Below the pieces are notes generated by a model. That model did not search any database and was not told the origin of the DNA. It worked only from the letters and a program-made list of their open reading frames with translations. From Clostridiales bacterium (lineage in GTDB: Bacteria > Bacillota > Desulfotomaculia > Desulfotomaculales > VENG01), in NCBI GenBank assembly GCA_021736985.1, contig JAIPEW010000020.1, positions 1 to 57,453 of the forward strand: a stretch of DNA of 57,453 nucleotides, given 5' to 3'. Positions 1 through 57,453 of this stretch are shown here, one piece after another. How positions within the stretch are numbered: position 1 is the first letter of the stretch; the number at the start of each line of letters is the position of its first letter. Position numbers and translations under genes: made by a program.

Positions 1-138
1 TGGAGTATCCCCTGGTGACCTATATCATTCCGGGCAACGTAGCACTCGAAGTGCTTAGGCTAATCAACCGGGCTTGCAGCGTTACTCCTGCAAGCCCCCA
101 CTTCAAGCCCCGTTAGGGGCTAAGTGGGGGTAGTTGAC
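1..138 (+). mobile_element. 3' end of a probable TnpB-type (IS200/IS605-like) element with omega-RNA hairpins
   Basis: No gene is readable here, but the bases fold strongly. There is a 6-bp hairpin at 41-46/50-55, a perfect 10-bp hairpin at 70-79/88-97, and a perfect 9-bp stem at 95-103/122-130 that encloses a 5-bp GC stem (107-111/116-120). The last two share bases 95-97, so they compete. The tail reads GGGGGTAGTTGAC. From memory of the family, right ends of TnpB-carrying insertion sequences, which double as the guide-RNA scaffold, look like this. The tnpB gene itself would lie left of the window, so the assignment is inference. Confidence 0.5.
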
Positions 139-174
139 ACACTCCAAATATTAAATTAAATGCTCAATGTATCA

Positions 175-981
175 TCACCGCGGCACTACATTATTTAAGG
201 TATACGTGATACTTAAATCACTTTCCAGAGCTTCTTCATTGGCCTCCCACCCAACTAGCATCTGAAAGTTGCCATCAAAGTCTCCTACACTCCAAATAAC
301 CTTCCCTTCTTTATTTTCTGGAGTTATGGGTGGTCCCAGGTCAACCTCTATGCGGGTTACCTTTGCATCAAGATCACCAAATTGTTCTCTATCCGTGGAA
401 GTAGCAGTCCATTCCACTCCAGGAGTTGTTTCCATTATTGCTTCACGAATACCCACTTTATCAACCATTAAGAACGGCCAGAATATTCCGGATAACATAT
501 CTTCCATTGCTGAATTAACGAACTCTCCCGGTATTATTTTGCCTTTAATCTCTGCCTGAACTGCTTCGCCATTTTTATCAATCCAGAGCTTAAATTTTTC
601 ATTATCTACTACAAAAACCAGCAAGTTAGTATCAGATCCTTTAACAGTTTCGCTGCCTCCATATCGGTAACTGACTGCGGTTGAATCTGTTTCTTTACCA
701 TCTTTAATACGGGCCCAGGTCCATTCCAGTTCTTTAAAGTTTTTAACAATTTCGTTTATTTCAGTGGGATTTCGCCAGTTCTTAACTGTCACAGAAGGTT
801 CCTCGTGTTCTTTTTGCTCTTTATCTTGATTTTTTTGCTCATTCCCTGCTTGAGGCTCTTCCACAGAGTTTTTTTCTATATCGCCTCCTGCTTCGTCATT
901 TCCACCGCCACATCCGCTCACAGATAAAACTAATATTAATGTTATAATTAATGTGATACTTAATAAACGAATTTTAAACAA
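175..981 (-). CDS. Secreted lipoprotein of unknown function
   Basis: This is a 268-residue protein with an N-terminal hydrophobic segment ending in a lipobox (LSVSGC), followed by Gly and an acidic, Glu/Gln-rich linker of about 45 residues. The cell would export it and anchor it on the outer face of the membrane. The rest is a mixed globular domain that I do not recognise. The start is a TTG at 981 with GAGGTG eight to nine bases upstream; no in-frame ATG fits better. It lies just downstream of the DUF4870 gene on the same strand (24-base gap), so the two may be co-transcribed. No function is assigned. Confidence 0.75.
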   Translation of the reverse strand: MFKIRLLSITLIITLILVLSVSGCGGGNDEAGGDIEKNSVEEPQAGNEQKNQDKEQKEHEEPSVTVKNWRNPTEINEIVKNFKELEWTWARIKDGKETDSTAVSYRYGGSETVKGSDTNLLVFVVDNEKFKLWIDKNGEAVQAEIKGKIIPGEFVNSAMEDMLSGIFWPFLMVDKVGIREAIMETTPGVEWTATSTDREQFGDLDAKVTRIEVDLGPPITPENKEGKVIWSVGDFDGNFQMLVGWEANEEALESDLSITYTLNNVVPR

Positions 982-1005
982 GTATTTTACACCTCTTTTT
1001 TAATA

Positions 1006-1359
1006 TCATTCATTTTGATTTTCATTCAGGCCAATCTGCTTTTCAGCAAATCCGCCAGCTATAGGAAATTTATACGTTTCACCCTGATATGCCTTGTACA
1101 TTAGGAATAATGCAATTATCAACCCGACCGGGAAAGTTAAAATAGAGACTATCCATCCTAAAATGGGGATTGCACCGCCAACTAGTGATATTACGAATAA
1201 AGCTAGAAAAATTGTCAAGGACTGCATTGCATGAAACCTTACGAATTTGTTTTCTTTTTCTAAAAGCAAAAAAACTATACCTGTAATCAAACCTAAAATA
1301 TAGCAAAGCAAACCTTCAATATTTTCGCTTATACCTAAAGCTGTTTTTTTGTTTTCCAT
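1006..1359 (-). CDS. DUF4870 (Tic20-like) small membrane protein
   Basis: This 117-residue protein has three to four hydrophobic helices. The segment around GLLCYILGLITG, the charged loop with KFVRFHAMQSL and the closing YKAYQGETYKFPIAG are typical of the DUF4870/Tic20-like family of bacterial membrane proteins, whose role is not established. The frame is open upstream to a TTG at 1377, but GGAGGG lies inside that extension and ten bases before ATG 1359, so ATG 1359 is the better start. It precedes the lipoprotein gene on the same strand. Confidence 0.75.
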   Translation of the reverse strand: MENKKTALGISENIEGLLCYILGLITGIVFLLLEKENKFVRFHAMQSLTIFLALFVISLVGGAIPILGWIVSILTFPVGLIIALFLMYKAYQGETYKFPIAGGFAEKQIGLNENQNE

Positions 1360-1967
1360 ATTATTTTTTCCCTCCAAACCTTAATGAAGTTTTTTTCGAA
1401 ATATTCACTTAACTAATTGGAATATTTATTTATGAATTTTATAACATAGTTTCAACTCCCTTAAAAAAATACTTATCCCTACACAAAAACTACAATATTT
1501 CTTAAAAAATTTCTTAAAAAATTCCTAACAAATTTTCTTTATATTTGAGCGTATTCCAAACCTCTTTACCCTGGAATTGGACCTGGTATTCTGGGATACT
1601 AACTCTATCTATCTCGAATCTCGAAGTGGAGCAAGTGACAGTGAATTACAGGGAGATGCAAAAATCTAGTATCTATACGTGTTAAACCGATTATGGTATT
1701 AAACTTAAACTTGAGCCTAACTTACAATATAATTGCAAAATTAAAACTTTTCTGAAATGTATTCTAATAGATCCAACTCCATTCATTTCTTATGCTCTAT
1801 CTTTTTAAATAAAGAGCTACCTGGAATTTTTGCTCGCTTTAATATATTATAATAAGTTATAAACGGATTAGATGAATCAATGAGAGATTAATTTCTACCT
1901 TGATAAGAACAACTTTGTGTGATATTCTTTCTAACCCCCGAATGATGTGTTTATTAGGTCTACCATT

Positions 1968-2000
1968 TAAAAAAAACGATCGGGAACTTCCGCTCGTTTT
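1968..2000 (-). terminator. Probable rho-independent terminator
   Basis: AAAACGA (1973-1979) pairs with TCGTTTT (1994-2000) around an inner CGG/CCG. Read on the minus strand the hairpin is followed by a run of eight T, so it could end transcripts coming from the ligase gene further right. Confidence 0.5.
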
Positions 2001-2363
2001 AAGTAGTTTTATTTTTTTAGCTGTTTAAGTATACGAATATCGCGATAATAATTATATAATTTTTACTAATAATAATTTCTTAGTAGAATATTGTCAAGAA
2101 AAATTTATATTTTTTATATCACCCTGACATCTTCCTGGCTCAGAAGTTGTGCAGCATATTTTAAAGCAGCATAGACGCCCTTTTTGAAATTTCATATTCT
2201 TGCTTAGACAAAAGTATTAATTTTTTAATTTCTTTATTCAATAAAAGTACACAAAACGGTAACCAAAAATACATAGCCTTATAAATAAAAGTGCATTGCC
2301 ATCACGCTCCTGAATACTCCTCCTGTTCGCTAAAGATAGGAGGAATGATGGGAGGTGTTAGCA

Positions 2364-2417
2364 ATGCCACAACAAATTACCGAAATTAGTAAAGAACTAA
2401 CTGGTATTTATAGGTAA
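2364..2417 (+). CDS. Possible 17-residue leader peptide or gene remnant
   Basis: A short frame (starts MPQQITEISK) has a good GGGAGG site eight bases before ATG. Upstream AGGAGGA can pair with TCCTCCT, so the ribosome-site region could be occluded. It could be the head of a deleted gene rather than a functional peptide. Confidence 0.25.
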   Translation: MPQQITEISKELTGIYR

Positions 2418-2457
2418 TTTATACCAGGCAAGAGCTTATTTTTATGAATAAAAAAGT

Positions 2458-3654
2458 TTACCTGGAGTTTATAAAGCCTTTTGCCAAAATAACCGGTGTT
2501 CCGGCGTCAGCAGAACCACTGACCAGGTCCGCCAGGCTAGCCATTAGGTCTTCAATTTTACGAGGTGTGGTTCCCTCCGAGATATCATGGTTTTGCTCGT
2601 AGGATTTTTGTTTGTCTTGATCCAGTTGAGTTTCGATTTCTTCTGGTGATTTACCCTCACTATGGTAAAGATCGGCCAGGTATTTATATTTTACGCCTTT
2701 GCGCATTCCTACCTGGCTGAATCCATCTGTGGCGCCAAAAGCAGGTTGCGGATCGGCCAGCTCGTAAATGCTGCTGCTGGGATCTTTGTAGGCACCGTCC
2801 CCATAAATCAGCACTTCAATATTCTTGCCCAGGCGTTCAGCAACTAATTGTTGAATCTTACTGACGAATTCATCCCCTTGCCGGGGAGCCAATTTTACTC
2901 GTTCACCTGCAGACAAATTGCTGCCAAGCAGACCCCATTCTGAATATGCCTGGTCGTTGGCAGATGGCCGGTCACAAATATCTTGCAGAGTTATACAATT
3001 ATTAATAAATTTCTTCACTTCTGTATAAGTTTTATCCCTGGTATGGACATTGGCTACCAATACACCATCCGGCTGGTAATCAGCAATGCTGCCGGGAGAA
3101 TTGCATAGATAAATAGTGGGTTTGGGCCCTATTCCAGAAACAATTTCATTGTAAAAAGCAGGATAATTCACACCGGTGATTGGATGGACAAAATCTTTGT
3201 TACCGAACTCTTCCCAGGTAATTATATCATCAGGTCCTTTACCCAAGGATTCTATAAATTCCGGTGGTATAATACGGTTTCCAACTTCGTCATCTGGATA
3301 AGGCAGTTGAATTATAATTTCTCCTTGGGGTACTGCTTTGGCCAAACTTTTAAGAATAGGAGAAAACCGGTTTCTGCTTGTGATGGGCCATAATATTCCC
3401 AGGCGGGAAGTGGGTGTTAATCCTAATTTTTGAGTTACTTCTTCTGCAATGCGATCTATGGTGACGTAGTTATCCTGGGATCTGGCTACCACAGATTCAG
3501 TTATACAAATAATATCTCGATCGTCTAACATGTTATCCTGCTGACACTTTTCCAGAGTTTCTAGGATCATTCCCTCCAGATCACAGTTGGGAACAATTAC
3601 TCCCATTTTTAATCCAAAAGCAGCTGGTCCTACATAATCTGGTAACTTACTCAT
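2458..3654 (-). CDS. Coenzyme F420-0:L-glutamate ligase-like protein (CofE superfamily)
   Basis: This 398-residue protein matches the F420:gamma-glutamyl ligase superfamily (PF01996). Members with proven function add gamma-linked glutamate to coenzyme F420-0 using GTP. Supporting segments are the early DRDIICITESVVARSQ region, RLGILWPITSRNRFSPILK, the NVHTRDKTYTEVK motif and YGDGAYKDP. The start is ATG 3654 with AAAGGAGG seven bases upstream. No other F420 biosynthesis gene lies in the window. In Clostridia such stand-alone copies are common and their true acceptor is not known to me, so the ligase fold is likely but the substrate is open. Confidence 0.8.
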   Translation of the reverse strand: MSKLPDYVGPAAFGLKMGVIVPNCDLEGMILETLEKCQQDNMLDDRDIICITESVVARSQDNYVTIDRIAEEVTQKLGLTPTSRLGILWPITSRNRFSPILKSLAKAVPQGEIIIQLPYPDDEVGNRIIPPEFIESLGKGPDDIITWEEFGNKDFVHPITGVNYPAFYNEIVSGIGPKPTIYLCNSPGSIADYQPDGVLVANVHTRDKTYTEVKKFINNCITLQDICDRPSANDQAYSEWGLLGSNLSAGERVKLAPRQGDEFVSKIQQLVAERLGKNIEVLIYGDGAYKDPSSSIYELADPQPAFGATDGFSQVGMRKGVKYKYLADLYHSEGKSPEEIETQLDQDKQKSYEQNHDISEGTTPRKIEDLMASLADLVSGSADAGTPVILAKGFINSR

Positions 3655-4144
3655 AAAATGCCTCCTTTGGTTCTAAAAAATTTTTTGTGCAAGATATAAG
3701 ATTGTCAAAATTTCAAAATTGTCATTGATACTTTTATAAAAAATAATATACATAATCTTTTCTTTTAAAGCTATATATTTCTGTGTCAATACAATATTGT
3801 TTTAACTTAAAACCAGTACGAAAACTCAAAAATCCAGCAATCACAATGGCTGAAAGACTAAAAATCATGTTTGAATTTATTGTGCTGCCGGTTGCAAAAA
3901 ACGAAAATATTGCTTTTCATGTCCCCACGGCCTGTCCGTAGAATCGTTGTTCTTTGCAAAGGTAGCTCCTGAAAAGCAACCATTGACACAAATATAATTA
4001 ACAAGGCACGGAAATTTTTTCTTGCAGCCAACTTAAGTTAAATTTTAAAGTTGTACGGGTAAAATTTCAAGGGCTAAAAATTTCCAAATTTCTGGTTTTT
4101 TTTATTCACCTGTATGCTAGAGTTAAATGCGAGAATAGCCTATT

Positions 4145-4167
4145 GGTAAAACTAGGTACAATAATAT
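4145..4167. repeat. Copy A of a short dispersed repeat
   Basis: The core GGTAAAACTAGGTA plus CAATAATAT recurs at 11167-11190 with one extra base. The flanking GAATAGCCT/GAATGGCCT also matches. Only two copies were seen. Confidence 0.6.
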
Positions 4168-4183
4168 GAGAAACATTTGAAAT

Positions 4184-4298
4184 TTGGCAGCATACAATTT
4201 GTGTATCATCTGTGGTGTCCGGCCGTTTTACGTGCAAAAGCACTTTTTCGTGTCAACACATGATGAATTACTACGTTGCCGGTGGGATTATCTGTTCG
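4184..4298 (-). pseudogene. rsgA: Second fragment of rsgA (ribosome GTPase A)
   Basis: About 115 bases match 6528-6640, the 3' part of the truncated rsgA gene, at roughly 90% identity in the same orientation. There are two single-base insertions and a cluster of substitutions, so no frame is intact. It encodes part of the OB-fold (the GNGIIHHVLTRKSAFARK region). It is a dead partial copy produced by local duplication or recombination. Confidence 0.8.
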
Positions 4299-4623
4299 TT
4301 ATTTCCTGCTAATATTTAAGATATAGTTGCAGCTTAATCCTGGCATAGTAGTTCCCAGTTTAGGTTTTGTTATAACTGGTATACTTATAAGCACGAGGCA
4401 TTATGCGAAATAGCTCATGATTGGTGTAAATATAATAATATACCTATACTTTAAGATTTGAATTCTGAACGTGACTACAGGTGCATTTTAAGCGTTTATA
4501 ATTACTGGTGAGACTTATTTACCCGGCCTAGAGTTGGGGACAAAAGAACAGCTTTCCCAAGAGGGACATGTAGTTTTACTTAATAAGAGCGATTCTGAAA
4601 GTTAAAGTTAAAATCTGCTAAGC

Positions 4624-4655
4624 AAAAAGCACTCCTTTTGTGGAGTGCTTTTTTA
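4624..4655 (+). terminator. Rho-independent terminator
   Basis: AAAAAGCACTCC (4624-4635) pairs with GGAGTGCTTTTT, followed by T. The stem is perfect and the loop is six bases. No intact gene precedes it, so it probably belonged to the lost gene whose tail ends near 4605. Confidence 0.8.
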
Positions 4656-4844
4656 AATTAAATTTGATTTTGATTCCTGAGGGGGGGGAGGTGTCGGTAG
4701 AAGAAGGAGTAGCTTAGATCGAGCTCAAGGTGGTTGCCCGCAAGACTTTCAGGAAATCTATTTATAATAACAGTCTACTTGCACAGCTCCTAAACATAGA
4801 GCATATGATATCTATATAATGAAATATATGGAAGGGAGATTAAT

Positions 4845-5279
4845 ATGTATAATGATTATAATGCCTATCCAAAATTTAGGGATTATGGGTTAGAACCTTT
4901 TGTAGTTAACATTGAGGAGGCTACTCTACTAAACAATAATTTCCGTATTGCTTTATGGACAGGAAACTATTTGCAGCTTACCCTGATGTCCATTAATGTT
5001 GGAGATGATATAGGTCTGGAAATGCATCCCTGCGTTGATCAGTTTATACGTATTGAACAGGGTCAAGGCCTTGTTATGATGGGAGACAGGAAAGATAATC
5101 TGTATTATCAACGAAGAGTGTATGATGATTATGCAATATTAATACCCGCTGGTAAATGGCATAATCTGATCAATACAGGTTGTACACCTATTAAATTGTA
5201 TTCTATATACGCGCCACCTGAACATCCATTTGGCACGGTTCATAGAACCAAAAGAGATGCTGAAGAGCACTACGGCTAG
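4845..5279 (+). CDS. Cupin-domain protein
   Basis: This 144-residue single-domain cupin has the first motif around residues 58-73 (GLEMHP then DQFIRIEQGQG), with His61 and Gln66 at metal-ligand positions and Cys63 where many cupins carry the second His. The second motif follows around PAGKWHNLINTG with His106. The protein is soluble, probably metal-binding, and of unknown substrate; closely similar proteins are common in spore-forming Firmicutes. The start is ATG 4845 with GAAGGGAG seven to eight bases upstream. It stands alone between two terminators, so it is probably monocistronic. Confidence 0.8.
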   Translation: MYNDYNAYPKFRDYGLEPFVVNIEEATLLNNNFRIALWTGNYLQLTLMSINVGDDIGLEMHPCVDQFIRIEQGQGLVMMGDRKDNLYYQRRVYDDYAILIPAGKWHNLINTGCTPIKLYSIYAPPEHPFGTVHRTKRDAEEHYG

Positions 5280-5395
5280 TTAAATCTAGTCTCAAACTTT
5301 ATGAAAAACCATACCTATTTTAATATGTCTGCCGGTTCTCATTATACAGATGTTAGCAGCTCTCACAATAATTGTCAGTGACTTGATAATTATTA

Positions 5396-5424
5396 TCCAC
5401 CCGTCTTGGGCGGGTGTTTCTTTT
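5396..5424 (+). terminator. Terminator after the cupin gene
   Basis: CACCCG (5398-5403) pairs with CGGGTG (5411-5416), followed by a T-rich tail. It lies about 120 bases past the cupin stop. Confidence 0.7.
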
Positions 5425-5538
5425 CCTGCACAATAATTGCTTAATATGGAAAAATTATTTGAGGGATTTGTCATTTAAGAAAGGTTGTTAAAAAATGGTA
5501 CACTGTATAAATCCTATATCAGAACTGGCAAATTCATG

Positions 5539-6483
5539 CTAACGCACCTTAGTAGCCTTAATTAGCTGTCTACCGCCTATCTCTTCCCAGGGTGCTGCGG
5601 AACAACCGGCATCTGCCAGCCATGTTTTATATTGCTCAAAAGTCCATGTTCCCCCGGAAGCTGTATTAACCAGCATATTTACTCCGAATAATGCAGGCAT
5701 CACGCCTGTACCCCGGATCATATCATTGATTACAATTTGCCCTCCCTGTTCCAGTTCATCTGCCGCGTTTTGAAATAGTTTTCTGTTTTCCTGTTCACCG
5801 TGTATATGGCACACATTGCCAAGGTATACGAGGTCATAAGGGCCCGAAGGCAGCCCTTTCGTAAAATCACCTTTGACCATGTTAATGGGTAACTCAGTAT
5901 CCAGTTCCGGTTGCATCATATCTATAATTTCAGGCAAGTCCAGAACAGTTATCCTGGCCCCCTTGCCGGCAAAAGCATTGGCGTAGGTTAACGGGCCCCC
6001 GCCGACATCAAGAACCCTGGGGTTTGCGGGCAGTTCTTTTAAGCAATAATCAACAATTTGCGGTGCCGACTTCAGGGCATAATGACTCATGGCCTTGATA
6101 AAATTCTTTGAGTGGTTGTTGGATACATCCTTTTTCGGAACCGGTTGTCCACTGTGCATAACTTCCGGCAGCTGCGTCCACGCCTTCATTATATTGTAGG
6201 TATGCATGAATGAAAAGCCTGTGTACTGTTCGTGGCCGGGATTAAAAAAGATATTGTCTGCCTCTTCGGTGAGTTTAATTTTTTCACCATCGTATTCCAG
6301 GTACTTTAAAGCAATCAAAGCTTCAATAACCGTCCATATAGCCCTGCGATCGAATTTCATTCTGGCAGCCAATTCTTCCAGGGTACAGGAATTATTTTTT
6401 AATTCTTCAAATAATCCGGTTTCTACAGCCGCGCCGACAATCAAAAATTCCTGTGGCAGCTGAAATGAACCAGTGTTTGGCAT
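5539..6483 (-). CDS. SAM-dependent O-methyltransferase (Methyltransf_2 type)
   Basis: This 314-residue protein has an N-terminal winged-helix/dimerisation region (residues 1-80, LEELAARMKFDRRAIWTVIE) and a Rossmann methyltransferase domain with the SAM-binding glycine motif VLDVGGG at 157-163, an acidic ITVLDLPEI strand and the FQNAADELEQGGQIVINDM post-motif. This is the architecture of hydroxyneurosporene/small-molecule O-methyltransferases. The acceptor cannot be read from sequence. The start is ATG 6483 with AAGGAGG nine bases upstream. It follows the truncated rsgA gene in the same direction; the 22-base gap suggests that the break in rsgA placed the two together. Confidence 0.85.
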   Translation of the reverse strand: MPNTGSFQLPQEFLIVGAAVETGLFEELKNNSCTLEELAARMKFDRRAIWTVIEALIALKYLEYDGEKIKLTEEADNIFFNPGHEQYTGFSFMHTYNIMKAWTQLPEVMHSGQPVPKKDVSNNHSKNFIKAMSHYALKSAPQIVDYCLKELPANPRVLDVGGGPLTYANAFAGKGARITVLDLPEIIDMMQPELDTELPINMVKGDFTKGLPSGPYDLVYLGNVCHIHGEQENRKLFQNAADELEQGGQIVINDMIRGTGVMPALFGVNMLVNTASGGTWTFEQYKTWLADAGCSAAPWEEIGGRQLIKATKVR

Positions 6484-6505
6484 TTTTATTATCCTCCTTA
6501 TCGAA

Positions 6506-6865
6506 TTACATAATCGTTTTATCTATATTGGCAGCTACAATTTGTGTATCATCTGTAGTGCCGGCCGTTTTTCGTGCAAAAGCACTTTTTCGTGTCAACA
6601 CATGATGAATAATCCCGTTGCCGGTGGAATTATCAGTTCGATCCATCATGACAAAATCACCTACAGCAGGGTATTCAGACATTGCTCTCACCTGGTAGCG
6701 GAATTTTCCGGAAACCTCTGCAGTGAGCTCACCTGCTGCGGTAATAACCTTGTACAGGTCTTTATGTTGGGATGAGATTCGCCCTATGCTAAGACCTTCA
6801 TATATTCTGGACTCCTGTATAAATCTTTCAGTAAGCCCTATACTATTCATATCTATTGTATTCAA
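6506..6865 (-). pseudogene. rsgA: rsgA, truncated after the OB-fold
   Basis: The 119 residues match the N-terminus of RsgA, the circularly permuted GTPase that helps mature the 30S subunit: SIGRISSQHKDLYKVITAAG, YPAVGDFVMMDR, LTRKSAFARKTAGTT and VAANIDKTIM. RsgA is normally about 300-350 residues; here the frame stops directly after the first residues of the GTPase domain, so the G motifs and the zinc finger are lost. The start is TTG 6865 with AGGAGG nine bases upstream. A partial second copy lies at 4184-4298. An intact rsgA probably exists elsewhere on the chromosome. Confidence 0.85.
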
Positions 6866-7274
6866 TTTTTACAACCTCCTAAAGCTTTTGAATTTCATCT
6901 TTGGGAGGTGTTATGCATTGATTATTTTGCACATCCCTCCCTCTTTGTTACAAGCTCTACTATTGGACGGTTATACATAAGACATTCTCCTTTCTGTTAT
7001 TTAAAGCTTACCACTGGAACAAATTGATAGACGTTCTTCTATTTCTATTATATATTTTTTCAAGTTCAAAGCAACGTCGCTTTTTAAAATGAATAGAAGC
7101 TAAAATAGTCAGGATTTCTATACCGTTAATTGGAGGATTTTCTTTATTTGTATTAGATAAGGTACGAAAACCATCAATTTCAAAATCGTGTCACTGATAA
7201 TGTTTTGAGAAAGATTGATGCCGGCCCAAAGTGGTTTTTAGAAATGCTGCAAAAGACAAAAGTATATGATATAA
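6866..7274. other. Intergenic region before sdpR
   Basis: About 400 bases with no convincing gene. It carries the rsgA ribosome site near 6870-6880 and, at the right end, a TATAAT -10 element (7270-7275) that touches the sdpR operator. Confidence 0.5.
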
Positions 7275-7310
7275 TTAAGTTTAGATATTTACCTAAATAT
7301 CTAAACTTAA
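7275..7310. promoter_or_regulatory. SdpR operator: perfect 17-bp inverted repeat
   Basis: TTAAGTTTAGATATTTA (7275-7291) and its exact reverse complement (7294-7310) flank a CC centre. It overlaps the end of the TATAAT -10 box and sits ten bases before the sdpR start, the position expected for autorepression by an ArsR-type regulator. Confidence 0.8.
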
Positions 7311-7320
7311 TGGGAGAGCG

Positions 7321-7623
7321 ATGAATATGTTTGACAGCATTTTTAAGGCGCTTTCTGACCCTACCAGGCGTAAAATCTTGAATTTGCTTCGACAGGAAGA
7401 TGTGACAGCAGGGGAAATCGCAGAGCAGTTTGATATTTCCAAGCCCAGCATGTCGCATCACCTGTCAATCTTGAAACATGCAGGCCTTGTATTGGATGAA
7501 AAAAAAGGACAGTTTATTTATTATTCACTCAATACTACCGTTTTTCAGGATTTAATGGCCTGGTTTAATGATTTCTTGGATTTTAAAAGGAAGGGTGAAG
7601 ATGATGACAGGTCAGGTAAATGA
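7321..7623 (+). CDS. sdpR: SdpR-type ArsR-family autorepressor
   Basis: This 100-residue winged-helix protein starts MNMFDSIFKALSDPTRRKIL, with the recognition helix in DISKPSMSHHLSILKHAGLV and the wing in DEKKGQFIYYSLN. It lacks the Cys metal motif of arsenic or cadmium sensors and matches SdpR, which in Bacillus subtilis represses the sdpRI operon until the immunity protein SdpI captures it at the membrane. A perfect palindrome precedes it. Its 3' end overlaps the start of sdpI by 23 bases, so the two are translationally coupled. Confidence 0.85.
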   Translation: MNMFDSIFKALSDPTRRKILNLLRQEDVTAGEIAEQFDISKPSMSHHLSILKHAGLVLDEKKGQFIYYSLNTTVFQDLMAWFNDFLDFKRKGEDDDRSGK

Positions 7624-8284
7624 CCGCAAATCAAAAATAGTTGAACGGCTTCGTTCTGATTGGCCGTTGATAACACTGGTACTGGCAACCTTTCTTGTTT
7701 CATTTTTTATTTACCCGCATTTACCGGAACGGGTTCCTTCACACTGGAATTTTCAAGGGGAAGTAGACAATTATTCTTCACGTTTTTGGGGAGCGTTTGC
7801 TATTCCTTTGATGAGTATGGGGATTTATCTCTTAATGCTGGTAACGCCGTATATAGATCCCCGCAGAAGAAATTATGCAAAGTTTACCAGTACCTACCAG
7901 GTGTTAAAAGCTGCATTGATATGTTTTTTCACTGGTCTTTACGTGATCATTGTCATGACGGCGTTGGGATATAATGTATCAGTGGAACGCCTGGTACCTC
8001 TTGGAATTTCTTTATTAATTCTGATAATAGGAAATATGATGGGAAGAATACGGCACAATTACTTTGTCGGTATAAAAGTGCCCTGGACGCTGGCCAGTGA
8101 AGAAGTCTGGCGGAAAACGCACCGCCTGGGGGCCCCCATGTGGGTAGGTGCCGGTTTGCTCGGAATTTTGGGGGCTATAATTGGGGGAAAAGCAACAGCA
8201 ATATTATTTTTTGTTCCACTGGGCCTGGCAGTTATTATACCTGTAGTTTATTCGTATATTTCTTATAAGCGCCTGTATTCGTAA
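7601..8284 (+). CDS. sdpI: SdpI-family membrane protein (DUF1648)
   Basis: This 227-residue protein has about six hydrophobic helices. The first, followed by LPERVPSHWNFQGEVDNYSSRF, is the DUF1648 signature; the C-terminal half carries the SdpI segment MMGRIRHNYFVGIKVPWTLASEEVW. In B. subtilis SdpI gives immunity to the SdpC toxin and sequesters SdpR. No sdpABC toxin genes are present here, so the role may be general envelope protection. ATG 7601 (AGGAAGGG upstream) is preferred over an upstream start at 7568 because it has a ribosome site. A fragment of a second copy lies at 20311-20420. Confidence 0.85.
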   Translation: MMTGQVNDRKSKIVERLRSDWPLITLVLATFLVSFFIYPHLPERVPSHWNFQGEVDNYSSRFWGAFAIPLMSMGIYLLMLVTPYIDPRRRNYAKFTSTYQVLKAALICFFTGLYVIIVMTALGYNVSVERLVPLGISLLILIIGNMMGRIRHNYFVGIKVPWTLASEEVWRKTHRLGAPMWVGAGLLGILGAIIGGKATAILFFVPLGLAVIIPVVYSYISYKRLYS

Positions 8285-8481
8285 TTTGGCTGTCCTATTC
8301 AATCATAAGGGAAAAGGGATATTGTGATGTTCATTTTATTTTACATGGCGTTAGTTTAATACATTTTTTTATTCTTGCTGTATGCCAACAAAATTTTTTG
8401 TAATATTGGAAAAGTATTCTTGTAGACTGACGACCCTTTTATTATAATTCGTATTGTAATTTTGGGATCGGAGGTTTCTTT

Positions 8482-9279
8482 ATGGCAAAAGCAATGCCGT
8501 GGTTTAAAATGTACAGTGAAATAAAAAGCGACCGCAAACTTAGAAGACTCAGCCCGGAGGAGAGGTGGCTCTGGGTGGTGCTGCTATGTATTGCTTCTGA
8601 CTCTCCTGAAAGGGGGAGTCTTTTATTGTGCCCGGGGATTTCCTATACGGTAGAGGATCTGGCCGACGAAGCGATGCTGGACCTGCGCGTGGTAGAAGAA
8701 GCTATGCCCAATTTCGAAGTCATGGGTATGCTGCATATTGAAAACGGTGTTTGGGTACTTACCAACTTTCTAGAACGCCAGTACGAAAAGCTCTCAGATC
8801 AGCCTCAAAATACTCGGGCAAGAAAACAAGCTCAGCGGAAGTACCAGAAAAGGGAGAGTATGGTTCAAAATGTCACGCCGGTGTCACGCGTTTGTCACGC
8901 CCCAGAGACAGAGACAGAAGCAGAGACAGATAATAATTATGTAGTAGGTAGTAATAACCGCGCGCGGGAAATACAAAAATCTTTACAATTAGCAGGAATA
9001 ACAGCGCCTTCTCTTTTGGAAATACAAAAACTGCAGTACTGGCTGGCACAGGGTGTAGAAATGGATGCTGTAAAATTGGCTGTAGAAAAAGCTGCTTTGG
9101 CCGGAAAGCACAGGGTGGACTACATAGACGGTACCATCAGGAATTGGCACAAAGCCGGGTATAAGACCGCGGGAGAAGTGCGTTCATTTCTTGTTAACCG
9201 TAAAAAAGAAAAAGGTGTCATAAAAAATGGAAAAGGCACAGGTCCAGGTGACCTCGACGAATTCATCATCAGCTGCTGA
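8482..9279 (+). CDS. Phage-type replication protein, DnaD-like
   Basis: This 265-residue protein has an N-terminal winged-helix region (PWFKMYSEIKSDRKLRRLSPEERWLW) typical of phage replisome organisers. A charged linker follows that includes an ETETEAETD run, then a C-terminal helical part (about residues 155-230) resembling the DnaD/DnaB_2 domain that helps load helicase. GGATCGGAGG lies seven bases before ATG 8482. No other phage gene flanks it, so it looks like a lone prophage or mobile-element relic. A GC-rich patch near 8958 differs from its surroundings. Function in the host is unproven. Confidence 0.65.
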   Translation: MAKAMPWFKMYSEIKSDRKLRRLSPEERWLWVVLLCIASDSPERGSLLLCPGISYTVEDLADEAMLDLRVVEEAMPNFEVMGMLHIENGVWVLTNFLERQYEKLSDQPQNTRARKQAQRKYQKRESMVQNVTPVSRVCHAPETETEAETDNNYVVGSNNRAREIQKSLQLAGITAPSLLEIQKLQYWLAQGVEMDAVKLAVEKAALAGKHRVDYIDGTIRNWHKAGYKTAGEVRSFLVNRKKEKGVIKNGKGTGPGDLDEFIISC

Positions 9280-9514
9280 TACTTGCCCTTATTTTTCATA
9301 AGAAGGTTCCGGTTTGTATGCTTTTACTTGATAGATAAGTATGTTGCAGAATGTACAAGCAAAATCTTAATAATTTACTGTGATACTAAAAAAATACTAT
9401 GTTAGCTAATTATGTGTACCTTGCTATTTTTATTCCTGCAACTTTATAATTTATTCAAGTTGGCGACAAAGTGTTTCAAAAATTGACACGTAAAAATTTA
9501 GGAGGTTGGTTTTT

Positions 9515-11041
9515 ATTTTTAAGAGAACCGGAGTATGGTTGTTGTTAACTATATTTTTGTTAACGGTAGCTTTTTCAGGATCTGCATTTGCGAAGAATGA
9601 TGATTCTACGGACAGGCCGTGGGAACATGAAAAGTGTACTGGTATATATATAGGGAAGGATCTTACCCCGGAGGGTAGCGGAGTACTGCTTGGCCAGACA
9701 GGAGATGAAAATTCCAGTCACTGGGTACAAGTTGTCCCTCATAAAACCCATGATCAAGGAGCTGCTATAGAAGTTGGGGCCGGTCCTAAAGCAGATTTAC
9801 CGGGAAAGAGGACTGAAATTCCCCAGGTTAGGGAAACTAACAAGTATATTACCACGACGTATTCTGAGTATGCCGGGTTTAAAAAGCCTCTGGAAAATGG
9901 CGGTATTAATGAACACCAGGTAAGTGGAATAGATGTATGGTCACCTTCTCGTGAGGAACTTGTTGAGATGACCCCTGAGGGGCAAACTGGACTCACATAC
10001 AGCGATTTTGCCAGGGTAGCCATGGAAAGAGCAGCAACAGCAAAAGAAGCAGTTAAGATTATTGGGAGCCTGGTTGATAAGTACGGTAATTCAACGTATG
10101 GTGGCAATACTCATATGATAGCTGATCCCAATGAGGGATGGATTATTGAAGAATTTGCCGGTAGTCAAGGATTATGGGTAGCACAGAGATTAGATTCTGA
10201 CGATATAAAAGTAATTCGCCCTGGTCATATAGGGAATATTCCTGAGAATTATAAGGAGCACTCAGATTATATGGGGTCGGATAACCTAATTTCCTTTGCT
10301 GTAGAGCAGGGATGGTATGATCCGGATTCTGGAAAGCCCTTTAATGTTTCTGAAGTATATGAAGCAGACCGAAATAAAGAAAAACCGGGTCATCAGATGA
10401 AATCTGCGCCAGTAGTAAAAGCCGAAAAAATATTGCAGAATATATTGGAAGAGAATGGTGAATTAACTGTTAAAGATTTCATGCAACTTCTCAGGACGCG
10501 TCCTTATACTTACGGCTGGGGAGGCACGAAATATGGTCAGGTAGCGCAATTAAGAGAAGATGTACCGGATGAAATGGGCGTACTGTGGATTGCTATTTCA
10601 CAGCCTGAAGCCAGTGCATTTATACCGTTTTACCTGGGTGTTGATGATATTCCGACCGAATATAAAGAGCATAGTTATCTAACTAAAGGTGAAGCAAAAA
10701 GATATTCAATGCCTGATAAAAGGCGGGGACAGGAAAGTACGAAATATGCTTACAGAACCTATAACAGGTTGTGGTTAATGGTTGACGAGCACTATGACAA
10801 ATTCCACCCGGAAGTAGCAGAAGCATTTGGTGCATATCAGGATAACCTTCTTGATAAACAAGCTGCAGTAGAAGAAACAGTGTTAAAGCTGTATCAAACG
10901 GGTAATGAAGAATTGGCATCTGAATATTTGACTGACTATACAAATGAGCAAGCACTAAAAGGGCTGCGTATTGCTGAAGATTTAACAGGAAGCATCGAGA
11001 CCAGATCAAAGCTTGTATATGGTATTAACGAATTTCAATAA
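9515..11041 (+). CDS. Secreted C69-family dipeptidase, apparent ATT start
   Basis: This 508-residue Ntn-hydrolase has a signal peptide (MFKRTGVWLLL through SGSAFA), a short propeptide of about 15 residues and then Cys41 in CTGIYIGKDLTPEGSG, which would become the N-terminal nucleophile after self-cleavage. Peptidase family C69 members cleave dipeptides. NEHQVSGIDVWSPSREEL and GGNTHMIADPNEGWIIE support the family. The ribosome site AGGAGG (9500-9505) abuts a TTG at 9506 but is exactly nine bases from ATT 9515, which starts the natural signal peptide. A terminator follows at 11063. Stand-alone gene. Confidence 0.85.
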   Translation: MFKRTGVWLLLTIFLLTVAFSGSAFAKNDDSTDRPWEHEKCTGIYIGKDLTPEGSGVLLGQTGDENSSHWVQVVPHKTHDQGAAIEVGAGPKADLPGKRTEIPQVRETNKYITTTYSEYAGFKKPLENGGINEHQVSGIDVWSPSREELVEMTPEGQTGLTYSDFARVAMERAATAKEAVKIIGSLVDKYGNSTYGGNTHMIADPNEGWIIEEFAGSQGLWVAQRLDSDDIKVIRPGHIGNIPENYKEHSDYMGSDNLISFAVEQGWYDPDSGKPFNVSEVYEADRNKEKPGHQMKSAPVVKAEKILQNILEENGELTVKDFMQLLRTRPYTYGWGGTKYGQVAQLREDVPDEMGVLWIAISQPEASAFIPFYLGVDDIPTEYKEHSYLTKGEAKRYSMPDKRRGQESTKYAYRTYNRLWLMVDEHYDKFHPEVAEAFGAYQDNLLDKQAAVEETVLKLYQTGNEELASEYLTDYTNEQALKGLRIAEDLTGSIETRSKLVYGINEFQ

Positions 11042-11062
11042 ATCGAATAAGTGAAACCAGCT

Positions 11063-11092
11063 AGAACCCTAGATTCCTGGGGTTCTTTTATT
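11063..11092 (+). terminator. Terminator of the C69 peptidase gene
   Basis: AGAACCC (11063-11069) pairs with GGGTTCT (11080-11086), followed by TTTTATTTG. Confidence 0.8.
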
Positions 11093-11166
11093 TGTCCGGT
11101 GTGCCAGCGTTAAAGACGATTTTGTATTATGATGTTTGATTGTACGGGTATGAAGAATGGCCTGCT

Positions 11167-11190
11167 GGTAAAACTAGGTAACAATAATAT
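11167..11190. repeat. Copy B of a short dispersed repeat
   Basis: It matches 4145-4167 apart from one inserted A. Read from ATG 11149 it encodes the start MKNGLLVKLGNNN, so the repeat may descend from the 5' end of a duplicated gene. Confidence 0.6.
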
Positions 11191-11416
11191 CCACTCTTCT
11201 GGGAACAATATTTGTAAACAATTCCAGTGGGAGTGAAAAGATATGGTGTTTGGAATTGGGAAAACTGTCTCTCAGCAGGCTTCATATTCCACCTGAGTAT
11301 AAGGGGAAAAACTGAAAGACTGTCTCAAAGTCTTTTAAAACAGTTCAAATGCCTAAAGTCCATTTTAGGTGGATGCCATGTTGCTTTATTGGAAAGTAAA
11401 AAGCTGCCGCATTGTT

Positions 11417-11449
11417 AAGTGCAGTAAGATGCTGAGTTGCACTTTTTTG
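11417..11449 (+). terminator. Rho-independent terminator
   Basis: AAGTGCA (11417-11423) pairs with TGCACTT (11438-11444), followed by TTTT. It would end a transcript covering the uncertain frame at 11227-11418. Confidence 0.65.
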
Positions 11450-11715
11450 TGTTTTATAAAAACAAATTTGAATAAATTAATCAATTATTTTAATTTATAG
11501 ATAGTTAATTCCTTGTTTTCCAAACTTTATTTTATAATTTTAAATATCCCTGTCTCGAAAAGACTAAAAATTAGAACAACAAAGCCTTAATAATAAAAAA
11601 CAGGGTACCTGTTAACCCGGTATTTTATCATAATTAAACACCTACGAGTCTTTTGCTCGTAACAGATATCTCCGACCCTTTGGGTGTGCAGATTGTTGAC
11701 TAAGGCGATGATTCT

Positions 11716-12092
11716 ATGTTGATTCACCAACATATTTTAAAATGTGAGAGTATAAAAGAAGAGCTAGGAAATATATTTAACTATTCCCTGACAGTGGCAG
11801 TAGCTCCCATGGGATTTTCTTAATAAAGTAAACATAAAATATGTCTGGTTGTCTGTGGAAAACGATGAATCGTCTCCCTATTGCTGCCGGTTTAAAATAT
11901 CTATTACAAGCCGGAGAATATGAACGCATTTTAGCTGAATTTGAAAAAAGAAGCATAACTAAAGTTATAAATAATAATCCCGGATTTATCTTAGAAGTAT
12001 TCCGCCATATTCCTGATGAAGTTAAATACCGTTACCCCATTGGATATATTAACTATGCATATTTCTATGCAGCAAATGTGGACAGAGAGGGT
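11716..12092 (+). pseudogene. Remnant of a MalT-type LuxR-family regulator
   Basis: Three pieces in shifting frames match the ATPase part of large LuxR/MalT regulators: 11716-11823 (ends LTVAVAPMGFS then stop, just where the Walker A GKT should follow), about 11828-11870 (IKYVWLSVENDESSP) and 11865-12092 (LPIAAGLKYLLQAGEYERIL through INYAYFYAANVDREGG). Such proteins are about 850 residues with a C-terminal HTH; most of this one is deleted or frameshifted. It joins the cadC fragment directly. Confidence 0.7.
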
Positions 12093-12315
12093 GGCCTACG
12101 CCCTTTCCCAGGAGGAATTATGCGTATGCGAAGTTGCGGAAATAATAAATTCCAGTGTTGCTTCTGCCTCACATCACTTGCGTCTTTTAAAAAACCTGAG
12201 ATTGGCCAAAAGTAGGAAACATGGAAAAATGGTGTATTACAGCCTACAGGATGAATGTGTAAAAGTTATTATCGGAGTTGCTCTAGAACATTACAAGGGA
12301 TATTGTGAAACATAA
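12016..12315 (+). CDS. cadC: CadC/ArsR-type metal regulator, N-terminus replaced
   Basis: From about residue 26 the protein is a CadC-like ArsR repressor: YALSQEELCVCEVAEII carries the paired Cys of the alpha-3 metal site, and ASASHHLRLLKNLRLAK is the recognition helix. The first 25 residues (MKLNTVTPLDILTMH...) come from the neighbouring LuxR remnant read in another frame, so the usual N-terminal helix with its additional Cys ligands is lost. ATG 12016 has no clear ribosome site. It precedes the P-type ATPase by 32 bases, the usual cadC-cadA order. It may be non-functional or produce a shortened repressor. Confidence 0.65.
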   Translation: MKLNTVTPLDILTMHISMQQMWTERVAYALSQEELCVCEVAEIINSSVASASHHLRLLKNLRLAKSRKHGKMVYYSLQDECVKVIIGVALEHYKGYCET

Positions 12316-12347
12316 TAATAAACATAAATAAATATGGAGGCATAGCG

Positions 12348-15212
12348 ATGACGAAAGACTGCGGGCAGAAATGTAATTGCCAACATGAACACGTGCACGA
12401 AGATTATGACCACGATGAAAATCATAAAAAACAGTATAACCATGTTGGAGAAACGCTTATTCTGGATGGTTTTCAGTGTGTTGATTGTGCTGAAAAAGTG
12501 CAGGAAAAATTATCAGAATTAAAGGAAGTATCCCGGGTGGAGTTAAATTCCCGCCGGGCCCAGATTGAACTGGAATATGATTCGTCTTTAATAGACAGCA
12601 ATGCAATATTGGACCTGGTGGAAAGCAAAGGCTACCAGTGTGAAATACATGCTGCATCCAGCGAATCCAATAAAACAATTTTTCAGCTGGAAGGCCTGGA
12701 TTGCGCCGATTGTGCAGTCAAACTGGAGCGCAAGGTAAAAAATATGGAAGGGGTTAATAAGGCTTCCGTTAATTTTGGTGCTTCAAAAATGACTGTAGAA
12801 CATTTGGTTCCCTGGAAAGATATTATCAAGACGGTTAAGCAGATGGGGTACGATGCCTCTATAGATAAGAGAACGCAAAGTGAGCAAATGGATACATTTC
12901 GCCTGGAAGGGCTGGACTGCGCTGACTGTGCTTCCAAGCTGGAGAAAAGTATACAACAGTTGCCCGGGGTTAAGGACGCTAAAGTAAATTTTGGTGCTTC
13001 CAAGATGACAGTTGAACATGGCACCAGTGTTGATAAGATTCTTAAAGCAATAGATCACGCAGGGTATAACGCCGGTGTTGAAACCAGCGGTGCTAAATCC
13101 CGGAGCTCAACCTTCCGCTTGAGCGGTCTGGATTGTGCAGATTGTGCTGCCAAACTGGAAAAACGGTTGGCCAGCATCCCCGGCGTGGAAAGTGTAGAAG
13201 TTAACTTTGGCGCAGCGAAGATGAATGCAAAGCACACAGCCGGGGTGGAGGAGATTATCCAGGTAGCTGAAGAAGCTGGTTACAAAGCTGAATTTGCAGA
13301 AATAGGGGAGGGGCCCCGCAAAAAAGAAAAACCTTTTTATAAGGATACAAAAACTATCTTTACAGGTATCTCCGGCCTGTTTTTAGCAGCAGGCTTTTTG
13401 GTTTCTTTTTTAAAAATACCCGGGCAAGTTGTTACCGGGCTTTTCCTGGGTGCCATGATTACAGGCGGCCTCTTCGTAGCCAGGAGTGCTCTCTACTCCT
13501 TAAAATCAATCAGCCTGGATATGAATGTGCTCATGAGTGTGGCAGTTATCGGGGCAGCAGCAATCGGAGAATGGGGAGAAGGAGCCACGGTAGTATTCCT
13601 CTTTTCCCTGGGCAACGCACTGCAGGCTTATAGTATGGAAAAGACCCGTAATTCTATCCGGGAATTGATGGAATTATCCCCCAGGGAAGCCCTGGTCAGG
13701 AGAAACGGGCGTGAAATAACCCTGCCGGTGGAAGAAATAGCCGTGGGGGATGTTATTATAGTCAAGCCCGGCGAAAGGATCGCCATGGATGGGAAAGTTG
13801 TCACCGGTGCTTCCGTGGTTAACCAGGCGCCTATTACCGGAGAATCCATGCCCGTAGAAAAAATGCCTGGTGCCGAGGCCTTTGCCGGTACCGTTAATGA
13901 AGAGGGATCATTAGAAATAGAAGTGTCCACGCTGGTTCAGGATACTACCCTGGCCAAGATAATTGACATGGTGGAGGAAGCACAAGCACAACGGGCCCCG
14001 TCCCAGCAGTTTGTTGATGTGTTTGCCAGGTATTACACTCCGGCGGTGATTGGTATAGCTGCGGCAATAGCCGTTATTCCTCCCCTGGGAATGGGGTTAT
14101 CCTTTACACCATGGCTGGAAAAGGCCTTAATTCTACTGGTAATTGCCTGCCCCTGTGCCCTGGTGATTTCCACGCCGGTTTCTATTGTTTCGGCCATTGG
14201 CAGTGCTGCTAAAAGGGGTGTTTTGATCAAAGGGGGCGCCTATCTGGAAGAAGCTGGAGCATTAAAGATAATTGCTTTTGATAAGACCGGTACTTTGACC
14301 GAAGGGCGTCCCGAAGTAACTGATGTGATAAACCTTAACAGCTCTGGTGAACAAGAAATGTTAAGCATTGCCGCTGCAGTAGAAAAACGCTCCCAGCATC
14401 CCATGGCCAAAGCCATAATCCGGTGTGCCGGGCAGAAAGAGATAGAGCCCCGGGAAAGCGAAGATTTCCAGTCTGTTACCGCTAAAGGAGCCGGTGCAAT
14501 AATTAACGGGCAGCGTCATTATGTGGGAAATATAAAATTATTTAAAGATCTGCAGGTAAAAAACTTACCCGATCCATCTTTACTCGGTAAATTGCAAAAA
14601 GAAGGTAAAACCACCATATTGGTGGGTACCGGCAGGGAAATTGCGGGTGTAATTGCAGTGGCCGATCGTTCCCGCTCTAATACTGCATCAACTTTACAGG
14701 CTTTAAAGAAAGCCGGGGTTGATAAGACCGTGATGCTTACCGGTGATAACACCGGTACTGCCAGGGTAATGGCTTCACAGCTGGGTGTTGATGAATTTAA
14801 GTCTGAACTTTTCCCTGAGGATAAGCTGGTTACGATAAAGGAACTGCAGGACGGATATGGAAAGGTGGCCATGGTGGGAGATGGGATAAATGACTCCCCG
14901 GCGCTGGCAGCAGCCAACGTCGGTATTGCCATGGGCGGGGCAGGAACCGATACTGCCATGGAGACGGCTGATATAGTGCTGATGGCCGATGACCTGTCTA
15001 AACTGCCCTATGCCATAGATCTCAGCAGGCGTGCCTTAAGAATAATCAAGCAAAATATTGCTTTTGCCTTGCTGGTTAAAGCTGTATTTATAGTTGGTAC
15101 TTTCATGGGTATAACAAACTTGTGGATGGCAGTCTTTGCCGATACCGGTGCTGCATTGATCGTAATCGCTAATGGTATGCGCCTGATGAGGGTAAAAGAA
15201 AAGGCTGCATAA
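12348..15212 (+). CDS. cadA: Heavy-metal P1B-type ATPase (Cd/Zn/Pb exporter) with four HMA domains
   Basis: This 954-residue ATP-driven efflux pump of the inner membrane begins with a His/Cys-rich tail (HEHVHEDYDHDENH), then four tandem metal-binding domains with CVDC at 44-47 and CADC at 119-122, 191-194 and 263-266. The catalytic core has TGES 497-500, the transmembrane CPC 601-603, DKTGT 645-649, HP 684-685 and GDGINDSP 844-851. CPC with a Cys/His-rich N-terminus fits the Cd/Zn/Pb group. Four HMA domains is more than the usual one or two; the last three are near-identical repeats. GGAGG precedes ATG 12348. Its regulator gene upstream is chimeric. A decayed tail of a second copy lies at 45957-46106. 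Confidence 0.9.
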   Translation: MTKDCGQKCNCQHEHVHEDYDHDENHKKQYNHVGETLILDGFQCVDCAEKVQEKLSELKEVSRVELNSRRAQIELEYDSSLIDSNAILDLVESKGYQCEIHAASSESNKTIFQLEGLDCADCAVKLERKVKNMEGVNKASVNFGASKMTVEHLVPWKDIIKTVKQMGYDASIDKRTQSEQMDTFRLEGLDCADCASKLEKSIQQLPGVKDAKVNFGASKMTVEHGTSVDKILKAIDHAGYNAGVETSGAKSRSSTFRLSGLDCADCAAKLEKRLASIPGVESVEVNFGAAKMNAKHTAGVEEIIQVAEEAGYKAEFAEIGEGPRKKEKPFYKDTKTIFTGISGLFLAAGFLVSFLKIPGQVVTGLFLGAMITGGLFVARSALYSLKSISLDMNVLMSVAVIGAAAIGEWGEGATVVFLFSLGNALQAYSMEKTRNSIRELMELSPREALVRRNGREITLPVEEIAVGDVIIVKPGERIAMDGKVVTGASVVNQAPITGESMPVEKMPGAEAFAGTVNEEGSLEIEVSTLVQDTTLAKIIDMVEEAQAQRAPSQQFVDVFARYYTPAVIGIAAAIAVIPPLGMGLSFTPWLEKALILLVIACPCALVISTPVSIVSAIGSAAKRGVLIKGGAYLEEAGALKIIAFDKTGTLTEGRPEVTDVINLNSSGEQEMLSIAAAVEKRSQHPMAKAIIRCAGQKEIEPRESEDFQSVTAKGAGAIINGQRHYVGNIKLFKDLQVKNLPDPSLLGKLQKEGKTTILVGTGREIAGVIAVADRSRSNTASTLQALKKAGVDKTVMLTGDNTGTARVMASQLGVDEFKSELFPEDKLVTIKELQDGYGKVAMVGDGINDSPALAAANVGIAMGGAGTDTAMETADIVLMADDLSKLPYAIDLSRRALRIIKQNIAFALLVKAVFIVGTFMGITNLWMAVFADTGAALIVIANGMRLMRVKEKAA

Positions 15213-15227
15213 TGTAGTTGTCATTTT

Positions 15228-15256
15228 AATCCCCTTCACATTTGACTGAAGGGGGA
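15228..15256. terminator. Hairpin after the P-type ATPase gene
   Basis: CCCCTTCA pairs with TGAAGGGG around an eight-base loop. The T-run after it is weak, so termination is likely but not certain. Confidence 0.55.
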
Positions 15257-15363
15257 AATTTAAGTACAATTCCAGTTCTTCTTAGACAATATAAACAATT
15301 ATTGTCAATGTCGGCATGGGACTATACATTGTTACTGTAATACAGTAGATAAATAGTTCTTAT

Positions 15364-15894
15364 TTATACACCTAAAGTTCCCAACATCTCTTTTAAGGAC
15401 TCAAGTAGGTCTTCATTTCCAGGGTCCCAAAGGGGAGAGCAATCTTGCAGTTGTCTGTTACCATTAATCAGTTCAGCAGCAAAAGCCATGCAGCTTTGCT
15501 CGCCGCACAACATGCAATTTGTTTTTTGGGGCAGCCATCCGTATATTACCAAAGGGGAAGGCCTGGACCGTCTTTCGTAAATAGGAGTGATATTTTCTTT
15601 ATTATCAAAAGTATCGTTTATAAAATTTTTTAACCATTTTGTGAATTCTCGCGCATCATCCTCATCTAAAGCTTTGGCAACTGTAACTTCACGAGGATAA
15701 AGGGTAATTAATTTTTCTTTCATGGTAAAAGAAATAATTTTTTCATCAGGATTATAAACAGCGTTTTTTATGACATTGTTAAGGTAAGGCATAACCTCAC
15801 TGATATTGTCAGAAAAATGTGCTGTAAACCTTACCCTTTCTGATACTACCACACACGGGGCTATATTTTGTATTTTTATATCATTTAATAACAT
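15364..15894 (-). CDS. Fe-S cluster protein with C-terminal four-Cys domain
   Basis: This is a 176-residue soluble protein. The C-terminal segment NCMLCGEQSCMAFAAELIN followed by a further Cys 17 residues on matches the small Fe-S domain (PF04060) also found in corrinoid Fe-S proteins. The N-terminal 120 residues are unfamiliar. The start is ATG 15894 with AGGAGGG seven bases upstream; a longer frame reaches 15924 but contains the ribosome site. It is transcribed with the small Cys-rich gene at 15982-16137 and divergently from the arsR-permease frame, so a link to arsenic or metal redox handling is plausible but inferred. Confidence 0.7.
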   Translation of the reverse strand: MLLNDIKIQNIAPCVVVSERVRFTAHFSDNISEVMPYLNNVIKNAVYNPDEKIISFTMKEKLITLYPREVTVAKALDEDDAREFTKWLKNFINDTFDNKENITPIYERRSRPSPLVIYGWLPQKTNCMLCGEQSCMAFAAELINGNRQLQDCSPLWDPGNEDLLESLKEMLGTLGV

Positions 15895-15981
15895 GCCACA
15901 CCCTCCTTTCCTTTGACACCACAAGGGTGCCTAAACTACCCTTCACCTGCGCCTCTTGATTTCATTTTTTGCCAGCAGTAA

Positions 15982-16137
15982 CTATCTTTCCGCTTCCATA
16001 CGCTCTCCATCTTCATAAATCGGTTCTATAAAGTACATGCAATCCTTGATTACTTCCACTTGTTCTGGCTTTATCATTCTGTTGAAAGCAAAACAAATAT
16101 TGTCAACTAGCAGCCCGCAATTTCTGCATGTTTGAAT
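15982..16137 (-). CDS. Small Cys-rich protein, apparent ATT start
   Basis: This 51-residue frame encodes QTCRNCGLLVDNICFAFNR followed by MIKPEQVEVIKDCMYF and an acidic tail. The CxxC and two further Cys suggest metal or Fe-S binding. There is no ATG, GTG or TTG at the head: the only codon that fits the perfect AGGAGG (16146-16151, eight-base spacing) is ATT 16137. The internal ATG would remove the CxxC. It leads the minus-strand pair with the Fe-S protein and diverges from the arsR frame. I know no characterised homologue. Confidence 0.6.
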   Translation of the reverse strand: MQTCRNCGLLVDNICFAFNRMIKPEQVEVIKDCMYFIEPIYEDGERMEAER

Positions 16138-16199
16138 AGGGTGCCCCTCCTTTCTTTGGCGGAATATATAATCTTATTTTTATATAATTATATTAGCAA

Positions 16200-16250
16200 A
16201 AAAACATATTGACAATATATTTATATAATAATATTCTTATATTAGTAAAA
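16200..16250. promoter_or_regulatory. Divergent promoter region of the ars genes
   Basis: A TTGACAATAT element occurs in very AT-rich DNA between the two divergent gene sets. ATATTGACAATAT resembles the half-sites of the operator at 19036-19059, so an ArsR protein may bind here. Confidence 0.45.
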
Positions 16251-16281
16251 ACTTATTAAATGTCTCTTAGAGGAATGTTAT

Positions 16282-16533
16282 ATTATTCTGGAAAGTATTG
16301 TAAAAATCTCTAAAGCCCTGGGTGAATCAACCAGGTTAAAAATATTAAAGCTTTTATCTGTGCGGTCCATGTATGTATGCGAATTAGAATCAGTCTTGCA
16401 AATAAACCAGCCGCGAGTATCCCAGCACTTGCGCATAATAAAAGAGGCTGGGCTGGTAAAAGAAAGAAAAGAAGCCTAGCGCGTTTTTTATATATTACAA
16501 ACAGATTACCTTCAAAATCATTTAAAAGAATTA
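16282..16533 (+). pseudogene. arsR: ArsR-family regulator domain interrupted by one TAG, in phase with the following permease
   Basis: Translation from 16282 gives a normal ArsR winged helix: ESIVKISKALGESTRLKILK, YVCELESVLQ, INQPRVSQHLRIIKEAGLV and KERKEA, then TAG (16477-16479), then RVFYILQTDYLQNHLKEL. A family member would carry Gly/Gln-Arg here, so CAG to TAG is the likely mutation. After TAG the same frame runs without interruption into the permease, so the ancestral product was an ArsR-permease fusion. No ATG is in phase; ATT 16282/16285 follow AGAGGA by seven or ten bases. As it stands the regulator would be truncated in its wing. Confidence 0.7.
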
Positions 16534-17643
16534 ATGGATTTTATAGGTGAAGAAATGGAAAAACTCTCTGAATTTGAAGAAGAGAATTCAAGGTTGAAAC
16601 AAATAAGGCGTGATTCCAATGTAGCAGAGTGTAAAAATACCGGGGGTATCAAAGTGCTTAATGCAGCGCGGTTTATCAACAAAAATTTGATCAAGTTTTT
16701 AATGCTGGTTATAGTTATTGGAGTTATAGTAGGCTATTATTTCCCCAATTTAGGTTCAGCTCTACAGCCGCTGACGCCGGTATCACTTCTTGTCATGTTG
16801 TACCCCATGATGATAGGGATTAAGCTTGAAGAAGTGACTAAAGCCGTTAAACAATGGAAATTGCTAAGTATTTCTATGATCTTTAACTATGTTGTATCAC
16901 CTCTTTTGGGTGGGGCACTGGCGGCATTGTTTTTGTCTTCTTACCCCGAATTTGCAGTTGGGCTAATTTTAACCGCGGCAGTTCCTTGTGCCGGAATGGT
17001 AGTTGCCTGGACTGGAATGGCCAAGGGTAATATTCCCGCAGCTATTGTGATTACAGCATTGAGCCTTTTGGCGGGGATTATACTTATCCCGGCCTGGATG
17101 ACATTGCTGGCTGGAAAATATGTGGCTGTAAGTCCCCTGGGTATGTTAAAAACGATATCTTTAGTCATAGTTATTCCTCTTGTACTGGGTAATTTAACTA
17201 GAAGGATGCTTTTAAATAAATACGGGCAGGATAAGTTTATGCAAATAAAAGAAGCTTTTCCTGCCGTGTCGGCACTGGGAATGTATACAGTTTTCTTTAT
17301 CTCCATGACTGCCGAAGCGCGTCATATAATAAATCATCCCGAATACCTGGGGATCATAGCAGTACCCCTGGCGATTCTATATATTTTAATGTTCTCTATA
17401 CCTGTACTGTATGCCCAAATTACCGGTATGGAATATGGTGACATGATAGCTCTGACATTCAGTGTAGGTGGAAAGAACATATCCATTGCTCTGGCCCTTG
17501 CCTTGTTTTTCTTCGAGCCGTTAACAGTTATGATAATTGCCATGAAGCCGCTGGTGCAAGTTGTTTTCATGGCCGGTTTTTACAGGTTAAGCCCTTACTT
17601 GCGGAAAAAGTGGCCGCACAAAGATGTTTTGTCCCGCAGCTAA
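16534..17643 (+). CDS. Arsenite efflux permease, Acr3/BASS superfamily, with fused regulator remnant
   Basis: This is a 369-residue membrane protein. The first 50 residues (MDFIGEEMEKLSEFEEENSR) continue the ArsR C-terminal helix and a charged linker. Ten hydrophobic helices follow from about residue 52. AAVPCAGMVVAWTGMAKGN corresponds to the conserved Cys helix of Acr3 arsenite carriers, and FSVGGKNISIALALALF to the second repeat. It exports arsenite using the proton gradient or facilitates its exit (family knowledge). ATG 16534 lacks a strong ribosome site, consistent with an origin as an internal Met of a longer fusion. The thioredoxin-like gene follows 31 bases later. Confidence 0.8.
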   Translation: MDFIGEEMEKLSEFEEENSRLKQIRRDSNVAECKNTGGIKVLNAARFINKNLIKFLMLVIVIGVIVGYYFPNLGSALQPLTPVSLLVMLYPMMIGIKLEEVTKAVKQWKLLSISMIFNYVVSPLLGGALAALFLSSYPEFAVGLILTAAVPCAGMVVAWTGMAKGNIPAAIVITALSLLAGIILIPAWMTLLAGKYVAVSPLGMLKTISLVIVIPLVLGNLTRRMLLNKYGQDKFMQIKEAFPAVSALGMYTVFFISMTAEARHIINHPEYLGIIAVPLAILYILMFSIPVLYAQITGMEYGDMIALTFSVGGKNISIALALALFFFEPLTVMIIAMKPLVQVVFMAGFYRLSPYLRKKWPHKDVLSRS

Positions 17644-17674
17644 AATATAAATATGTTTCAGAGGAGGATTTGTT

Positions 17675-17914
17675 ATGGAGATAAAAATTTTAGGACCCGG
17701 CTGTAAAAAGTGCACAGAAACTGAAAAGGTTGTTCAAAAGGCACTGGAAGAGTTGGATGTAAACGCGGAAGTAGAAAAAGTAGAAGAGGCCGATAAAATT
17801 GCCAGCTACAACATTTTAATGACACCGGGAGTAGTTATAAACGGTAAAGTAAAAGTATTCGGCAAAGTGCCCAAGCATAAGGATATTGTCCGCTATATTC
17901 AGGAAGAAGTATAA
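17675..17914 (+). CDS. Small redox-active disulfide protein (thioredoxin_3)
   Basis: This 79-residue protein has the thioredoxin fold and active site GCKKC at residues 9-13 in [13 protein letters not shown], and the cis-Pro motif [11 protein letters not shown]. These mini-thioredoxins often accompany arsenic and permease genes, where they may supply electrons or shuttle thiol-bound metal; here it sits between two Acr3-type permease genes. GAGGAGG lies before ATG 17675. It is followed by acr3 with a 13-base gap, so all three probably share a transcript. Confidence 0.85.
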
Positions 17915-17927
17915 AGGAGGGTACTCC

Positions 17928-18989
17928 TTGACCAAAAGTGTAAGCAAAAGACTTCCGTTCCTTGAGCGTTACCTAACTGTATGGATTTTCTTGGCTATGA
18001 TAATAGGAGTGGGGGCAGGGTATATCTACCCGCCTGTTGCCGACCTCTGGGGAAGGTTCCAGGTGGGAACAACCAATATACCCATTGCCATAGGACTTAT
18101 AATCATGATGTATCCACCGCTTGCCAAAGTTAAATACGAAGAGATTGGCAAAGTTTTTACTGACGTTAAAATAATGAGTTTAAGCCTCTTTCAGAACTGG
18201 GTAATTGGTCCTGTATTAATGTTTATACTTGCGGTACTTTTTCTGCATGACCGCCCGGAATACATGGTGGGCCTTATCTTAATTGGTCTTGCTCGTTGCA
18301 TTGCTATGGTCATCGTGTGGAACGTACTGGCCAAGGGTGACGCAGAATATGCCGCTGCACTTGTAGCTTTGAATTCAATTTTCCAGGTGATGTTTTATTC
18401 TGTTTATGCTTACATTTTTATAACTCTGATTCCGGAATGGCTCGGTATCAAGTCCTTGGAAGTAGATATTTCCATGGCGGAGGTAGCCAAAAGTGTGTTT
18501 ATTTACCTTGGTATACCTTTTATTGCCGGGATTATTACCAGGTTTACGCTTATGCCGGCCAAAGGGCGGGAATGGTATGAGAATCAATTTATTCCCAAAA
18601 TCAGCCCTCTTACCTTGATAGCCCTATTATTCACTATTGTTGTGATGTTTTCTTTAAAAGGCAGTTACATTATAGCGCTTCCGCTGGATGTAGTACGTAT
18701 TGCCTTACCTTTAATAATTTACTTCCTGGTCATGTTTTTTATATCTTTCTTTATCAGCATGAAAGTAAAGGTAAACTATGAGCAAACTACTACCCTGTCT
18801 TTTACTGCAGCCAGTAATAATTTCGAACTTGCCATCGCGGTAGCGGTTGCCGTGTTTGGTATTAATTCCGGCCAGGCTTTAGCAGCAGTTATCGGCCCCC
18901 TAATCGAAGTGCCGGTAATGATAGGACTGGTAAATGTAGCGTTATCCTTTAAACAAAAATATTTTGATCATGAAACAGCGGTAAGTTAG
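17928..18989 (+). CDS. acr3: Acr3 arsenite efflux transporter
   Basis: This 353-residue integral membrane protein has ten helices. The signature [19 protein letters not shown] contains the essential Cys of Acr3, and [21 protein letters not shown] is the matching repeat motif. The N-terminus [21 protein letters not shown] is typical. The start is TTG 17928 with AAAGGAGGG eight bases upstream; a longer frame to 17886 overlaps the preceding gene and lacks a ribosome site. It expels arsenite from the cytoplasm and is the canonical copy in this island. Confidence 0.9.
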
Positions 18990-19035
18990 AAATAGATAAT
19001 CTGCTGCCATAATATTTGGGTGATTTAATAGATAC

Positions 19036-19059
19036 TGATATTGTCTTTTGACAATATCA
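19036..19059. promoter_or_regulatory. ArsR operator overlapping the -35 box
   Basis: TGATATTGTC (19036-19045) and GACAATATCA (19050-19059) form a perfect 10-bp dyad with a TTTT centre. It overlaps a TTGACA -35 element (19048-19053), which is followed after 17 bases by a TATGTT -10 box. Binding would block the arsR-arsM promoter. Confidence 0.8.
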
Positions 19060-19082
19060 AGATTTTTTGATATGTTTTATTT

Positions 19083-19403
19083 ATGAAAGATAATACCAAA
19101 GTTTCCAAGGCATTAAGTGATCCAATACGTTATAAAATTCTGCTTATGTTAGCTAATAGTGAAAAAGGATGCTGCCCATTACCGGGTAAAAACAACTCGC
19201 GCCCCGGTTTATGTAATTGCGAGATAATGGCGGAATTAGGGTTGATTCAGTCAAAAATATCCTATCATATAAAGGAACTGGTGGAAGCAGGGCTAGTTAC
19301 AGAAGAAACGCATGGTAAATGGCGCTATTACTTTATTAATACAGATAACTTAAAGCAATATATTAAAGATTTAAGTAATAATTTTGATTTAAACCGGGAA
19401 TAA
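19083..19403 (+). CDS. arsR: ArsR-family arsenic-responsive repressor
   Basis: This 106-residue winged-helix protein starts [18 protein letters not shown] and has a Cys cluster ([21 protein letters not shown]) at about residues 35-55 that can bind trivalent arsenic. The recognition helix is [18 protein letters not shown] and the wing [11 protein letters not shown]. The Cys arrangement differs from the single-Cys site of the broken arsR upstream. It has its own promoter-operator (19036-19059) and precedes arsM by 49 bases, so it probably represses arsM and itself, and possibly the upstream ars genes. Confidence 0.85.
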
Positions 19404-19452
19404 TTTTTTTTACCCTGATACATCAAAAAAATTTGATCTATGGAGGTTTAAT

Positions 19453-20262
19453 ATGAGTAATGACATTAGAGAAATAGTACGGCAAAAATACGCAGAAGCG
19501 ATAACTAACAAAACGGGCTGCTGCAGCGGGGGAGGTTGTTGTTCAGGAAGTACTGATAATGCCACAGATATAATTACCGGTAATCTGTATGATGAAAATG
19601 AAGTAGAAGGATTACCAGAAGATATGGTTAGTGCATCATTTGGCTGTGGTAATCCTACGGCACTTGCTGAATTACATGAAGGCGAAACAGTTTTAGACCT
19701 GGGGAGCGGAGCAGGTTTAGACGTGCTGTTATCTGCCCGGAGGGTCGGTCCTACTGGAAAGGCCTATGGCTTGGATATGACGGATGAAATGTTAAAGGAA
19801 GCTGAAAATAATAAACTTCGTGCCGGTATAGATAACGTAGAGTTTTTAAAAGGACATCTTGAAGATATACCTCTGCCTGACAGCGCAGTAGATGTGATAA
19901 TTTCCAATTGTGTAATAAATCTATCTGCCGATAAAGATAAGACGCTTAAGGAAGCTTTCAGAGTATTAAAACCCGGCGGCAAGTTTGCGATCTCGGATAT
20001 TGTGTTAAAAAAAACCTTGCCGGATAAAATAAGGCAGGACTTAACTGCCTGGGCTGGATGCATTTCCGGAGCGTTGCTGGAACAGGAATATCTCGATAAA
20101 CTCTCAGTTGCCGGATTTGAAGAGCTTGAAATAGAAATAACGAGGGAATATGATTTTACCGATGAAACAGGTGCATCACTTATTGAAGGGCTGTCTGATT
20201 CTGAGTGCCAGGATGTGAATGGTTCCATTGCAAGTGCATTTGTCCGGGCCCGAAAGCTTTAA
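19453..20262 (+). CDS. arsM: Arsenite S-adenosylmethionine methyltransferase
   Basis: This 269-residue enzyme has a Cys-rich head ([14 protein letters not shown]), SAM motif [16 protein letters not shown] at about residues 80-95, and the three conserved arsenic-binding Cys in [16 protein letters not shown] and [10 protein letters not shown]. It methylates trivalent arsenic to mono- to trimethylated forms in the cytosol. GGAGG lies six bases before ATG 19453. It is the last gene of the arsenic island. Confidence 0.92.
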
Positions 20263-20310
20263 TTATTCAAAACCATAAACTGCTTTTTATGGTCTTAAAT
20301 AAATTTACCA

Positions 20311-20420
20311 GAGCGGGTTCTGTCATGCTGGAATTTTCAAGGGGATGTAGACAATTATTCTTCACGTTTTTGGGGAGCGTTTGCTGTTCCACTGATGAAT
20401 ATTGGAATTTACCTTTTTAG
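20311..20420 (+). pseudogene. sdpI: Fragment of a second sdpI-type gene
   Basis: About 110 bases match 7724-7835 of sdpI, including the stretch coding for the HWNFQGEVDNYSSRFWGAF region. It starts abruptly and ends at a TAG. Neither a start nor the remaining helices are present. It lies directly after arsM and probably marks a recombination endpoint. Confidence 0.8.
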
Positions 20421-20428
20421 AGATGAAT

Positions 20429-20650
20429 TTAAAGCAAAACTTCTTCATCTTCAGCTAAATAATATAAAATTTCCGTATGGTTCCAATTGTAATAGTTAGC
20501 ATAGAACTCTTGTATAGATATTCCAAACATCTCTTTTATCTTTTTTTCAGCCCATTCCTTGGGGACGGTAAAAACTATACCAGCACTGTCTTCACAATTT
20601 TCTGGATTATACTTGTTCTTTTTAAAGGTCATGAATTCAATAGTTTCCAT
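20429..20650 (-). CDS. Hypothetical small acidic protein
   Basis: This is a 73-residue protein, not recognised. It is soluble, with several Glu/Asp and Trp/Tyr residues (KEWAEKKIKEMFGISIQEFY, YNWNHTEILYYLAEDEE). AGGAG lies 11 bases before ATG 20650. It is isolated between the sdpI fragment and a bidirectional terminator. The codon pattern looks protein-like, so it is probably real. Confidence 0.55.
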   Translation of the reverse strand: METIEFMTFKKNKYNPENCEDSAGIVFTVPKEWAEKKIKEMFGISIQEFYANYYNWNHTEILYYLAEDEEVLL

Positions 20651-20756
20651 AAAAATATTACTCCTATTATTTTAGGTAATCTTATTAATTCAATATTAAG
20701 GGTTTATTTTCCTGCAATAATTGTTTTATTCTTTGATTTCAAAAAATCACCGGGTT

Positions 20757-20803
20757 AAAAGACAAAAAAGGATCTGCGATTAGGTTCTCTTTTGTCTTTT
20801 TTG
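20757..20803. terminator. Bidirectional terminator
   Basis: AAAAGACAAAA (20757-20767) pairs with TTTTGTCTTTT (20790-20800) and has T-rich flanks on both strands. Confidence 0.7.
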
Positions 20804-21035
20804 ATGCTGGTGGGCTTTTGTGATTATGTATATGTGGCTTAGTGGCGAAGGTATTAAAAGTTTACTGTGGCCAGGTCGCAAGGATTTATTATTTAAAGAA
20901 ATAAAAAGACGATTGGGCAAACAAAAAAGTAACCTGATTGACACAAAGAATAAAATATAGGAACTGCATCATCGAAATGAAAAGAAAAACGGTTTATCAT
21001 TAGTTGAGCTGGATGAATAAAGTCAATGAAGCTTT
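20804..21035. other. Non-coding or decayed stretch
   Basis: Short broken frames only (for example one containing LSGEGIKSLLWPGRKDLLFKE). It may be the eroded tail of a lost gene next to the truncated peptidase. No complete gene is seen. Confidence 0.4.
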
Positions 21036-21467
21036 TCAAACTGTTTTGGAAGAAAAGAAAAAACTTGGCATGTAGGTTTTAAAAGAGGGTTCTTGAAAAG
21101 CATGCCCTCCCAGAATTACTAAATAATGATGTGCGGGATAATGTTCAATACCCCATTTAAGGAAATAATAAAGGTTTTTAGGATGAGCCATGTTGATATT
21201 TCCCATTTCGTCAAGCAAAATTGATTTTTCTTTTTTTATGTAATAGCGTCTTACGCCCGTCCATTGCTTACTAGCTGCAGGGATAATATCTTCAGGCCTC
21301 AGGATGTATACCATTTGCCGGTCTTCTCTTCCCAATTGCATTAATACATTTACATCACGGTTGGAACCTGCCTTTTCTGCATCTAACCTGGCCTTCCACA
21401 TTTCAGGTTCCAGTTCGTTGTTTCCGTTAGCGTAGATTAATATTGTCCAACTGGATATATTGTTCAT
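21036..21467 (-). pseudogene. Truncated clostripain-family (C11) peptidase
   Basis: About 125 residues match the N-terminal half of C11 peptidases: SWTILIYANGNNELEPEMWK, DVNVLMQLGREDRQMVYI, WTGVRRYYI, GNINMAHPKNLYYFLKWGIE and HYLVILGGHAF with the catalytic His. The catalytic Cys strand that should follow is missing and an unrelated tail (EPSFKTYMPSFFF) is read instead. The start is ATG 21467, six bases after GGGGGA; a TTG two codons upstream is less likely. Enzyme activity is not expected. Confidence 0.75.
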
Positions 21468-21640
21468 CACCAATCCCCCGGCCTGTATTTTTTCACTAAC
21501 AGGTTTATGAGGTTTTTAGATAATGGTAAATATATCAGAACTGAAAAAAGTTATCTAGATTTATTTAAACATAATAAATTTGAAGTAAAAGTAATCAAAA
21601 AATATAAGAAATTGTTCTATAACGAAATCCTTTTTTGGGC

Positions 21641-21666
21641 AGAAAAAAGACCCTGAACGGGTCTTG
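21641..21666 (-). terminator. Terminator of the asparagine synthetase-like gene
   Basis: AAGACCC (21647-21653) pairs with GGGTCTT (21659-21665). On the minus strand the stem is followed by six T. It lies nine bases after the stop codon. Confidence 0.8.
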
Positions 21667-21674
21667 AGGGATAT

Positions 21675-23144
21675 CTAATTTGTTACCCACCGGCCTACTG
21701 TGGCAGCGGCATAATCGTCATCAAAATATTTACGAAAGATACGGTAGTTCATTACCTCTTCTTTATTTCGCAGGGGGGGATCAATGGCATTTCTTTCACG
21801 CTCAAATTCACTGTCAGATACCTGTTCTTCTGCGATTTCTTTCATAACATCCACAGTTTTACTTCCCTGGGAAAATTCTTGCTTGACCCGCCAGAGTATA
21901 TCATCAGGAATCCATCCTTCAAAAGCTTTTCTTAAGATCCACTTTTCCATTTTTTCCGGCCCGTAAATTTTCCATTTTGGCGGTAAAGTTGCTGCATATT
22001 GCAACAAGTTCATATCCAAAAAAGGCATGCGGCATTCTTTGGAATAAGCCATGGACATCCGGTCTACCCGCTGCAGCCCGACATTATGAAGGCCGTAAAA
22101 AAAGTTGACCAATTCTTTGTGAAATCTTTCTTCTCCTTCTAATTCTTTAAGGTAACTATAGCCGCCAAATAACTCGTCCCCGCCTTCGCCGGAAAAAATA
22201 ACGCGTGCATTATCTCCTACAAGTTTATAGGCAAAATAATTTGCTGCTGAACTTCGAATCAATGACGGGTCAAATGATTCCATGTAATAGATTATTTCTG
22301 GGAGAACTTCTTGTATATCTTGCTTATTATAAGTCGATTCTTTGTGGTCTGTACCAAGAAAGTCGGCAACTTTGCGGGCGGCTTCAATATCACCTGCTCC
22401 TTCGGTACCAACACAAAATGTTTTTAAATTATTAACATGGCGAGATGCTGCTGCTGCAATTAGGCTGCTGTCAATACCTCCACTTAAAAGAGCGGCAGGA
22501 ACAGTTTCACCTGGTATTTGCCTTAGTACACTTTTTTCCAACAGATTTTTAACTTTATTAAGAGCTTCATCTAAATTGGTTTCGGCCCATTTAATTCCCT
22601 CAAAGTCAATATACTGCTTAAATCCTTCCTCCGGGGTAAAATAATGTCCCGGCGGAAAAAATTTGATATCGTTGGTATAACCAACAAGTGCTTTTATTTC
22701 AGATGCAAAGTATATGGTACCGTTTTTATGGCCGTAATATAATGGTTTTATTCCCAGGGGATCTCTGGCAATAAAGGGTTGACCATTTTCTGAGACTAGT
22801 ACCATACTAAACATTCCATTCAATTCTTTTAAAAAATCTGGCCCTTTTTCTTGGTAGAGCTTTAAAGCTAATTCTCCATCGGTTTCACAATTATCAAATT
22901 TTTTAGCAAGTTCTTCGCGGTTAAATATTCTCCCATCAATAACTGTAGAGTTTTTTAATGGCTTGTCAAAAGTACAGCAATTGGTATCCCCTGGTTTGAG
23001 GGAAAAATATGTTTCTGCGATAATTAGTTTATCAAATTCTGATCTGAAAACTGCATTCGGGCCCCTGTGTTTTAACTTTTTGAGTATTGCCTGGATACCG
23101 GTATTTTCAATATGTGAGCCGTATGCGGCAATAATTCCGGACAT
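21675..23144 (-). CDS. Asparagine synthetase-like protein lacking the glutaminase Cys
   Basis: This 489-residue protein has an N-terminal class II amidotransferase domain and a C-terminal synthetase domain with the ATP loop SGGIDSS at 221-227 and FSGEGGDELFGGY. AsnB enzymes need Cys2 (MCGI) to release ammonia from glutamine; this protein begins MSGI with a TCC serine codon, and the glutamine-binding NGE motif reads DGR (residues 70-72). It should therefore use free ammonia, or act on another substrate. GGAAGGG precedes ATG 23144. Single gene with its own terminator. The aspartate substrate is assumed from the family. Confidence 0.8.
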   Translation of the reverse strand: MSGIIAAYGSHIENTGIQAILKKLKHRGPNAVFRSEFDKLIIAETYFSLKPGDTNCCTFDKPLKNSTVIDGRIFNREELAKKFDNCETDGELALKLYQEKGPDFLKELNGMFSMVLVSENGQPFIARDPLGIKPLYYGHKNGTIYFASEIKALVGYTNDIKFFPPGHYFTPEEGFKQYIDFEGIKWAETNLDEALNKVKNLLEKSVLRQIPGETVPAALLSGGIDSSLIAAAASRHVNNLKTFCVGTEGAGDIEAARKVADFLGTDHKESTYNKQDIQEVLPEIIYYMESFDPSLIRSSAANYFAYKLVGDNARVIFSGEGGDELFGGYSYLKELEGEERFHKELVNFFYGLHNVGLQRVDRMSMAYSKECRMPFLDMNLLQYAATLPPKWKIYGPEKMEKWILRKAFEGWIPDDILWRVKQEFSQGSKTVDVMKEIAEEQVSDSEFERERNAIDPPLRNKEEVMNYRIFRKYFDDDYAAATVGRWVTN

Positions 23145-23452
23145 GTCATCCCTTCCTTTCCTATTATATATTCATTATAGAATGTTACTGTAAATTTTAT
23201 TCTAAAATAAAATTTCTAATCCTCGATTCATTTTTCCAGAACTATAAATATAGTTAGCAAATTTTTTGTTGTGCAAATGTATAAAAAAAGACAAAAACCA
23301 GTATGAATATATCAAAAGTTAAAGTGTGCTAAAAAAATTAAAGAATTTCAAATATAGTATTGAGTTATTAAAAAAGATTTGTTAATATTTTATTTACAAG
23401 CAACGTAAAAAATGTTTTTAAGTTGTTTGTATCTCATAGGGAGGAGTAAAAA
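23145..23452. other. Divergent promoter region
   Basis: About 300 AT-rich bases between the asparagine synthetase-like gene and the betaine-binding gene. No T-box, riboswitch or clear dyad was found. Both ribosome sites are visible at the ends. Confidence 0.45.
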
Positions 23453-24328
23453 ATGAAAAAATTAATAAAAGTGGGGTTAGTGCTTGTTTTAATGCTTTCG
23501 TTTGTTTTATCAGGTTGTGCAAGTGGGCAGGACAAACAAGATAATGAGGCCCAGAAAAAAGATGAAACGATTACATTTGGGGTTACACCCTGGTCAAGTA
23601 CAGTTCCACCAACGCAGGTTGCACGCTTGGTTCTTGAGGACATGGGGTACGAGGTAGAACTTCAAGAAGCTGACGTTGGAGTAGTTTATACCGGCCTGGC
23701 TTCTAAAGACATTGATGTATTCATGGATGCCTGGCTGCCAGTTATACACCGTAATTATATGAACAAACACGGTGAGGTTATTGATGATGTGTCTGTTAGC
23801 TACCCGAACGGAGATACCGGGTGGGTAGTACCTAAATATATGGAAGATATAAATTCTGTGGAAGATTTGAAAGGGAAAGAAGACTTATTTAATAATGAAG
23901 TTATCGGAATTGATGAAGGTGCAGGGATGACTAAAAAATCTAGAAAAATGATAGAAGCTTATGATTTAGATTTGAAATATGTGCCTTCCAGTGAAACAGG
24001 GATGTTAGCCGAAGCCAAAAGAAGAATAGATAAGAAAAAACCAATAATTTTCCTTGGCTGGCGGCCGCATACTATGTTTGTAAAATTTGATGTTAAGCTT
24101 TTAGATGATCCTAAAGGATATCTTAAAGCTTCTGAAGTACATGTCTTAACACGTAAAGGACTTAAAGAAGATGCTCCTGAAGCTTATGAATTCTTGAGTA
24201 ACTGGAGTATGCCAGTTGAAGATGTGGAAAATATGCTTGTTGAAATGGATGATAAAGACCGGGTTGAAGCTGCACAAGAATGGATTGAGAATAACCAGGA
24301 CAAAGTTAATGAAATGTTGAATAAATAG
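23453..24328 (+). CDS. opuAC: Glycine betaine/proline-betaine ABC transporter substrate-binding lipoprotein
   Basis: This 291-residue lipoprotein has a signal with lipobox LSGC then ASG. The mature part is an OpuAC-type (PF04069) periplasmic-fold binding protein: TFGVTPWSSTVPPTQVARLV, DVFMDAWLPV and FLGWRPHTMFVKF supply the aromatic residues that cage quaternary ammonium ligands. GGGAGG lies eight bases before ATG 23453. No permease or ATPase gene is adjacent and a perfect terminator follows, so it is an orphan receptor that must work with a transporter encoded elsewhere. Confidence 0.9.
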   Translation: MKKLIKVGLVLVLMLSFVLSGCASGQDKQDNEAQKKDETITFGVTPWSSTVPPTQVARLVLEDMGYEVELQEADVGVVYTGLASKDIDVFMDAWLPVIHRNYMNKHGEVIDDVSVSYPNGDTGWVVPKYMEDINSVEDLKGKEDLFNNEVIGIDEGAGMTKKSRKMIEAYDLDLKYVPSSETGMLAEAKRRIDKKKPIIFLGWRPHTMFVKFDVKLLDDPKGYLKASEVHVLTRKGLKEDAPEAYEFLSNWSMPVEDVENMLVEMDDKDRVEAAQEWIENNQDKVNEMLNK

Positions 24329-24331
24329 TTT

Positions 24332-24375
24332 ATAACAAAAGCACCCGGTAAAACCGGGTGCTTTTGTTATCCATG
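24332..24375 (+). terminator. Strong terminator after opuAC
   Basis: A perfect 17-bp stem (24332-24348 with 24354-24370) encloses a TAAAA loop. The stem ends in GCTTTTGTTAT. Confidence 0.9.
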
Positions 24376-24520
24376 TGATTTTATTTTACTTATATAAATA
24401 TAATTGATTTACCCCTCATATAATTTTTTGCTGTTGGAAATTAGCATGTTAATGCATGTATATATGTACAGGTGTTTAAAAATAATACTTTTAGTTTTCA
24501 ATATTTCAAGGAGGGGTATA

Positions 24521-25264
24521 ATGGAAAACATGCAGCCTATGACTCGAACACCTCGGGATATAACCAGTGTTATCGGTAATGTAAGTAATTTCAAAGGTGA
24601 ATTTAATCTCAACAAATCAGGGTTTGATCCCCAGATGCCCGGTCATTCCAGCAATCATTCAATGATTCTAAGACAGAATCCCAGAACTATCAAAGATGTT
24701 GGAGCAGGGATTGGCTTGCCTAGAGAAGTGCGCCAGGAAATGGGTTTAATGCTGGATGATCACCTGTGTGCCTTTACTGTCTCCTTACACCAGTATAACA
24801 AGCATCACTGGTTAACGGAGGGGGCAGAATCTTTTCTCAGCCTGCACCACCTGCTTGCAGAACATGTAGAGAAAACCAACAAGCATATCGATATGATTGG
24901 TGAAAGAGTTTCACGTCTTGGAATGGTACCCACGGCACATCCTGTTACTCAGCATGAACTTTCATATATTAAACATGAAGTCGAAGGACGCTATACTATG
25001 CGAGATTTTATCAGAAATGACCTAGAACACGAGTTAAAAATCCAGGAAATGATGCGAAAACAAATAGCTCGTGCCAATGAACTTCATGATTATGGTACTG
25101 TTCAAGTTTTAAAAGATGTGCTTACGGAACGGGAAGACCTTGGTTATCATTTGTACAGTGTGCTGGAAGATGATACTTTAGTACGGGGGATGAATCATCT
25201 ATTAGATAACCAATATGACATGGCCGGTGACCGGCCCACATTTTCATACGATAAGCTGCAATAG
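24521..25264 (+). CDS. Dps/ferritin-like DNA-protection protein
   Basis: This 247-residue protein has a ferritin-like four-helix domain from about residue 75, including FTVSLHQYNKHHWLTEGAES, LHHLLAEHVEKTNKHIDMIG and RVSRLGMVPTAHP, as in Dps proteins that oxidise iron with peroxide and shield DNA. An unusually long N-terminal extension of about 70 residues precedes it, which may bind DNA or direct assembly. AAGGAGGGG lies six bases before ATG 24521; the frame is open further upstream without a ribosome site. Monocistronic, with a terminator at 25303. Confidence 0.8.
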   Translation: MENMQPMTRTPRDITSVIGNVSNFKGEFNLNKSGFDPQMPGHSSNHSMILRQNPRTIKDVGAGIGLPREVRQEMGLMLDDHLCAFTVSLHQYNKHHWLTEGAESFLSLHHLLAEHVEKTNKHIDMIGERVSRLGMVPTAHPVTQHELSYIKHEVEGRYTMRDFIRNDLEHELKIQEMMRKQIARANELHDYGTVQVLKDVLTEREDLGYHLYSVLEDDTLVRGMNHLLDNQYDMAGDRPTFSYDKLQ

Positions 25265-25302
25265 TCTTGCTGTCCAGTAACCAGCAGTTTATAGGAGACA
25301 GG

Positions 25303-25338
25303 CAGCCATGAATTCTTGTGAAGACATGGCTGTTTTTG
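25303..25338 (+). terminator. Terminator after the Dps-like gene
   Basis: CAGCCATG (25303-25310) pairs with CATGGCTG (25325-25332), followed by TTTTTG. Confidence 0.85.
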
Positions 25339-25395
25339 TTGTTTTATATGTTAGTATTATAATGTTCTTAATGCTAGCTTAGTTTGCAATTACAA

Positions 25396-25444
25396 AAAAA
25401 AATTACCCTTTCTGTTGTTTTATAATTACAACTAGAAAGGGTAA
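25396..25444 (-). terminator. Terminator of the 48-residue minus-strand gene
   Basis: An 11-bp perfect stem (25403-25413 with 25434-25444) has an inner GTTGT/ACAAC. Read on the minus strand it is followed by a run of nine T. Confidence 0.85.
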
Positions 25445-25481
25445 TACAGGGGTAGTAAATATAAACTATTGAAAATGTAAT

Positions 25482-25628
25482 TTACTCGTCTTCAATGTAA
25501 ATTGGACCGTGTCCGTAGGCCTCTGGTTTGAAATTTTGTGAAGTTGGTTTATCAACAAAAAAAGCATTTCTGTCGGGTCTAACCTCGTAGGAATTGTCCC
25601 TTTTGAAAACAAATTCTTCTGGATGCAC
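25482..25628 (-). CDS. Small 48-residue protein
   Basis: A GTG start with GGAGG seven bases upstream opens a frame MHPEEFVFKRDNSYEVRPDR, then NAFFVDKPTSQNF and a GPIYIEDE tail. It ends just before a strong terminator on the same strand, so it is a complete small transcription unit. It is hydrophilic, without Cys or a membrane segment. I do not recognise it. The neighbours give no functional hint. Confidence 0.65.
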   Translation of the reverse strand: MHPEEFVFKRDNSYEVRPDRNAFFVDKPTSQNFKPEAYGHGPIYIEDE

Positions 25629-25852
25629 TATTACACCTCCAAGGATATAGATGCATGCTTATTGTGAACAGGAAGTTAAAAGTCTATACTTTAATACCGG
25701 TAGCCATTTTTTTTATGAAACTTTAATAACTAGATAATAATTTAAAGTTATATTTATTTTTTATTATAATATTTACTAGAAGACAGAGTGTATTATAAAT
25801 TATTAGAAGCTTGTTTGCTAATCCTATATAACAACATAAAGGAGTCTTAGTA

Positions 25853-28800
25853 TTGTGGTTATCAGAAATATTAACTAAAATTGCAGCTGGAGGGGTAACA
25901 GGTTATTTTACAAATAAACTGGCTGTTAAGATGCTTTTTAAGCAATATTGCGGGCTTGGTGGTGTAATATTAAAAACTAGGGACGAGTTTATTGAAAATA
26001 CCAGTGCCCTGGTTGAAAGAGATATAATTAATTCCCGTACTATTGAGAATGAATTGTCGAAAGATGAATTCATGCAGGTATTTGAAAACATGATTACGGA
26101 TGTTTTAAAGAAATATTTGTATCAGAATACGAGAAAAGATTTGGCCTGGATTGAAATCCCGGGTATGTCCCAAACGATCAGTAACTTTATTGAATTTTAT
26201 GATCATCATAAGGAAGTATTTATTGCTGATTTAACGGGCCCGGTAATTCAAAATGTTTTTTTAGAAAGCATTTTAAGTAAGAAACAAGTAAATTATTTAA
26301 CTAAACAGTTAGTAGATATTTCCGTTCAAACCCTTGAAGAAGGGAATTACCTGGAATATTTAATAGAAGCTGTATATTATGAAAATCATGATCAGAAGAT
26401 ACCCAACTTTATATCTCCTAAAATTTTCAAGGCAGCTGCAGATAATTTTAAATACGCAGCTGCTGATTTTCATGTAAAACTACAGCACAATTATGATGCT
26501 GATATTGACGAGGTAATAAATAAACTTTATAAAGAACTGCGTATTTCGGATGTGTTAGAAGAAGTAGAAAGGAGTATTGGTAAAAAATCTTTTGCCGGGC
26601 TTTTAGGTAAAGACAATACTGACAGCATTGCAAATGAAATATTAGATAGAATAATAAAATTTTTAAAGTCCCCCGAAGGAAAACAAATGGCTGCCCGTTT
26701 TATAGATGACTTTATTAAATTATTAAAGAAGATTGATGTACCAGTATTAAAGTTGTTAGACCCGGGTATTCGTGCAAACCTGGAACAATTTATGAGCAGT
26801 GAACTCCCCGGCTTGATAGAACAAGCAATTAATTGGATTAAGGTTAATAAGCAAGAGGTAGAAGATTTAATTGAAGAATCAGTTGATGATGTTTTAGAGA
26901 ACGAAACCGGCTTTAAAAGTGCTCTTAAAAAGGTGATCAGAAATACAGCACTTTCTAATTTTACGAAGAAGTTTAAAATTGTTAATGAAATAGCCGAGGG
27001 TATTGAACAAAATGCAGACGTAAAAAGTTTAAGTGAAAATATAGCCGGGGAAATAATTGATTACATAAAGAATAACAGTGTTGGAGATATTGCAGGCCAG
27101 CTGGAGCAAAAAAATATTATTAAAGCAGCTGAACTGGTAAAAATGTTTGATAACCAGATAAAAGGGGTTATTTCCAGTATAGATCTAACCAGGTTTGATG
27201 ACCTGTTTGAAAAAAAAGTTGGAGACATAATAAAGATTGACTTAAAAGATTATTTTGAGAGCAATATTAAAGAAGTACTGGTTGCCAGGTTAAAAAATGA
27301 ATTTTTGTATACCAGTAAACTAACAAAACTACTGCAGAAAGAAGTGTCCAACAGGTTTTTAGAAATCGGCAGTGCAAAGGTTGCTGATCTTGTTGGCGAA
27401 GCATACATGCATGATAATTTAGAGAAAAATGCTGAATATATTCTGGCTAAACTAAAGAAAGAACAGTCCCGGGTAGAAGAAGCTGTTGTAAAAGAAGTAA
27501 ATAATCAAGTACATAATAAAAGGCTTGCTGATTTTATCAATGAACAGAGTAAGTCTAATTTAGTAAAAATAATAGGAGATAATTCGCTTTCTTACTTGCA
27601 GTGTGCTGCCGGTGATTTTCAGCACAGGAAAGTAAGTCATTTTTATGACTACTTAAATACAAAAGAAGGCCTGGCCGGTAGTCTAAGCAGCTTGATCTTG
27701 GAACTAGTTAATGAGAATCTTTCCGGCATGATTGACGGTAAAATACAAAATGTAGTTGCAGATAATCTATACAAATTGCCGGATGAAGATATGCAGAAAA
27801 TGGTAGAAGATTTTATGGGAACAGAATTAAAACCAATAACTGCTTTTGGCGGCGTGTTAGGCGGCATAGCAGGTGGGGCCCTTTTCTTTGGCCAGGGCAT
27901 GTTATGCTCTTTACCGCCGGGTGTCCGGTTTTTTACTTCTGTTTTTACTTTTGGATTTGTCGGGTGGTTAACAAATGTCATAGCGATGTACATGATCTTT
28001 AAGCCGTATGAAAAGAAAGAAATCTTCGGGGTTCCAGTGTGGCCCCGGGGTGTAGTGGCAAAAAATAAATCGCGTTTTTCTGCTTCGATGGGGGATTTTA
28101 TCGACGAAGAATTGTTAAATCCAGAAAAGGTAGACAGGCTCTTTAAAGATAAAATATATATTGTTAAAGAAGGTTTTAAAAATACGGCAGCTGCGAATAA
28201 TTATAAAGCAGTATCAGATACTCTGGTAAACAACAGCAGCTTTATTACTCAACGAACTTTTGAATCAACTATAAATTTTGTTGATTCTAATACAACATCA
28301 CTGGTGTATAGTTTAACCGGCCGGTTAAAAGGATACAGCCTGGCCAGTTGGGATCTAAACGGTGTAAAAGAGGATTTAAAAGTTAGAAGTAAGGATTTGC
28401 TGCTGGAATCGGAGCAGCAGTTTACGAATTATGTACAGGGTGTTTTGCATAGCGACTTGAGGTGTAAGGATTTACTACCCGGTACTGTTAAAGAGAGCCT
28501 GAACCGTGAATTAAAGAATTTTGTTGAAAAAAATGTCCAGCTGGTTCTGGATTATATTAAAGATGATTATAAAGTCCGCCAGTTAATCGGGGGATTTTCC
28601 GGTAAATTTGATGAGATAGCCGAGTACAAAATCTCTGATTTAATCTCGGGCTTGCAAAAGAAAAAAATAAAGGGCATTGTAAATGAGAATTTTGTCGAAC
28701 TTATACAATCTTTAGAAACTAGAAAAGACCTTCTGGATTACCTGGAAGAGAAATTTTTAAAAGAGATACGGCCCGATCAACCCATTGGCCGGCTTTTCAA

Positions 28801-29986
28801 TGGTAATTTGATGAACGCAGTACATAATAATACGGATGTTATTATTGAGGCAATTTTCGACAAAGGGATAGGTTATCTGCAATCAGAACGAAAGCAGTTG
28901 AAACAAATGGTTCTGGACGGTATTGAGGAGCACCTGGACGGAAATCCGTTTAAACAATGGGGATTTAACGCTCTAGACGGGGATGACACTGTTCGAGATA
29001 TAGTTGATGATATTCTGGATTACAAACTGCCTTCTTTTTTAAGAGAAAAAAGAAGTGAAATTAAAGCACTGGCAGCAAGGTTTATAAAGCAGGTAGAAAA
29101 AAGGCGCGTCGGGGATATCGGGATCGATTTAAGCCGCAGCGGAATTAACAGCGTTATTGATAAGGTGGTAAATAACCGGGTCCTGGTTGATAACATACGT
29201 ACTTTGCTAAATAGTATTTTAGATTCCGTACTTGAGATTAGACTTAAATCGCTACTACAGATTGTTTCTATCAACAGTATTTTTGATATTTATAAAGTAC
29301 TCGGGGAGGAAATTTATTTAATACGGGATTCTCTATTCACAGAAATATCTTCCCACGAAGAAGAAGTACAGCAGGTTCTTGGGGACTTCTTGATAAAAGT
29401 ATTTGACCAGTTAATATTATCGGTATCAATCAATAAATTAACACAAAACATTGAGCAAGAAGATATTCTTAAGTCCGTGCAGAAAATTATCCATATGCTG
29501 TACAGCAGCCAGAAAGTCGACGGGCAGCTAGATTCCTTCCTGGACCACTTTATTAAGGAAGTTAAATATACAGACCTCGAAGAAATGTTGGATTTTGAAT
29601 ATATGCAGGAGGACTTATCTAGTGCTGTAAGCAGCCTTTTAGAAAATGAAGAATGCAAATCAGCATTATTAGACGTGCTGGGAAACATAGTAGATGTTGT
29701 TGTTAAAGACGTGAATAATATTGCTGACGAAGAAGTTAAAGATTTTGTACTAGAATTATTAGTTAACAGTTTTATTTCCTCTGTACAGGATCATTTCTTA
29801 GATTTAATGAAAGCTGTAAACGTAAAAGATGTAACGGAAAGGCAGATTAATGCCATGTATCCGGGAGAAATTGAAGACCTGTTTAACTCTTTTGCCTCCC
29901 GTTATTTTGCCCGGTTAAAAATGTACGGCTGGATGGGGGCTGTTGTTGGTTGTATATCTGAATCAGTTACTTTGCTGGATTTGTAA
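25853..29986 (+). CDS. Giant DUF445-family membrane protein (two DUF445 units)
   Basis: This 1377-residue protein has two membrane-anchoring motifs of the DUF445/YheB family: GGVTGYFTNKLAVKMLFK near residue 12, and GFVGWLTNVIAMYMIFKPYE near 700 followed by FGVPVWPRGVVAKNKSRFSA. Long, helical, Lys/Glu-rich stretches separate them, and a last hydrophobic helix (YGWMGAVVGCISESVTLL) closes the protein. Family proteins are usually about 400 residues, so this looks like an internal duplication with extended coiled regions. Function unknown; YheB is linked to sporulation/envelope by annotation only. The start is TTG 25853, with AAAGGAG eight bases upstream. Confidence 0.8.
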   Translation: MWLSEILTKIAAGGVTGYFTNKLAVKMLFKQYCGLGGVILKTRDEFIENTSALVERDIINSRTIENELSKDEFMQVFENMITDVLKKYLYQNTRKDLAWIEIPGMSQTISNFIEFYDHHKEVFIADLTGPVIQNVFLESILSKKQVNYLTKQLVDISVQTLEEGNYLEYLIEAVYYENHDQKIPNFISPKIFKAAADNFKYAAADFHVKLQHNYDADIDEVINKLYKELRISDVLEEVERSIGKKSFAGLLGKDNTDSIANEILDRIIKFLKSPEGKQMAARFIDDFIKLLKKIDVPVLKLLDPGIRANLEQFMSSELPGLIEQAINWIKVNKQEVEDLIEESVDDVLENETGFKSALKKVIRNTALSNFTKKFKIVNEIAEGIEQNADVKSLSENIAGEIIDYIKNNSVGDIAGQLEQKNIIKAAELVKMFDNQIKGVISSIDLTRFDDLFEKKVGDIIKIDLKDYFESNIKEVLVARLKNEFLYTSKLTKLLQKEVSNRFLEIGSAKVADLVGEAYMHDNLEKNAEYILAKLKKEQSRVEEAVVKEVNNQVHNKRLADFINEQSKSNLVKIIGDNSLSYLQCAAGDFQHRKVSHFYDYLNTKEGLAGSLSSLILELVNENLSGMIDGKIQNVVADNLYKLPDEDMQKMVEDFMGTELKPITAFGGVLGGIAGGALFFGQGMLCSLPPGVRFFTSVFTFGFVGWLTNVIAMYMIFKPYEKKEIFGVPVWPRGVVAKNKSRFSASMGDFIDEELLNPEKVDRLFKDKIYIVKEGFKNTAAANNYKAVSDTLVNNSSFITQRTFESTINFVDSNTTSLVYSLTGRLKGYSLASWDLNGVKEDLKVRSKDLLLESEQQFTNYVQGVLHSDLRCKDLLPGTVKESLNRELKNFVEKNVQLVLDYIKDDYKVRQLIGGFSGKFDEIAEYKISDLISGLQKKKIKGIVNENFVELIQSLETRKDLLDYLEEKFLKEIRPDQPIGRLFNGNLMNAVHNNTDVIIEAIFDKGIGYLQSERKQLKQMVLDGIEEHLDGNPFKQWGFNALDGDDTVRDIVDDILDYKLPSFLREKRSEIKALAARFIKQVEKRRVGDIGIDLSRSGINSVIDKVVNNRVLVDNIRTLLNSILDSVLEIRLKSLLQIVSINSIFDIYKVLGEEIYLIRDSLFTEISSHEEEVQQVLGDFLIKVFDQLILSVSINKLTQNIEQEDILKSVQKIIHMLYSSQKVDGQLDSFLDHFIKEVKYTDLEEMLDFEYMQEDLSSAVSSLLENEECKSALLDVLGNIVDVVVKDVNNIADEEVKDFVLELLVNSFISSVQDHFLDLMKAVNVKDVTERQINAMYPGEIEDLFNSFASRYFARLKMYGWMGAVVGCISESVTLLDL

Positions 29987-30009
29987 ACTCTGTTTAAAAG
30001 GGAATAAGC

Positions 30010-30180
30010 TTATCTGTCGAGTCTTGAATTAACATAATAACCTGCTGCAGCAATAAGTGCTGCAAAAATTAAAGATAATGGAACCAGTACAGTTAATGAG
30101 TTAATGTTAAATATATATATTGAAAGCGCAAAAATACATCCAAGAATAAGAAAGATAATAATTAAAAGAAATGTCACCAT
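30010..30180 (-). CDS. Small two-helix membrane protein
   Basis: A 56-residue frame begins at ATG 30180 with AAGGGG eight bases upstream. Two hydrophobic segments (FLLIIIFLILGCIFALSIYI and LVPLSLIFAALIAAAGYYV) are joined by a short loop, with a basic C-terminus (NSRLDR). It is convergent with the DUF445 gene and ends 24 bases from it. No known family was recognised. Confidence 0.55.
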   Translation of the reverse strand: MVTFLLIIIFLILGCIFALSIYIFNINSLTVLVPLSLIFAALIAAAGYYVNSRLDR

Positions 30181-30278
30181 CCTGAAATCCCCTTAATAAG
30201 TCTATATATAATATACTTATAATATACTTATAATATCCTTATAATATCCTGGATATATTCATTGTGAAAGGATTTCAG

Positions 30279-32327
30279 TTAACTATCGCTCCCATTTTTT
30301 GTAGAGGTAAAGTCAGTAAGATCTTCCAAATTTTGAACAACTCTGGCTTCTGCCGGCAAGGCTCCCAGCGCGGCCTGTTCCCATGGTGTACCCAGTACTG
30401 GTTCCATGATAGCTATAGTACCACGGTCGTTTCGTGTCCGGATGAGCCTGCCGCATCCCTGTTTTAATCTCAGGCCCATCTCAGGATAATCCACTGTAAT
30501 TGCCGGGTCTAACCCTTGTTGCTGTACTTCATGTCTCTGTGCCTCAATTAGCGGTTCCCTGGGTGGAAAAGGCAGCTGCCAGATTACCAGCAGGGACAGT
30601 GCTTCACCGGGCACGTCAATTCCTTCCCAAAATTCGGAGCCTATAAGTACCGACGAGATTTTTTGCCGGAATCTCCGGATCAGGTATCCACGTTCTGCAC
30701 TATCTTCCCAGAGAAATTCAAAGGGCAGCCGGTATTTTTTTATTCCTGTTCGAATTCTTTGTATCTCAGATGGAGCACTGGTAAGCACTAATGCCCTCCC
30801 TTTAAAGAGCTGTAATAAAGAAACCAGCTGCGTTAAAGCCTCGTGAAACCAGTTTTTTGAGTTATCCATGGGAGGCTTCTTGGGCAGATAGACCAGGACT
30901 TGCTTATCAAAATCAAAAGAACTGTACACAGATGAGCTTGATGGTTTATTTAAACCCAGGGTACGCGCAAAGTAACTAAAATCTTTCCCGGTACTCAATG
31001 TTGCGGAAGAAAAAACTACGGGAAGTTCCCTGGTAAATAAATGTTTGTTTAACATTCCGCTAATATCCCGGGGTACTACCCAGAAACTTTGCTCTGCCTG
31101 GCCGGCCCAGAAAATTACATCTTTGCCCTGGTTGCGGCAAAACTGGTTTAATGCTGCTAATGCCTTTTCCGCCAGAGCCTCATATGTTTGCATACGCGTA
31201 TGTGAAAGGGTTTGGATATGCATTTCTTGCTCGTTCTGCAGTTCAAAGTGCAAGATTTCGAGAGCACGCCGTAAAGTATTTGCTGCTTTGAGCAGTTCAC
31301 CTGTTATTGGAACGGTTAACCGGTCCGTTTGTTTATCCTCATTGGCTGTATGATAAAGAATTTCAAAAAACTGTGAGGTAGCCTTATCCATTGCAAAGGT
31401 AATGGAAATCAAGGATGTTCTGGCTCCCTGGATTTGCTCAATGAAGTGGAGCATACTGTCAATATGCTCCTTAATTACCTGCCGGCCTGCTCTCAGCGAT
31501 GCCGGAAGTAATACTTTGTGTCCTTCATCAAAAATTACCATCGAGTAACTGGGTAGCAGGGGAAGCTTCCCGTCAATGATTCTTTCATCTCGCGTCCAGA
31601 GGTCATCAAAGAAGATGTCGTGGTCACATACAATCAAGTCCGAAGCCGACCGGTAATGTTTTCTAGCCTTAACCAGTTTACAGAATCCCCGTGATGAGCA
31701 TGTCTCGCAGGGCATGGTTTCGTCCCAGGCTACCTGGGTCCACACCCGGTCAGGTATATTAGATATTTCGCATCGTTCACCTCGCTCAGTTTCTCTCGCC
31801 CAGTGCAGTACACTTGTGAGGGAATCATCTGGTTGTTCAGAAAGCGGGGTCTGAAAACGATTCACTTTTATATCGCAGACATACTGGCGTGGGTCCTTGG
31901 CCATGCGTGCGTCGACGTCCAGACCCAACAAGCGCGAAAGCTTTTTGATATCCCCTTCGGGCCCGGCCAACTGTTCCTGGAGCGTTGTAGAGGCGCAGGC
32001 GATTAAGGCAGGCTTACCCTTAAACCGGGCATAAGCAATCGCTGTCAGCAAATACGCAAAAGTTTTACCGGTACCCAGTCCTGCTTCAGCGAAATGCACC
32101 TCTCCTTTGCATACGGCTTCAGCAAGCTGAAAAGCGGTGTAGATTTGCTCTTCACGAATTTCATATCCGTGTTCCGGTAAAATATCATAAAATACCTGTC
32201 CAATCCATTCGGCGAGCTTTGCCGAAAAATCTTGTTTATTGTAGTATGAAAAGGGTACTTTGAATCTTAATGCGCACATTACTAAATCCCAGCTTTCTAA
32301 AAATAAATTATTCTTCAATGCAGGCAC
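30279..32327 (-). CDS. dinG: DinG/XPD-type ATP-dependent DNA helicase
   Basis: This 682-residue superfamily 2 helicase has Walker A GLGTGKT at 83-89, the Cys ligands of the XPD-like Fe-S cluster (QYVCDIK, then CETCSSRGFC), VIFDEGHK as motif II, FSSATLS as motif III and QGCGRLIRTRNDRG as motif VI. DinG-type enzymes unwind 5'-3' and resolve R-loops, D-loops and quadruplexes. The exonuclease domain seen in some Firmicute DinG proteins is absent. The frame begins at GTG 32327 with no clear ribosome site; ATG 32279 (MCALRFKVPFSYYN), with GGGA upstream, is a good alternative. Single gene. Confidence 0.88.
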   Translation of the reverse strand: MPALKNNLFLESWDLVMCALRFKVPFSYYNKQDFSAKLAEWIGQVFYDILPEHGYEIREEQIYTAFQLAEAVCKGEVHFAEAGLGTGKTFAYLLTAIAYARFKGKPALIACASTTLQEQLAGPEGDIKKLSRLLGLDVDARMAKDPRQYVCDIKVNRFQTPLSEQPDDSLTSVLHWARETERGERCEISNIPDRVWTQVAWDETMPCETCSSRGFCKLVKARKHYRSASDLIVCDHDIFFDDLWTRDERIIDGKLPLLPSYSMVIFDEGHKVLLPASLRAGRQVIKEHIDSMLHFIEQIQGARTSLISITFAMDKATSQFFEILYHTANEDKQTDRLTVPITGELLKAANTLRRALEILHFELQNEQEMHIQTLSHTRMQTYEALAEKALAALNQFCRNQGKDVIFWAGQAEQSFWVVPRDISGMLNKHLFTRELPVVFSSATLSTGKDFSYFARTLGLNKPSSSSVYSSFDFDKQVLVYLPKKPPMDNSKNWFHEALTQLVSLLQLFKGRALVLTSAPSEIQRIRTGIKKYRLPFEFLWEDSAERGYLIRRFRQKISSVLIGSEFWEGIDVPGEALSLLVIWQLPFPPREPLIEAQRHEVQQQGLDPAITVDYPEMGLRLKQGCGRLIRTRNDRGTIAIMEPVLGTPWEQAALGALPAEARVVQNLEDLTDFTSTKNGSDS

Positions 32328-32627
32328 TTTTCATTTATAAATTTTGGTAACTGCTATTCTAAATTCGTTAAGTTTGTTCCACATTAGAGGATGATTACCT
32401 TTTGAATACAATATAATCTTTTTACAGCTTAACCCTAAAACTATTACATTACTTGTTATTATATAATAAGTGAAAATTAGCTAAAAAGCTATACTTCGGA
32501 ACAGTCAAGCACTGTCCACATAGATTTTGTACAAGCAAAATGTGAGTACTCGGGAACAAAAAGATTTAAAAAACGTCTTTAAATTAAGTACCTGTGATCC
32601 TAAACAAGCATAAAAAAACAACAAGAG
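32328..32627. other. Divergent intergenic region
   Basis: About 300 AT-rich bases between the helicase gene and a lipoprotein gene. No structured RNA or dyad was found. Confidence 0.4.
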
Positions 32628-32642
32628 GTGACTATTAGGCAC

Positions 32643-33545
32643 ATGATTAAAAAATTGATCATATTTATGGTATCCATTCTGCTTTGCGGAATAATTATTT
32701 CCGCGTGTAATTCTCCTCAATCTCAAGAACAAGAGAAAAATGTTCCAGAAGAATTAAATTTTGAAGGAGTAAATACAGCTGCTGAAGCCATGGAACTTTT
32801 TGCCGGCGCAGCAGGTAAAACAACTGATCAAGCAGTTCGGGATAAGCTGTTCCGGGATTTGCTGTCCTGGATGGAAGACAAGGGGTCAGGTTCAGTATCT
32901 TTATACATGAATATTAGGCGGGCTGTCGGTAATATTGGCGAGGAATATAACGGGCACGATTCCTTAGATATTGTAAAGAAACTGAATACCATCTATCTAA
33001 ATAATCCAGAAAATATCCCGGACAAGAAATTTCGGGATAAAATGAAAAAAATGGCAGAAAACGGTCTTGTCTTCGCCACCGCAGAAGGTGATGTTTGGCC
33101 GGTTGTTAATTATCATTACTTAAAGGAGCGGTTTGGTGAATTATTATCCCAGCAGTTAAATGATTACCTTGAATTGAAAGGGAACGGGCTGAATAATTTC
33201 AATGAAGGGGCCCCCATGATATCCTGGGATGCACTGTCCGGCAGGATTGTAAACATGGAAAACTTCTTGCACAAATATCCCGAATTAAAGGAAGCCGGGG
33301 AAATAAAAGAGAGGTACCATTATCTCCTGTCTGTTTATCTCCGGGGTGGAATCCATATGCCCGGCAAAATAAGAGAAGAACTTCGTCAAAGTCACAGGCA
33401 CTTCCTTGAGCAGTATAAAAATACTGATACTTGCCCGGTTGTTAAGAAGTTTCACAGCTTGTTGAAGAAAAATAATTTTACCAGGACCCAAGAAGTCAAT
33501 GATTTTGATATAAATGCTCATTTAAAGACTTATTTGCAGAAATAA
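32643..33545 (+). CDS. Secreted lipoprotein, mostly helical
   Basis: This is a 300-residue protein with a signal peptide and lipobox IISAC. The mature part is helical and charged, with no family recognised (it contains EAMELFAGAAGKTTDQAVRD and FNEGAPMISWDALSG). ATG 32643 is 14 bases from the AGAGG site. An in-phase ATT at 32634 is five bases from it, so the true start is uncertain. Its stop lies one base from the stop of the convergent CapA gene and its terminator falls inside that gene. Confidence 0.7.
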   Translation: MIKKLIIFMVSILLCGIIISACNSPQSQEQEKNVPEELNFEGVNTAAEAMELFAGAAGKTTDQAVRDKLFRDLLSWMEDKGSGSVSLYMNIRRAVGNIGEEYNGHDSLDIVKKLNTIYLNNPENIPDKKFRDKMKKMAENGLVFATAEGDVWPVVNYHYLKERFGELLSQQLNDYLELKGNGLNNFNEGAPMISWDALSGRIVNMENFLHKYPELKEAGEIKERYHYLLSVYLRGGIHMPGKIREELRQSHRHFLEQYKNTDTCPVVKKFHSLLKKNNFTRTQEVNDFDINAHLKTYLQK

Positions 33546-33546
33546 C

Positions 33547-34743
33547 TTAATGCCTGGCTCCGGCCAGGCATTTATCGCTCCCCAGGTGGGATGTGGTCTC
33601 GTTCCATACCTGTACCAGCCTGTTGTAATCTCTTTTACATATATATTTATTATTCTTTTTTTGCTCGTAAGCATGCATAGCGTCTTTTACATTTACTATC
33701 CTGTAATTTAACTTTCCATCAATATAGGATTTATCTACCCAGGTAGGTATATAACCTGCACTTTTAATTACAGTTCTTTCTTCTTCAAAATATTTTTTCA
33801 ACGTAACATGCAGTATAATGCTGCTGTCCCTGTACCTGCTTCTCTGGTTGGAGACAAAATTGCCCAGGGAATAAGCGGCCAGTACTTTCTTTTTATTCCC
33901 GTGTTCAGTTATTATATCTTTTAACTTTATCTGCTGTAGAACATGAGGGTGACTGCCCAGGACAATATCCGCCCCGTTATCAAAAAGGAAATCTACCAGG
34001 TTTTGCTGGCTCTCTCTTGCGTCTCTCTGGTACTGAGTGCCGAAATGTAAGTATACTAAGACCATATCGGCGCCCGAATTCCGGGCCCTTTCAATATCTT
34101 TCACCATTTTTTCCCGTTCAATGAGATTTACCAGGTAAGGTTTTCCTTCTGGCAGGGGTAAACCGTTTGTACCGTAGGTATAAGCAAGAACGGCTGTTTT
34201 TATTCCCTTTATATCCTTTATACTCAGTGTGTCCCTTTCTTTTTTACTCCTGGCTGTTCCTACATTATCCAGCCCTGTTTTTTCTATGTTCTCAATGGTT
34301 TTTATGACTCCATATTCACCCCGGTCCATGGAATGATTATTGGCAGTTATTAAAATGTCGAATCCCGTCTTTTTTAAAGCTGCTGCCATTTGTGCGGGGC
34401 TGTTAAAGCGCGGGTACCCGCTGTACTTTTTGTCTGCTCCGGAAAGAGTTGTTTCCAGGTTGGCCAGTGCTAGATCGGCACCGGCTATGTATTTTTTTAC
34501 TGGTTTAAAAACAGAAGTAAAGTCATACTGCTTGTCTCCACCCAAATAAGCTGCTCTATACTGGGGAGAATGTACCATGACGTCTCCTACCGCGGCAATA
34601 GTTATTTCACTGGTGCGGGGAGTTTTTTCAACAGGGCCCGGTTCTGGAATTTTTAATGTTTCCGTATCTTTAACAGCTGAACAACCAGTCAAAAATATAA
34701 AAATCACAAGACATATTAAAATTATTTCCCAAAGTTTCTTCAT
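33547..34743 (-). CDS. CapA-family lipoprotein (metallophosphatase fold)
   Basis: This 398-residue protein has a lipobox FLTGC and then a CapA/PgsA domain (PF09587): ITIAAVGDVMVHSPQY, LALANLETTLSG, ILITANNHSMDRGEYG, VYLHFGTQYQ and IVLGSHPHVLQ hold the metal-ligand Asp, Asn and His. In Bacillus CapA takes part in poly-gamma-glutamate capsule export; many solitary homologues have unknown roles, and no capBC genes are near. ATG 34743 has no obvious ribosome site, so expression may be low or leaderless. The last codons overlap a terminator hairpin serving the convergent gene. Confidence 0.85.
   Translation of the reverse strand: MKKLWEIILICLVIFIFLTGCSAVKDTETLKIPEPGPVEKTPRTSEITIAAVGDVMVHSPQYRAAYLGGDKQYDFTSVFKPVKKYIAGADLALANLETTLSGADKKYSGYPRFNSPAQMAAALKKTGFDILITANNHSMDRGEYGVIKTIENIEKTGLDNVGTARSKKERDTLSIKDIKGIKTAVLAYTYGTNGLPLPEGKPYLVNLIEREKMVKDIERARNSGADMVLVYLHFGTQYQRDARESQQNLVDFLFDNGADIVLGSHPHVLQQIKLKDIITEHGNKKKVLAAYSLGNFVSNQRSRYRDSSIILHVTLKKYFEEERTVIKSAGYIPTWVDKSYIDGKLNYRIVNVKDAMHAYEQKKNNKYICKRDYNRLVQVWNETTSHLGSDKCLAGARH
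33549..33574 (+). terminator. Terminator embedded in the end of the CapA gene
   Basis: AATGCCTGG (33549-33557) pairs with CCAGGCATT (33564-33572), followed by T. It terminates the plus-strand lipoprotein gene while encoding the last residues (CLAGARH) of the CapA protein on the other strand. Confidence 0.75.
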
Positions 34744-34843
34744 AATACAATTTTAACAAATATGTTGGTGACAGGCATCAACGTATTTGTTTTATTTTTA
34801 TTATAATTAATTGATAATGCAGAAATAAAAAGAGGTGCAGGAT

Positions 34844-35569
34844 TTGAAAAAAAGGTATAAATTGTTGTTTGCCATAATTACAGCTCTTATGATTCTTACT
34901 TTAGCGGCATGCAGCAGCAGCGGTGGGGAGGAAGTTACCAGTGGAAATGAAGGGACAGAACCATACGGTGAAAAGAACTCTGAAGGTGTTTCTATCACGG
35001 ATATGTTCAAACAGGCAAAAACAATCAAGGGAATGAGTTACGACTATATTTGCACAGATCATATGTCCGGCAATATTATAAAAGGCAGTATGTGGATGCA
35101 GGAAAATAAACAAAAGATTAAAGCTGCGGGCCCCAGCGGTCAAGAAGTTATATATATTAACGACGGGGACAAAGGCATTGCTTATGCTTATATGTCTGCA
35201 CAAAAAATGGCATTCAAGATTGATGTCGGGAAAATGCCCAGAGCTGAAGATCCTGTTGACTATATTAACCAGACAGATGCAGCAAGTGCCAGTTATCTTG
35301 GTACAGAAACTTATAATGGTATAAAATGCTATAAATTTAGTGCAGCAGGTGGTGAAAATGCGGATTCGAAAGTTACCATGTGGCTGCATGGGGACTATGG
35401 TATGCCTCTTAAAGTTGAGGTTGTTAATGCCGGTGAAAAGGTTATGACAACTGAATTTAAAAATCTCCAGGTTGGAGAGCTTGATGAAAGTATGTTTAAC
35501 CTGCCCGAAGGCGTGCAATTACAGGATATGGGAGAGATGTTGAAGGAATTTCAAAATGCTGTACCCTAA
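34844..35569 (+). CDS. Lipoprotein with LolA/DUF4412-like fold
   Basis: This is a 241-residue lipoprotein (lipobox LTLAAC followed by Ser/Gly). The mature part, with KTIKGMSYDYICTDHMSGN, KGSMWMQENKQKIKA, YNGIKCYKFSA and WLHGDYGMPLKVEVV, has the strand pattern of LolA/LppX-like lipid-binding and DUF4412 proteins. It probably binds a hydrophobic ligand at the membrane surface. TTG 34844 is eight bases from AAGAGG; a GTG at 34835 overlaps that site and is less likely. It is followed by a long hairpin and then a small membrane protein gene. Confidence 0.7.
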   Translation: MKKRYKLLFAIITALMILTLAACSSSGGEEVTSGNEGTEPYGEKNSEGVSITDMFKQAKTIKGMSYDYICTDHMSGNIIKGSMWMQENKQKIKAAGPSGQEVIYINDGDKGIAYAYMSAQKMAFKIDVGKMPRAEDPVDYINQTDAASASYLGTETYNGIKCYKFSAAGGENADSKVTMWLHGDYGMPLKVEVVNAGEKVMTTEFKNLQVGELDESMFNLPEGVQLQDMGEMLKEFQNAVP

Positions 35570-35582
35570 GCAGTTATCAACC

Positions 35583-35640
35583 CGGGGACAATCATTACTT
35601 GACTAAGTATAAGCGTCAAGCTAATAATCGTCCCTATTTT
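35583..35640 (+). terminator. Long imperfect hairpin, terminator or REP-like element
   Basis: GGGGAC...ATTA...CTTGAC pairs with GTCAAG...TAAT...GTCCC (35584-35633), followed by TATTTTT. The CTTGAC/GTCAAG and GGGGAC motifs are those of the REP-like sites near 36096 and 45929, so this may be a REP pair acting as terminator. Confidence 0.6.
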
Positions 35641-35734
35641 TCTGCAGGAGGTTTTTTGTTTTAACTTATAGAAAATAAAAAAAATAATAGTACTATAATC
35701 AGGTTAGCATGTAAGAAAGGAGTTATACTAATAC

Positions 35735-36064
35735 ATGGAAAAAGAGCTGATGCTGGCATTAATCGGTGGATACTCACTTTTTATAGTTATTGCACTTATA
35801 GTAATTATATATTTTTGGAAAACCAGCAAGTCTTACAGGGATGTTTATTACTGGATTGTTGCCCACCTGTTATTTTTTTCTGCAGCAGTTGTTTTTGGCT
35901 TTAAAGCAATTGATAAATATATGGGTTCAGCCGGGGCCCCTTTTTTAAATAATCTTGTTTATGCAGGAATATTATGGTTTGTAAGTATAGTCTGTTTGCT
36001 GGTAGGAGCTGTAAGGATTAAATCAAAAATGTCTAAGGAAATGAATTCAAATGACGGTTCTTAA
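35735..36064 (+). CDS. Small three-helix membrane protein
   Basis: A 109-residue protein with helices around residues 6-27, 40-58 and 71-93 and a basic, Met/Lys-rich tail. No family recognised. AAAGGAG lies 12 bases before ATG 35735. It is followed by a REP-like site and converges on the ABC transporter operon. Confidence 0.6.
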   Translation: MEKELMLALIGGYSLFIVIALIVIIYFWKTSKSYRDVYYWIVAHLLFFSAAVVFGFKAIDKYMGSAGAPFLNNLVYAGILWFVSIVCLLVGAVRIKSKMSKEMNSNDGS

Positions 36065-36095
36065 CTTGCTCGAGCTTGAAGAAAATTTATCAGTT

Positions 36096-36115
36096 ATTCA
36101 AGTCAAGAACCGTCC
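36096..36115. repeat. REP-like site
   Basis: Twenty bases (ATTCAAGTCAAGAACCGTCC) are identical to 45929-45948. It sits between two convergent genes, as REP elements usually do. Confidence 0.65.
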
Positions 36116-36121
36116 TATAAA

Positions 36122-37144
36122 TTAACCTGCTTTTCGCCAGTCGATAATTTTGCTTGTGAGCAGCCATAATAATCCCCCGGTTAACAGGTAACCCGTAATG
36201 GTGAAAGGCTGGGGCCCAAGGCCGAACCACTTGGCTAAAGCGGGACCTCCTAGCAGTGCAAAGCATATTGTTACTCCCAGCTTAAAAATTCCCTCTAGCT
36301 GGTGAAACATTAAAACTTCCCCGTTATTTTCCATCCTGTTTATGGAAAATAAGTATTGTGTAATCTTATATATTCCTGCAGCAACCAGAACTAGTGTAAT
36401 GTATATAAGTGCCGGGTTATACATGTGAAAAACGTCATCTTCCAGAATGTAAGAGGGGACTGTTAGCAACAATCCAATATCGTTAAATCCCCTGTATAAA
36501 AGAGGGGGGGATACATTAAGCCAGAAATCTGCGTTAATAAATACCATTCCCATAAAACCCATCGGGAAAAATAAAAAAATGAAAGATAACAGCCCGTTTC
36601 CCAGGGTAGTGCCGCTGGCGGTGGAAATTAACATGGTAAAAGTAAATACAAACCCCAACACCAGCACGTTTTGAAAGGCCCAGTTCCAGATGTCTGCTGC
36701 CCCAAATGGATAGTTAATATTTATACCCCATATTAAAATGTTCATGAGCACAGCGTTTAAAATAAATGTAAACAGCAGTAAGCCCAGGCCAACTATAAAC
36801 TTATTGTAAATTATTTCTCGCCGGGAATATGGCATAGCAAGCATTAATTCAAATGTGTTTCGTTCCCTTTCTTGCCCCATCATCACAGCCCCCAGGGCTA
36901 TTACAAATAGCAGGGCCCCAAATTCAATCCCTGAATTGTTAAAGGACAAGAGTTTAGAGATAGAATGCATCCCGTAATCATAAATAACTCTTTCTATATC
37001 ATCGTAGTACTTTTGTATCTCGTTAACCAGGGTTAAACTGCTGAACAGGGTTATAAATCCCAAGAATGAAATGCCTATTCCCCGGCTGTTTTTCCATTCC
37101 TTCCATAAAAGAGTCTTATTGGGCAGCAAACTGGTTAAAATCAT
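36122..37144 (-). CDS. ABC-2 type transporter permease
   Basis: This is a 340-residue membrane protein with about six to seven helices. The early LLWKEWKNSRG motif and GQERERNTFELMLAMPYSRREI loop are characteristic of ABC-2 permeases that work with YtrB-type ATPases. The start is ATG 37144 with GGAGGG eight bases upstream, overlapping the ATPase gene by 29 bases, so translation is coupled. It forms an exporter with the ATPase encoded just before it. Substrate unknown; YtrA-type operons in Bacillus respond to cell-wall antibiotics. Confidence 0.85.
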   Translation of the reverse strand: MILTSLLPNKTLLWKEWKNSRGIGISFLGFITLFSSLTLVNEIQKYYDDIERVIYDYGMHSISKLLSFNNSGIEFGALLFVIALGAVMMGQERERNTFELMLAMPYSRREIIYNKFIVGLGLLLFTFILNAVLMNILIWGININYPFGAADIWNWAFQNVLVLGFVFTFTMLISTASGTTLGNGLLSFIFLFFPMGFMGMVFINADFWLNVSPPLLYRGFNDIGLLLTVPSYILEDDVFHMYNPALIYITLVLVAAGIYKITQYLFSINRMENNGEVLMFHQLEGIFKLGVTICFALLGGPALAKWFGLGPQPFTITGYLLTGGLLWLLTSKIIDWRKAG

Positions 37145-38018
37145 AACCCAATCCCTCCATCCTGTACACAAAAATATCTTCCAGCGACATATCTATGGTT
37201 TCCAGTAATATGGGCCGGTACTGTTCCAGTTCGGTCATAATCCCGTCCGTATTTTCTTTGAGAACAAAACTATATACCCGGCCATGTTTTTCTACTTTAA
37301 GAAATTCTTTCCTATGCATAAATTCTTCCGGCAGGTCTTCAGTAAATGCGGCCTGGATTTTCCTTATATTTTCCTTCATCTCCTCTAACCTGTCATTGAA
37401 GACTACCTGCCCCTGGTAAATAAAGCCTATATGGTCGCATATTCTTTCCAGTTCATTTAAGTTGTGTGTAGAAATAAATACAGTTGTCTTGTTCTGTGCT
37501 GCTTCGTCCATCAAGATGTTTAAAAGCTGCCGGCGCAGCACCGGGTCCAGCCCGGAAGTAGGCTCATCCAGCACAAGCACGGAGGGATTTATAGAGAGGT
37601 TCAGCAGTACCGCCAGCTGTGTGCGCATACCCTTGGACAGTTTCTTTACTTTTTTATCCTCCGGGAGTTCAAAAATACGGTACAGTTCTGCAAATCTTTC
37701 TTGATTCCAATTTTTATATGTTTTCCTGTAAAGCTTTATCATGTCCCTGACTTTAAAATTAGGATAATAACTTTGATAGTCTGCTACATATCCAATAGAG
37801 TTTTTTATGGCGGGATTTTGTTGGACATTTTGCCCGCCTGTAATTACCTGGCCTTTGTCAGGTATTAAGATCCCCATCATTATTTGAATCAGGGTAGTTT
37901 TACCAGCCCCGTTGGGCCCTACCAGGCCAAATATGGTGCCTTGTTCTACGTGAAGGTCTATATCTTTAAGTACTTCTAATTCCTGAAAATATTTTGCTAT
38001 ATTCTCTATGTGGATCAA
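37116..38018 (-). CDS. ABC transporter ATP-binding protein (YtrB-like)
   Basis: This is a 300-residue ATPase: Walker A GPNGAGKTT near residue 36, Q-loop region VADYQSYYPNF, a degenerate signature KLSKGMRTQL, Walker B VLVLDEPTSGLDP, and the switch His in FISTHNLNE. The last 80 residues form the usual extra domain of exporter ATPases. The start is TTG 38018 with GGGGAGGG six bases upstream; it overlaps the GntR gene by four bases. It supplies energy to the ABC-2 permease. Confidence 0.9.
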   Translation of the reverse strand: MIHIENIAKYFQELEVLKDIDLHVEQGTIFGLVGPNGAGKTTLIQIMMGILIPDKGQVITGGQNVQQNPAIKNSIGYVADYQSYYPNFKVRDMIKLYRKTYKNWNQERFAELYRIFELPEDKKVKKLSKGMRTQLAVLLNLSINPSVLVLDEPTSGLDPVLRRQLLNILMDEAAQNKTTVFISTHNLNELERICDHIGFIYQGQVVFNDRLEEMKENIRKIQAAFTEDLPEEFMHRKEFLKVEKHGRVYSFVLKENTDGIMTELEQYRPILLETIDMSLEDIFVYRMEGLGYDFNQFAAQ

Positions 38019-38407
38019 CTTTTACCCTCCCCAATCTTTAATTCCTCCAAAAGCTGCTGTACCAGCTGCATGATTTCATCCTTATTTAACCCCAGGTAAT
38101 AAGTTTCTACCAATGTGTTTCTTAGATTTTCTTTTAACCTATCTAATTTCTCTTTATCTTCGCCAGGTTTATAGTGAGTAGTTACAAAGGTGCCTTTGCC
38201 CCGCAAGGTTTCAATTATCTTTTGCTTTTCCAGTTCTTGATAGGATTTTTGAATTGTATTGGGGTTTATGGTTAGCTGTACAGATAATTCCCGCACTGAA
38301 GGCAGCTTATCTCCAGGTTGCAGAATACCCTTTAAAATAGCTTGCTTTATTTCCTGTATTAATTGCTGGTAAATCGGTATACTGCTCCGCTGGTCAATTT
38401 TAAACAA
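38015..38407 (-). CDS. GntR-family regulator, YtrA subfamily
   Basis: This 130-residue protein has an N-terminal winged helix (IPIYQQLIQEIKQAILKGIL, GDKLPSVRELSVQLTINPNT) and a short C-terminal helical dimerisation tail instead of an effector domain, as in YtrA. It leads the operon and probably represses it from the promoter at about 38420-38475, where TATAGT and ACTATA form a spaced dyad and TTGTTATAG is repeated. Confidence 0.88.
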   Translation of the reverse strand: MFKIDQRSSIPIYQQLIQEIKQAILKGILQPGDKLPSVRELSVQLTINPNTIQKSYQELEKQKIIETLRGKGTFVTTHYKPGEDKEKLDRLKENLRNTLVETYYLGLNKDEIMQLVQQLLEELKIGEGKS

Positions 38408-38423
38408 GTCATCACCACCAAAA

Positions 38424-38470
38424 TTGTTATAGATGAACTAGTTGTTATAGTACACACAGAACATACTATA
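38424..38470. promoter_or_regulatory. Putative GntR operator region
   Basis: Direct repeats of TTGTTATAG (starting at 38424 and 38442) overlap a spaced inverted repeat TATAGT (38446-38451)/ACTATA (38465-38470) just upstream of the GntR gene. An autoregulatory site is likely by position. Confidence 0.45.
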
Positions 38471-38674
38471 TTTCTTTATGTTCTGTCAATATAAATTATT
38501 AATTAAAATTTCTAATTGGAGCCCCGGGTTAGATAGATATAATACTTAATTGCTGCTTTTTCTCTGTTCCATAATACGGTTGTTGTTTACTTTGCATTGA
38601 TGTGTAACATCTTAAATTAAAAATGAATAGTCTACTACTGTATGCAGGCAAATTATAGTAGATGAGGTGTTTTA

Positions 38675-38800
38675 ATGGGTTATGGTGGTTATAGCGGTAG
38701 CGGTAGTGGTGGCGCTGGAATTTTATTCTTGATACTGATTCTGCTCGTATTTGGAACCGGCTTTTTGGGCGGATTCGGGGGTTACAGTGCTGATAAATAA
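38675..38800 (+). CDS. YjcZ-like small Gly-rich sporulation peptide
   Basis: A 41-residue frame: a Gly/Ser/Tyr-rich head (MGYGGYSGSGSGG), one hydrophobic helix (LFLILILLVFGTGFLG), then GGYSADK. This is the layout of the YjcZ/YhgA family of tiny spore-associated membrane peptides. GAGGTG lies seven bases before ATG 38675 and a terminator-like hairpin follows at 38823. Confidence 0.75.
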   Translation: MGYGGYSGSGSGGAGILFLILILLVFGTGFLGGFGGYSADK

Positions 38801-38822
38801 CTAATCAAAGATTGTCTTGATA

Positions 38823-38848
38823 AGAACCCTCCAGAGGGGTTCTATCTT
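38823..38848 (+). terminator. Terminator after the YjcZ-like gene
   Basis: AGAACCCTC pairs with GAGGGGTTCT; the T-run after it is short. Confidence 0.6.
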
Positions 38849-39025
38849 ATATATACAGGTTCAGTGGATCATGGAAAGGCAGAAGTAAACAAGGGGGGAG
38901 ATCTAGCTTTTATTGCATGTAAATTCACTGCTTCACGCCCAAGTCATTGTTTGGAATAAATGGTAGCTGCATATTGCTAACTGTCATTATAGGCGACTTA
39001 TTATTGTTGACTACTCATTGTTTGT

Positions 39026-39046
39026 CATATAACCTATGGTTATATG
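39026..39046. promoter_or_regulatory. LysR operator (site 1)
   Basis: CATATAACC (39026-39034) and GGTTATATG (39038-39046) form a perfect 9-bp dyad with a TAT centre, ending 13 bases before the GTG of the LysR gene. It shares the ATATAAC/GTTATAT core with site 2 at 41114-41138. Confidence 0.75.
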
Positions 39047-39058
39047 GGGGTGAAGCAG

Positions 39059-39895
39059 GTGAACTTGCAAATGGTACATTACTTTATCCAGATTGCTAAA
39101 CAGCAGAGTTTGTCCAAGGCTGCTGCCAAGCTTTTTATATCACAGCCAGCGCTGAGCAAGCAGATAAAAAAAATGGAATCCATGGTGGGTTACCCATTGT
39201 TTCGTCGCAATTCAAAAGGAATAGAGCTGACTTCGAAAGGTAGGGCTCTATATGAAGATTTGGCCCCACATTTCCAACAAATTCACCAAAAGATAGAAGA
39301 GCATATAGATCATGATACTATCAGGTTTGGCTGTACTCCTTTTGTAAGTTCATATTATCTACTGGAGCATTACCAGGGGTTGAATAGTGCCAATGTAAAA
39401 GTTACTATGATAAAAAATGATAGCGCCCAATTACTGCCGCATCTAGAAGAATATGAGTTGGATGCGGTGATTGTACAGGATATGCCTTCCCATCCTCGAT
39501 TGTACACACAGTTTTTATTCGAGGATGAATTTGTAGCTGCTGTTCCTTCCAATCATCCTTTAGCACAGCAGGAGTTGGTTTCCATTGAAGAATGTTTGGT
39601 CGAAACGATGATTTTACCACCTCCGGCTTCCCCCCTTTATAAACGGGTAATGGACTTGATTGAAAAACATAATGTTATTCCCCTGGAGAGCATTAATACA
39701 CCGCATCTTACCATGTTGGGCTACACATCAATCGGAGTGGGGATAGCTTTTATACCTGGGATTGTATCCAAGCACGTAAAATACCACGGAGTTACCTTTT
39801 TGCCAATTTCCGATCGCCCTTTAATACGCTATATGTATCTGGTTGCGGTAAACCGCTCCATCTTGAATCTACTGACTTATAAGTTATCCGTTTAG
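39059..39895 (+). CDS. LysR-family transcriptional regulator
   Basis: This 278-residue protein has an N-terminal HTH (NLQMVHYFIQIAKQQSLSKAA, FISQPALSKQIKKMESMVG) and a periplasmic-fold effector domain. GTG 39059 with GGGGGTG six bases upstream gives the standard LysR N-terminus; ATG 39044 lies inside the operator and has no ribosome site. A matching operator occurs before itself and in the divergent region of the MFS and siroheme genes, so it probably controls all three. Its last 104 bases overlap the convergent MFS gene. Inducer unknown. Confidence 0.88.
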   Translation: MNLQMVHYFIQIAKQQSLSKAAAKLFISQPALSKQIKKMESMVGYPLFRRNSKGIELTSKGRALYEDLAPHFQQIHQKIEEHIDHDTIRFGCTPFVSSYYLLEHYQGLNSANVKVTMIKNDSAQLLPHLEEYELDAVIVQDMPSHPRLYTQFLFEDEFVAAVPSNHPLAQQELVSIEECLVETMILPPPASPLYKRVMDLIEKHNVIPLESINTPHLTMLGYTSIGVGIAFIPGIVSKHVKYHGVTFLPISDRPLIRYMYLVAVNRSILNLLTYKLSV

Positions 39896-41030
39896 CCCGG
39901 TGTTCATGATACGGCTGGAATAACAGCAATAATCCTAAAAGCAGCCCGGAACCAACAAATAAATAATGGAGAGAAAAATAATTTAGCAGGTAGCCAATAC
40001 TTATTGGAGAGAGAAATTGACCTAATGCCAGTAGAAAAAGCATAATTCCGTTGGCCTCGGCCTGGTGTTCTTTAAATAAGTGTATACCCCATATTACAAG
40101 GAGTGCCGAGAAGGAATAAAATGATATACCAAATACAACTGCAGTGACTCCCTGGGACAATATACTGCAGGAAAAAGGTAGCAGTAATACAGATAAGGAA
40201 AGTAGTAAAGAAACAACATTGTACAAGAACTTGATTGTCAATTTTTTTAGTACATACGCGGTTAACATTGTTGATATACCGCCCAAGCCCACAAAAGACA
40301 TGATAAATTTATTCCATATTAGACTGTCTCCATTTATATTTTGGATTAGCTCAACGGCATACGTAAAGAATGTTCCGGTCCCTAGGCCGAAAATGAAACT
40401 GGCTGTAAAAAAGTATTTACCTGGTTTTAGTAAGGCTTGAATAGATATCTTTGATACAGATCTGGTAGTTTCAAGAGAAATGTAGGCAGGCGCAAGAACT
40501 TTAATCATCCATAAATAGCTGAACAGTGCAATAATACAGAAAATACCCCAGATAAATTTCCAATCATTCCCTAACCAGAATGCCAGGGGCCCGGTCAAAA
40601 AAACTGCCAGTGTAGGGCCGGCATTCATAAAGGAAATAACTCTATCCTGCTCAGATACTGCAATGAGCTTGGTTATAATCTTCGGCATAACTGTCCACAC
40701 GAATCCCCCACTCATGCCCCCGGTAATTATACCTATAGACAATATCCATAATTTGGTTGAAACAGAGACAAGCAGCAACCCGGTTACTGCTATTGCACCG
40801 CCGAGAAAGACGGGGTGTTTTAACCCTTTGTGATCGGCCAACCATATAGCCAGAAAAGTGGCTATTAAATAAGACAGGTGGGGTAGGCTGCCCACCAATC
40901 CACATAATATATGACCTAGTGCAAAGTCAGCCTTGATTTGGGGTAAAAAAGCGCCGTATGTATACCTCGCCAGGCCATATGTTGATGTTACCATTAAAAA
41001 GCCGGGAAGCATTAGGTGTACCGGATGCAT
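39792..41030 (-). CDS. MFS transporter, YbfB/YjiJ type
   Basis: This 412-residue membrane protein has 12 helices, the first with LPGFLMVTSTYGLARYTYGAFLP, typical of the YbfB family, and a positively charged loop ADHKGLKHP between helices 2 and 3. The C-terminal 35 residues are hydrophilic and are read from the strand opposite the end of the LysR gene. GAGAGAGGG lies eight bases before ATG 41030. It is divergent from the siroheme-protein gene with the shared operator between them. Substrate unknown; export of an anion or sulfur compound is possible from context. Confidence 0.8.
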   Translation of the reverse strand: MHPVHLMLPGFLMVTSTYGLARYTYGAFLPQIKADFALGHILCGLVGSLPHLSYLIATFLAIWLADHKGLKHPVFLGGAIAVTGLLLVSVSTKLWILSIGIITGGMSGGFVWTVMPKIITKLIAVSEQDRVISFMNAGPTLAVFLTGPLAFWLGNDWKFIWGIFCIIALFSYLWMIKVLAPAYISLETTRSVSKISIQALLKPGKYFFTASFIFGLGTGTFFTYAVELIQNINGDSLIWNKFIMSFVGLGGISTMLTAYVLKKLTIKFLYNVVSLLLSLSVLLLPFSCSILSQGVTAVVFGISFYSFSALLVIWGIHLFKEHQAEANGIMLFLLALGQFLSPISIGYLLNYFSLHYLFVGSGLLLGLLLLFQPYHEHRAKRITYKSVDSRWSGLPQPDTYSVLKGDRKLAKR

Positions 41031-41113
41031 ATCATTAACCCTCTCTCTTTTATTTAAGACACTTTATAATATAATGTCTAGCTGCTAGAGAAGGGAAATA
41101 CCGTTTTGTTATG

Positions 41114-41138
41114 TTGATATAACCAATAGTTATATCAA
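41114..41138. promoter_or_regulatory. LysR operator (site 2) in the divergent promoter region
   Basis: TTGATATAAC (41114-41123) and GTTATATCAA (41129-41138) form a perfect 10-bp dyad with a CAATA centre. It shares its core with the site before the LysR gene and lies between the MFS gene and the siroheme reductase-like gene. Confidence 0.75.
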
Positions 41139-41275
41139 TTTCTATATATGCGTAGATTTCTTGAGATATAGGAAGGCGAATCCCCTATATATGGATATAA
41201 TTTCGTGTATTATTTGGAATTTCAGGTCCCTTTTATGGAAATAATATGATAGATAAGATCATATTAGGAGGTATC

Positions 41276-42010
41276 ATGTTGGAAGAACAGCGCAATACGT
41301 CAACTAAAATGGATGAGCGTTTTCAACACGGCAATACTGATGAAGATATGATGGCAAAAGGTGCGATTATTCAGCGGGACGGCACGTATGCTATAGCCCC
41401 CCATATTGCGGGCGGTGTAATTACTGATTTTAATATGCTAAGAAAAATGGCTGATGTAGCTGAGAAATACGGGTGTGCTGCCATGAAAGTGACTTCTTCT
41501 CAGCGCATAGCCTTTGTGGGACTGCAAAAAGAAGATGTTGACTCTGTCTGGAATGAACTGGCTATGGAACCCGGAGCTGCTGTCGGTCTTTGCGTGCGAA
41601 GTGTGAAATTTTGCCCGGGCACTACTTTTTGCAGGTTGGGGCAGCAGGATTCTATGGGCCTGGGAAGCCGCCTGGATAAAAAATTTCACGGCATGAATTT
41701 ACCGTCAAAATTTAAAATAGGTATAAGTGGCTGCAGCAATATGTGCATGGATTCTATGCAAATAGATTTTGGTGCTGTGGGTACACCGAAAGGGTATAAA
41801 ATTTATGTAGGGGGAAACGGCGGGCGTAAGCCGCGTTTAGGCGATCTTCTGGCTGAAGAACAAACACCTGAACAAGTAGAAGAAACGCTGGACAAAATAA
41901 TAGATTATTATAAGGCTAGTGCAAAAACCAATGAAAGATTGGGGAGATTTATAGACCGTATTGGCTTGGAGAATTTTAAAGAAGAAGTACTATCCCACCA
42001 GGTTCATTAA
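41276..42010 (+). CDS. Small nitrite/sulfite reductase-like siroheme Fe-S protein
   Basis: This 244-residue protein consists of one ferredoxin-like half-domain (GTYAIAPHIAGGVITDFNML, MKVTSSQRIAFVGL) followed by the siroheme-[4Fe-4S] motif: Cys113-x5-Cys119 (CPGTTFC) and Cys153-x3-Cys157 (CSNMC). Assimilatory enzymes have two such repeats and about 550 residues; this single-repeat form resembles the small clostridial sulfite reductase-like proteins. AGGAGG lies six bases before ATG 41276; an upstream start at 41246 is less likely. It is probably under LysR control with the MFS exporter, so the trio may handle nitrite, sulfite or a related toxic anion (inference). Confidence 0.82.
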   Translation: MLEEQRNTSTKMDERFQHGNTDEDMMAKGAIIQRDGTYAIAPHIAGGVITDFNMLRKMADVAEKYGCAAMKVTSSQRIAFVGLQKEDVDSVWNELAMEPGAAVGLCVRSVKFCPGTTFCRLGQQDSMGLGSRLDKKFHGMNLPSKFKIGISGCSNMCMDSMQIDFGAVGTPKGYKIYVGGNGGRKPRLGDLLAEEQTPEQVEETLDKIIDYYKASAKTNERLGRFIDRIGLENFKEEVLSHQVH

Positions 42011-42041
42011 AAAGCAGTAGCCCTGATAGCATGATTTGCTT

Positions 42042-42097
42042 CCCTGTATAAACAGTTTAAATAATAGAACTGTTTATACAGGGAGGGGCTTTTTATT
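42042..42097 (+). terminator. Strong terminator after the siroheme protein gene
   Basis: A perfect 16-bp stem (42042-42057 with 42068-42083) has a ten-base loop, followed by GGGGCTTTTTA. Confidence 0.85.
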
Positions 42098-42104
42098 ATA
42101 GGAT

Positions 42105-42365
42105 TTTACGGCATATAGAATTCTGGGTGTGGGTGCTAATGTTGGAATTTCATTGGAGTAAATAAAAAATGCAGTGGAGAAAAAAACATCTATAATAAAA
42201 GATATAGCAAGTGGAGCAAAGCAGGCTAACGAAGGAATACATCAGCTTTCAGCAGCAAATGAGCAGATTGTTTTTGCTGTGCAGCAGGTATCCAGCTCTG
42301 CCCAGGAGTTCTCCAATATTGCTAATGATCTGCAAAATATGGTAGATAGGTTTAAGATAAAGTAA
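42105..42365 (+). pseudogene. C-terminal remnant of a methyl-accepting chemotaxis protein
   Basis: One frame reads ILGVGANVGISLE, then TAA (42159-42161), then IKNAVEKKTSIIKDIA and QLSAANEQIVFAVQQVSSSAQ to the end DLQNMVDRFKIK. The last part is the distal signalling bundle and tail of an MCP. The receptor head and most of the signalling domain are missing. It is dead as a receptor. Confidence 0.75.
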
Positions 42366-42383
42366 ATATATGTACCTGGTTTA

Positions 42384-42905
42384 TTAATCTTCATTATTGT
42401 TTTTACGGGGAGTGAGCAATTTATATGCAGGCTGTAGTTTGCCCTGTATAAAATGCTTAATTCCATATTGTTCTAAGGCTATACCGGGAATTAAAATACC
42501 AAGTACTGCTCCAAATACTGCATGGTCCATTAGCAGCATAAGTTTGTTAGACACGCTTAGCGGAGTGTATCTTGATATTCCGAAGGATAACAGCATGCCT
42601 GCCAAAAAAAGCCATACTGCCAGGCCAAAAAAGACACCTTTTTGAACATTTTGTTTTTTGCCTGTTGCTATTAGAAGAACTAAGAATAACAATCCTAAAA
42701 TGCCGCCGATTGTATAGTGTGCTGCAAAACCGATAATCATTCCGCCGGTTGTTGATACTTGATCAGTAGTAATAAAAGTACCTGCGGCTACTTTAGCCAT
42801 ATTAACACCGTTAAATCCCAGTGCAATATATAATCTATCAAATAGATCCTTTATTAATACAGCAAATACTCCAACATAAACAGCTCTTATACTTATATCT
42901 TTCAT
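42384..42905 (-). CDS. Integral membrane protein, unknown function
   Basis: This is a 173-residue protein with four helices, and a basic, hydrophilic C-terminus (KLLTPRKNNNED). AAAGGTG lies seven bases before ATG 42905; the frame extends to 43016 without a ribosome site. It does not match a family I can name with confidence. It is convergent with the MCP remnant and divergent from the DUF3231 gene. Confidence 0.65.
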   Translation of the reverse strand: MKDISIRAVYVGVFAVLIKDLFDRLYIALGFNGVNMAKVAAGTFITTDQVSTTGGMIIGFAAHYTIGGILGLLFLVLLIATGKKQNVQKGVFFGLAVWLFLAGMLLSFGISRYTPLSVSNKLMLLMDHAVFGAVLGILIPGIALEQYGIKHFIQGKLQPAYKLLTPRKNNNED

Positions 42906-43011
42906 ATATATCACCTTTGTATTGTACAAGTTAAATTTTAGTATTATCTTGTTATTAACAAAAAATATATATTTAATGCATGTAATGAAATTATTTAGTT
43001 TAACGTCTGTT

Positions 43012-43040
43012 ACCACCCGCTTTTAACGGGTGGTTCTTGT
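43012..43040. terminator. Orphan terminator hairpin in a divergent region
   Basis: ACCACCCG (43012-43019) pairs with CGGGTGGT (43027-43034), followed by TCTTGTTT. It lies between two divergently transcribed genes, so either it is a leader attenuator of the gene at 43136 or a relic of a lost gene. Confidence 0.6.
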
Positions 43041-43135
43041 TTATATAAGAATTTTAAACTGTTATTAAATTCCTGCAATCTTATTTAGTTTTACAGCAAA
43101 GAATAAAGTAAGTTAGTTCTGAAGGGGTGAAAAAT

Positions 43136-44110
43136 ATGTTTAATTTACCTTCCATTTTTAAAAGGACAGGAAACCAACCCGAAACAATAGACATAGAGAC
43201 TGCTTATAACATATGGTTAATGTTAAAAACCAGGTATGAAAGCATGGAAAATATACATTTTTTAAAAAACTTTGTTCATGACCGTGATTTTGGCATTTAT
43301 ATTAATTCTTTATTGGAAAGCTTTAAAAACCAGGTAGACATCTTGGAAAAAGAGGCGCAAAAATTTAAGATAAAAATACCTGACAGGCCTCCCTCGGAAT
43401 TGGTAACTTCTAAACGTCTGAATATAGTAACCGATAAATTTATATACGGTAGAATAGTAGCAGATTTAAAAAATGAATTAATGTCACTTAACCGTACAAT
43501 GCGAACATCAACAACAAACGACCGTATAAGAGATTTATTTAATAAATTTTTATTAAACCATATGGAAAATTTTGATGAACTTTATAAATACGGCAAGATA
43601 AAAGGTTGGGAAACTATTGTACCTGCATATAAAACGGCTCAAGCAGAAGGGCAAGAACCTCTATCTTTAAATGAAGCATATCATTTATGGGATCATTTAA
43701 ATTTAAGATATGACCAGCTTCAAATAACACAATTTTTTCTGTCATATACGCATGATGCAGATTTAAAGTATATTTTATCTAAAGGAATTGATACGCTTAA
43801 AAAGCAGCTAAGTTACCTGGAACAGCTTGCAGCAGGTTTTGAGATTCCATTACCTCAAAGGCCGCCTGCAAATATAACAGTTCGTGAAGACCTTGAAACG
43901 TTTGAAGACCATTTTATATATCGTAGAGTTTTAGAAGGTATAGTAAGTGCTGTGGATTTGCATCTCAGGGCTGTAGTAGAAACAATAAGAAACGATGAAT
44001 TACGTAATATATTTTTCAATCTTTATAAAGAAGAATTAAATATATACGGGGATTTATTGAGGTACGGGAAAGCCAAGGGATGGACCAGAAAACCCCCGAT
44101 ATATGAATAA
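43136..44110 (+). CDS. DUF3231 protein with two tandem domains
   Basis: This 324-residue protein is built of two similar halves of about 155 residues, each starting with a helix such as AYNIWLMLKTRYES or AYHLWDHLNLRYDQ and ending KYGKIKGWE or RYGKAKGWTRKPP. This is the DUF3231 fold, common in spore formers and often annotated as spore coat or manganese-binding by similarity. The helical bundles resemble ferritin-like proteins. GGGG lies eight bases before ATG 43136; GTG 43127 is less likely. No operon partner. Confidence 0.8.
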   Translation: MFNLPSIFKRTGNQPETIDIETAYNIWLMLKTRYESMENIHFLKNFVHDRDFGIYINSLLESFKNQVDILEKEAQKFKIKIPDRPPSELVTSKRLNIVTDKFIYGRIVADLKNELMSLNRTMRTSTTNDRIRDLFNKFLLNHMENFDELYKYGKIKGWETIVPAYKTAQAEGQEPLSLNEAYHLWDHLNLRYDQLQITQFFLSYTHDADLKYILSKGIDTLKKQLSYLEQLAAGFEIPLPQRPPANITVREDLETFEDHFIYRRVLEGIVSAVDLHLRAVVETIRNDELRNIFFNLYKEELNIYGDLLRYGKAKGWTRKPPIYE

Positions 44111-44125
44111 ATCACTTATTGTGTT

Positions 44126-45103
44126 TTAATGTTCGCTTTCTTTTTTAAATAATCTTTTATATTCCCCGTACCCCTCTTCTTCGAGTTTTTCTTTAGGGAT
44201 AAAGTGCAGGGCAGCGGAGTTAATACAGTAGCGCTGCCCACCGGGCCCCGGCCCATCATCGAAAACATGTCCCAGGTGGGAGTCAGCCTCACTGCTCCTT
44301 ACTTCCGTTCTTGTCATGTTCAAATTGGTATCGGTTTTTTCCTCAATATTCTCCGGGTGCAGAGGCTTTGTAAAACTGGGCCAGCCTGTACCGGAATCAT
44401 ATTTATCCAGGGAACTAAACAGGGGTTCTCCGGAAACCACGTCTACATAAATACCGTCCTGTTTGTTATCATAATATTTATTATCAAAAGGCGTCTCTGT
44501 TGCATTATTCTGCGTTACTTCGTACTGCAATTTTGTAAGCTTGTCCTTGAGCAGCTTTTTATCTTTTTTCTTTTTCCAGTAGCGGTCGATAAATCTTTCA
44601 CGCCCGGACATTGTCCGATACATTTTATAGTGCCCGGGATTTTTAACGTGATAATCCTGGTGGTATTCTTTTGCAGGATAAAATTTTTTAACCGGTAAAA
44701 TTTTTGTAACTATGGGCCCGTTAAAACGCCCGCTTTCCTCCAGCTCTTTTTTAGATGCTTCTGCTTTTTCTTTCTGCTCGTTATCGTGATAAAAAATCGC
44801 CGTGCGGTAAGAATCTCCCCTGTCGTTGAACTGCCCGTCGTCGTCAGTTGGATCAACCTGGTGCCAGTAAGTTTCCAGGAGTTTTTCATAAGAGCACAGT
44901 GCAGGATCAAATGTTATCTGTACTGCCTCGTAATGCCCTGTTTCTCCCGAACAGACCTCCCTGTAGGTAGGATTCTCTTTCCAACCCCCGGTATACCCGG
45001 AAACCACTTTTTTAACACCCGGAATTTCTTTAAATGGTACAACCATACACCAGAAGCATCCCCCGGCAAATGTCGCTAATGCTAGTTCATTACTGTTGCT
45101 CAA
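44126..45103 (-). CDS. msrAB: Bifunctional peptide methionine sulfoxide reductase MsrA-MsrB
   Basis: This is a 325-residue fusion. The MsrA domain (1-160) has the catalytic GGCFWC motif near residue 14, GYTGG and HPTDDDGQ-like [13 protein letters not shown]. The MsrB domain (about 185-320) has [21 protein letters not shown] and [11 protein letters not shown] with its catalytic Cys. Together they repair both S- and R-methionine sulfoxide. MsrB lacks the zinc CxxC pairs. The start is TTG 45103 preceded by AGGTGA; the transposase fragment begins in the opposite direction across this start. Confidence 0.92.
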
Positions 45104-45914
45104 AAAATATCACCTCGCCTGTAGTATACCCAGGGATATATTCCTGGATAACTTGGACAAAAAAAGATTTCTTGAAACATTGCTGCGGATGAAAAGAAAA
45201 TATGTTTTTAAAATGTACGGTTATTGTTTAATGGACAATCACATGCACCTGATTATTGATACTAATGGCAGTGATATTTCACAGGTTATGAAAAGTATAA
45301 ATGTCAGTTATGCAAATTATTTTAACAAAACATACCGCCGGTGCGGGCATCTTTTTCAGGACAGATTTAAGAGTGAAGTGGTGGACAATGACCGGTATTT
45401 GACGGAGTTAACGAGGTATATACATTTAAATCCGGTACGGGCTAAAATTGTCAGCAAACCAGGAAATTACGAATGGAGCAGTTACCAGGTTTATGTAGGG
45501 TTGGAAAAAGATTTAAGCCAATTAGTGGATGCTGCACTTGTTTTAGAGTTATTCTCAAGCAGTTATTCTAAAGCGCGGCAGGAATATATTCGCTATGTTA
45601 ACCGTGATGGCGATGCAGTTTATGATGAAGACGGTAGTCCCAGGGTACCAATTCATTTTCCTGACCTGGAAAATGAATATTACCCGGATATTTATGATGA
45701 GAAGAAAGTAGAAGAATTAATTGAAGAGATTGCTAACCGGAGTAAATTATGCAAGGATGACCTGGTTCAAAAAAATGCTATACATATGGATATAAGAAAT
45801 AAAGCTATTTTAGAGGTAAGAAAAGTTTCAAACTTGAGTATGAAGAAAATTGGTCAGTTATTTGGTGGATTAAGTGAATCAGCAGTTAGCAAGATAATTA
45901 ATTCTAGCAGGTAA
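45096..45914 (+). pseudogene. REP-associated (RAYT) Y1 transposase, N-terminus lost
   Basis: The 272 residues match a Y1_Tnp/RAYT protein: RDIFLDNLDKKRFLETLLRM, then the HUH motif HMHLI, the catalytic-Tyr helix SVNYANYF-like region (MKSINVSYANYFNKTYRR), RYIHLNPVRAKIV and a C-terminal HTH (SMKKIGQLFGGLSESAVSKI). The first 20-25 residues (usually a basic strand leading to YH.. and the first part of the fold) are missing; the frame begins at a TTG inside the msrAB start. A REP-like site follows immediately. It probably inserted or recombined next to msrAB and is unlikely to be active. Confidence 0.8.
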
Positions 45915-45928
45915 GGCAAAACAAACAT

Positions 45929-45956
45929 TCAAGTCAAGAACCGTCCCCATTTGACA
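45929..45956. repeat. REP-like site beside the RAYT gene
   Basis: CAAGTCAAGAACCGTCCCC plus ATTTGACAC. Its first 20 bases recur exactly at 36096-36115, and a relative lies at 56235-56255. RAYT transposases act on such REP repeats. Confidence 0.7.
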
Positions 45957-46106
45957 CTTATAGCTGGTACTTTTGTTGATATAATAAACTTATGGATGGC
46001 AGTTTTTACAGATACCGGTGCATCAATGATTGTTATTGCTAACGGCATGCGCTTGATGCGGGATAATAGTTCCTGGAGAAAAATTGTCTGGGAGGTAGGG
46101 GCCTAA
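45957..46106 (+). pseudogene. C-terminal fragment of a second heavy-metal P-type ATPase
   Basis: It encodes LIAGTFVDIINLWMAVFTDT and GASMIVIANGMRLMR, matching residues about 910-950 of the ATPase at 12348-15212 (GTFMGITNLWMAVFADTGAA). The rest of the gene is absent; the fragment starts exactly at the REP-like site and ends at TAA 46106. An insertion or deletion involving the RAYT element probably removed the body. Confidence 0.8.
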
Positions 46107-46160
46107 AGGATGGAATCCAATGCCCTTAAAACAGGTTAAAATATTGAATAATAGGGATTT

Positions 46161-46190
46161 ACGCCTGGTTTATAACCGGCGTATTTTTGT
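46161..46190 (+). terminator. Terminator after the ATPase remnant
   Basis: ACGCCTGGTT pairs with AACCGGCGT around TATA, followed by ATTTTTGTG. Confidence 0.75.
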
Positions 46191-46344
46191 GTTTTGGTGT
46201 GGTAAAAAAATACAGTTCTTGTGAATGTAATCATAATTACAAATAATTTTGTGACAGATAGTTATAATCAAAGCTAATAATAATTATAAGGATATCAATG
46301 GGGGTGGGGTAGTTCTGTTTGCGATTACGCAAGGACCTTAGGTA

Positions 46345-46359
46345 AGTTATTTAATAACT
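46345..46359. promoter_or_regulatory. Palindrome before the DASS operon
   Basis: AGTTATT and AATAACT are perfect inverted arms around a single T, five bases before the ribosome site. It may be a regulator site or an RNA hairpin affecting translation. Confidence 0.4.
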
Positions 46360-46377
46360 GTAAGGGAGTGCATAATT

Positions 46378-47802
46378 ATTAGTAAGGTGCAAATTAATTC
46401 AACAGGGGAAAATAATTCTCAGAAACAACAAAAAATTTACATGGTGAAGTGGATTATAACCTTGGGTATACCGTTATTGTTATTATTACTTCCAAACTTT
46501 GGGGGTATGAGCCATGATGTGAAAATATTCTTTGCTATAACACTCTGGGGTGTTTTGTCCTGGATTTTTGAACTCCTTCCAAATTCATTAGTGGGATTGC
46601 TTCTTCCCGCTTTGTATGTTGCTTCCGGGGTGGCAACGACCGGGGCTGCTTTTAAACCGTGGTCAACAAGTATTCCCTGGATTGTTATTGGTGGATTAAT
46701 ATTTGGGATGGTACTTAATACAAGTGGTTTTGCAAAGCGTATAGCTTACTGGGTATTATTAAAAACCGGCGGTTCTTTTAAGGGCCTATTGTTTGGAATC
46801 ATGTTTGCCGGTATGATTATTGCTCCTTTTATTCCTACTGTGATGGGTAAGATGGCAATATTTACTCCTATTGCAATTGGGATCTGTAAAGCTCTAGATA
46901 TAAAACCCAAATCCAAAGCTGCATCTGCGATAATGCTGGGAACTTTTTTAGGAGTGGCAAGTCCTTGTTTTTCCTATCTTACAGGCGGCGGACATATTGT
47001 TATGCCGATGAACCTGATTGAATCTGTTACAAAAGAATCTATTACCTGGTCCCAGTATGCTTTCCATAACTTTTTTATTTTCCTTCTCTGGTCAATAATA
47101 TCAATTCTTATTGTTATTGTAACTTTAAGACCTGAAAAGAAAATACAAGCTAAAGAAACCGTAGTTCAAAAATATAACGAACTGGGGCGCGTTTCAGCCC
47201 AGGAAAAGAAAATAGCTTCAATATTAATCGTTACTATATTGCTTTTAAGTACTGATTTTATCCATGGAATCAGTGCACAATGGATATTTTTGATTCTTGG
47301 AGGTATCTGTTTCCTCCCCGGCATTAATTTAATGGATAATGAAAAATTAGGTAAGTTAAATTTTCCAATATTGTTTTTTATAACAGGAGCAATGGCTATT
47401 GGTACGGCCGGTATGTCTTCGGGAGCTGGAGAATATTTATCAAACTTGTTGTTACCTTATCTTGCTGGTTCGCCTCTTTATACAATGCTTGCAACGTGGT
47501 TCTTCGGAGTTTTTATGAACTTTGTACTTACACCGCTTGCGACTGTAGCAAGTTTTACAGTGCCAATTACGGAAATGGCTGTAAATACAGGAATAAATCC
47601 TCTACCGGTTATTTATTCTTTCATGCAGGGTTTAGACCAGTATATATTTCCTTATGAGTTTGCAGTACTGCTTTTTGTTTATAGTTTTGGCTATCTTTCT
47701 TTCAAGCATATGGTTAAAGTTCTTATTCCTAGAATGATACTTAATGCAGTATTTATTGCTGTTATCGCGTATCCTTTCTGGAAACTTATCGGGCTGATTT
47801 AG
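46378..47802 (+). CDS. SLC13/DASS-family anion:sodium symporter, apparent ATT start
   Basis: This 474-residue membrane protein has about 11-12 helices. Features of the DASS family include the long hairpin region with FGIMFAGMIIAPFIPTVMGK, SPCFSYLTGGGHIVMPMNLI and, near the end, FFGVFMNFVLTPLATVASFT. Members import dicarboxylates, sulfate or related anions. The only canonical start, GTG 46387, has no well-placed ribosome site, whereas GGGAG (46364-46368) is nine bases from ATT 46378 (reads MSKVQINSTG). It heads an operon with the glutaredoxin fusion (39-base gap) and the sulfotransferase. Confidence 0.82.
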   Translation: MSKVQINSTGENNSQKQQKIYMVKWIITLGIPLLLLLLPNFGGMSHDVKIFFAITLWGVLSWIFELLPNSLVGLLLPALYVASGVATTGAAFKPWSTSIPWIVIGGLIFGMVLNTSGFAKRIAYWVLLKTGGSFKGLLFGIMFAGMIIAPFIPTVMGKMAIFTPIAIGICKALDIKPKSKAASAIMLGTFLGVASPCFSYLTGGGHIVMPMNLIESVTKESITWSQYAFHNFFIFLLWSIISILIVIVTLRPEKKIQAKETVVQKYNELGRVSAQEKKIASILIVTILLLSTDFIHGISAQWIFLILGGICFLPGINLMDNEKLGKLNFPILFFITGAMAIGTAGMSSGAGEYLSNLLLPYLAGSPLYTMLATWFFGVFMNFVLTPLATVASFTVPITEMAVNTGINPLPVIYSFMQGLDQYIFPYEFAVLLFVYSFGYLSFKHMVKVLIPRMILNAVFIAVIAYPFWKLIGLI

Positions 47803-47841
47803 CAAAACTATAATAAAGAGATAGGAAGGAGGGGGAAATAT

Positions 47842-48690
47842 ATGATTAATACGCTTTATACTGCTACCGGGTGCACACGCTGCAAAATAGTAAAACGCTT
47901 CATGGAAGAACGTGATATTCCTTATACTGAGAAAGATATGAAGGCAGAAGGCAAAGAAGAATTTCAACAGTTTTATAAGGCTAATCGCAAGTATATATAT
48001 CGCGGAGAAAACGGAATTGAATTCCCTGTTTTTACAAATGGAGAGGCAATATACCAGGGCATCGGGCCCGCTGTCGCTTACCTGCATTTTAACGGCAAGT
48101 TGGACGAGTTCTTTAGTATAGGAGTATTGCACAAGGAATGGGTAGACGGGATCTATGTTTCTCACGGTAATCCTGAATATGCTGGGGAGTTTATTGAGGT
48201 CCTGCGTTTTTTAAAAAACAATAACTTGAAATTACAGGTAGATACGAACGGGAAAAACAACCATATCCTACGGCAGATTTTAGATGAAGGGTTAGCAGAT
48301 ATAGTTATAATGAATGTGCTTGGCCCAGAAGAATTATACAGCAAGATTCTGGGAGAAGATATTAATATTGATGAAGTGAAAAAGAGCATAGAAACAGCAG
48401 CTAAATTTCCCGAAGTCCACTTTCAGACAACTGTTGTGCCTGTAGTGCGCCAGGAAGGTGATTCTCCAGAAATCAGTTACCTGGCCCCGGAAGAAGTTGC
48501 TGAAGCAGCAAAATTAATTGAAGAAGTTACAGAAAGCAAAAAAAATCCTTATCTTATTAAGCTATTTAAAACAAAAGAAGCTAAGGACAAGCGTTTAAAG
48601 GCAGTAGGGCCTTTATCTGCTGCAAATTTGATGCCGTACCGGAGTAAGGCAAGAGCTTACCAGGTGTTTACAGAAGTTGAAAAAGCTTGA
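47842..48690 (+). CDS. Glutaredoxin fused to a radical-SAM-like barrel without cluster Cys
   Basis: This is a 282-residue protein. Residues 1-82 are a glutaredoxin (NTLYTATGCTRCK, Cys11 and Cys14). From about 90 onward the sequence follows the activase-type radical SAM barrel: DGIYVSHGNPEYAGEFIEVL occupies the place of the GGEP strand, KLQVDTNGKNNHILRQILDE the next strand, then ADIVIMNVLGPEELY. The CxxxCxxC that would hold the Fe-S cluster is absent from this half. It may be a redox-regulated barrel that binds SAM or a substrate without radical chemistry. AAGGAGGGGG precedes ATG 47842. It lies between the transporter and sulfotransferase genes. Function unknown. Confidence 0.72.
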   Translation: MINTLYTATGCTRCKIVKRFMEERDIPYTEKDMKAEGKEEFQQFYKANRKYIYRGENGIEFPVFTNGEAIYQGIGPAVAYLHFNGKLDEFFSIGVLHKEWVDGIYVSHGNPEYAGEFIEVLRFLKNNNLKLQVDTNGKNNHILRQILDEGLADIVIMNVLGPEELYSKILGEDINIDEVKKSIETAAKFPEVHFQTTVVPVVRQEGDSPEISYLAPEEVAEAAKLIEEVTESKKNPYLIKLFKTKEAKDKRLKAVGPLSAANLMPYRSKARAYQVFTEVEKA

Positions 48691-48737
48691 TTCTAATAGA
48701 AGCTAAGTAGTTAGATAAAAATAATGGAGGCGATACT

Positions 48738-50189
48738 ATGACTTATCCTAGTGTTTATCCAACAGGTGCTACAATTTATAATCCTGAAAAATGTTGGAGC
48801 GGCTATACTATTTTTCAGGCCAGGGAACTTGGAGCACTTTTAATAGATATGAACGGGGGAGAAGTTAACCTTTGGAAGGGATTGCACGGCTTCCCTAATC
48901 AGCTTCTTCCAGGTGGTTATGTTTTAGGTCATACTGGTTTGAGAAACAATGCTTTTGGTATGCAGGATCAGCTTGATTTAGTCCAGGTGGACTGGGAAGG
49001 GAATATAGTCTGGAAGTTTAACCAGTACGAGTATATAGAAGATCCGGGAGAAGAAGCGCAGTGGATGGCCAGGCAGCACCATGATTACCAAAGAGAAGGA
49101 AATCCTGTAGGTTATTATGTGCCTGGCATGGAACCCGTGGTTGACGGGGGAAACACATTGCTTCTGTGTCATAAAAATGTTAAAAACCCTGATATTACAG
49201 ATAAAAATCTTCTTGATGATGTGATTATTGAAGTAGACCGGGAAGGAAATATTGTTTGGGAATGGAGCTGTAATGAACATTTTAATGAATTTGAATTTAG
49301 TGAAGCAGCAAAGAATATTTTAGCAAGGGACCCTAATATGCGTACTGCAGGCGGGGGCATGGGAGACTGGATGCATATCAACTGCATGTCCAAGCTGGGG
49401 CCCAACAAGTGGTATGATGCAGGTGATGAGCGTTTTCATCCTGAAAATATTGCCTGGTGTGCTCGGGAAAGCAATATTCTTGCTATAATTAGTAAAAAAA
49501 CAGGGGAAATTGTTTGGAAAGTTGGACCTGATTATGATACCAGCAAGGAACTAAGGGAATTGGGATGGATTATCGGACCCCATCACTTTCATATGATTCC
49601 CAGGGGACTGCCCGGAGAAGGGAACATGTTAATTTTTGATAATGGTGGATGGGCAGGTTATGGTTTGCCTAATCCATGCTCATCAAAAGGTAGAATGAAT
49701 GTCCTCAGGGATTATTCCAGGGTGCTGGAATTTGATCCAAAAACGCTAAAAATTGTTTGGCAGTATACACCTATTGAAGCTGGCTTAGTACATCCATCTG
49801 ACTCCAACCGTTTTTATAGTCCCTTTATAAGTGGTGCTCAGCGGTTGCCGAATGGAAATACTTTGATTACTGAAGGTTCAGGGGGAAGGCTCATTGAGGT
49901 TACTGCGGAGCACGAAATTGTATGGGAATACATCAGCCCGTATTGGGGAGACAAGTTTAAGATCAACATGGTTTACAGGGCTTACCGGGTACCATATGAA
50001 TGGGTCCCCCAGGTAGATAAACCGGTAGAAACTCCTATAGAGCCAAAAGATGTGGCTAAATTCCGTATGCCCGGAGCTGCGCCGCTTGGACCTAAAAAAC
50101 AAACAGAGGTACCGGGAGTCAAGCCTTACCAGGGTAGTACAGCTTTGTGCGTTGCTGCAGATGACGAATTGGATAATTTAGATAAGTAA
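48738..50189 (+). CDS. Arylsulfotransferase-family (ASST) protein without signal peptide
   Basis: This 483-residue beta-propeller protein of the aryl-sulfate sulfotransferase superfamily carries repeated blade motifs such as DWEGNIVWKFNQYEY, DREGNIVWEW, KKTGEIVWKVG and EHEIVWEYISPYWG, plus candidate catalytic His in DWMHINCMSK and GPHHFHMIPRG. ASST enzymes move sulfate from one aryl sulfate to a phenol without PAPS. Known bacterial AssT is exported; this one begins MTYPSVYPTGATIYNPEK with no signal and should be cytosolic. GGAGG lies seven to eight bases before ATG. It closes the operon and is followed by a terminator. Confidence 0.82.
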   Translation: MTYPSVYPTGATIYNPEKCWSGYTIFQARELGALLIDMNGGEVNLWKGLHGFPNQLLPGGYVLGHTGLRNNAFGMQDQLDLVQVDWEGNIVWKFNQYEYIEDPGEEAQWMARQHHDYQREGNPVGYYVPGMEPVVDGGNTLLLCHKNVKNPDITDKNLLDDVIIEVDREGNIVWEWSCNEHFNEFEFSEAAKNILARDPNMRTAGGGMGDWMHINCMSKLGPNKWYDAGDERFHPENIAWCARESNILAIISKKTGEIVWKVGPDYDTSKELRELGWIIGPHHFHMIPRGLPGEGNMLIFDNGGWAGYGLPNPCSSKGRMNVLRDYSRVLEFDPKTLKIVWQYTPIEAGLVHPSDSNRFYSPFISGAQRLPNGNTLITEGSGGRLIEVTAEHEIVWEYISPYWGDKFKINMVYRAYRVPYEWVPQVDKPVETPIEPKDVAKFRMPGAAPLGPKKQTEVPGVKPYQGSTALCVAADDELDNLDK

Positions 50190-50216
50190 GAGTTATTCTT
50201 TTAATCTCTTTAATAT

Positions 50217-50247
50217 GAGGGAGGTGACATTTGTCATCTCCCTTTAT
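50217..50247. terminator. Terminator between ASST and the Crp/Fnr gene
   Basis: GGGAGGTGAC pairs with GTCATCTCCC (50219-50242), followed by TTTATATT. It serves the convergent genes. Confidence 0.8.
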
Positions 50248-50262
50248 ATTAGTAACGAGCTG

Positions 50263-50967
50263 TTAAATATAAAAAGCATTTTTATATAATTCGTCTATAT
50301 CATTAATAATGATATTTCCTTTCTGAGACTTCTTAATTATATCTTCTTGTCTTATTTTATTTAATACGTTTGTTACGGTAACCCGGTGTAATCCCGTTAT
50401 AGAGGCAATCTCTTTATGTGTAATATTTAATTTTATTTCTGTTTTATTCTCATCTTCTTCACTGAATTGTTTAGCAAGTAGAAAAAGCAATTTATTTATT
50501 CTTATATCGGGTTTATTAAAAGCAATATCTTGTACTTGTCCAATTAAAATTTTTATTTTTTTGGCCATCATTTTTAGCATATGTTCAGCTAATGCTGTCT
50601 CTGATTGTATAACTTGCAAAAATTGTTTTTTATTAAACACATAAACTTCACATTCTTCTTCTGCTACAATAGATGCGTTAGCATTCATCTCACTAAAGAA
50701 AGGCACATCTCCGAAAATATTACTTTCTGTTGTATACCAGAAAACTTTTTCATCCCCGGATTCTGATAATAACATTACCTTTATTTTCCCTTTGTTTAGA
50801 TAATATATATTTTCAACTTTATTTCCCTGTTCAAGAATAGTAGTATTTTTCTTATAGATTTTTTTTCTTCCTAATTTGATAAATTTTGTAAAAATGTCAG
50901 GTTCAGCACTGGTTAACCACGGCGCCAAATACAGTTGGGTGAACAAATTAAAAAAATCTTTTGACAC
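50263..50967 (-). CDS. Crp/Fnr-family regulator, CprK-like
   Basis: This 234-residue protein has a cyclic-nucleotide-type beta barrel (ILEQGNKVENIYYLNKGKIKVM, SNIFGDVPFFSE) and a C-terminal HTH (NITHKEIASITGLHRVTVTN). The lack of an N-terminal four-Cys Fnr cluster and the general layout resemble CprK, which senses halogenated phenols in Desulfitobacterium. Placed opposite an arylsulfotransferase operon, it might sense a phenolic compound (inference). The start is GTG 50967 with AAGGGTGG upstream. Confidence 0.82.
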   Translation of the reverse strand: MSKDFFNLFTQLYLAPWLTSAEPDIFTKFIKLGRKKIYKKNTTILEQGNKVENIYYLNKGKIKVMLLSESGDEKVFWYTTESNIFGDVPFFSEMNANASIVAEEECEVYVFNKKQFLQVIQSETALAEHMLKMMAKKIKILIGQVQDIAFNKPDIRINKLLFLLAKQFSEEDENKTEIKLNITHKEIASITGLHRVTVTNVLNKIRQEDIIKKSQKGNIIINDIDELYKNAFYI

Positions 50968-51468
50968 GTTTATATACCACCCTTTTTATTTTTAATATTT
51001 TGTACAAATAAGTAGTTTTATATATAAAATTTAGCAAATTTAACAGGGTAGCAGCTGTACAAGAAGGATAAATAAAGAAATTCCGGAATAAAATTTGCAA
51101 TCAAAATGGATTACAGTTTGCCCCTGGGGGGGTAGCCAAGTTGTTGCGATAGCTTAAATTGTGCACAATAAATCAAAATATACTGAAATTAATGAGAAAA
51201 AAGTGAATAAGTGGTATAATACAAAAATAATGTAGGTAATATTTTATAATATTTGCCAAACGACTTAATATTTAATTTATTATTACAAAAAATAAAATAA
51301 GTGAGTAAGTATATGGTATAAATTTAGAGATATTATTGCTGATGTAATCAATGATGGAAGGTGATGTATATTGCACGAATTAAATAAAGCAGGTATAAGT
51401 CAGGGATTTCAGTGAACTTATTTAAAACCCTATTATTTAGATCAAACAGTGTGGGGGGTATTTTATAG
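50968..51468. other. Divergent control region before the sia module
   Basis: About 500 bases. It contains a perfect 12-base palindrome ATTGTGCACAAT (about 51158-51169), a G-rich patch near 51126 and a 14-codon frame from TTG 51371 with a fair ribosome site (MHELNKAGISQGFQ), possibly a leader or a gene stub. No further gene is seen. Confidence 0.45.
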
Positions 51469-52017
51469 ATGAGTAATAAAATGTTTGTTTTGCAAAAAGA
51501 ATTGAGAGAAAAAGGTGTTCTTATTAGTTTTTCAGGTAAATTTTCGCAGGAGATAATCGAAGAATTGGGACAGGCTGTAAAAAAATACCTGGAAACCGAG
51601 AATCACCCCAAAACTGATATATATAATGTCTTCTCAATTTTTATTGAACAAACCCAAAATATTAAGAATTATTGTGTTAGTAAACAGGAAACACCTGCCT
51701 ATGAACAAATTGCTAATTCATGTATTGTTGCTATTGGAAGCCAGGAAAATAATGAAAGATATGTTTGTTCCGGAAATTTAATCTACAATGATGATATAGA
51801 TAAATTGGAGAAAATAATTAACGAATTAATTGGTTTGGACAAACAGTCATTAAAAAAATTATATAAACAGAAGTTAAAACAAGACCTTCCTCCAGACAGC
51901 ACCAGTGCCGGCCTGGGTCTTATTGATGTTGCCAGGAAGGCCAGCAGCCCGTTGGAATATTCCATAGAAAAAAAAGATGAATTCTTTTCATTTTTCACCT
52001 TGAAAGCTATCGTTTAG
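51469..52017 (+). CDS. siaB: SiaB-family protein kinase
   Basis: This 182-residue protein (DUF6272/SiaB family) has a GHKL-like kinase core: FSIFIEQTQNIKNYCVSK occupies the N-box helix, and DSTSAGLGLIDVARKAS the G-box. In Pseudomonas, SiaB phosphorylates SiaC and thereby switches off diguanylate cyclase activation. GGGGGG lies ten bases before ATG 51469. It is the first gene of a co-directional set siaB-siaC-siaA-siaD with gaps of 19 and 35 bases between the first three. Confidence 0.82.
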   Translation: MSNKMFVLQKELREKGVLISFSGKFSQEIIEELGQAVKKYLETENHPKTDIYNVFSIFIEQTQNIKNYCVSKQETPAYEQIANSCIVAIGSQENNERYVCSGNLIYNDDIDKLEKIINELIGLDKQSLKKLYKQKLKQDLPPDSTSAGLGLIDVARKASSPLEYSIEKKDEFFSFFTLKAIV

Positions 52018-52036
52018 AAGATTGGAGGGATAATAA

Positions 52037-52426
52037 GTGGAAAAACTTTTTATCAAAGCTACAAAAAGCACGCCCGAGGTTAATCTTGACTCGGATAACA
52101 ATAATCTTTTAATAAATGGGCAATCTTATCCTGAAAATGCTTTTAAATTTTATGAACCAATTTTTAACTGGGTTAATGAGTATCTTGATGAGCTAGAAAC
52201 CGGGGTCCAGGTGCAGATAGATTTTACCCTTCCTTATATTAATACCAGCAGCTCAAAATGTATTATGATGCTGTTGGACAAATTTGATGATGCATTTTTA
52301 GCAGGTAAAAATATATTCTTAAACTGGTATTGCGACCAGGAAAATGAGATTGAGTTTGAGTGTGCTGAAGAATTCAAAGAAGATATGAATTTCCCAATTG
52401 AGATTGTCTCACGAGAGGATAATTAG
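52037..52426 (+). CDS. siaC: SiaC-family phospho-switch protein (DUF1987)
   Basis: This 129-residue protein starts KLFIKATKSTPEVNLDS and carries the conserved PYINTSSSKCIMMLLDKF segment, in which Thr70 corresponds to the residue phosphorylated by SiaB in Pseudomonas. Unphosphorylated SiaC binds and activates the GGDEF enzyme SiaD. The start is GTG 52037 with GGAGGG nine bases upstream. It is located between its predicted kinase and phosphatase. Confidence 0.88.
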   Translation: MEKLFIKATKSTPEVNLDSDNNNLLINGQSYPENAFKFYEPIFNWVNEYLDELETGVQVQIDFTLPYINTSSSKCIMMLLDKFDDAFLAGKNIFLNWYCDQENEIEFECAEEFKEDMNFPIEIVSREDN

Positions 52427-52461
52427 TAACTGTACATTAATTTGAAAATGAGGTAGATTGA

Positions 52462-54330
52462 ATGCCATTGGGTTGTGAAGAAGAAAAGGATGTACAAATG
52501 TCAAAGGAGCGTGTTGCTCCTGATCGCGATATTATAAAGGTAATTGTTTTTGCCAGTATTATAATTATTCTTTCTATAGTTTTAATTGGTTCAATTGTAT
52601 ACATAATTACTAAAAATGAAGCAGTTCATAAGTTAAAAAAACATGATCTGGTTAATATTGCGGAATCTATGGCTGACAAAGTTGACAGCCGTATTGAACG
52701 AGCACAGGAAGTTTCTCTTATGCTGGCTGCAGATCCGCAAATAAAGGAATGGGTTGCCGGTGGTGAAAGAGATAAAAGTCGAAAAGAGTATACCCTGAAA
52801 AAAATTAATACCATGGTTAGCAAAACAGATTACTTTGATTATTCCAACTCTTTTATTGTAAGCGCAGTAACAAATCATTACTGGGATGAAAAAGGTCATA
52901 TAATTGATACTATGACTAAAAATGATCCCGATGATAATTGGTTTTATAAAACGATTTCTTCCGAAGAGCGAGTTTCCATATCGATAGATTATAACCGGGA
53001 GAGAAAAGATACTTTTGTGTTTATTAATGCATTGATGGGGGATATTAAAGATCCCCTAGGGGTTACGGGAGTAGGTATGGGATTAAAGAATCTCTCCGTG
53101 GAATTCCAGGAGTTCAAGTACGGTAAGACCAGTGACCTCTGGTTAATTGATAAAAAAGGAAACATTTATCTATCTGATAACGTGGAAAATAACGGGCAAA
53201 ATATTGATAAGTTTTTACCAGGTAATGTTAAACAAAAAATTATTAATTACATAGATGGCAAAAATAGAGAGCATCGTACTTTGGAATATAAAAACAGTGA
53301 TCAAGAATTGCTTGATTTAATTGTTTACCCGCTGGATTCTACGCAGCAGCATTTCTTATTATTCAAAATCCCCAGGAGTGAATCAATTAGTTTTTTAAAC
53401 ACTATTAAGCTTAACACTTTACTGGCTTCAATTATTGTACTTATTTCTATTACTTTCTTCTTTTACTTTGTTTCTAATAAACTGGTAAACCCGTACAAGA
53501 AGGCAATCAAATACAACCGGGAACTTGAGGATAAGATTTTTGAAAGAACGCAGGAACTGCAGGAGAAAAATACAAAGTTAACAGACAGCATTGAGTATGC
53601 CCAACGAATACAAAAATCCATGCTGCCGCCGGAAGAGGTGTTAAGCGAAGTATTCAATGATTATTTTCTTATCTGGCAGCCCAGGGATACTGTGGGAGGA
53701 GATTTCTACTGGGTTAAACAATTTGATTCAGGTTATTTTTTTGCTGTGGGAGATTGTACCGGGCATGGTGTTCCCGGGGCACTAATGAGCGTGATATCAA
53801 TTTCAATATTAAACCAGGTTGTAAATGAGAAAGATAGACCTTCTGAAATTCTTAAAAAGCTAAATATACTGATAAAACAAACATTAAAACAGGAAGGCAA
53901 GAGATCTTTGACTGATGACGGCCTGGATATTGCTCTTTGTTTTTTTGATGGGGAGCATACCTTAATTTTTGCAGGGGCAAAAGCATCGCTGTATATTAAA
54001 GATGAGCAAGAAATAAAGGTTCTCCGGGGAAATAAAAAAAGTGTGGGTTATACCCGCACCAGCACGGATTACTCTTTTTCAGATATAAATATAGATGTCA
54101 GGGATAATAACTTGTTTTATATAACTACGGATGGTTTTATTGATCAAAGTGGAGATCAAAACAATTACAGTTTTGGTAAAAAACGCTTTGAGGAATTGAT
54201 TAATAATTGCTATATGGAATCTCTGTCTAGACAACGTGAATTATTCTTGCAAGAATTAGTAGATCATATGGGTGATGAACCGCAGAGAGATGATATAACT
54301 GTATTAGGTTTTACGCTTAAACACCCATGA
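52462..54330 (+). CDS. siaA: SiaA-type membrane PP2C phosphatase with Cache sensor
   Basis: This 622-residue protein has a transmembrane helix at about 25-48, an extracytoplasmic Cache-like sensor (60-310), a second helix (313-337), a coiled linker and a SpoIIE/PP2C domain with the metal-binding motifs DTVGGDFYWV, VGDCTGHGVPGALMS, ITTDGFIDQSG and DDITVLGF. By analogy with SiaA it would dephosphorylate SiaC on an external signal and so raise c-di-GMP. GAGG lies eight bases before ATG 52462. The stop codon lies in an ATGA (54327-54330), directly followed by the folded RNA element. Confidence 0.87.
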   Translation: MPLGCEEEKDVQMSKERVAPDRDIIKVIVFASIIIILSIVLIGSIVYIITKNEAVHKLKKHDLVNIAESMADKVDSRIERAQEVSLMLAADPQIKEWVAGGERDKSRKEYTLKKINTMVSKTDYFDYSNSFIVSAVTNHYWDEKGHIIDTMTKNDPDDNWFYKTISSEERVSISIDYNRERKDTFVFINALMGDIKDPLGVTGVGMGLKNLSVEFQEFKYGKTSDLWLIDKKGNIYLSDNVENNGQNIDKFLPGNVKQKIINYIDGKNREHRTLEYKNSDQELLDLIVYPLDSTQQHFLLFKIPRSESISFLNTIKLNTLLASIIVLISITFFFYFVSNKLVNPYKKAIKYNRELEDKIFERTQELQEKNTKLTDSIEYAQRIQKSMLPPEEVLSEVFNDYFLIWQPRDTVGGDFYWVKQFDSGYFFAVGDCTGHGVPGALMSVISISILNQVVNEKDRPSEILKKLNILIKQTLKQEGKRSLTDDGLDIALCFFDGEHTLIFAGAKASLYIKDEQEIKVLRGNKKSVGYTRTSTDYSFSDINIDVRDNNLFYITTDGFIDQSGDQNNYSFGKKRFEELINNCYMESLSRQRELFLQELVDHMGDEPQRDDITVLGFTLKHP

Positions 54331-54575
54331 GTCTCTGGCTCACAACGGGGAATGAAAACTCTTCCAGCAACATTGTAAAGGCCGGTGGTGTTCGGAGCGG
54401 AAGTACGGAGGCGCATTTGAAGAGCGAATGAGGCCGAAGAAAAGTGCCGGTGCATGTTTGAGCGACCGGGGGGAGCGAGTTCTCCGGTGCCCGAGACCGA
54501 TTGAGCTCGGACAATTTTATGTGCCGAAGTAGGGAGCGGAGAATACCACCAGCCCCTGGCAAGAACTGGAGTTTT
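54331..54575 (+). ncRNA. Structured RNA element, resembles orphan HEARO/IscB omega-RNA
   Basis: About 245 unusually GC-rich bases fold into one multibranch structure. AACTC, CCAG, GGC and GGTGGT-TTC (54357-54396) pair in order with GAA-ACCACC, GCC, CTGG and GAGTT (54551-54575). Inside are CGG...CATT/AATG...CCG, ACCGG-GAG/CTC-CGGT and CCGA/TCGG stems. It starts immediately after ATGA, the insertion point described for HEARO elements, and GGGGAATGAAAACTCTTCC at its 5' end looks like their conserved head (from memory). No IscB gene accompanies it. It separates siaA from siaD. Confidence 0.55.
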
Positions 54576-54608
54576 TTAATTAATAGGTAGGGAAAGGAAG
54601 AATGTATT

Positions 54609-56222
54609 TTGGGTACTAACCAGGATGACCTGCTTTTTAGCCCAGAAAAAAAACTTATAGAGTCCTGTAGATCAGAAATAACTGCTGATAAATACGGAGA
54701 TAATATACTCCTGCCCAGGTACAAAGAGCTCCTGGACAGTTACGAAAAGTTGTTGAGATTTACCCGAAAAGTAACCAGAATAAGTGATACCCAGGGAAAC
54801 GCCTTAAAAGAACGTGAACGTAAAATGAAAAGCCTGTTGGATAATTCAAATCAAGGATTTTTAACTTTTGGTGTTAACCTTCTTGTTGATGAGGAATACA
54901 GCAGCGAATGCGCTGCGATTTTTGGAAAACAAATAAAGAAAGAGAATATAACTTTATTATTAAGCACTAGATATGATGAACAGCAAAAATATGAAGATGC
55001 ATTCAATGCTGTCTTCAAGGAAAAAGACAGAGAAAAACTGGAACAACTGCCATCTAGAATTATCATTAACAACCGGTACATAGACGTTAAATACAAATTA
55101 ATCAACTGGCTGGATAAAGAATATGCCATTTTTGTCATTTTGACTGACGTTACAGATAAGATCAAGTCAGAAGCTAAAGTAAAGTATTTAATTGAGCATG
55201 ATAGTTTAACTTCATTGTATAACAGATCTTATATTGACAAGATAATACCTGAAATGTTGATATCACATAACTTACCTATAAGTGTTATTTTAGCCGATAT
55301 GAATGCACTTAAGTTGGCTAACGATGTATTCGGACATCAGACTGGTGACCGGCTAATCATTAAGGTTGCTGAGATTTTAAAAAATTGCTGCCGTAAAACA
55401 GACATTGTCGCCCGCTGGGGCGGTGATGAATTCTTAGTGATACTTCCAAATGCCTGGCATTCCCAGTGCTTGAGAATAGTGGAATTAATAAATAGAGCAT
55501 GTCAGCAAGAGGACCAGGAAGTTGTAGATATAAGCGAGGTCGTGCCTATAAGTGTTTCTATGGGAACGGCTACAATGGAGAGCCTGGATTTGAACATTAC
55601 TGAATTGTTTGCCGTAGCAGAGAATAGGATGTATAAAAACAAGCTACTGGACAATAAAACTGTCAGGAAAAATATTATAAAAAAAATGGAAACTGTTTTA
55701 GAAGCAAAAGGAATAGTTCCTCCCGGCCATATTGAGAGGTTAAAAAAACTTTCTGTTAAATTTGCCGGGTTTTTGGGGTTTTCAGAAGAATCCGTTGAAA
55801 CAACCGAACTTTTGTTATTATCTTCTCTTCATGATGCGGGTAAAGTAGCTGTACCTGAAGATATGCTAAATAAAGAACAAAAAGACCTGACTTCTGAAGA
55901 GTTGGAGATTATGAGGAGTTATCCGGAAGCCGGTTACAGAATGGCACAGTCAATTGGCGAACCAGGGGTTGCTGAAGCGATACTGGCTTTGTGTGAGAGA
56001 TGGGATGGAAATGGATATCCCCACGGTTTAAAGGGGGCACAGATTCCTTATATATCAAGGATTTTTTCAGTTCTGAAGTCATTTGATTTAATGACAGGTG
56101 GCGGGGCCTTTGAAAGTGACTTAAGTAAAGAAGAAGCTTTGGACGAAATTCGCAATCAAAGTGGATTGCAGTTTGACCCCGGGCTAACTAAACTATTTTG
56201 CGACAACTTAAGTAATTTATAA
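54609..56222 (+). CDS. siaD: GGDEF diguanylate cyclase with degenerate HD-GYP domain (SiaD-like)
   Basis: This 537-residue cytosolic protein has an N-terminal helical/PAS-like region (1-185), a GGDEF domain with intact GGDEF at 271-275 and an RKTD inhibitory site at 262-265, and then an HD-GYP domain. The latter keeps His374, HD 408-409 and GYP 469-471 but has Tyr438 where a metal His is expected and Leu-Cys (461-462) instead of the His-His pair, so phosphodiesterase activity is doubtful. It should make c-di-GMP under SiaC control. The start is TTG 54609, eight bases from AGGAAG; the nearby ATG is out of frame. Confidence 0.87.
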   Translation: MGTNQDDLLFSPEKKLIESCRSEITADKYGDNILLPRYKELLDSYEKLLRFTRKVTRISDTQGNALKERERKMKSLLDNSNQGFLTFGVNLLVDEEYSSECAAIFGKQIKKENITLLLSTRYDEQQKYEDAFNAVFKEKDREKLEQLPSRIIINNRYIDVKYKLINWLDKEYAIFVILTDVTDKIKSEAKVKYLIEHDSLTSLYNRSYIDKIIPEMLISHNLPISVILADMNALKLANDVFGHQTGDRLIIKVAEILKNCCRKTDIVARWGGDEFLVILPNAWHSQCLRIVELINRACQQEDQEVVDISEVVPISVSMGTATMESLDLNITELFAVAENRMYKNKLLDNKTVRKNIIKKMETVLEAKGIVPPGHIERLKKLSVKFAGFLGFSEESVETTELLLLSSLHDAGKVAVPEDMLNKEQKDLTSEELEIMRSYPEAGYRMAQSIGEPGVAEAILALCERWDGNGYPHGLKGAQIPYISRIFSVLKSFDLMTGGGAFESDLSKEEALDEIRNQSGLQFDPGLTKLFCDNLSNL

Positions 56223-56234
56223 TAAAAGAAAAAT

Positions 56235-56260
56235 CCGGGGTCAAAAACCGTCCCCAAGTT
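56235..56260. repeat. REP-like site after siaD
   Basis: GGGGTCAAAAACCGTCCCC followed by AAGTTTT resembles the REP-like sites at 36096 and 45929 and can form a GGGG/CCCC hairpin. It lies between convergent genes and may also terminate transcription. Confidence 0.55.
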
Positions 56261-56941
56261 TTATTTTCCAACAGGGCATTTGCTCATGCATAGGCTGCAT
56301 CCATTGTTATTTGTTAAAAATGAGAAGCATACGAAGCGATCGTAGTTAACTTGCTGGTTCTCTTCCGGTTCTTTTAGTGCGCCTGAAGGGCAGGCATCAA
56401 TACAAATACTGCAGCCTTTACAAAGGTCTTCTTTGATTAAAGGATCTTCTTCTAAAGGTGCTTCTGTTAATACTGCACTTAATTTTACGCGGGGCCCGTA
56501 AGCAGGGGTTAAAAGCAGTCCATTCTTCCCGATTTTCCCCAGCCCGGCAGCAACTGCTGCATATTTAAAATAAAATATGCTTGATATAGTCCGGTAGTCT
56601 GTTAAATCTTGTCCCAGGTTAATACAGGGATATCCCTGGTTAGTCAAATGACGGGCAATTCGGTACCCTGTTTGCTTTAAGTCATTGGTAACTGTTTCAT
56701 TATGCGCCTGGTAAATATCCTGGCAAGAAACTTTACCTACTTCGTTTTGGGCAGTTAATTTATCAGTCAAGACTTTAAAAACTTGTGACCCCAGTACAAT
56801 AACTGACTTTGTTCCCGGTAATATATTCCCGGGCCTTTTATCTTCAGGAAGTTGGTCAAATCTTTCTACCGGTGCCACTCCTACCAGGTCTACTCCGTCA
56901 GGAAGCTCGCATATTTCTTTAATATATTTTTTAAGAGTAAT
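56261..56941 (-). CDS. QueG-like double [4Fe-4S] protein, apparent ATT start
   Basis: This 226-residue protein resembles the core of epoxyqueuosine reductase and related corrinoid/Fe-S proteins: DLVGVAPVERFDQLPED, NILPGTKSVIVLGSQV, AAVAAGLGKIGKNGLLLTP and two clusters, CKGCSICIDACP and CSLCMSKCPVGK. It is shorter than QueG (about 380), so its substrate may differ. The frame is open to TTG 57010, but that has no ribosome site; AAGGAG (56951-56956) is exactly nine bases from ATT 56941, which gives the natural N-terminus MTLKKYIKEICE. Confidence 0.78.
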   Translation of the reverse strand: MTLKKYIKEICELPDGVDLVGVAPVERFDQLPEDKRPGNILPGTKSVIVLGSQVFKVLTDKLTAQNEVGKVSCQDIYQAHNETVTNDLKQTGYRIARHLTNQGYPCINLGQDLTDYRTISSIFYFKYAAVAAGLGKIGKNGLLLTPAYGPRVKLSAVLTEAPLEEDPLIKEDLCKGCSICIDACPSGALKEPEENQQVNYDRFVCFSFLTNNNGCSLCMSKCPVGK

Positions 56942-57074
56942 AATTATCCTCTCCTTAATGTTTTCAAGATTTAAACAACATATTTTAGTGTTATTTATAA
57001 CATACTTCAAAAGAAAAGTATATAATTACATATTGACAAGCTTGTAATAAGTGTTTAAAATTCATGGTAATTAA

Positions 57075-57272
57075 ATACTGATAAGGGAACAGGTGCCCCA
57101 ACAGGGGAGAATAGGGAATCAGGTGCGAGTCCTGAGCAGTCCCACTACTGTAACCGGGAAAAACTTGCCATTGAGCCACTGGTGCGGGCGGGAAGGCTGT
57201 ATGCCACTACTGCACTGGGAAGGCGGCAGGTGTATTGCCCGGGAGCCAGGAGACCTGCCTGTTTACCTTTAT
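57075..57272 (+). promoter_or_regulatory. Cobalamin riboswitch
   Basis: Family-conserved segments appear in order: GGGAATCAGGTGCGAGTCCT, CAGTCCCACTACTGTAACC, GCCACTGG and the B12 box GAGCCAGGAGACCTGCC (57243-57259). It points to the right, so the controlled gene (cobalamin synthesis or uptake) lies beyond the window. The adjacent minus-strand QueG-like gene is not its target. Confidence 0.92.
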
Positions 57273-57290
57273 CGATGGAGATGATGGAAA

Positions 57291-57321
57291 AGTCTTCAAC
57301 CACAGGTTGAAGGCTTTTTTT
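57291..57321 (+). terminator. Expression-platform terminator of the riboswitch
   Basis: AGTCTTCAACC (57291-57301) pairs with GGTTGAAGGCT (57305-57315) around a three-base loop, followed by seven T. It would end the transcript when cobalamin is bound. Confidence 0.85.
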
Positions 57322-57453
57322 GTTTGCCCGGCATGTTTGCCGAGCCGGTGGGTTGAAAGAAACCCATGTCACCTAACCAGCGGGAAGACAACCCGTAGGC
57401 AAGGGCGCCACTGGCCAACGGTGGGGTCTGAAGGAAGCCGAAGGGGGAGCTTG
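57322..57453 (+). mobile_element. Probable 5' part of a group II intron
   Basis: Directly after the terminator T-run the sequence turns GC-rich and folded: it opens GTTTGCCCGGCATG, close to the GUGYG-type 5' end of bacterial group II introns, and has domain-I-like stems such as GGGTT/AACCC (57350-57365), GCGGG/CCCGT and a GGTCTGAAGGAAGCCGAAG stretch. Some bacterial introns (IIC) insert just after terminator hairpins. The window stops before any reverse transcriptase, so this is an inference. Confidence 0.5.

Follow-up and report, generated by a model that had tools for sequence, protein, structure and literature searches.

What is accomplished by an operon that encodes side by side an anion transporter, a glutaredoxin fused to a radical-SAM-like barrel, and an arylsulfotransferase? 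Such an operon is carried on the window, that is, the whole 57,453-nucleotide stretch of DNA analysed here, and its three plus-strand genes are confirmed as real: a DASS/CitT-superfamily anion transporter gene (46387–47802, GTG start, 471 aa), the fusion gene (47842–48690, 282 aa), and the gene of an arylsulfotransferase-fold (ASST) protein (48738–50189, 483 aa). The operon had been annotated as starting at 46378, but the DASS start is at 46387 instead. Its description as a tightly spaced trio with a common terminator agreed with gaps of 39 bp (DASS–fusion) and 47 bp (fusion–ASST), neither of which held a rho-independent terminator, and with a strong hairpin followed by T's 3′ of the ASST gene (50219–50250; MFE −24 kcal/mol and z −6.4 by folding computation), which separates it from a convergent CRP-family gene. 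Compared with their second copies in the genome, the window ASST and fusion genes gave omega values of 0.075 and 0.146, respectively, indicating purifying selection.

The DASS protein matched Pfam PF00939 in a profile search (3e-28), scoring above the Pfam Na_sulph_symp threshold but below the cut-off of NCBIfam TIGR00785 (108 vs. 198.6 bits). It was 55% identical to the DASS protein of a Desulfosporosinus cluster (L022) and just 37% identical to that of a second cluster in its own genome, and its hairpin tips lack the SNT motif, which we take to be the usual one there. The protein is a probable importer of a sulfated organic anion.

The ASST protein was assigned by a profile match (Pfam PF05935, Arylsulfotrans, 1.4e-21; 77.4 bits vs. 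a gathering score of 24.2) and by its propeller fold, which gave Z scores of 32.5 to Streptomyces Cpz4 (9KF4) and 22 to the ASST of E. coli CFT073 (3ELQ), on a model of middling confidence (pLDDT 66) with a disordered C-terminal tail. Searching the PDB with the window sequence alone returned zero matches, and with the ASST family profile Cpz4 was the only match, a weak one. Similar to the PAPS-independent ASSTs (3ELQ, Cpz4, and the Desulfitobacterium AST), the protein combines a beta-propeller with the catalytic residues H213 (49374–49376, plus strand), N215, R243, and the sulfuryl-carrying H282 (49581–49583, plus strand), which are equivalent to H356, N358, R374, and H436 of E. coli ASST and vary little or not at all among 37 relatives; the counterpart of E. 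coli H252 is presumably H114 or H115, both invariant. In contrast to those enzymes, it is cytosolic, clusters with reductive thiol systems, has no conserved Cys pair, and carries a C-terminal tail of about 58 residues for which E. coli ASST, ending earlier, has no counterpart. The tail holds the sole invariant cysteine, C471 (50148–50150, plus strand), which none of the 36 relatives with intact tails lacks and which is present in 14/14 of a smaller set; it is the proposed sulfuryl acceptor, although it could have a different role. Among ASSTs with a solved structure or a measured activity, we know of none with a thiol as acceptor. The N-terminus (MTYPSVYPTGATIYNPEKCW) shows no evident signal peptide, which bears out the earlier reading of a sulfotransferase without an export signal.

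For the middle protein, sub-threshold profile matches to Glutaredoxin (residues 4–42) and Radical_SAM (residues 98–200) and an NCBIfam NrdG2 match of 2e-14 were obtained. Its AlphaFold2 model was good (pLDDT 94) and comprised an NrdH-like glutaredoxin part (Z about 10.7 by structure comparison) and, at residues 98–280 (48133–48681, plus strand; placed by fold model and alignment of relatives), a partial TIM-type radical-SAM barrel like those of PFL-AE, NifB, and lipoyl synthase (Z 9–11), with Z of 11.1 to both the PFL-AE domain and NifB. The barrel region thus has a radical-SAM-type and not an unrelated fold. The CTRC redox motif (C11 and C14; 47872–47883, plus strand) was kept in 22/22 relatives, and no further conserved cysteine was found in these 22. 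Although the barrel is 25–34% identical to NrdG2-type activases over about 110 residues, it differs from them in that the CxxxCxxC loop, which NrdG2 relatives keep mostly as CNFRCPWC, is replaced, GGEP is altered to HGNP (GGNP in most relatives), and a glutaredoxin takes the place of the N-terminus. An active radical-SAM enzyme was set aside, as the [4Fe-4S] cluster motif CxxxCxxC is missing. We read the barrel as a radical-SAM domain of NrdG2 type that has degenerated, and the initial description of a CxxC glutaredoxin joined to an activase-type barrel devoid of CxxxCxxC was accurate.

The trio recurs in other Clostridia-type genomes, with ASST present in 10/11 fusion-bearing genomes. In relatives it belongs to a larger cluster of anion transporter, ASST, GcvH, glutaredoxin-barrel fusion, dihydrolipoyl dehydrogenase, LipB, and LipA, and the complete set is also found on contig C35 of the own genome, apart from the window trio. 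Of 27 distinct fusion loci, 18 have GcvH directly adjoining the fusion, together with dihydrolipoyl dehydrogenase, LipB, and LipA; the lipoyl lysine of GcvH is invariant. The own genome (completeness 100) has a single GcvH, which passes the gcvH cut-off and is sited in the C35 cluster; no glycine decarboxylase P-protein and no 2-oxoacid dehydrogenase E2 were found in it, and E2 was also missing from 9/11 other cluster genomes. Glycine cleavage was therefore rejected for the cluster GcvH for lack of the P-protein, and a 2-oxoacid or acetoin dehydrogenase complex for lack of E2, so that lipoate must serve another purpose in this genome. GcvH, dihydrolipoyl dehydrogenase, LipA, and LipB, the thioredoxin-linked and -fused versions described below, and the link to sulfite reduction had all been missed in the earlier reading.

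We lean slightly towards a thiol-coupled organosulfate reductase, in which a lipoate/glutaredoxin relay replaces ATP, as the best explanation of this gene set. In the reaction course that we infer, a sulfated organic anion would be taken in by the DASS protein, and H282 of ASST would accept the sulfuryl group with release of the alcohol or phenol. A thiol, most likely that of C471 on its flexible tail, would then take over the group as a thiosulfonate (Cys-S-SO3−), which the CTRC glutaredoxin would attack to free sulfite. Dihydrolipoyl-GcvH would re-reduce the glutaredoxin and be recharged by dihydrolipoyl dehydrogenase and NADH, with the dead radical-SAM barrel as a docking scaffold, and the sulfite would be used by DsrAB or, where the host has no Dsr, be assimilated. 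The window trio would be served by GcvH, dihydrolipoyl dehydrogenase, LipB, and LipA of the sister cluster on C35.

Such chemistry would be like that of the thiol-dependent APS reductase, in which a thiosulfonate intermediate is released by thioredoxin or glutaredoxin (PMC6827007), but without nucleotide or ATP. The proposed logic shares with APS/PAPS reductases (CysH, plant APR) a thiosulfonate on a mobile cysteine and sulfite release by Trx/Grx, and a Trx-like domain is sometimes fused at the C-terminus. The two are not homologous; the window ASST is a propeller, for which no CysH profile match was reported, and not of the nucleotide-binding CysH fold; its donor would be an organic sulfate, with no ATP sulfurylase step. 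For the electron supply, an NADH–Lpd–lipoyl–AhpD chain is known (PMC12028322): the thioredoxin-like adaptor of the Mycobacterium tuberculosis NADH–Lpd–DlaT–AhpD–AhpC peroxidase chain is likewise supplied by Lpd and a lipoyl domain, whereas here GcvH would be the carrier, the glutaredoxin-barrel protein the adaptor, and the thiosulfonate the final acceptor. Lipoyl-GcvH itself, whose gene adjoins the fusion more regularly than any other (18/27), might instead of C471 accept the sulfuryl group, since its vicinal dithiol could free sulfite unaided (lipoyl-S-SO3− giving lipoamide disulfide and sulfite) while the fusion docks or recycles it; this is distinctly unlikely, as Trx- and SsuABC-linked members keep C471 with no GcvH in their operons.

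Those members bear on the proposed thiol-coupled reductase further. At L065 and L070, thioredoxin and thioredoxin reductase genes adjoin ASST, and at L073 the ASST carries a thioredoxin fused to its C-terminus and has a TrxR-like gene as neighbour; in the ASST tree, one ASST linked to the glutaredoxin-barrel fusion branches as sister of those linked to Trx (99/96). Stand-alone thioredoxins of L065, L070, L074, and L023 had been drawn into the ASST group by BLAST clustering via the ASST–Trx fusion; they were read as thioredoxins, and one was taken out of the ASST neighbour tally. The redox partner of ASST is thus exchangeable but reductive. This weighs against the possibility that the redox proteins maintain ASST by repairing its thiols or helping it to fold, a task that falls to DsbL/DsbI in the case of the periplasmic ASST of uropathogenic E. 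coli. An operon of ASST and thiol oxidoreductases is known there (PMC13426309), and the two systems are alike in that ASST adjoins thiol-disulfide proteins, but the E. coli one is periplasmic and disulfide forming. With one invariant cysteine, ASST has no conserved disulfide to make or break, so that oxidative folding was set aside; no export signal is apparent, its partners are reductive, and a dedicated lipoyl carrier would be needless, making maintenance very unlikely.

Sulfite reduction was the next link. dsrA was found in 17/24 ASST genomes vs. 38/374 others (p 4e-11) and in 11/11 fusion genomes (p 1e-10), both values uncorrected for kinship, and many of these dsrA-bearing genomes are without AprA (APS reductase). 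Against the proposed role, the own genome also carries AprA and hence has no need for organosulfate-derived sulfite. Among ASST carriers without dsrA, L074 has an SsuA-like transporter, a siroheme sulfite-reductase-like protein, OAH sulfhydrylase, and thioredoxin around ASST; of the others, one has a Trx fusion and five have ASST–SsuABC-like operons, these five, of the large-genome family f40, showing no local redox partner. The chain therefore appears to reduce the product of sulfuryl transfer and to yield sulfite. An opposite, oxidative role of the lipoyl part, such as LbpA plays in sHdr sulfur oxidation, with ASST nearby for other reasons, is highly improbable. LbpA proteins resemble GcvH (PMC6067878) and also have linked lipoylation genes in sulfur metabolism, and EtfA/EtfB-like genes lie close in L022, L039, and L045 (product names by eye); yet lipoate is made by LipA and LipB and not by an sLpl/LipS set, and most hosts have a dissimilatory sulfite reductase. 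No linked hdrC1B1A-hyp-hdrC2B2 genes, nor any other Hdr-like gene, were recognised in the cluster loci read, and the sHdr system was set aside on this ground.

The initial annotation had suggested anion or aryl-sulfate uptake, intracellular sulfate transfer, and redox control. The transporter, the cytosolic ASST, and a redox protein stand; redox control is less likely than a redox reaction because of the lipoyl set, the Trx-linked and -fused versions, and the sulfite-reduction link. Uptake of aryl sulfates with transfer to another phenol or alcohol in the cell, the glutaredoxin and lipoyl parts sensing or controlling redox, would fit the kept catalytic residues of PAPS-independent ASSTs, the phenolic acceptors of known ASSTs (PMC13426309), and the nearby CRP-family regulators. 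It leaves unexplained, however, why a genome that lacks any other lipoate-using system carries all the genes for lipoylation and re-reduction, nor does it account for the Trx fusion, the sulfite-reductase-like gene of L074, the dsrA association, and the invariant tail cysteine; it is rather unlikely. On the thiol-coupled reading, by comparison, organic sulfate esters are probably taken up and their sulfate is removed directly as sulfite.

According to a 2026 review, it is still poorly understood what PAPS-independent aryl sulfotransferases do for bacteria and which acceptors they use in nature (PMC13426309). The cluster offers a specific, testable answer for one ASST subfamily, with a thiol as acceptor and sulfite as product. 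Under this reading, a long-orphaned enzyme family would gain a cellular role, a lipoate-dependent system would join the five classical complexes and sHdr (listed in PMC6067878), cluster-less radical-SAM barrels would find a use, and organosulfates could enter dissimilatory sulfite reduction without expense of ATP. If true, sulfate and sulfite reducers would be spared the ATP cost of sulfate activation, and bacteria without APS reductase could respire organosulfates. A search of open-access PMC for ASST with lipoate, thioredoxin and sulfite reductase, or organosulfate respiration yielded nothing relevant, in keeping with the annotated view that the combination is not a described pathway; the cluster is recurrent in bacteria and, as far as found, undescribed. 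We give even odds to its representing an undescribed respiratory and assimilatory route from sulfate esters to sulfite, in which the sulfotransferase works without a cofactor, through a catalytic C-terminal cysteine, and lipoate carries electrons for a reductive sulfur pathway.

The convergent regulator gene (50263–50967, minus strand) was assigned to the CRP/FNR family by profile matches. Of the annotated CprK-like sensor facing the operon, the family and the orientation hold, but the CprK likeness is loose, cAMP CRPs scoring higher. A CRP-family gene lies near 15 of the 27 fusion loci.

The three ORFs of the initial annotation were recovered where it had placed them, separated by gaps of 39 and 47 bp; a shared terminator was also borne out, with none found within the gaps and a strong hairpin 3' of the third ORF. 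The products, all encoded on the + strand, are a DASS/CitT-superfamily transporter (46387-47802), a protein in which glutaredoxin is fused to a radical-SAM-like barrel (fusion; 47842-48690, 282 aa), and a cytosolic arylsulfotransferase-fold protein (ASST; 48738-50189, 483 aa), with a CRP-family gene convergent to them. Between these genes and the second copy of the trio in the same genome (cluster L037 on contig C35), omega was 0.075 for ASST and 0.146 for the fusion, indicating that both genes are kept by selection. The fusion dS (0.50) was far below that of ASST (1.56), suggesting gene conversion of the fusion between the two clusters. The DASS proteins share just 37% identity, and the two cassettes may therefore import different anions. 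The hairpin tips of DASS proteins usually carry SNT substrate motifs; both tips lack them in the window protein (PTVMG, TPLAT) and in its counterpart (L037:14814-16232), which suggests an unusual substrate for the cluster-linked transporters.

The fusion was modeled confidently by AlphaFold2 (pLDDT 94). Residues 1-84 resembled NrdH-type glutaredoxins (Z about 10.7), while residues 98-280 matched the pyruvate-formate-lyase activase, NifB, and lipoyl synthase barrels (Z 9-11) and aligned well with NrdG2-type activases from related genomes. However, the TRGCNFRCPWC-type loop retained by those activases is missing, with the glutaredoxin in its place, and in place of GGEP the window protein has HGNP and most relatives have GGNP. 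Across 22 relatives, cysteine conservation was confined to the CTRC motif (C11 and C14), and the fusion is incapable of conventional radical-SAM cluster binding. One fusion gene (L084; G365:C1:2265829-2266449) occurs in a genome lacking any ASST match; its profile match spans residues 1-207 only, and it is perhaps a decaying copy.

Residues of E. coli ASST were mapped by phmmer of a longer clostridial ASST against 3ELQ, followed by profile alignment of that group with the window group. The counterparts of H356, N358, R374, and H436 (the histidine that carries the sulfuryl group) are H213, N215, R243, and H282, positions that varied little or not at all among 37 relatives. In contrast to the E. 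coli enzyme, which stops at the equivalent of residue 425, the window ASST continues into a tail that is predicted disordered and poorly conserved except for C471, the sole invariant cysteine, kept in 36/36 relatives with an intact tail. The redox proteins could instead support ASST folding, as in assT-dsbLI, but this is very improbable, since it misfits a single conserved cysteine. A second kind of ASST, longer at about 630 aa, is more similar to the E. coli enzyme, likewise has no obvious signal peptide, and often adjoins the short ASST or the fusion (L025, L023, L065, L070).

Reading of 27 distinct fusion loci revealed a larger cluster. In 18 of them, a GcvH-like protein whose lipoyl lysine is invariant lay at most two genes away on the same strand; ASST was present in 20 (an automated count of 21 had included one thioredoxin), 15 had either dihydrolipoyl dehydrogenase or thioredoxin reductase, and 6 had LipB plus LipA. 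The GcvH, dihydrolipoyl dehydrogenase, LipB, and LipA identities were confirmed by curated NCBIfam cut-offs. Transporters differed among loci; DASS and MFS were assigned by cluster, and TRAP-type and other kinds were recognized by eye. L037 carries the complete set of GcvH, fusion, ASST, DASS, convergent CRP, dihydrolipoyl dehydrogenase, LipB, and LipA. Searches of the window's genome (completeness 100) found neither glycine decarboxylase nor a 2-oxoacid or acetoin dehydrogenase E2, and its one GcvH is the cluster copy; apart from the cluster, this genome has no known lipoate use. In most related genomes, a separate GcvH adjoins glycine decarboxylase and further GcvHs lie in fusion clusters. 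Plain phenol-to-phenol sulfuryl transfer is an unlikely function, as it would account for little of the cluster.

Where a genome lacks the fusion, ASST either adjoins genes for thioredoxin and its reductase (L065, L070) or bears a C-terminal thioredoxin domain (L073; PF00085, 6e-21) beside a thioredoxin-reductase-like gene. Fusion-linked ASSTs did not form one group in the ASST tree, that of Desulfosporosinus fructosivorans being sister to the thioredoxin-linked ones (support 99/96). Thus, a reductive thiol partner of ASST recurs in varied forms. Five ASSTs of a large-genome family (f40) lie in operons with SsuABC-like transporters, in which inspection revealed no local redox partner.

The dissimilatory sulfite reductase gene dsrA, detected in 55 of 398 genomes of the phylum, occurred in 17/24 ASST genomes (Fisher p 4e-11) and 11/11 fusion genomes (Fisher p 1e-10), both values being uncorrected for kinship. 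Among 39 carriers tested, dsrA exceeded the cut-off in 31 but AprA in only 12, with AprA fragments in two more, indicating that many carriers, including the Moorella sulfitireducens genome (G410), are sulfite reducers without APS reductase. One carrier lacking dsrA (G351) encodes an SsuA-like binding protein, O-acetylhomoserine sulfhydrylase, and thioredoxin around its ASST, together with a siroheme protein that best matches sulfite reductase subunit C but scores below its cut-off; sulfite as the product of the ASST reaction would lead one to expect such a gene set.

Gene content, conservation, fold, co-occurrence, and the absence of other lipoate users were established computationally; we propose that the cluster performs thiol-directed sulfuryl transfer with sulfite release. 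In thiol-dependent APS reductase, thioredoxin releases sulfite from an enzyme-bound thiosulfonate, as does a fused thioredoxin-like domain in plants (PMC6827007). ASST would follow the same logic, but an organic sulfate would donate the sulfuryl group, which H282 would carry first and C471 then accept, with the glutaredoxin as resolving thiol. The sulfuryl group might instead pass straight to the lipoyl arm, an unlikely route that leaves C471 unexplained in operons without GcvH. In the proposed scheme, electrons would run from NADH through dihydrolipoyl dehydrogenase and the lipoyl carrier to the thioredoxin-like adaptor, a path paralleled in Mycobacterium tuberculosis (PMC12028322). Every single part has a known fold; judged against the open-access literature, the novelty would lie in the whole system, a lipoate-linked, sulfotransferase-based organosulfate reduction.

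Just upstream of the operon are a REP-associated-type IS200-like transposase (Y1_Tnp, PF01797; 45096-45914, +) and, after it, a GAACCGTCCCC-type repeat (45932-45960), which has one exact and three one-mismatch copies in the window vs. 0.34 expected. Farther upstream lie an apparent methionine sulfoxide reductase fusion, by eye MsrA then MsrB (325 aa; 44126-45103, -), and a spore-coat-type tandem DUF3231 protein with coat-F similarity (43127-44110, +). Downstream of the CRP gene, three ORFs (51469-54330, +), the last (622 aa) being by eye a membrane sensor-like protein with a PP2C/SpoIIE-type phosphatase, look like a SiaABC-type signalling unit.
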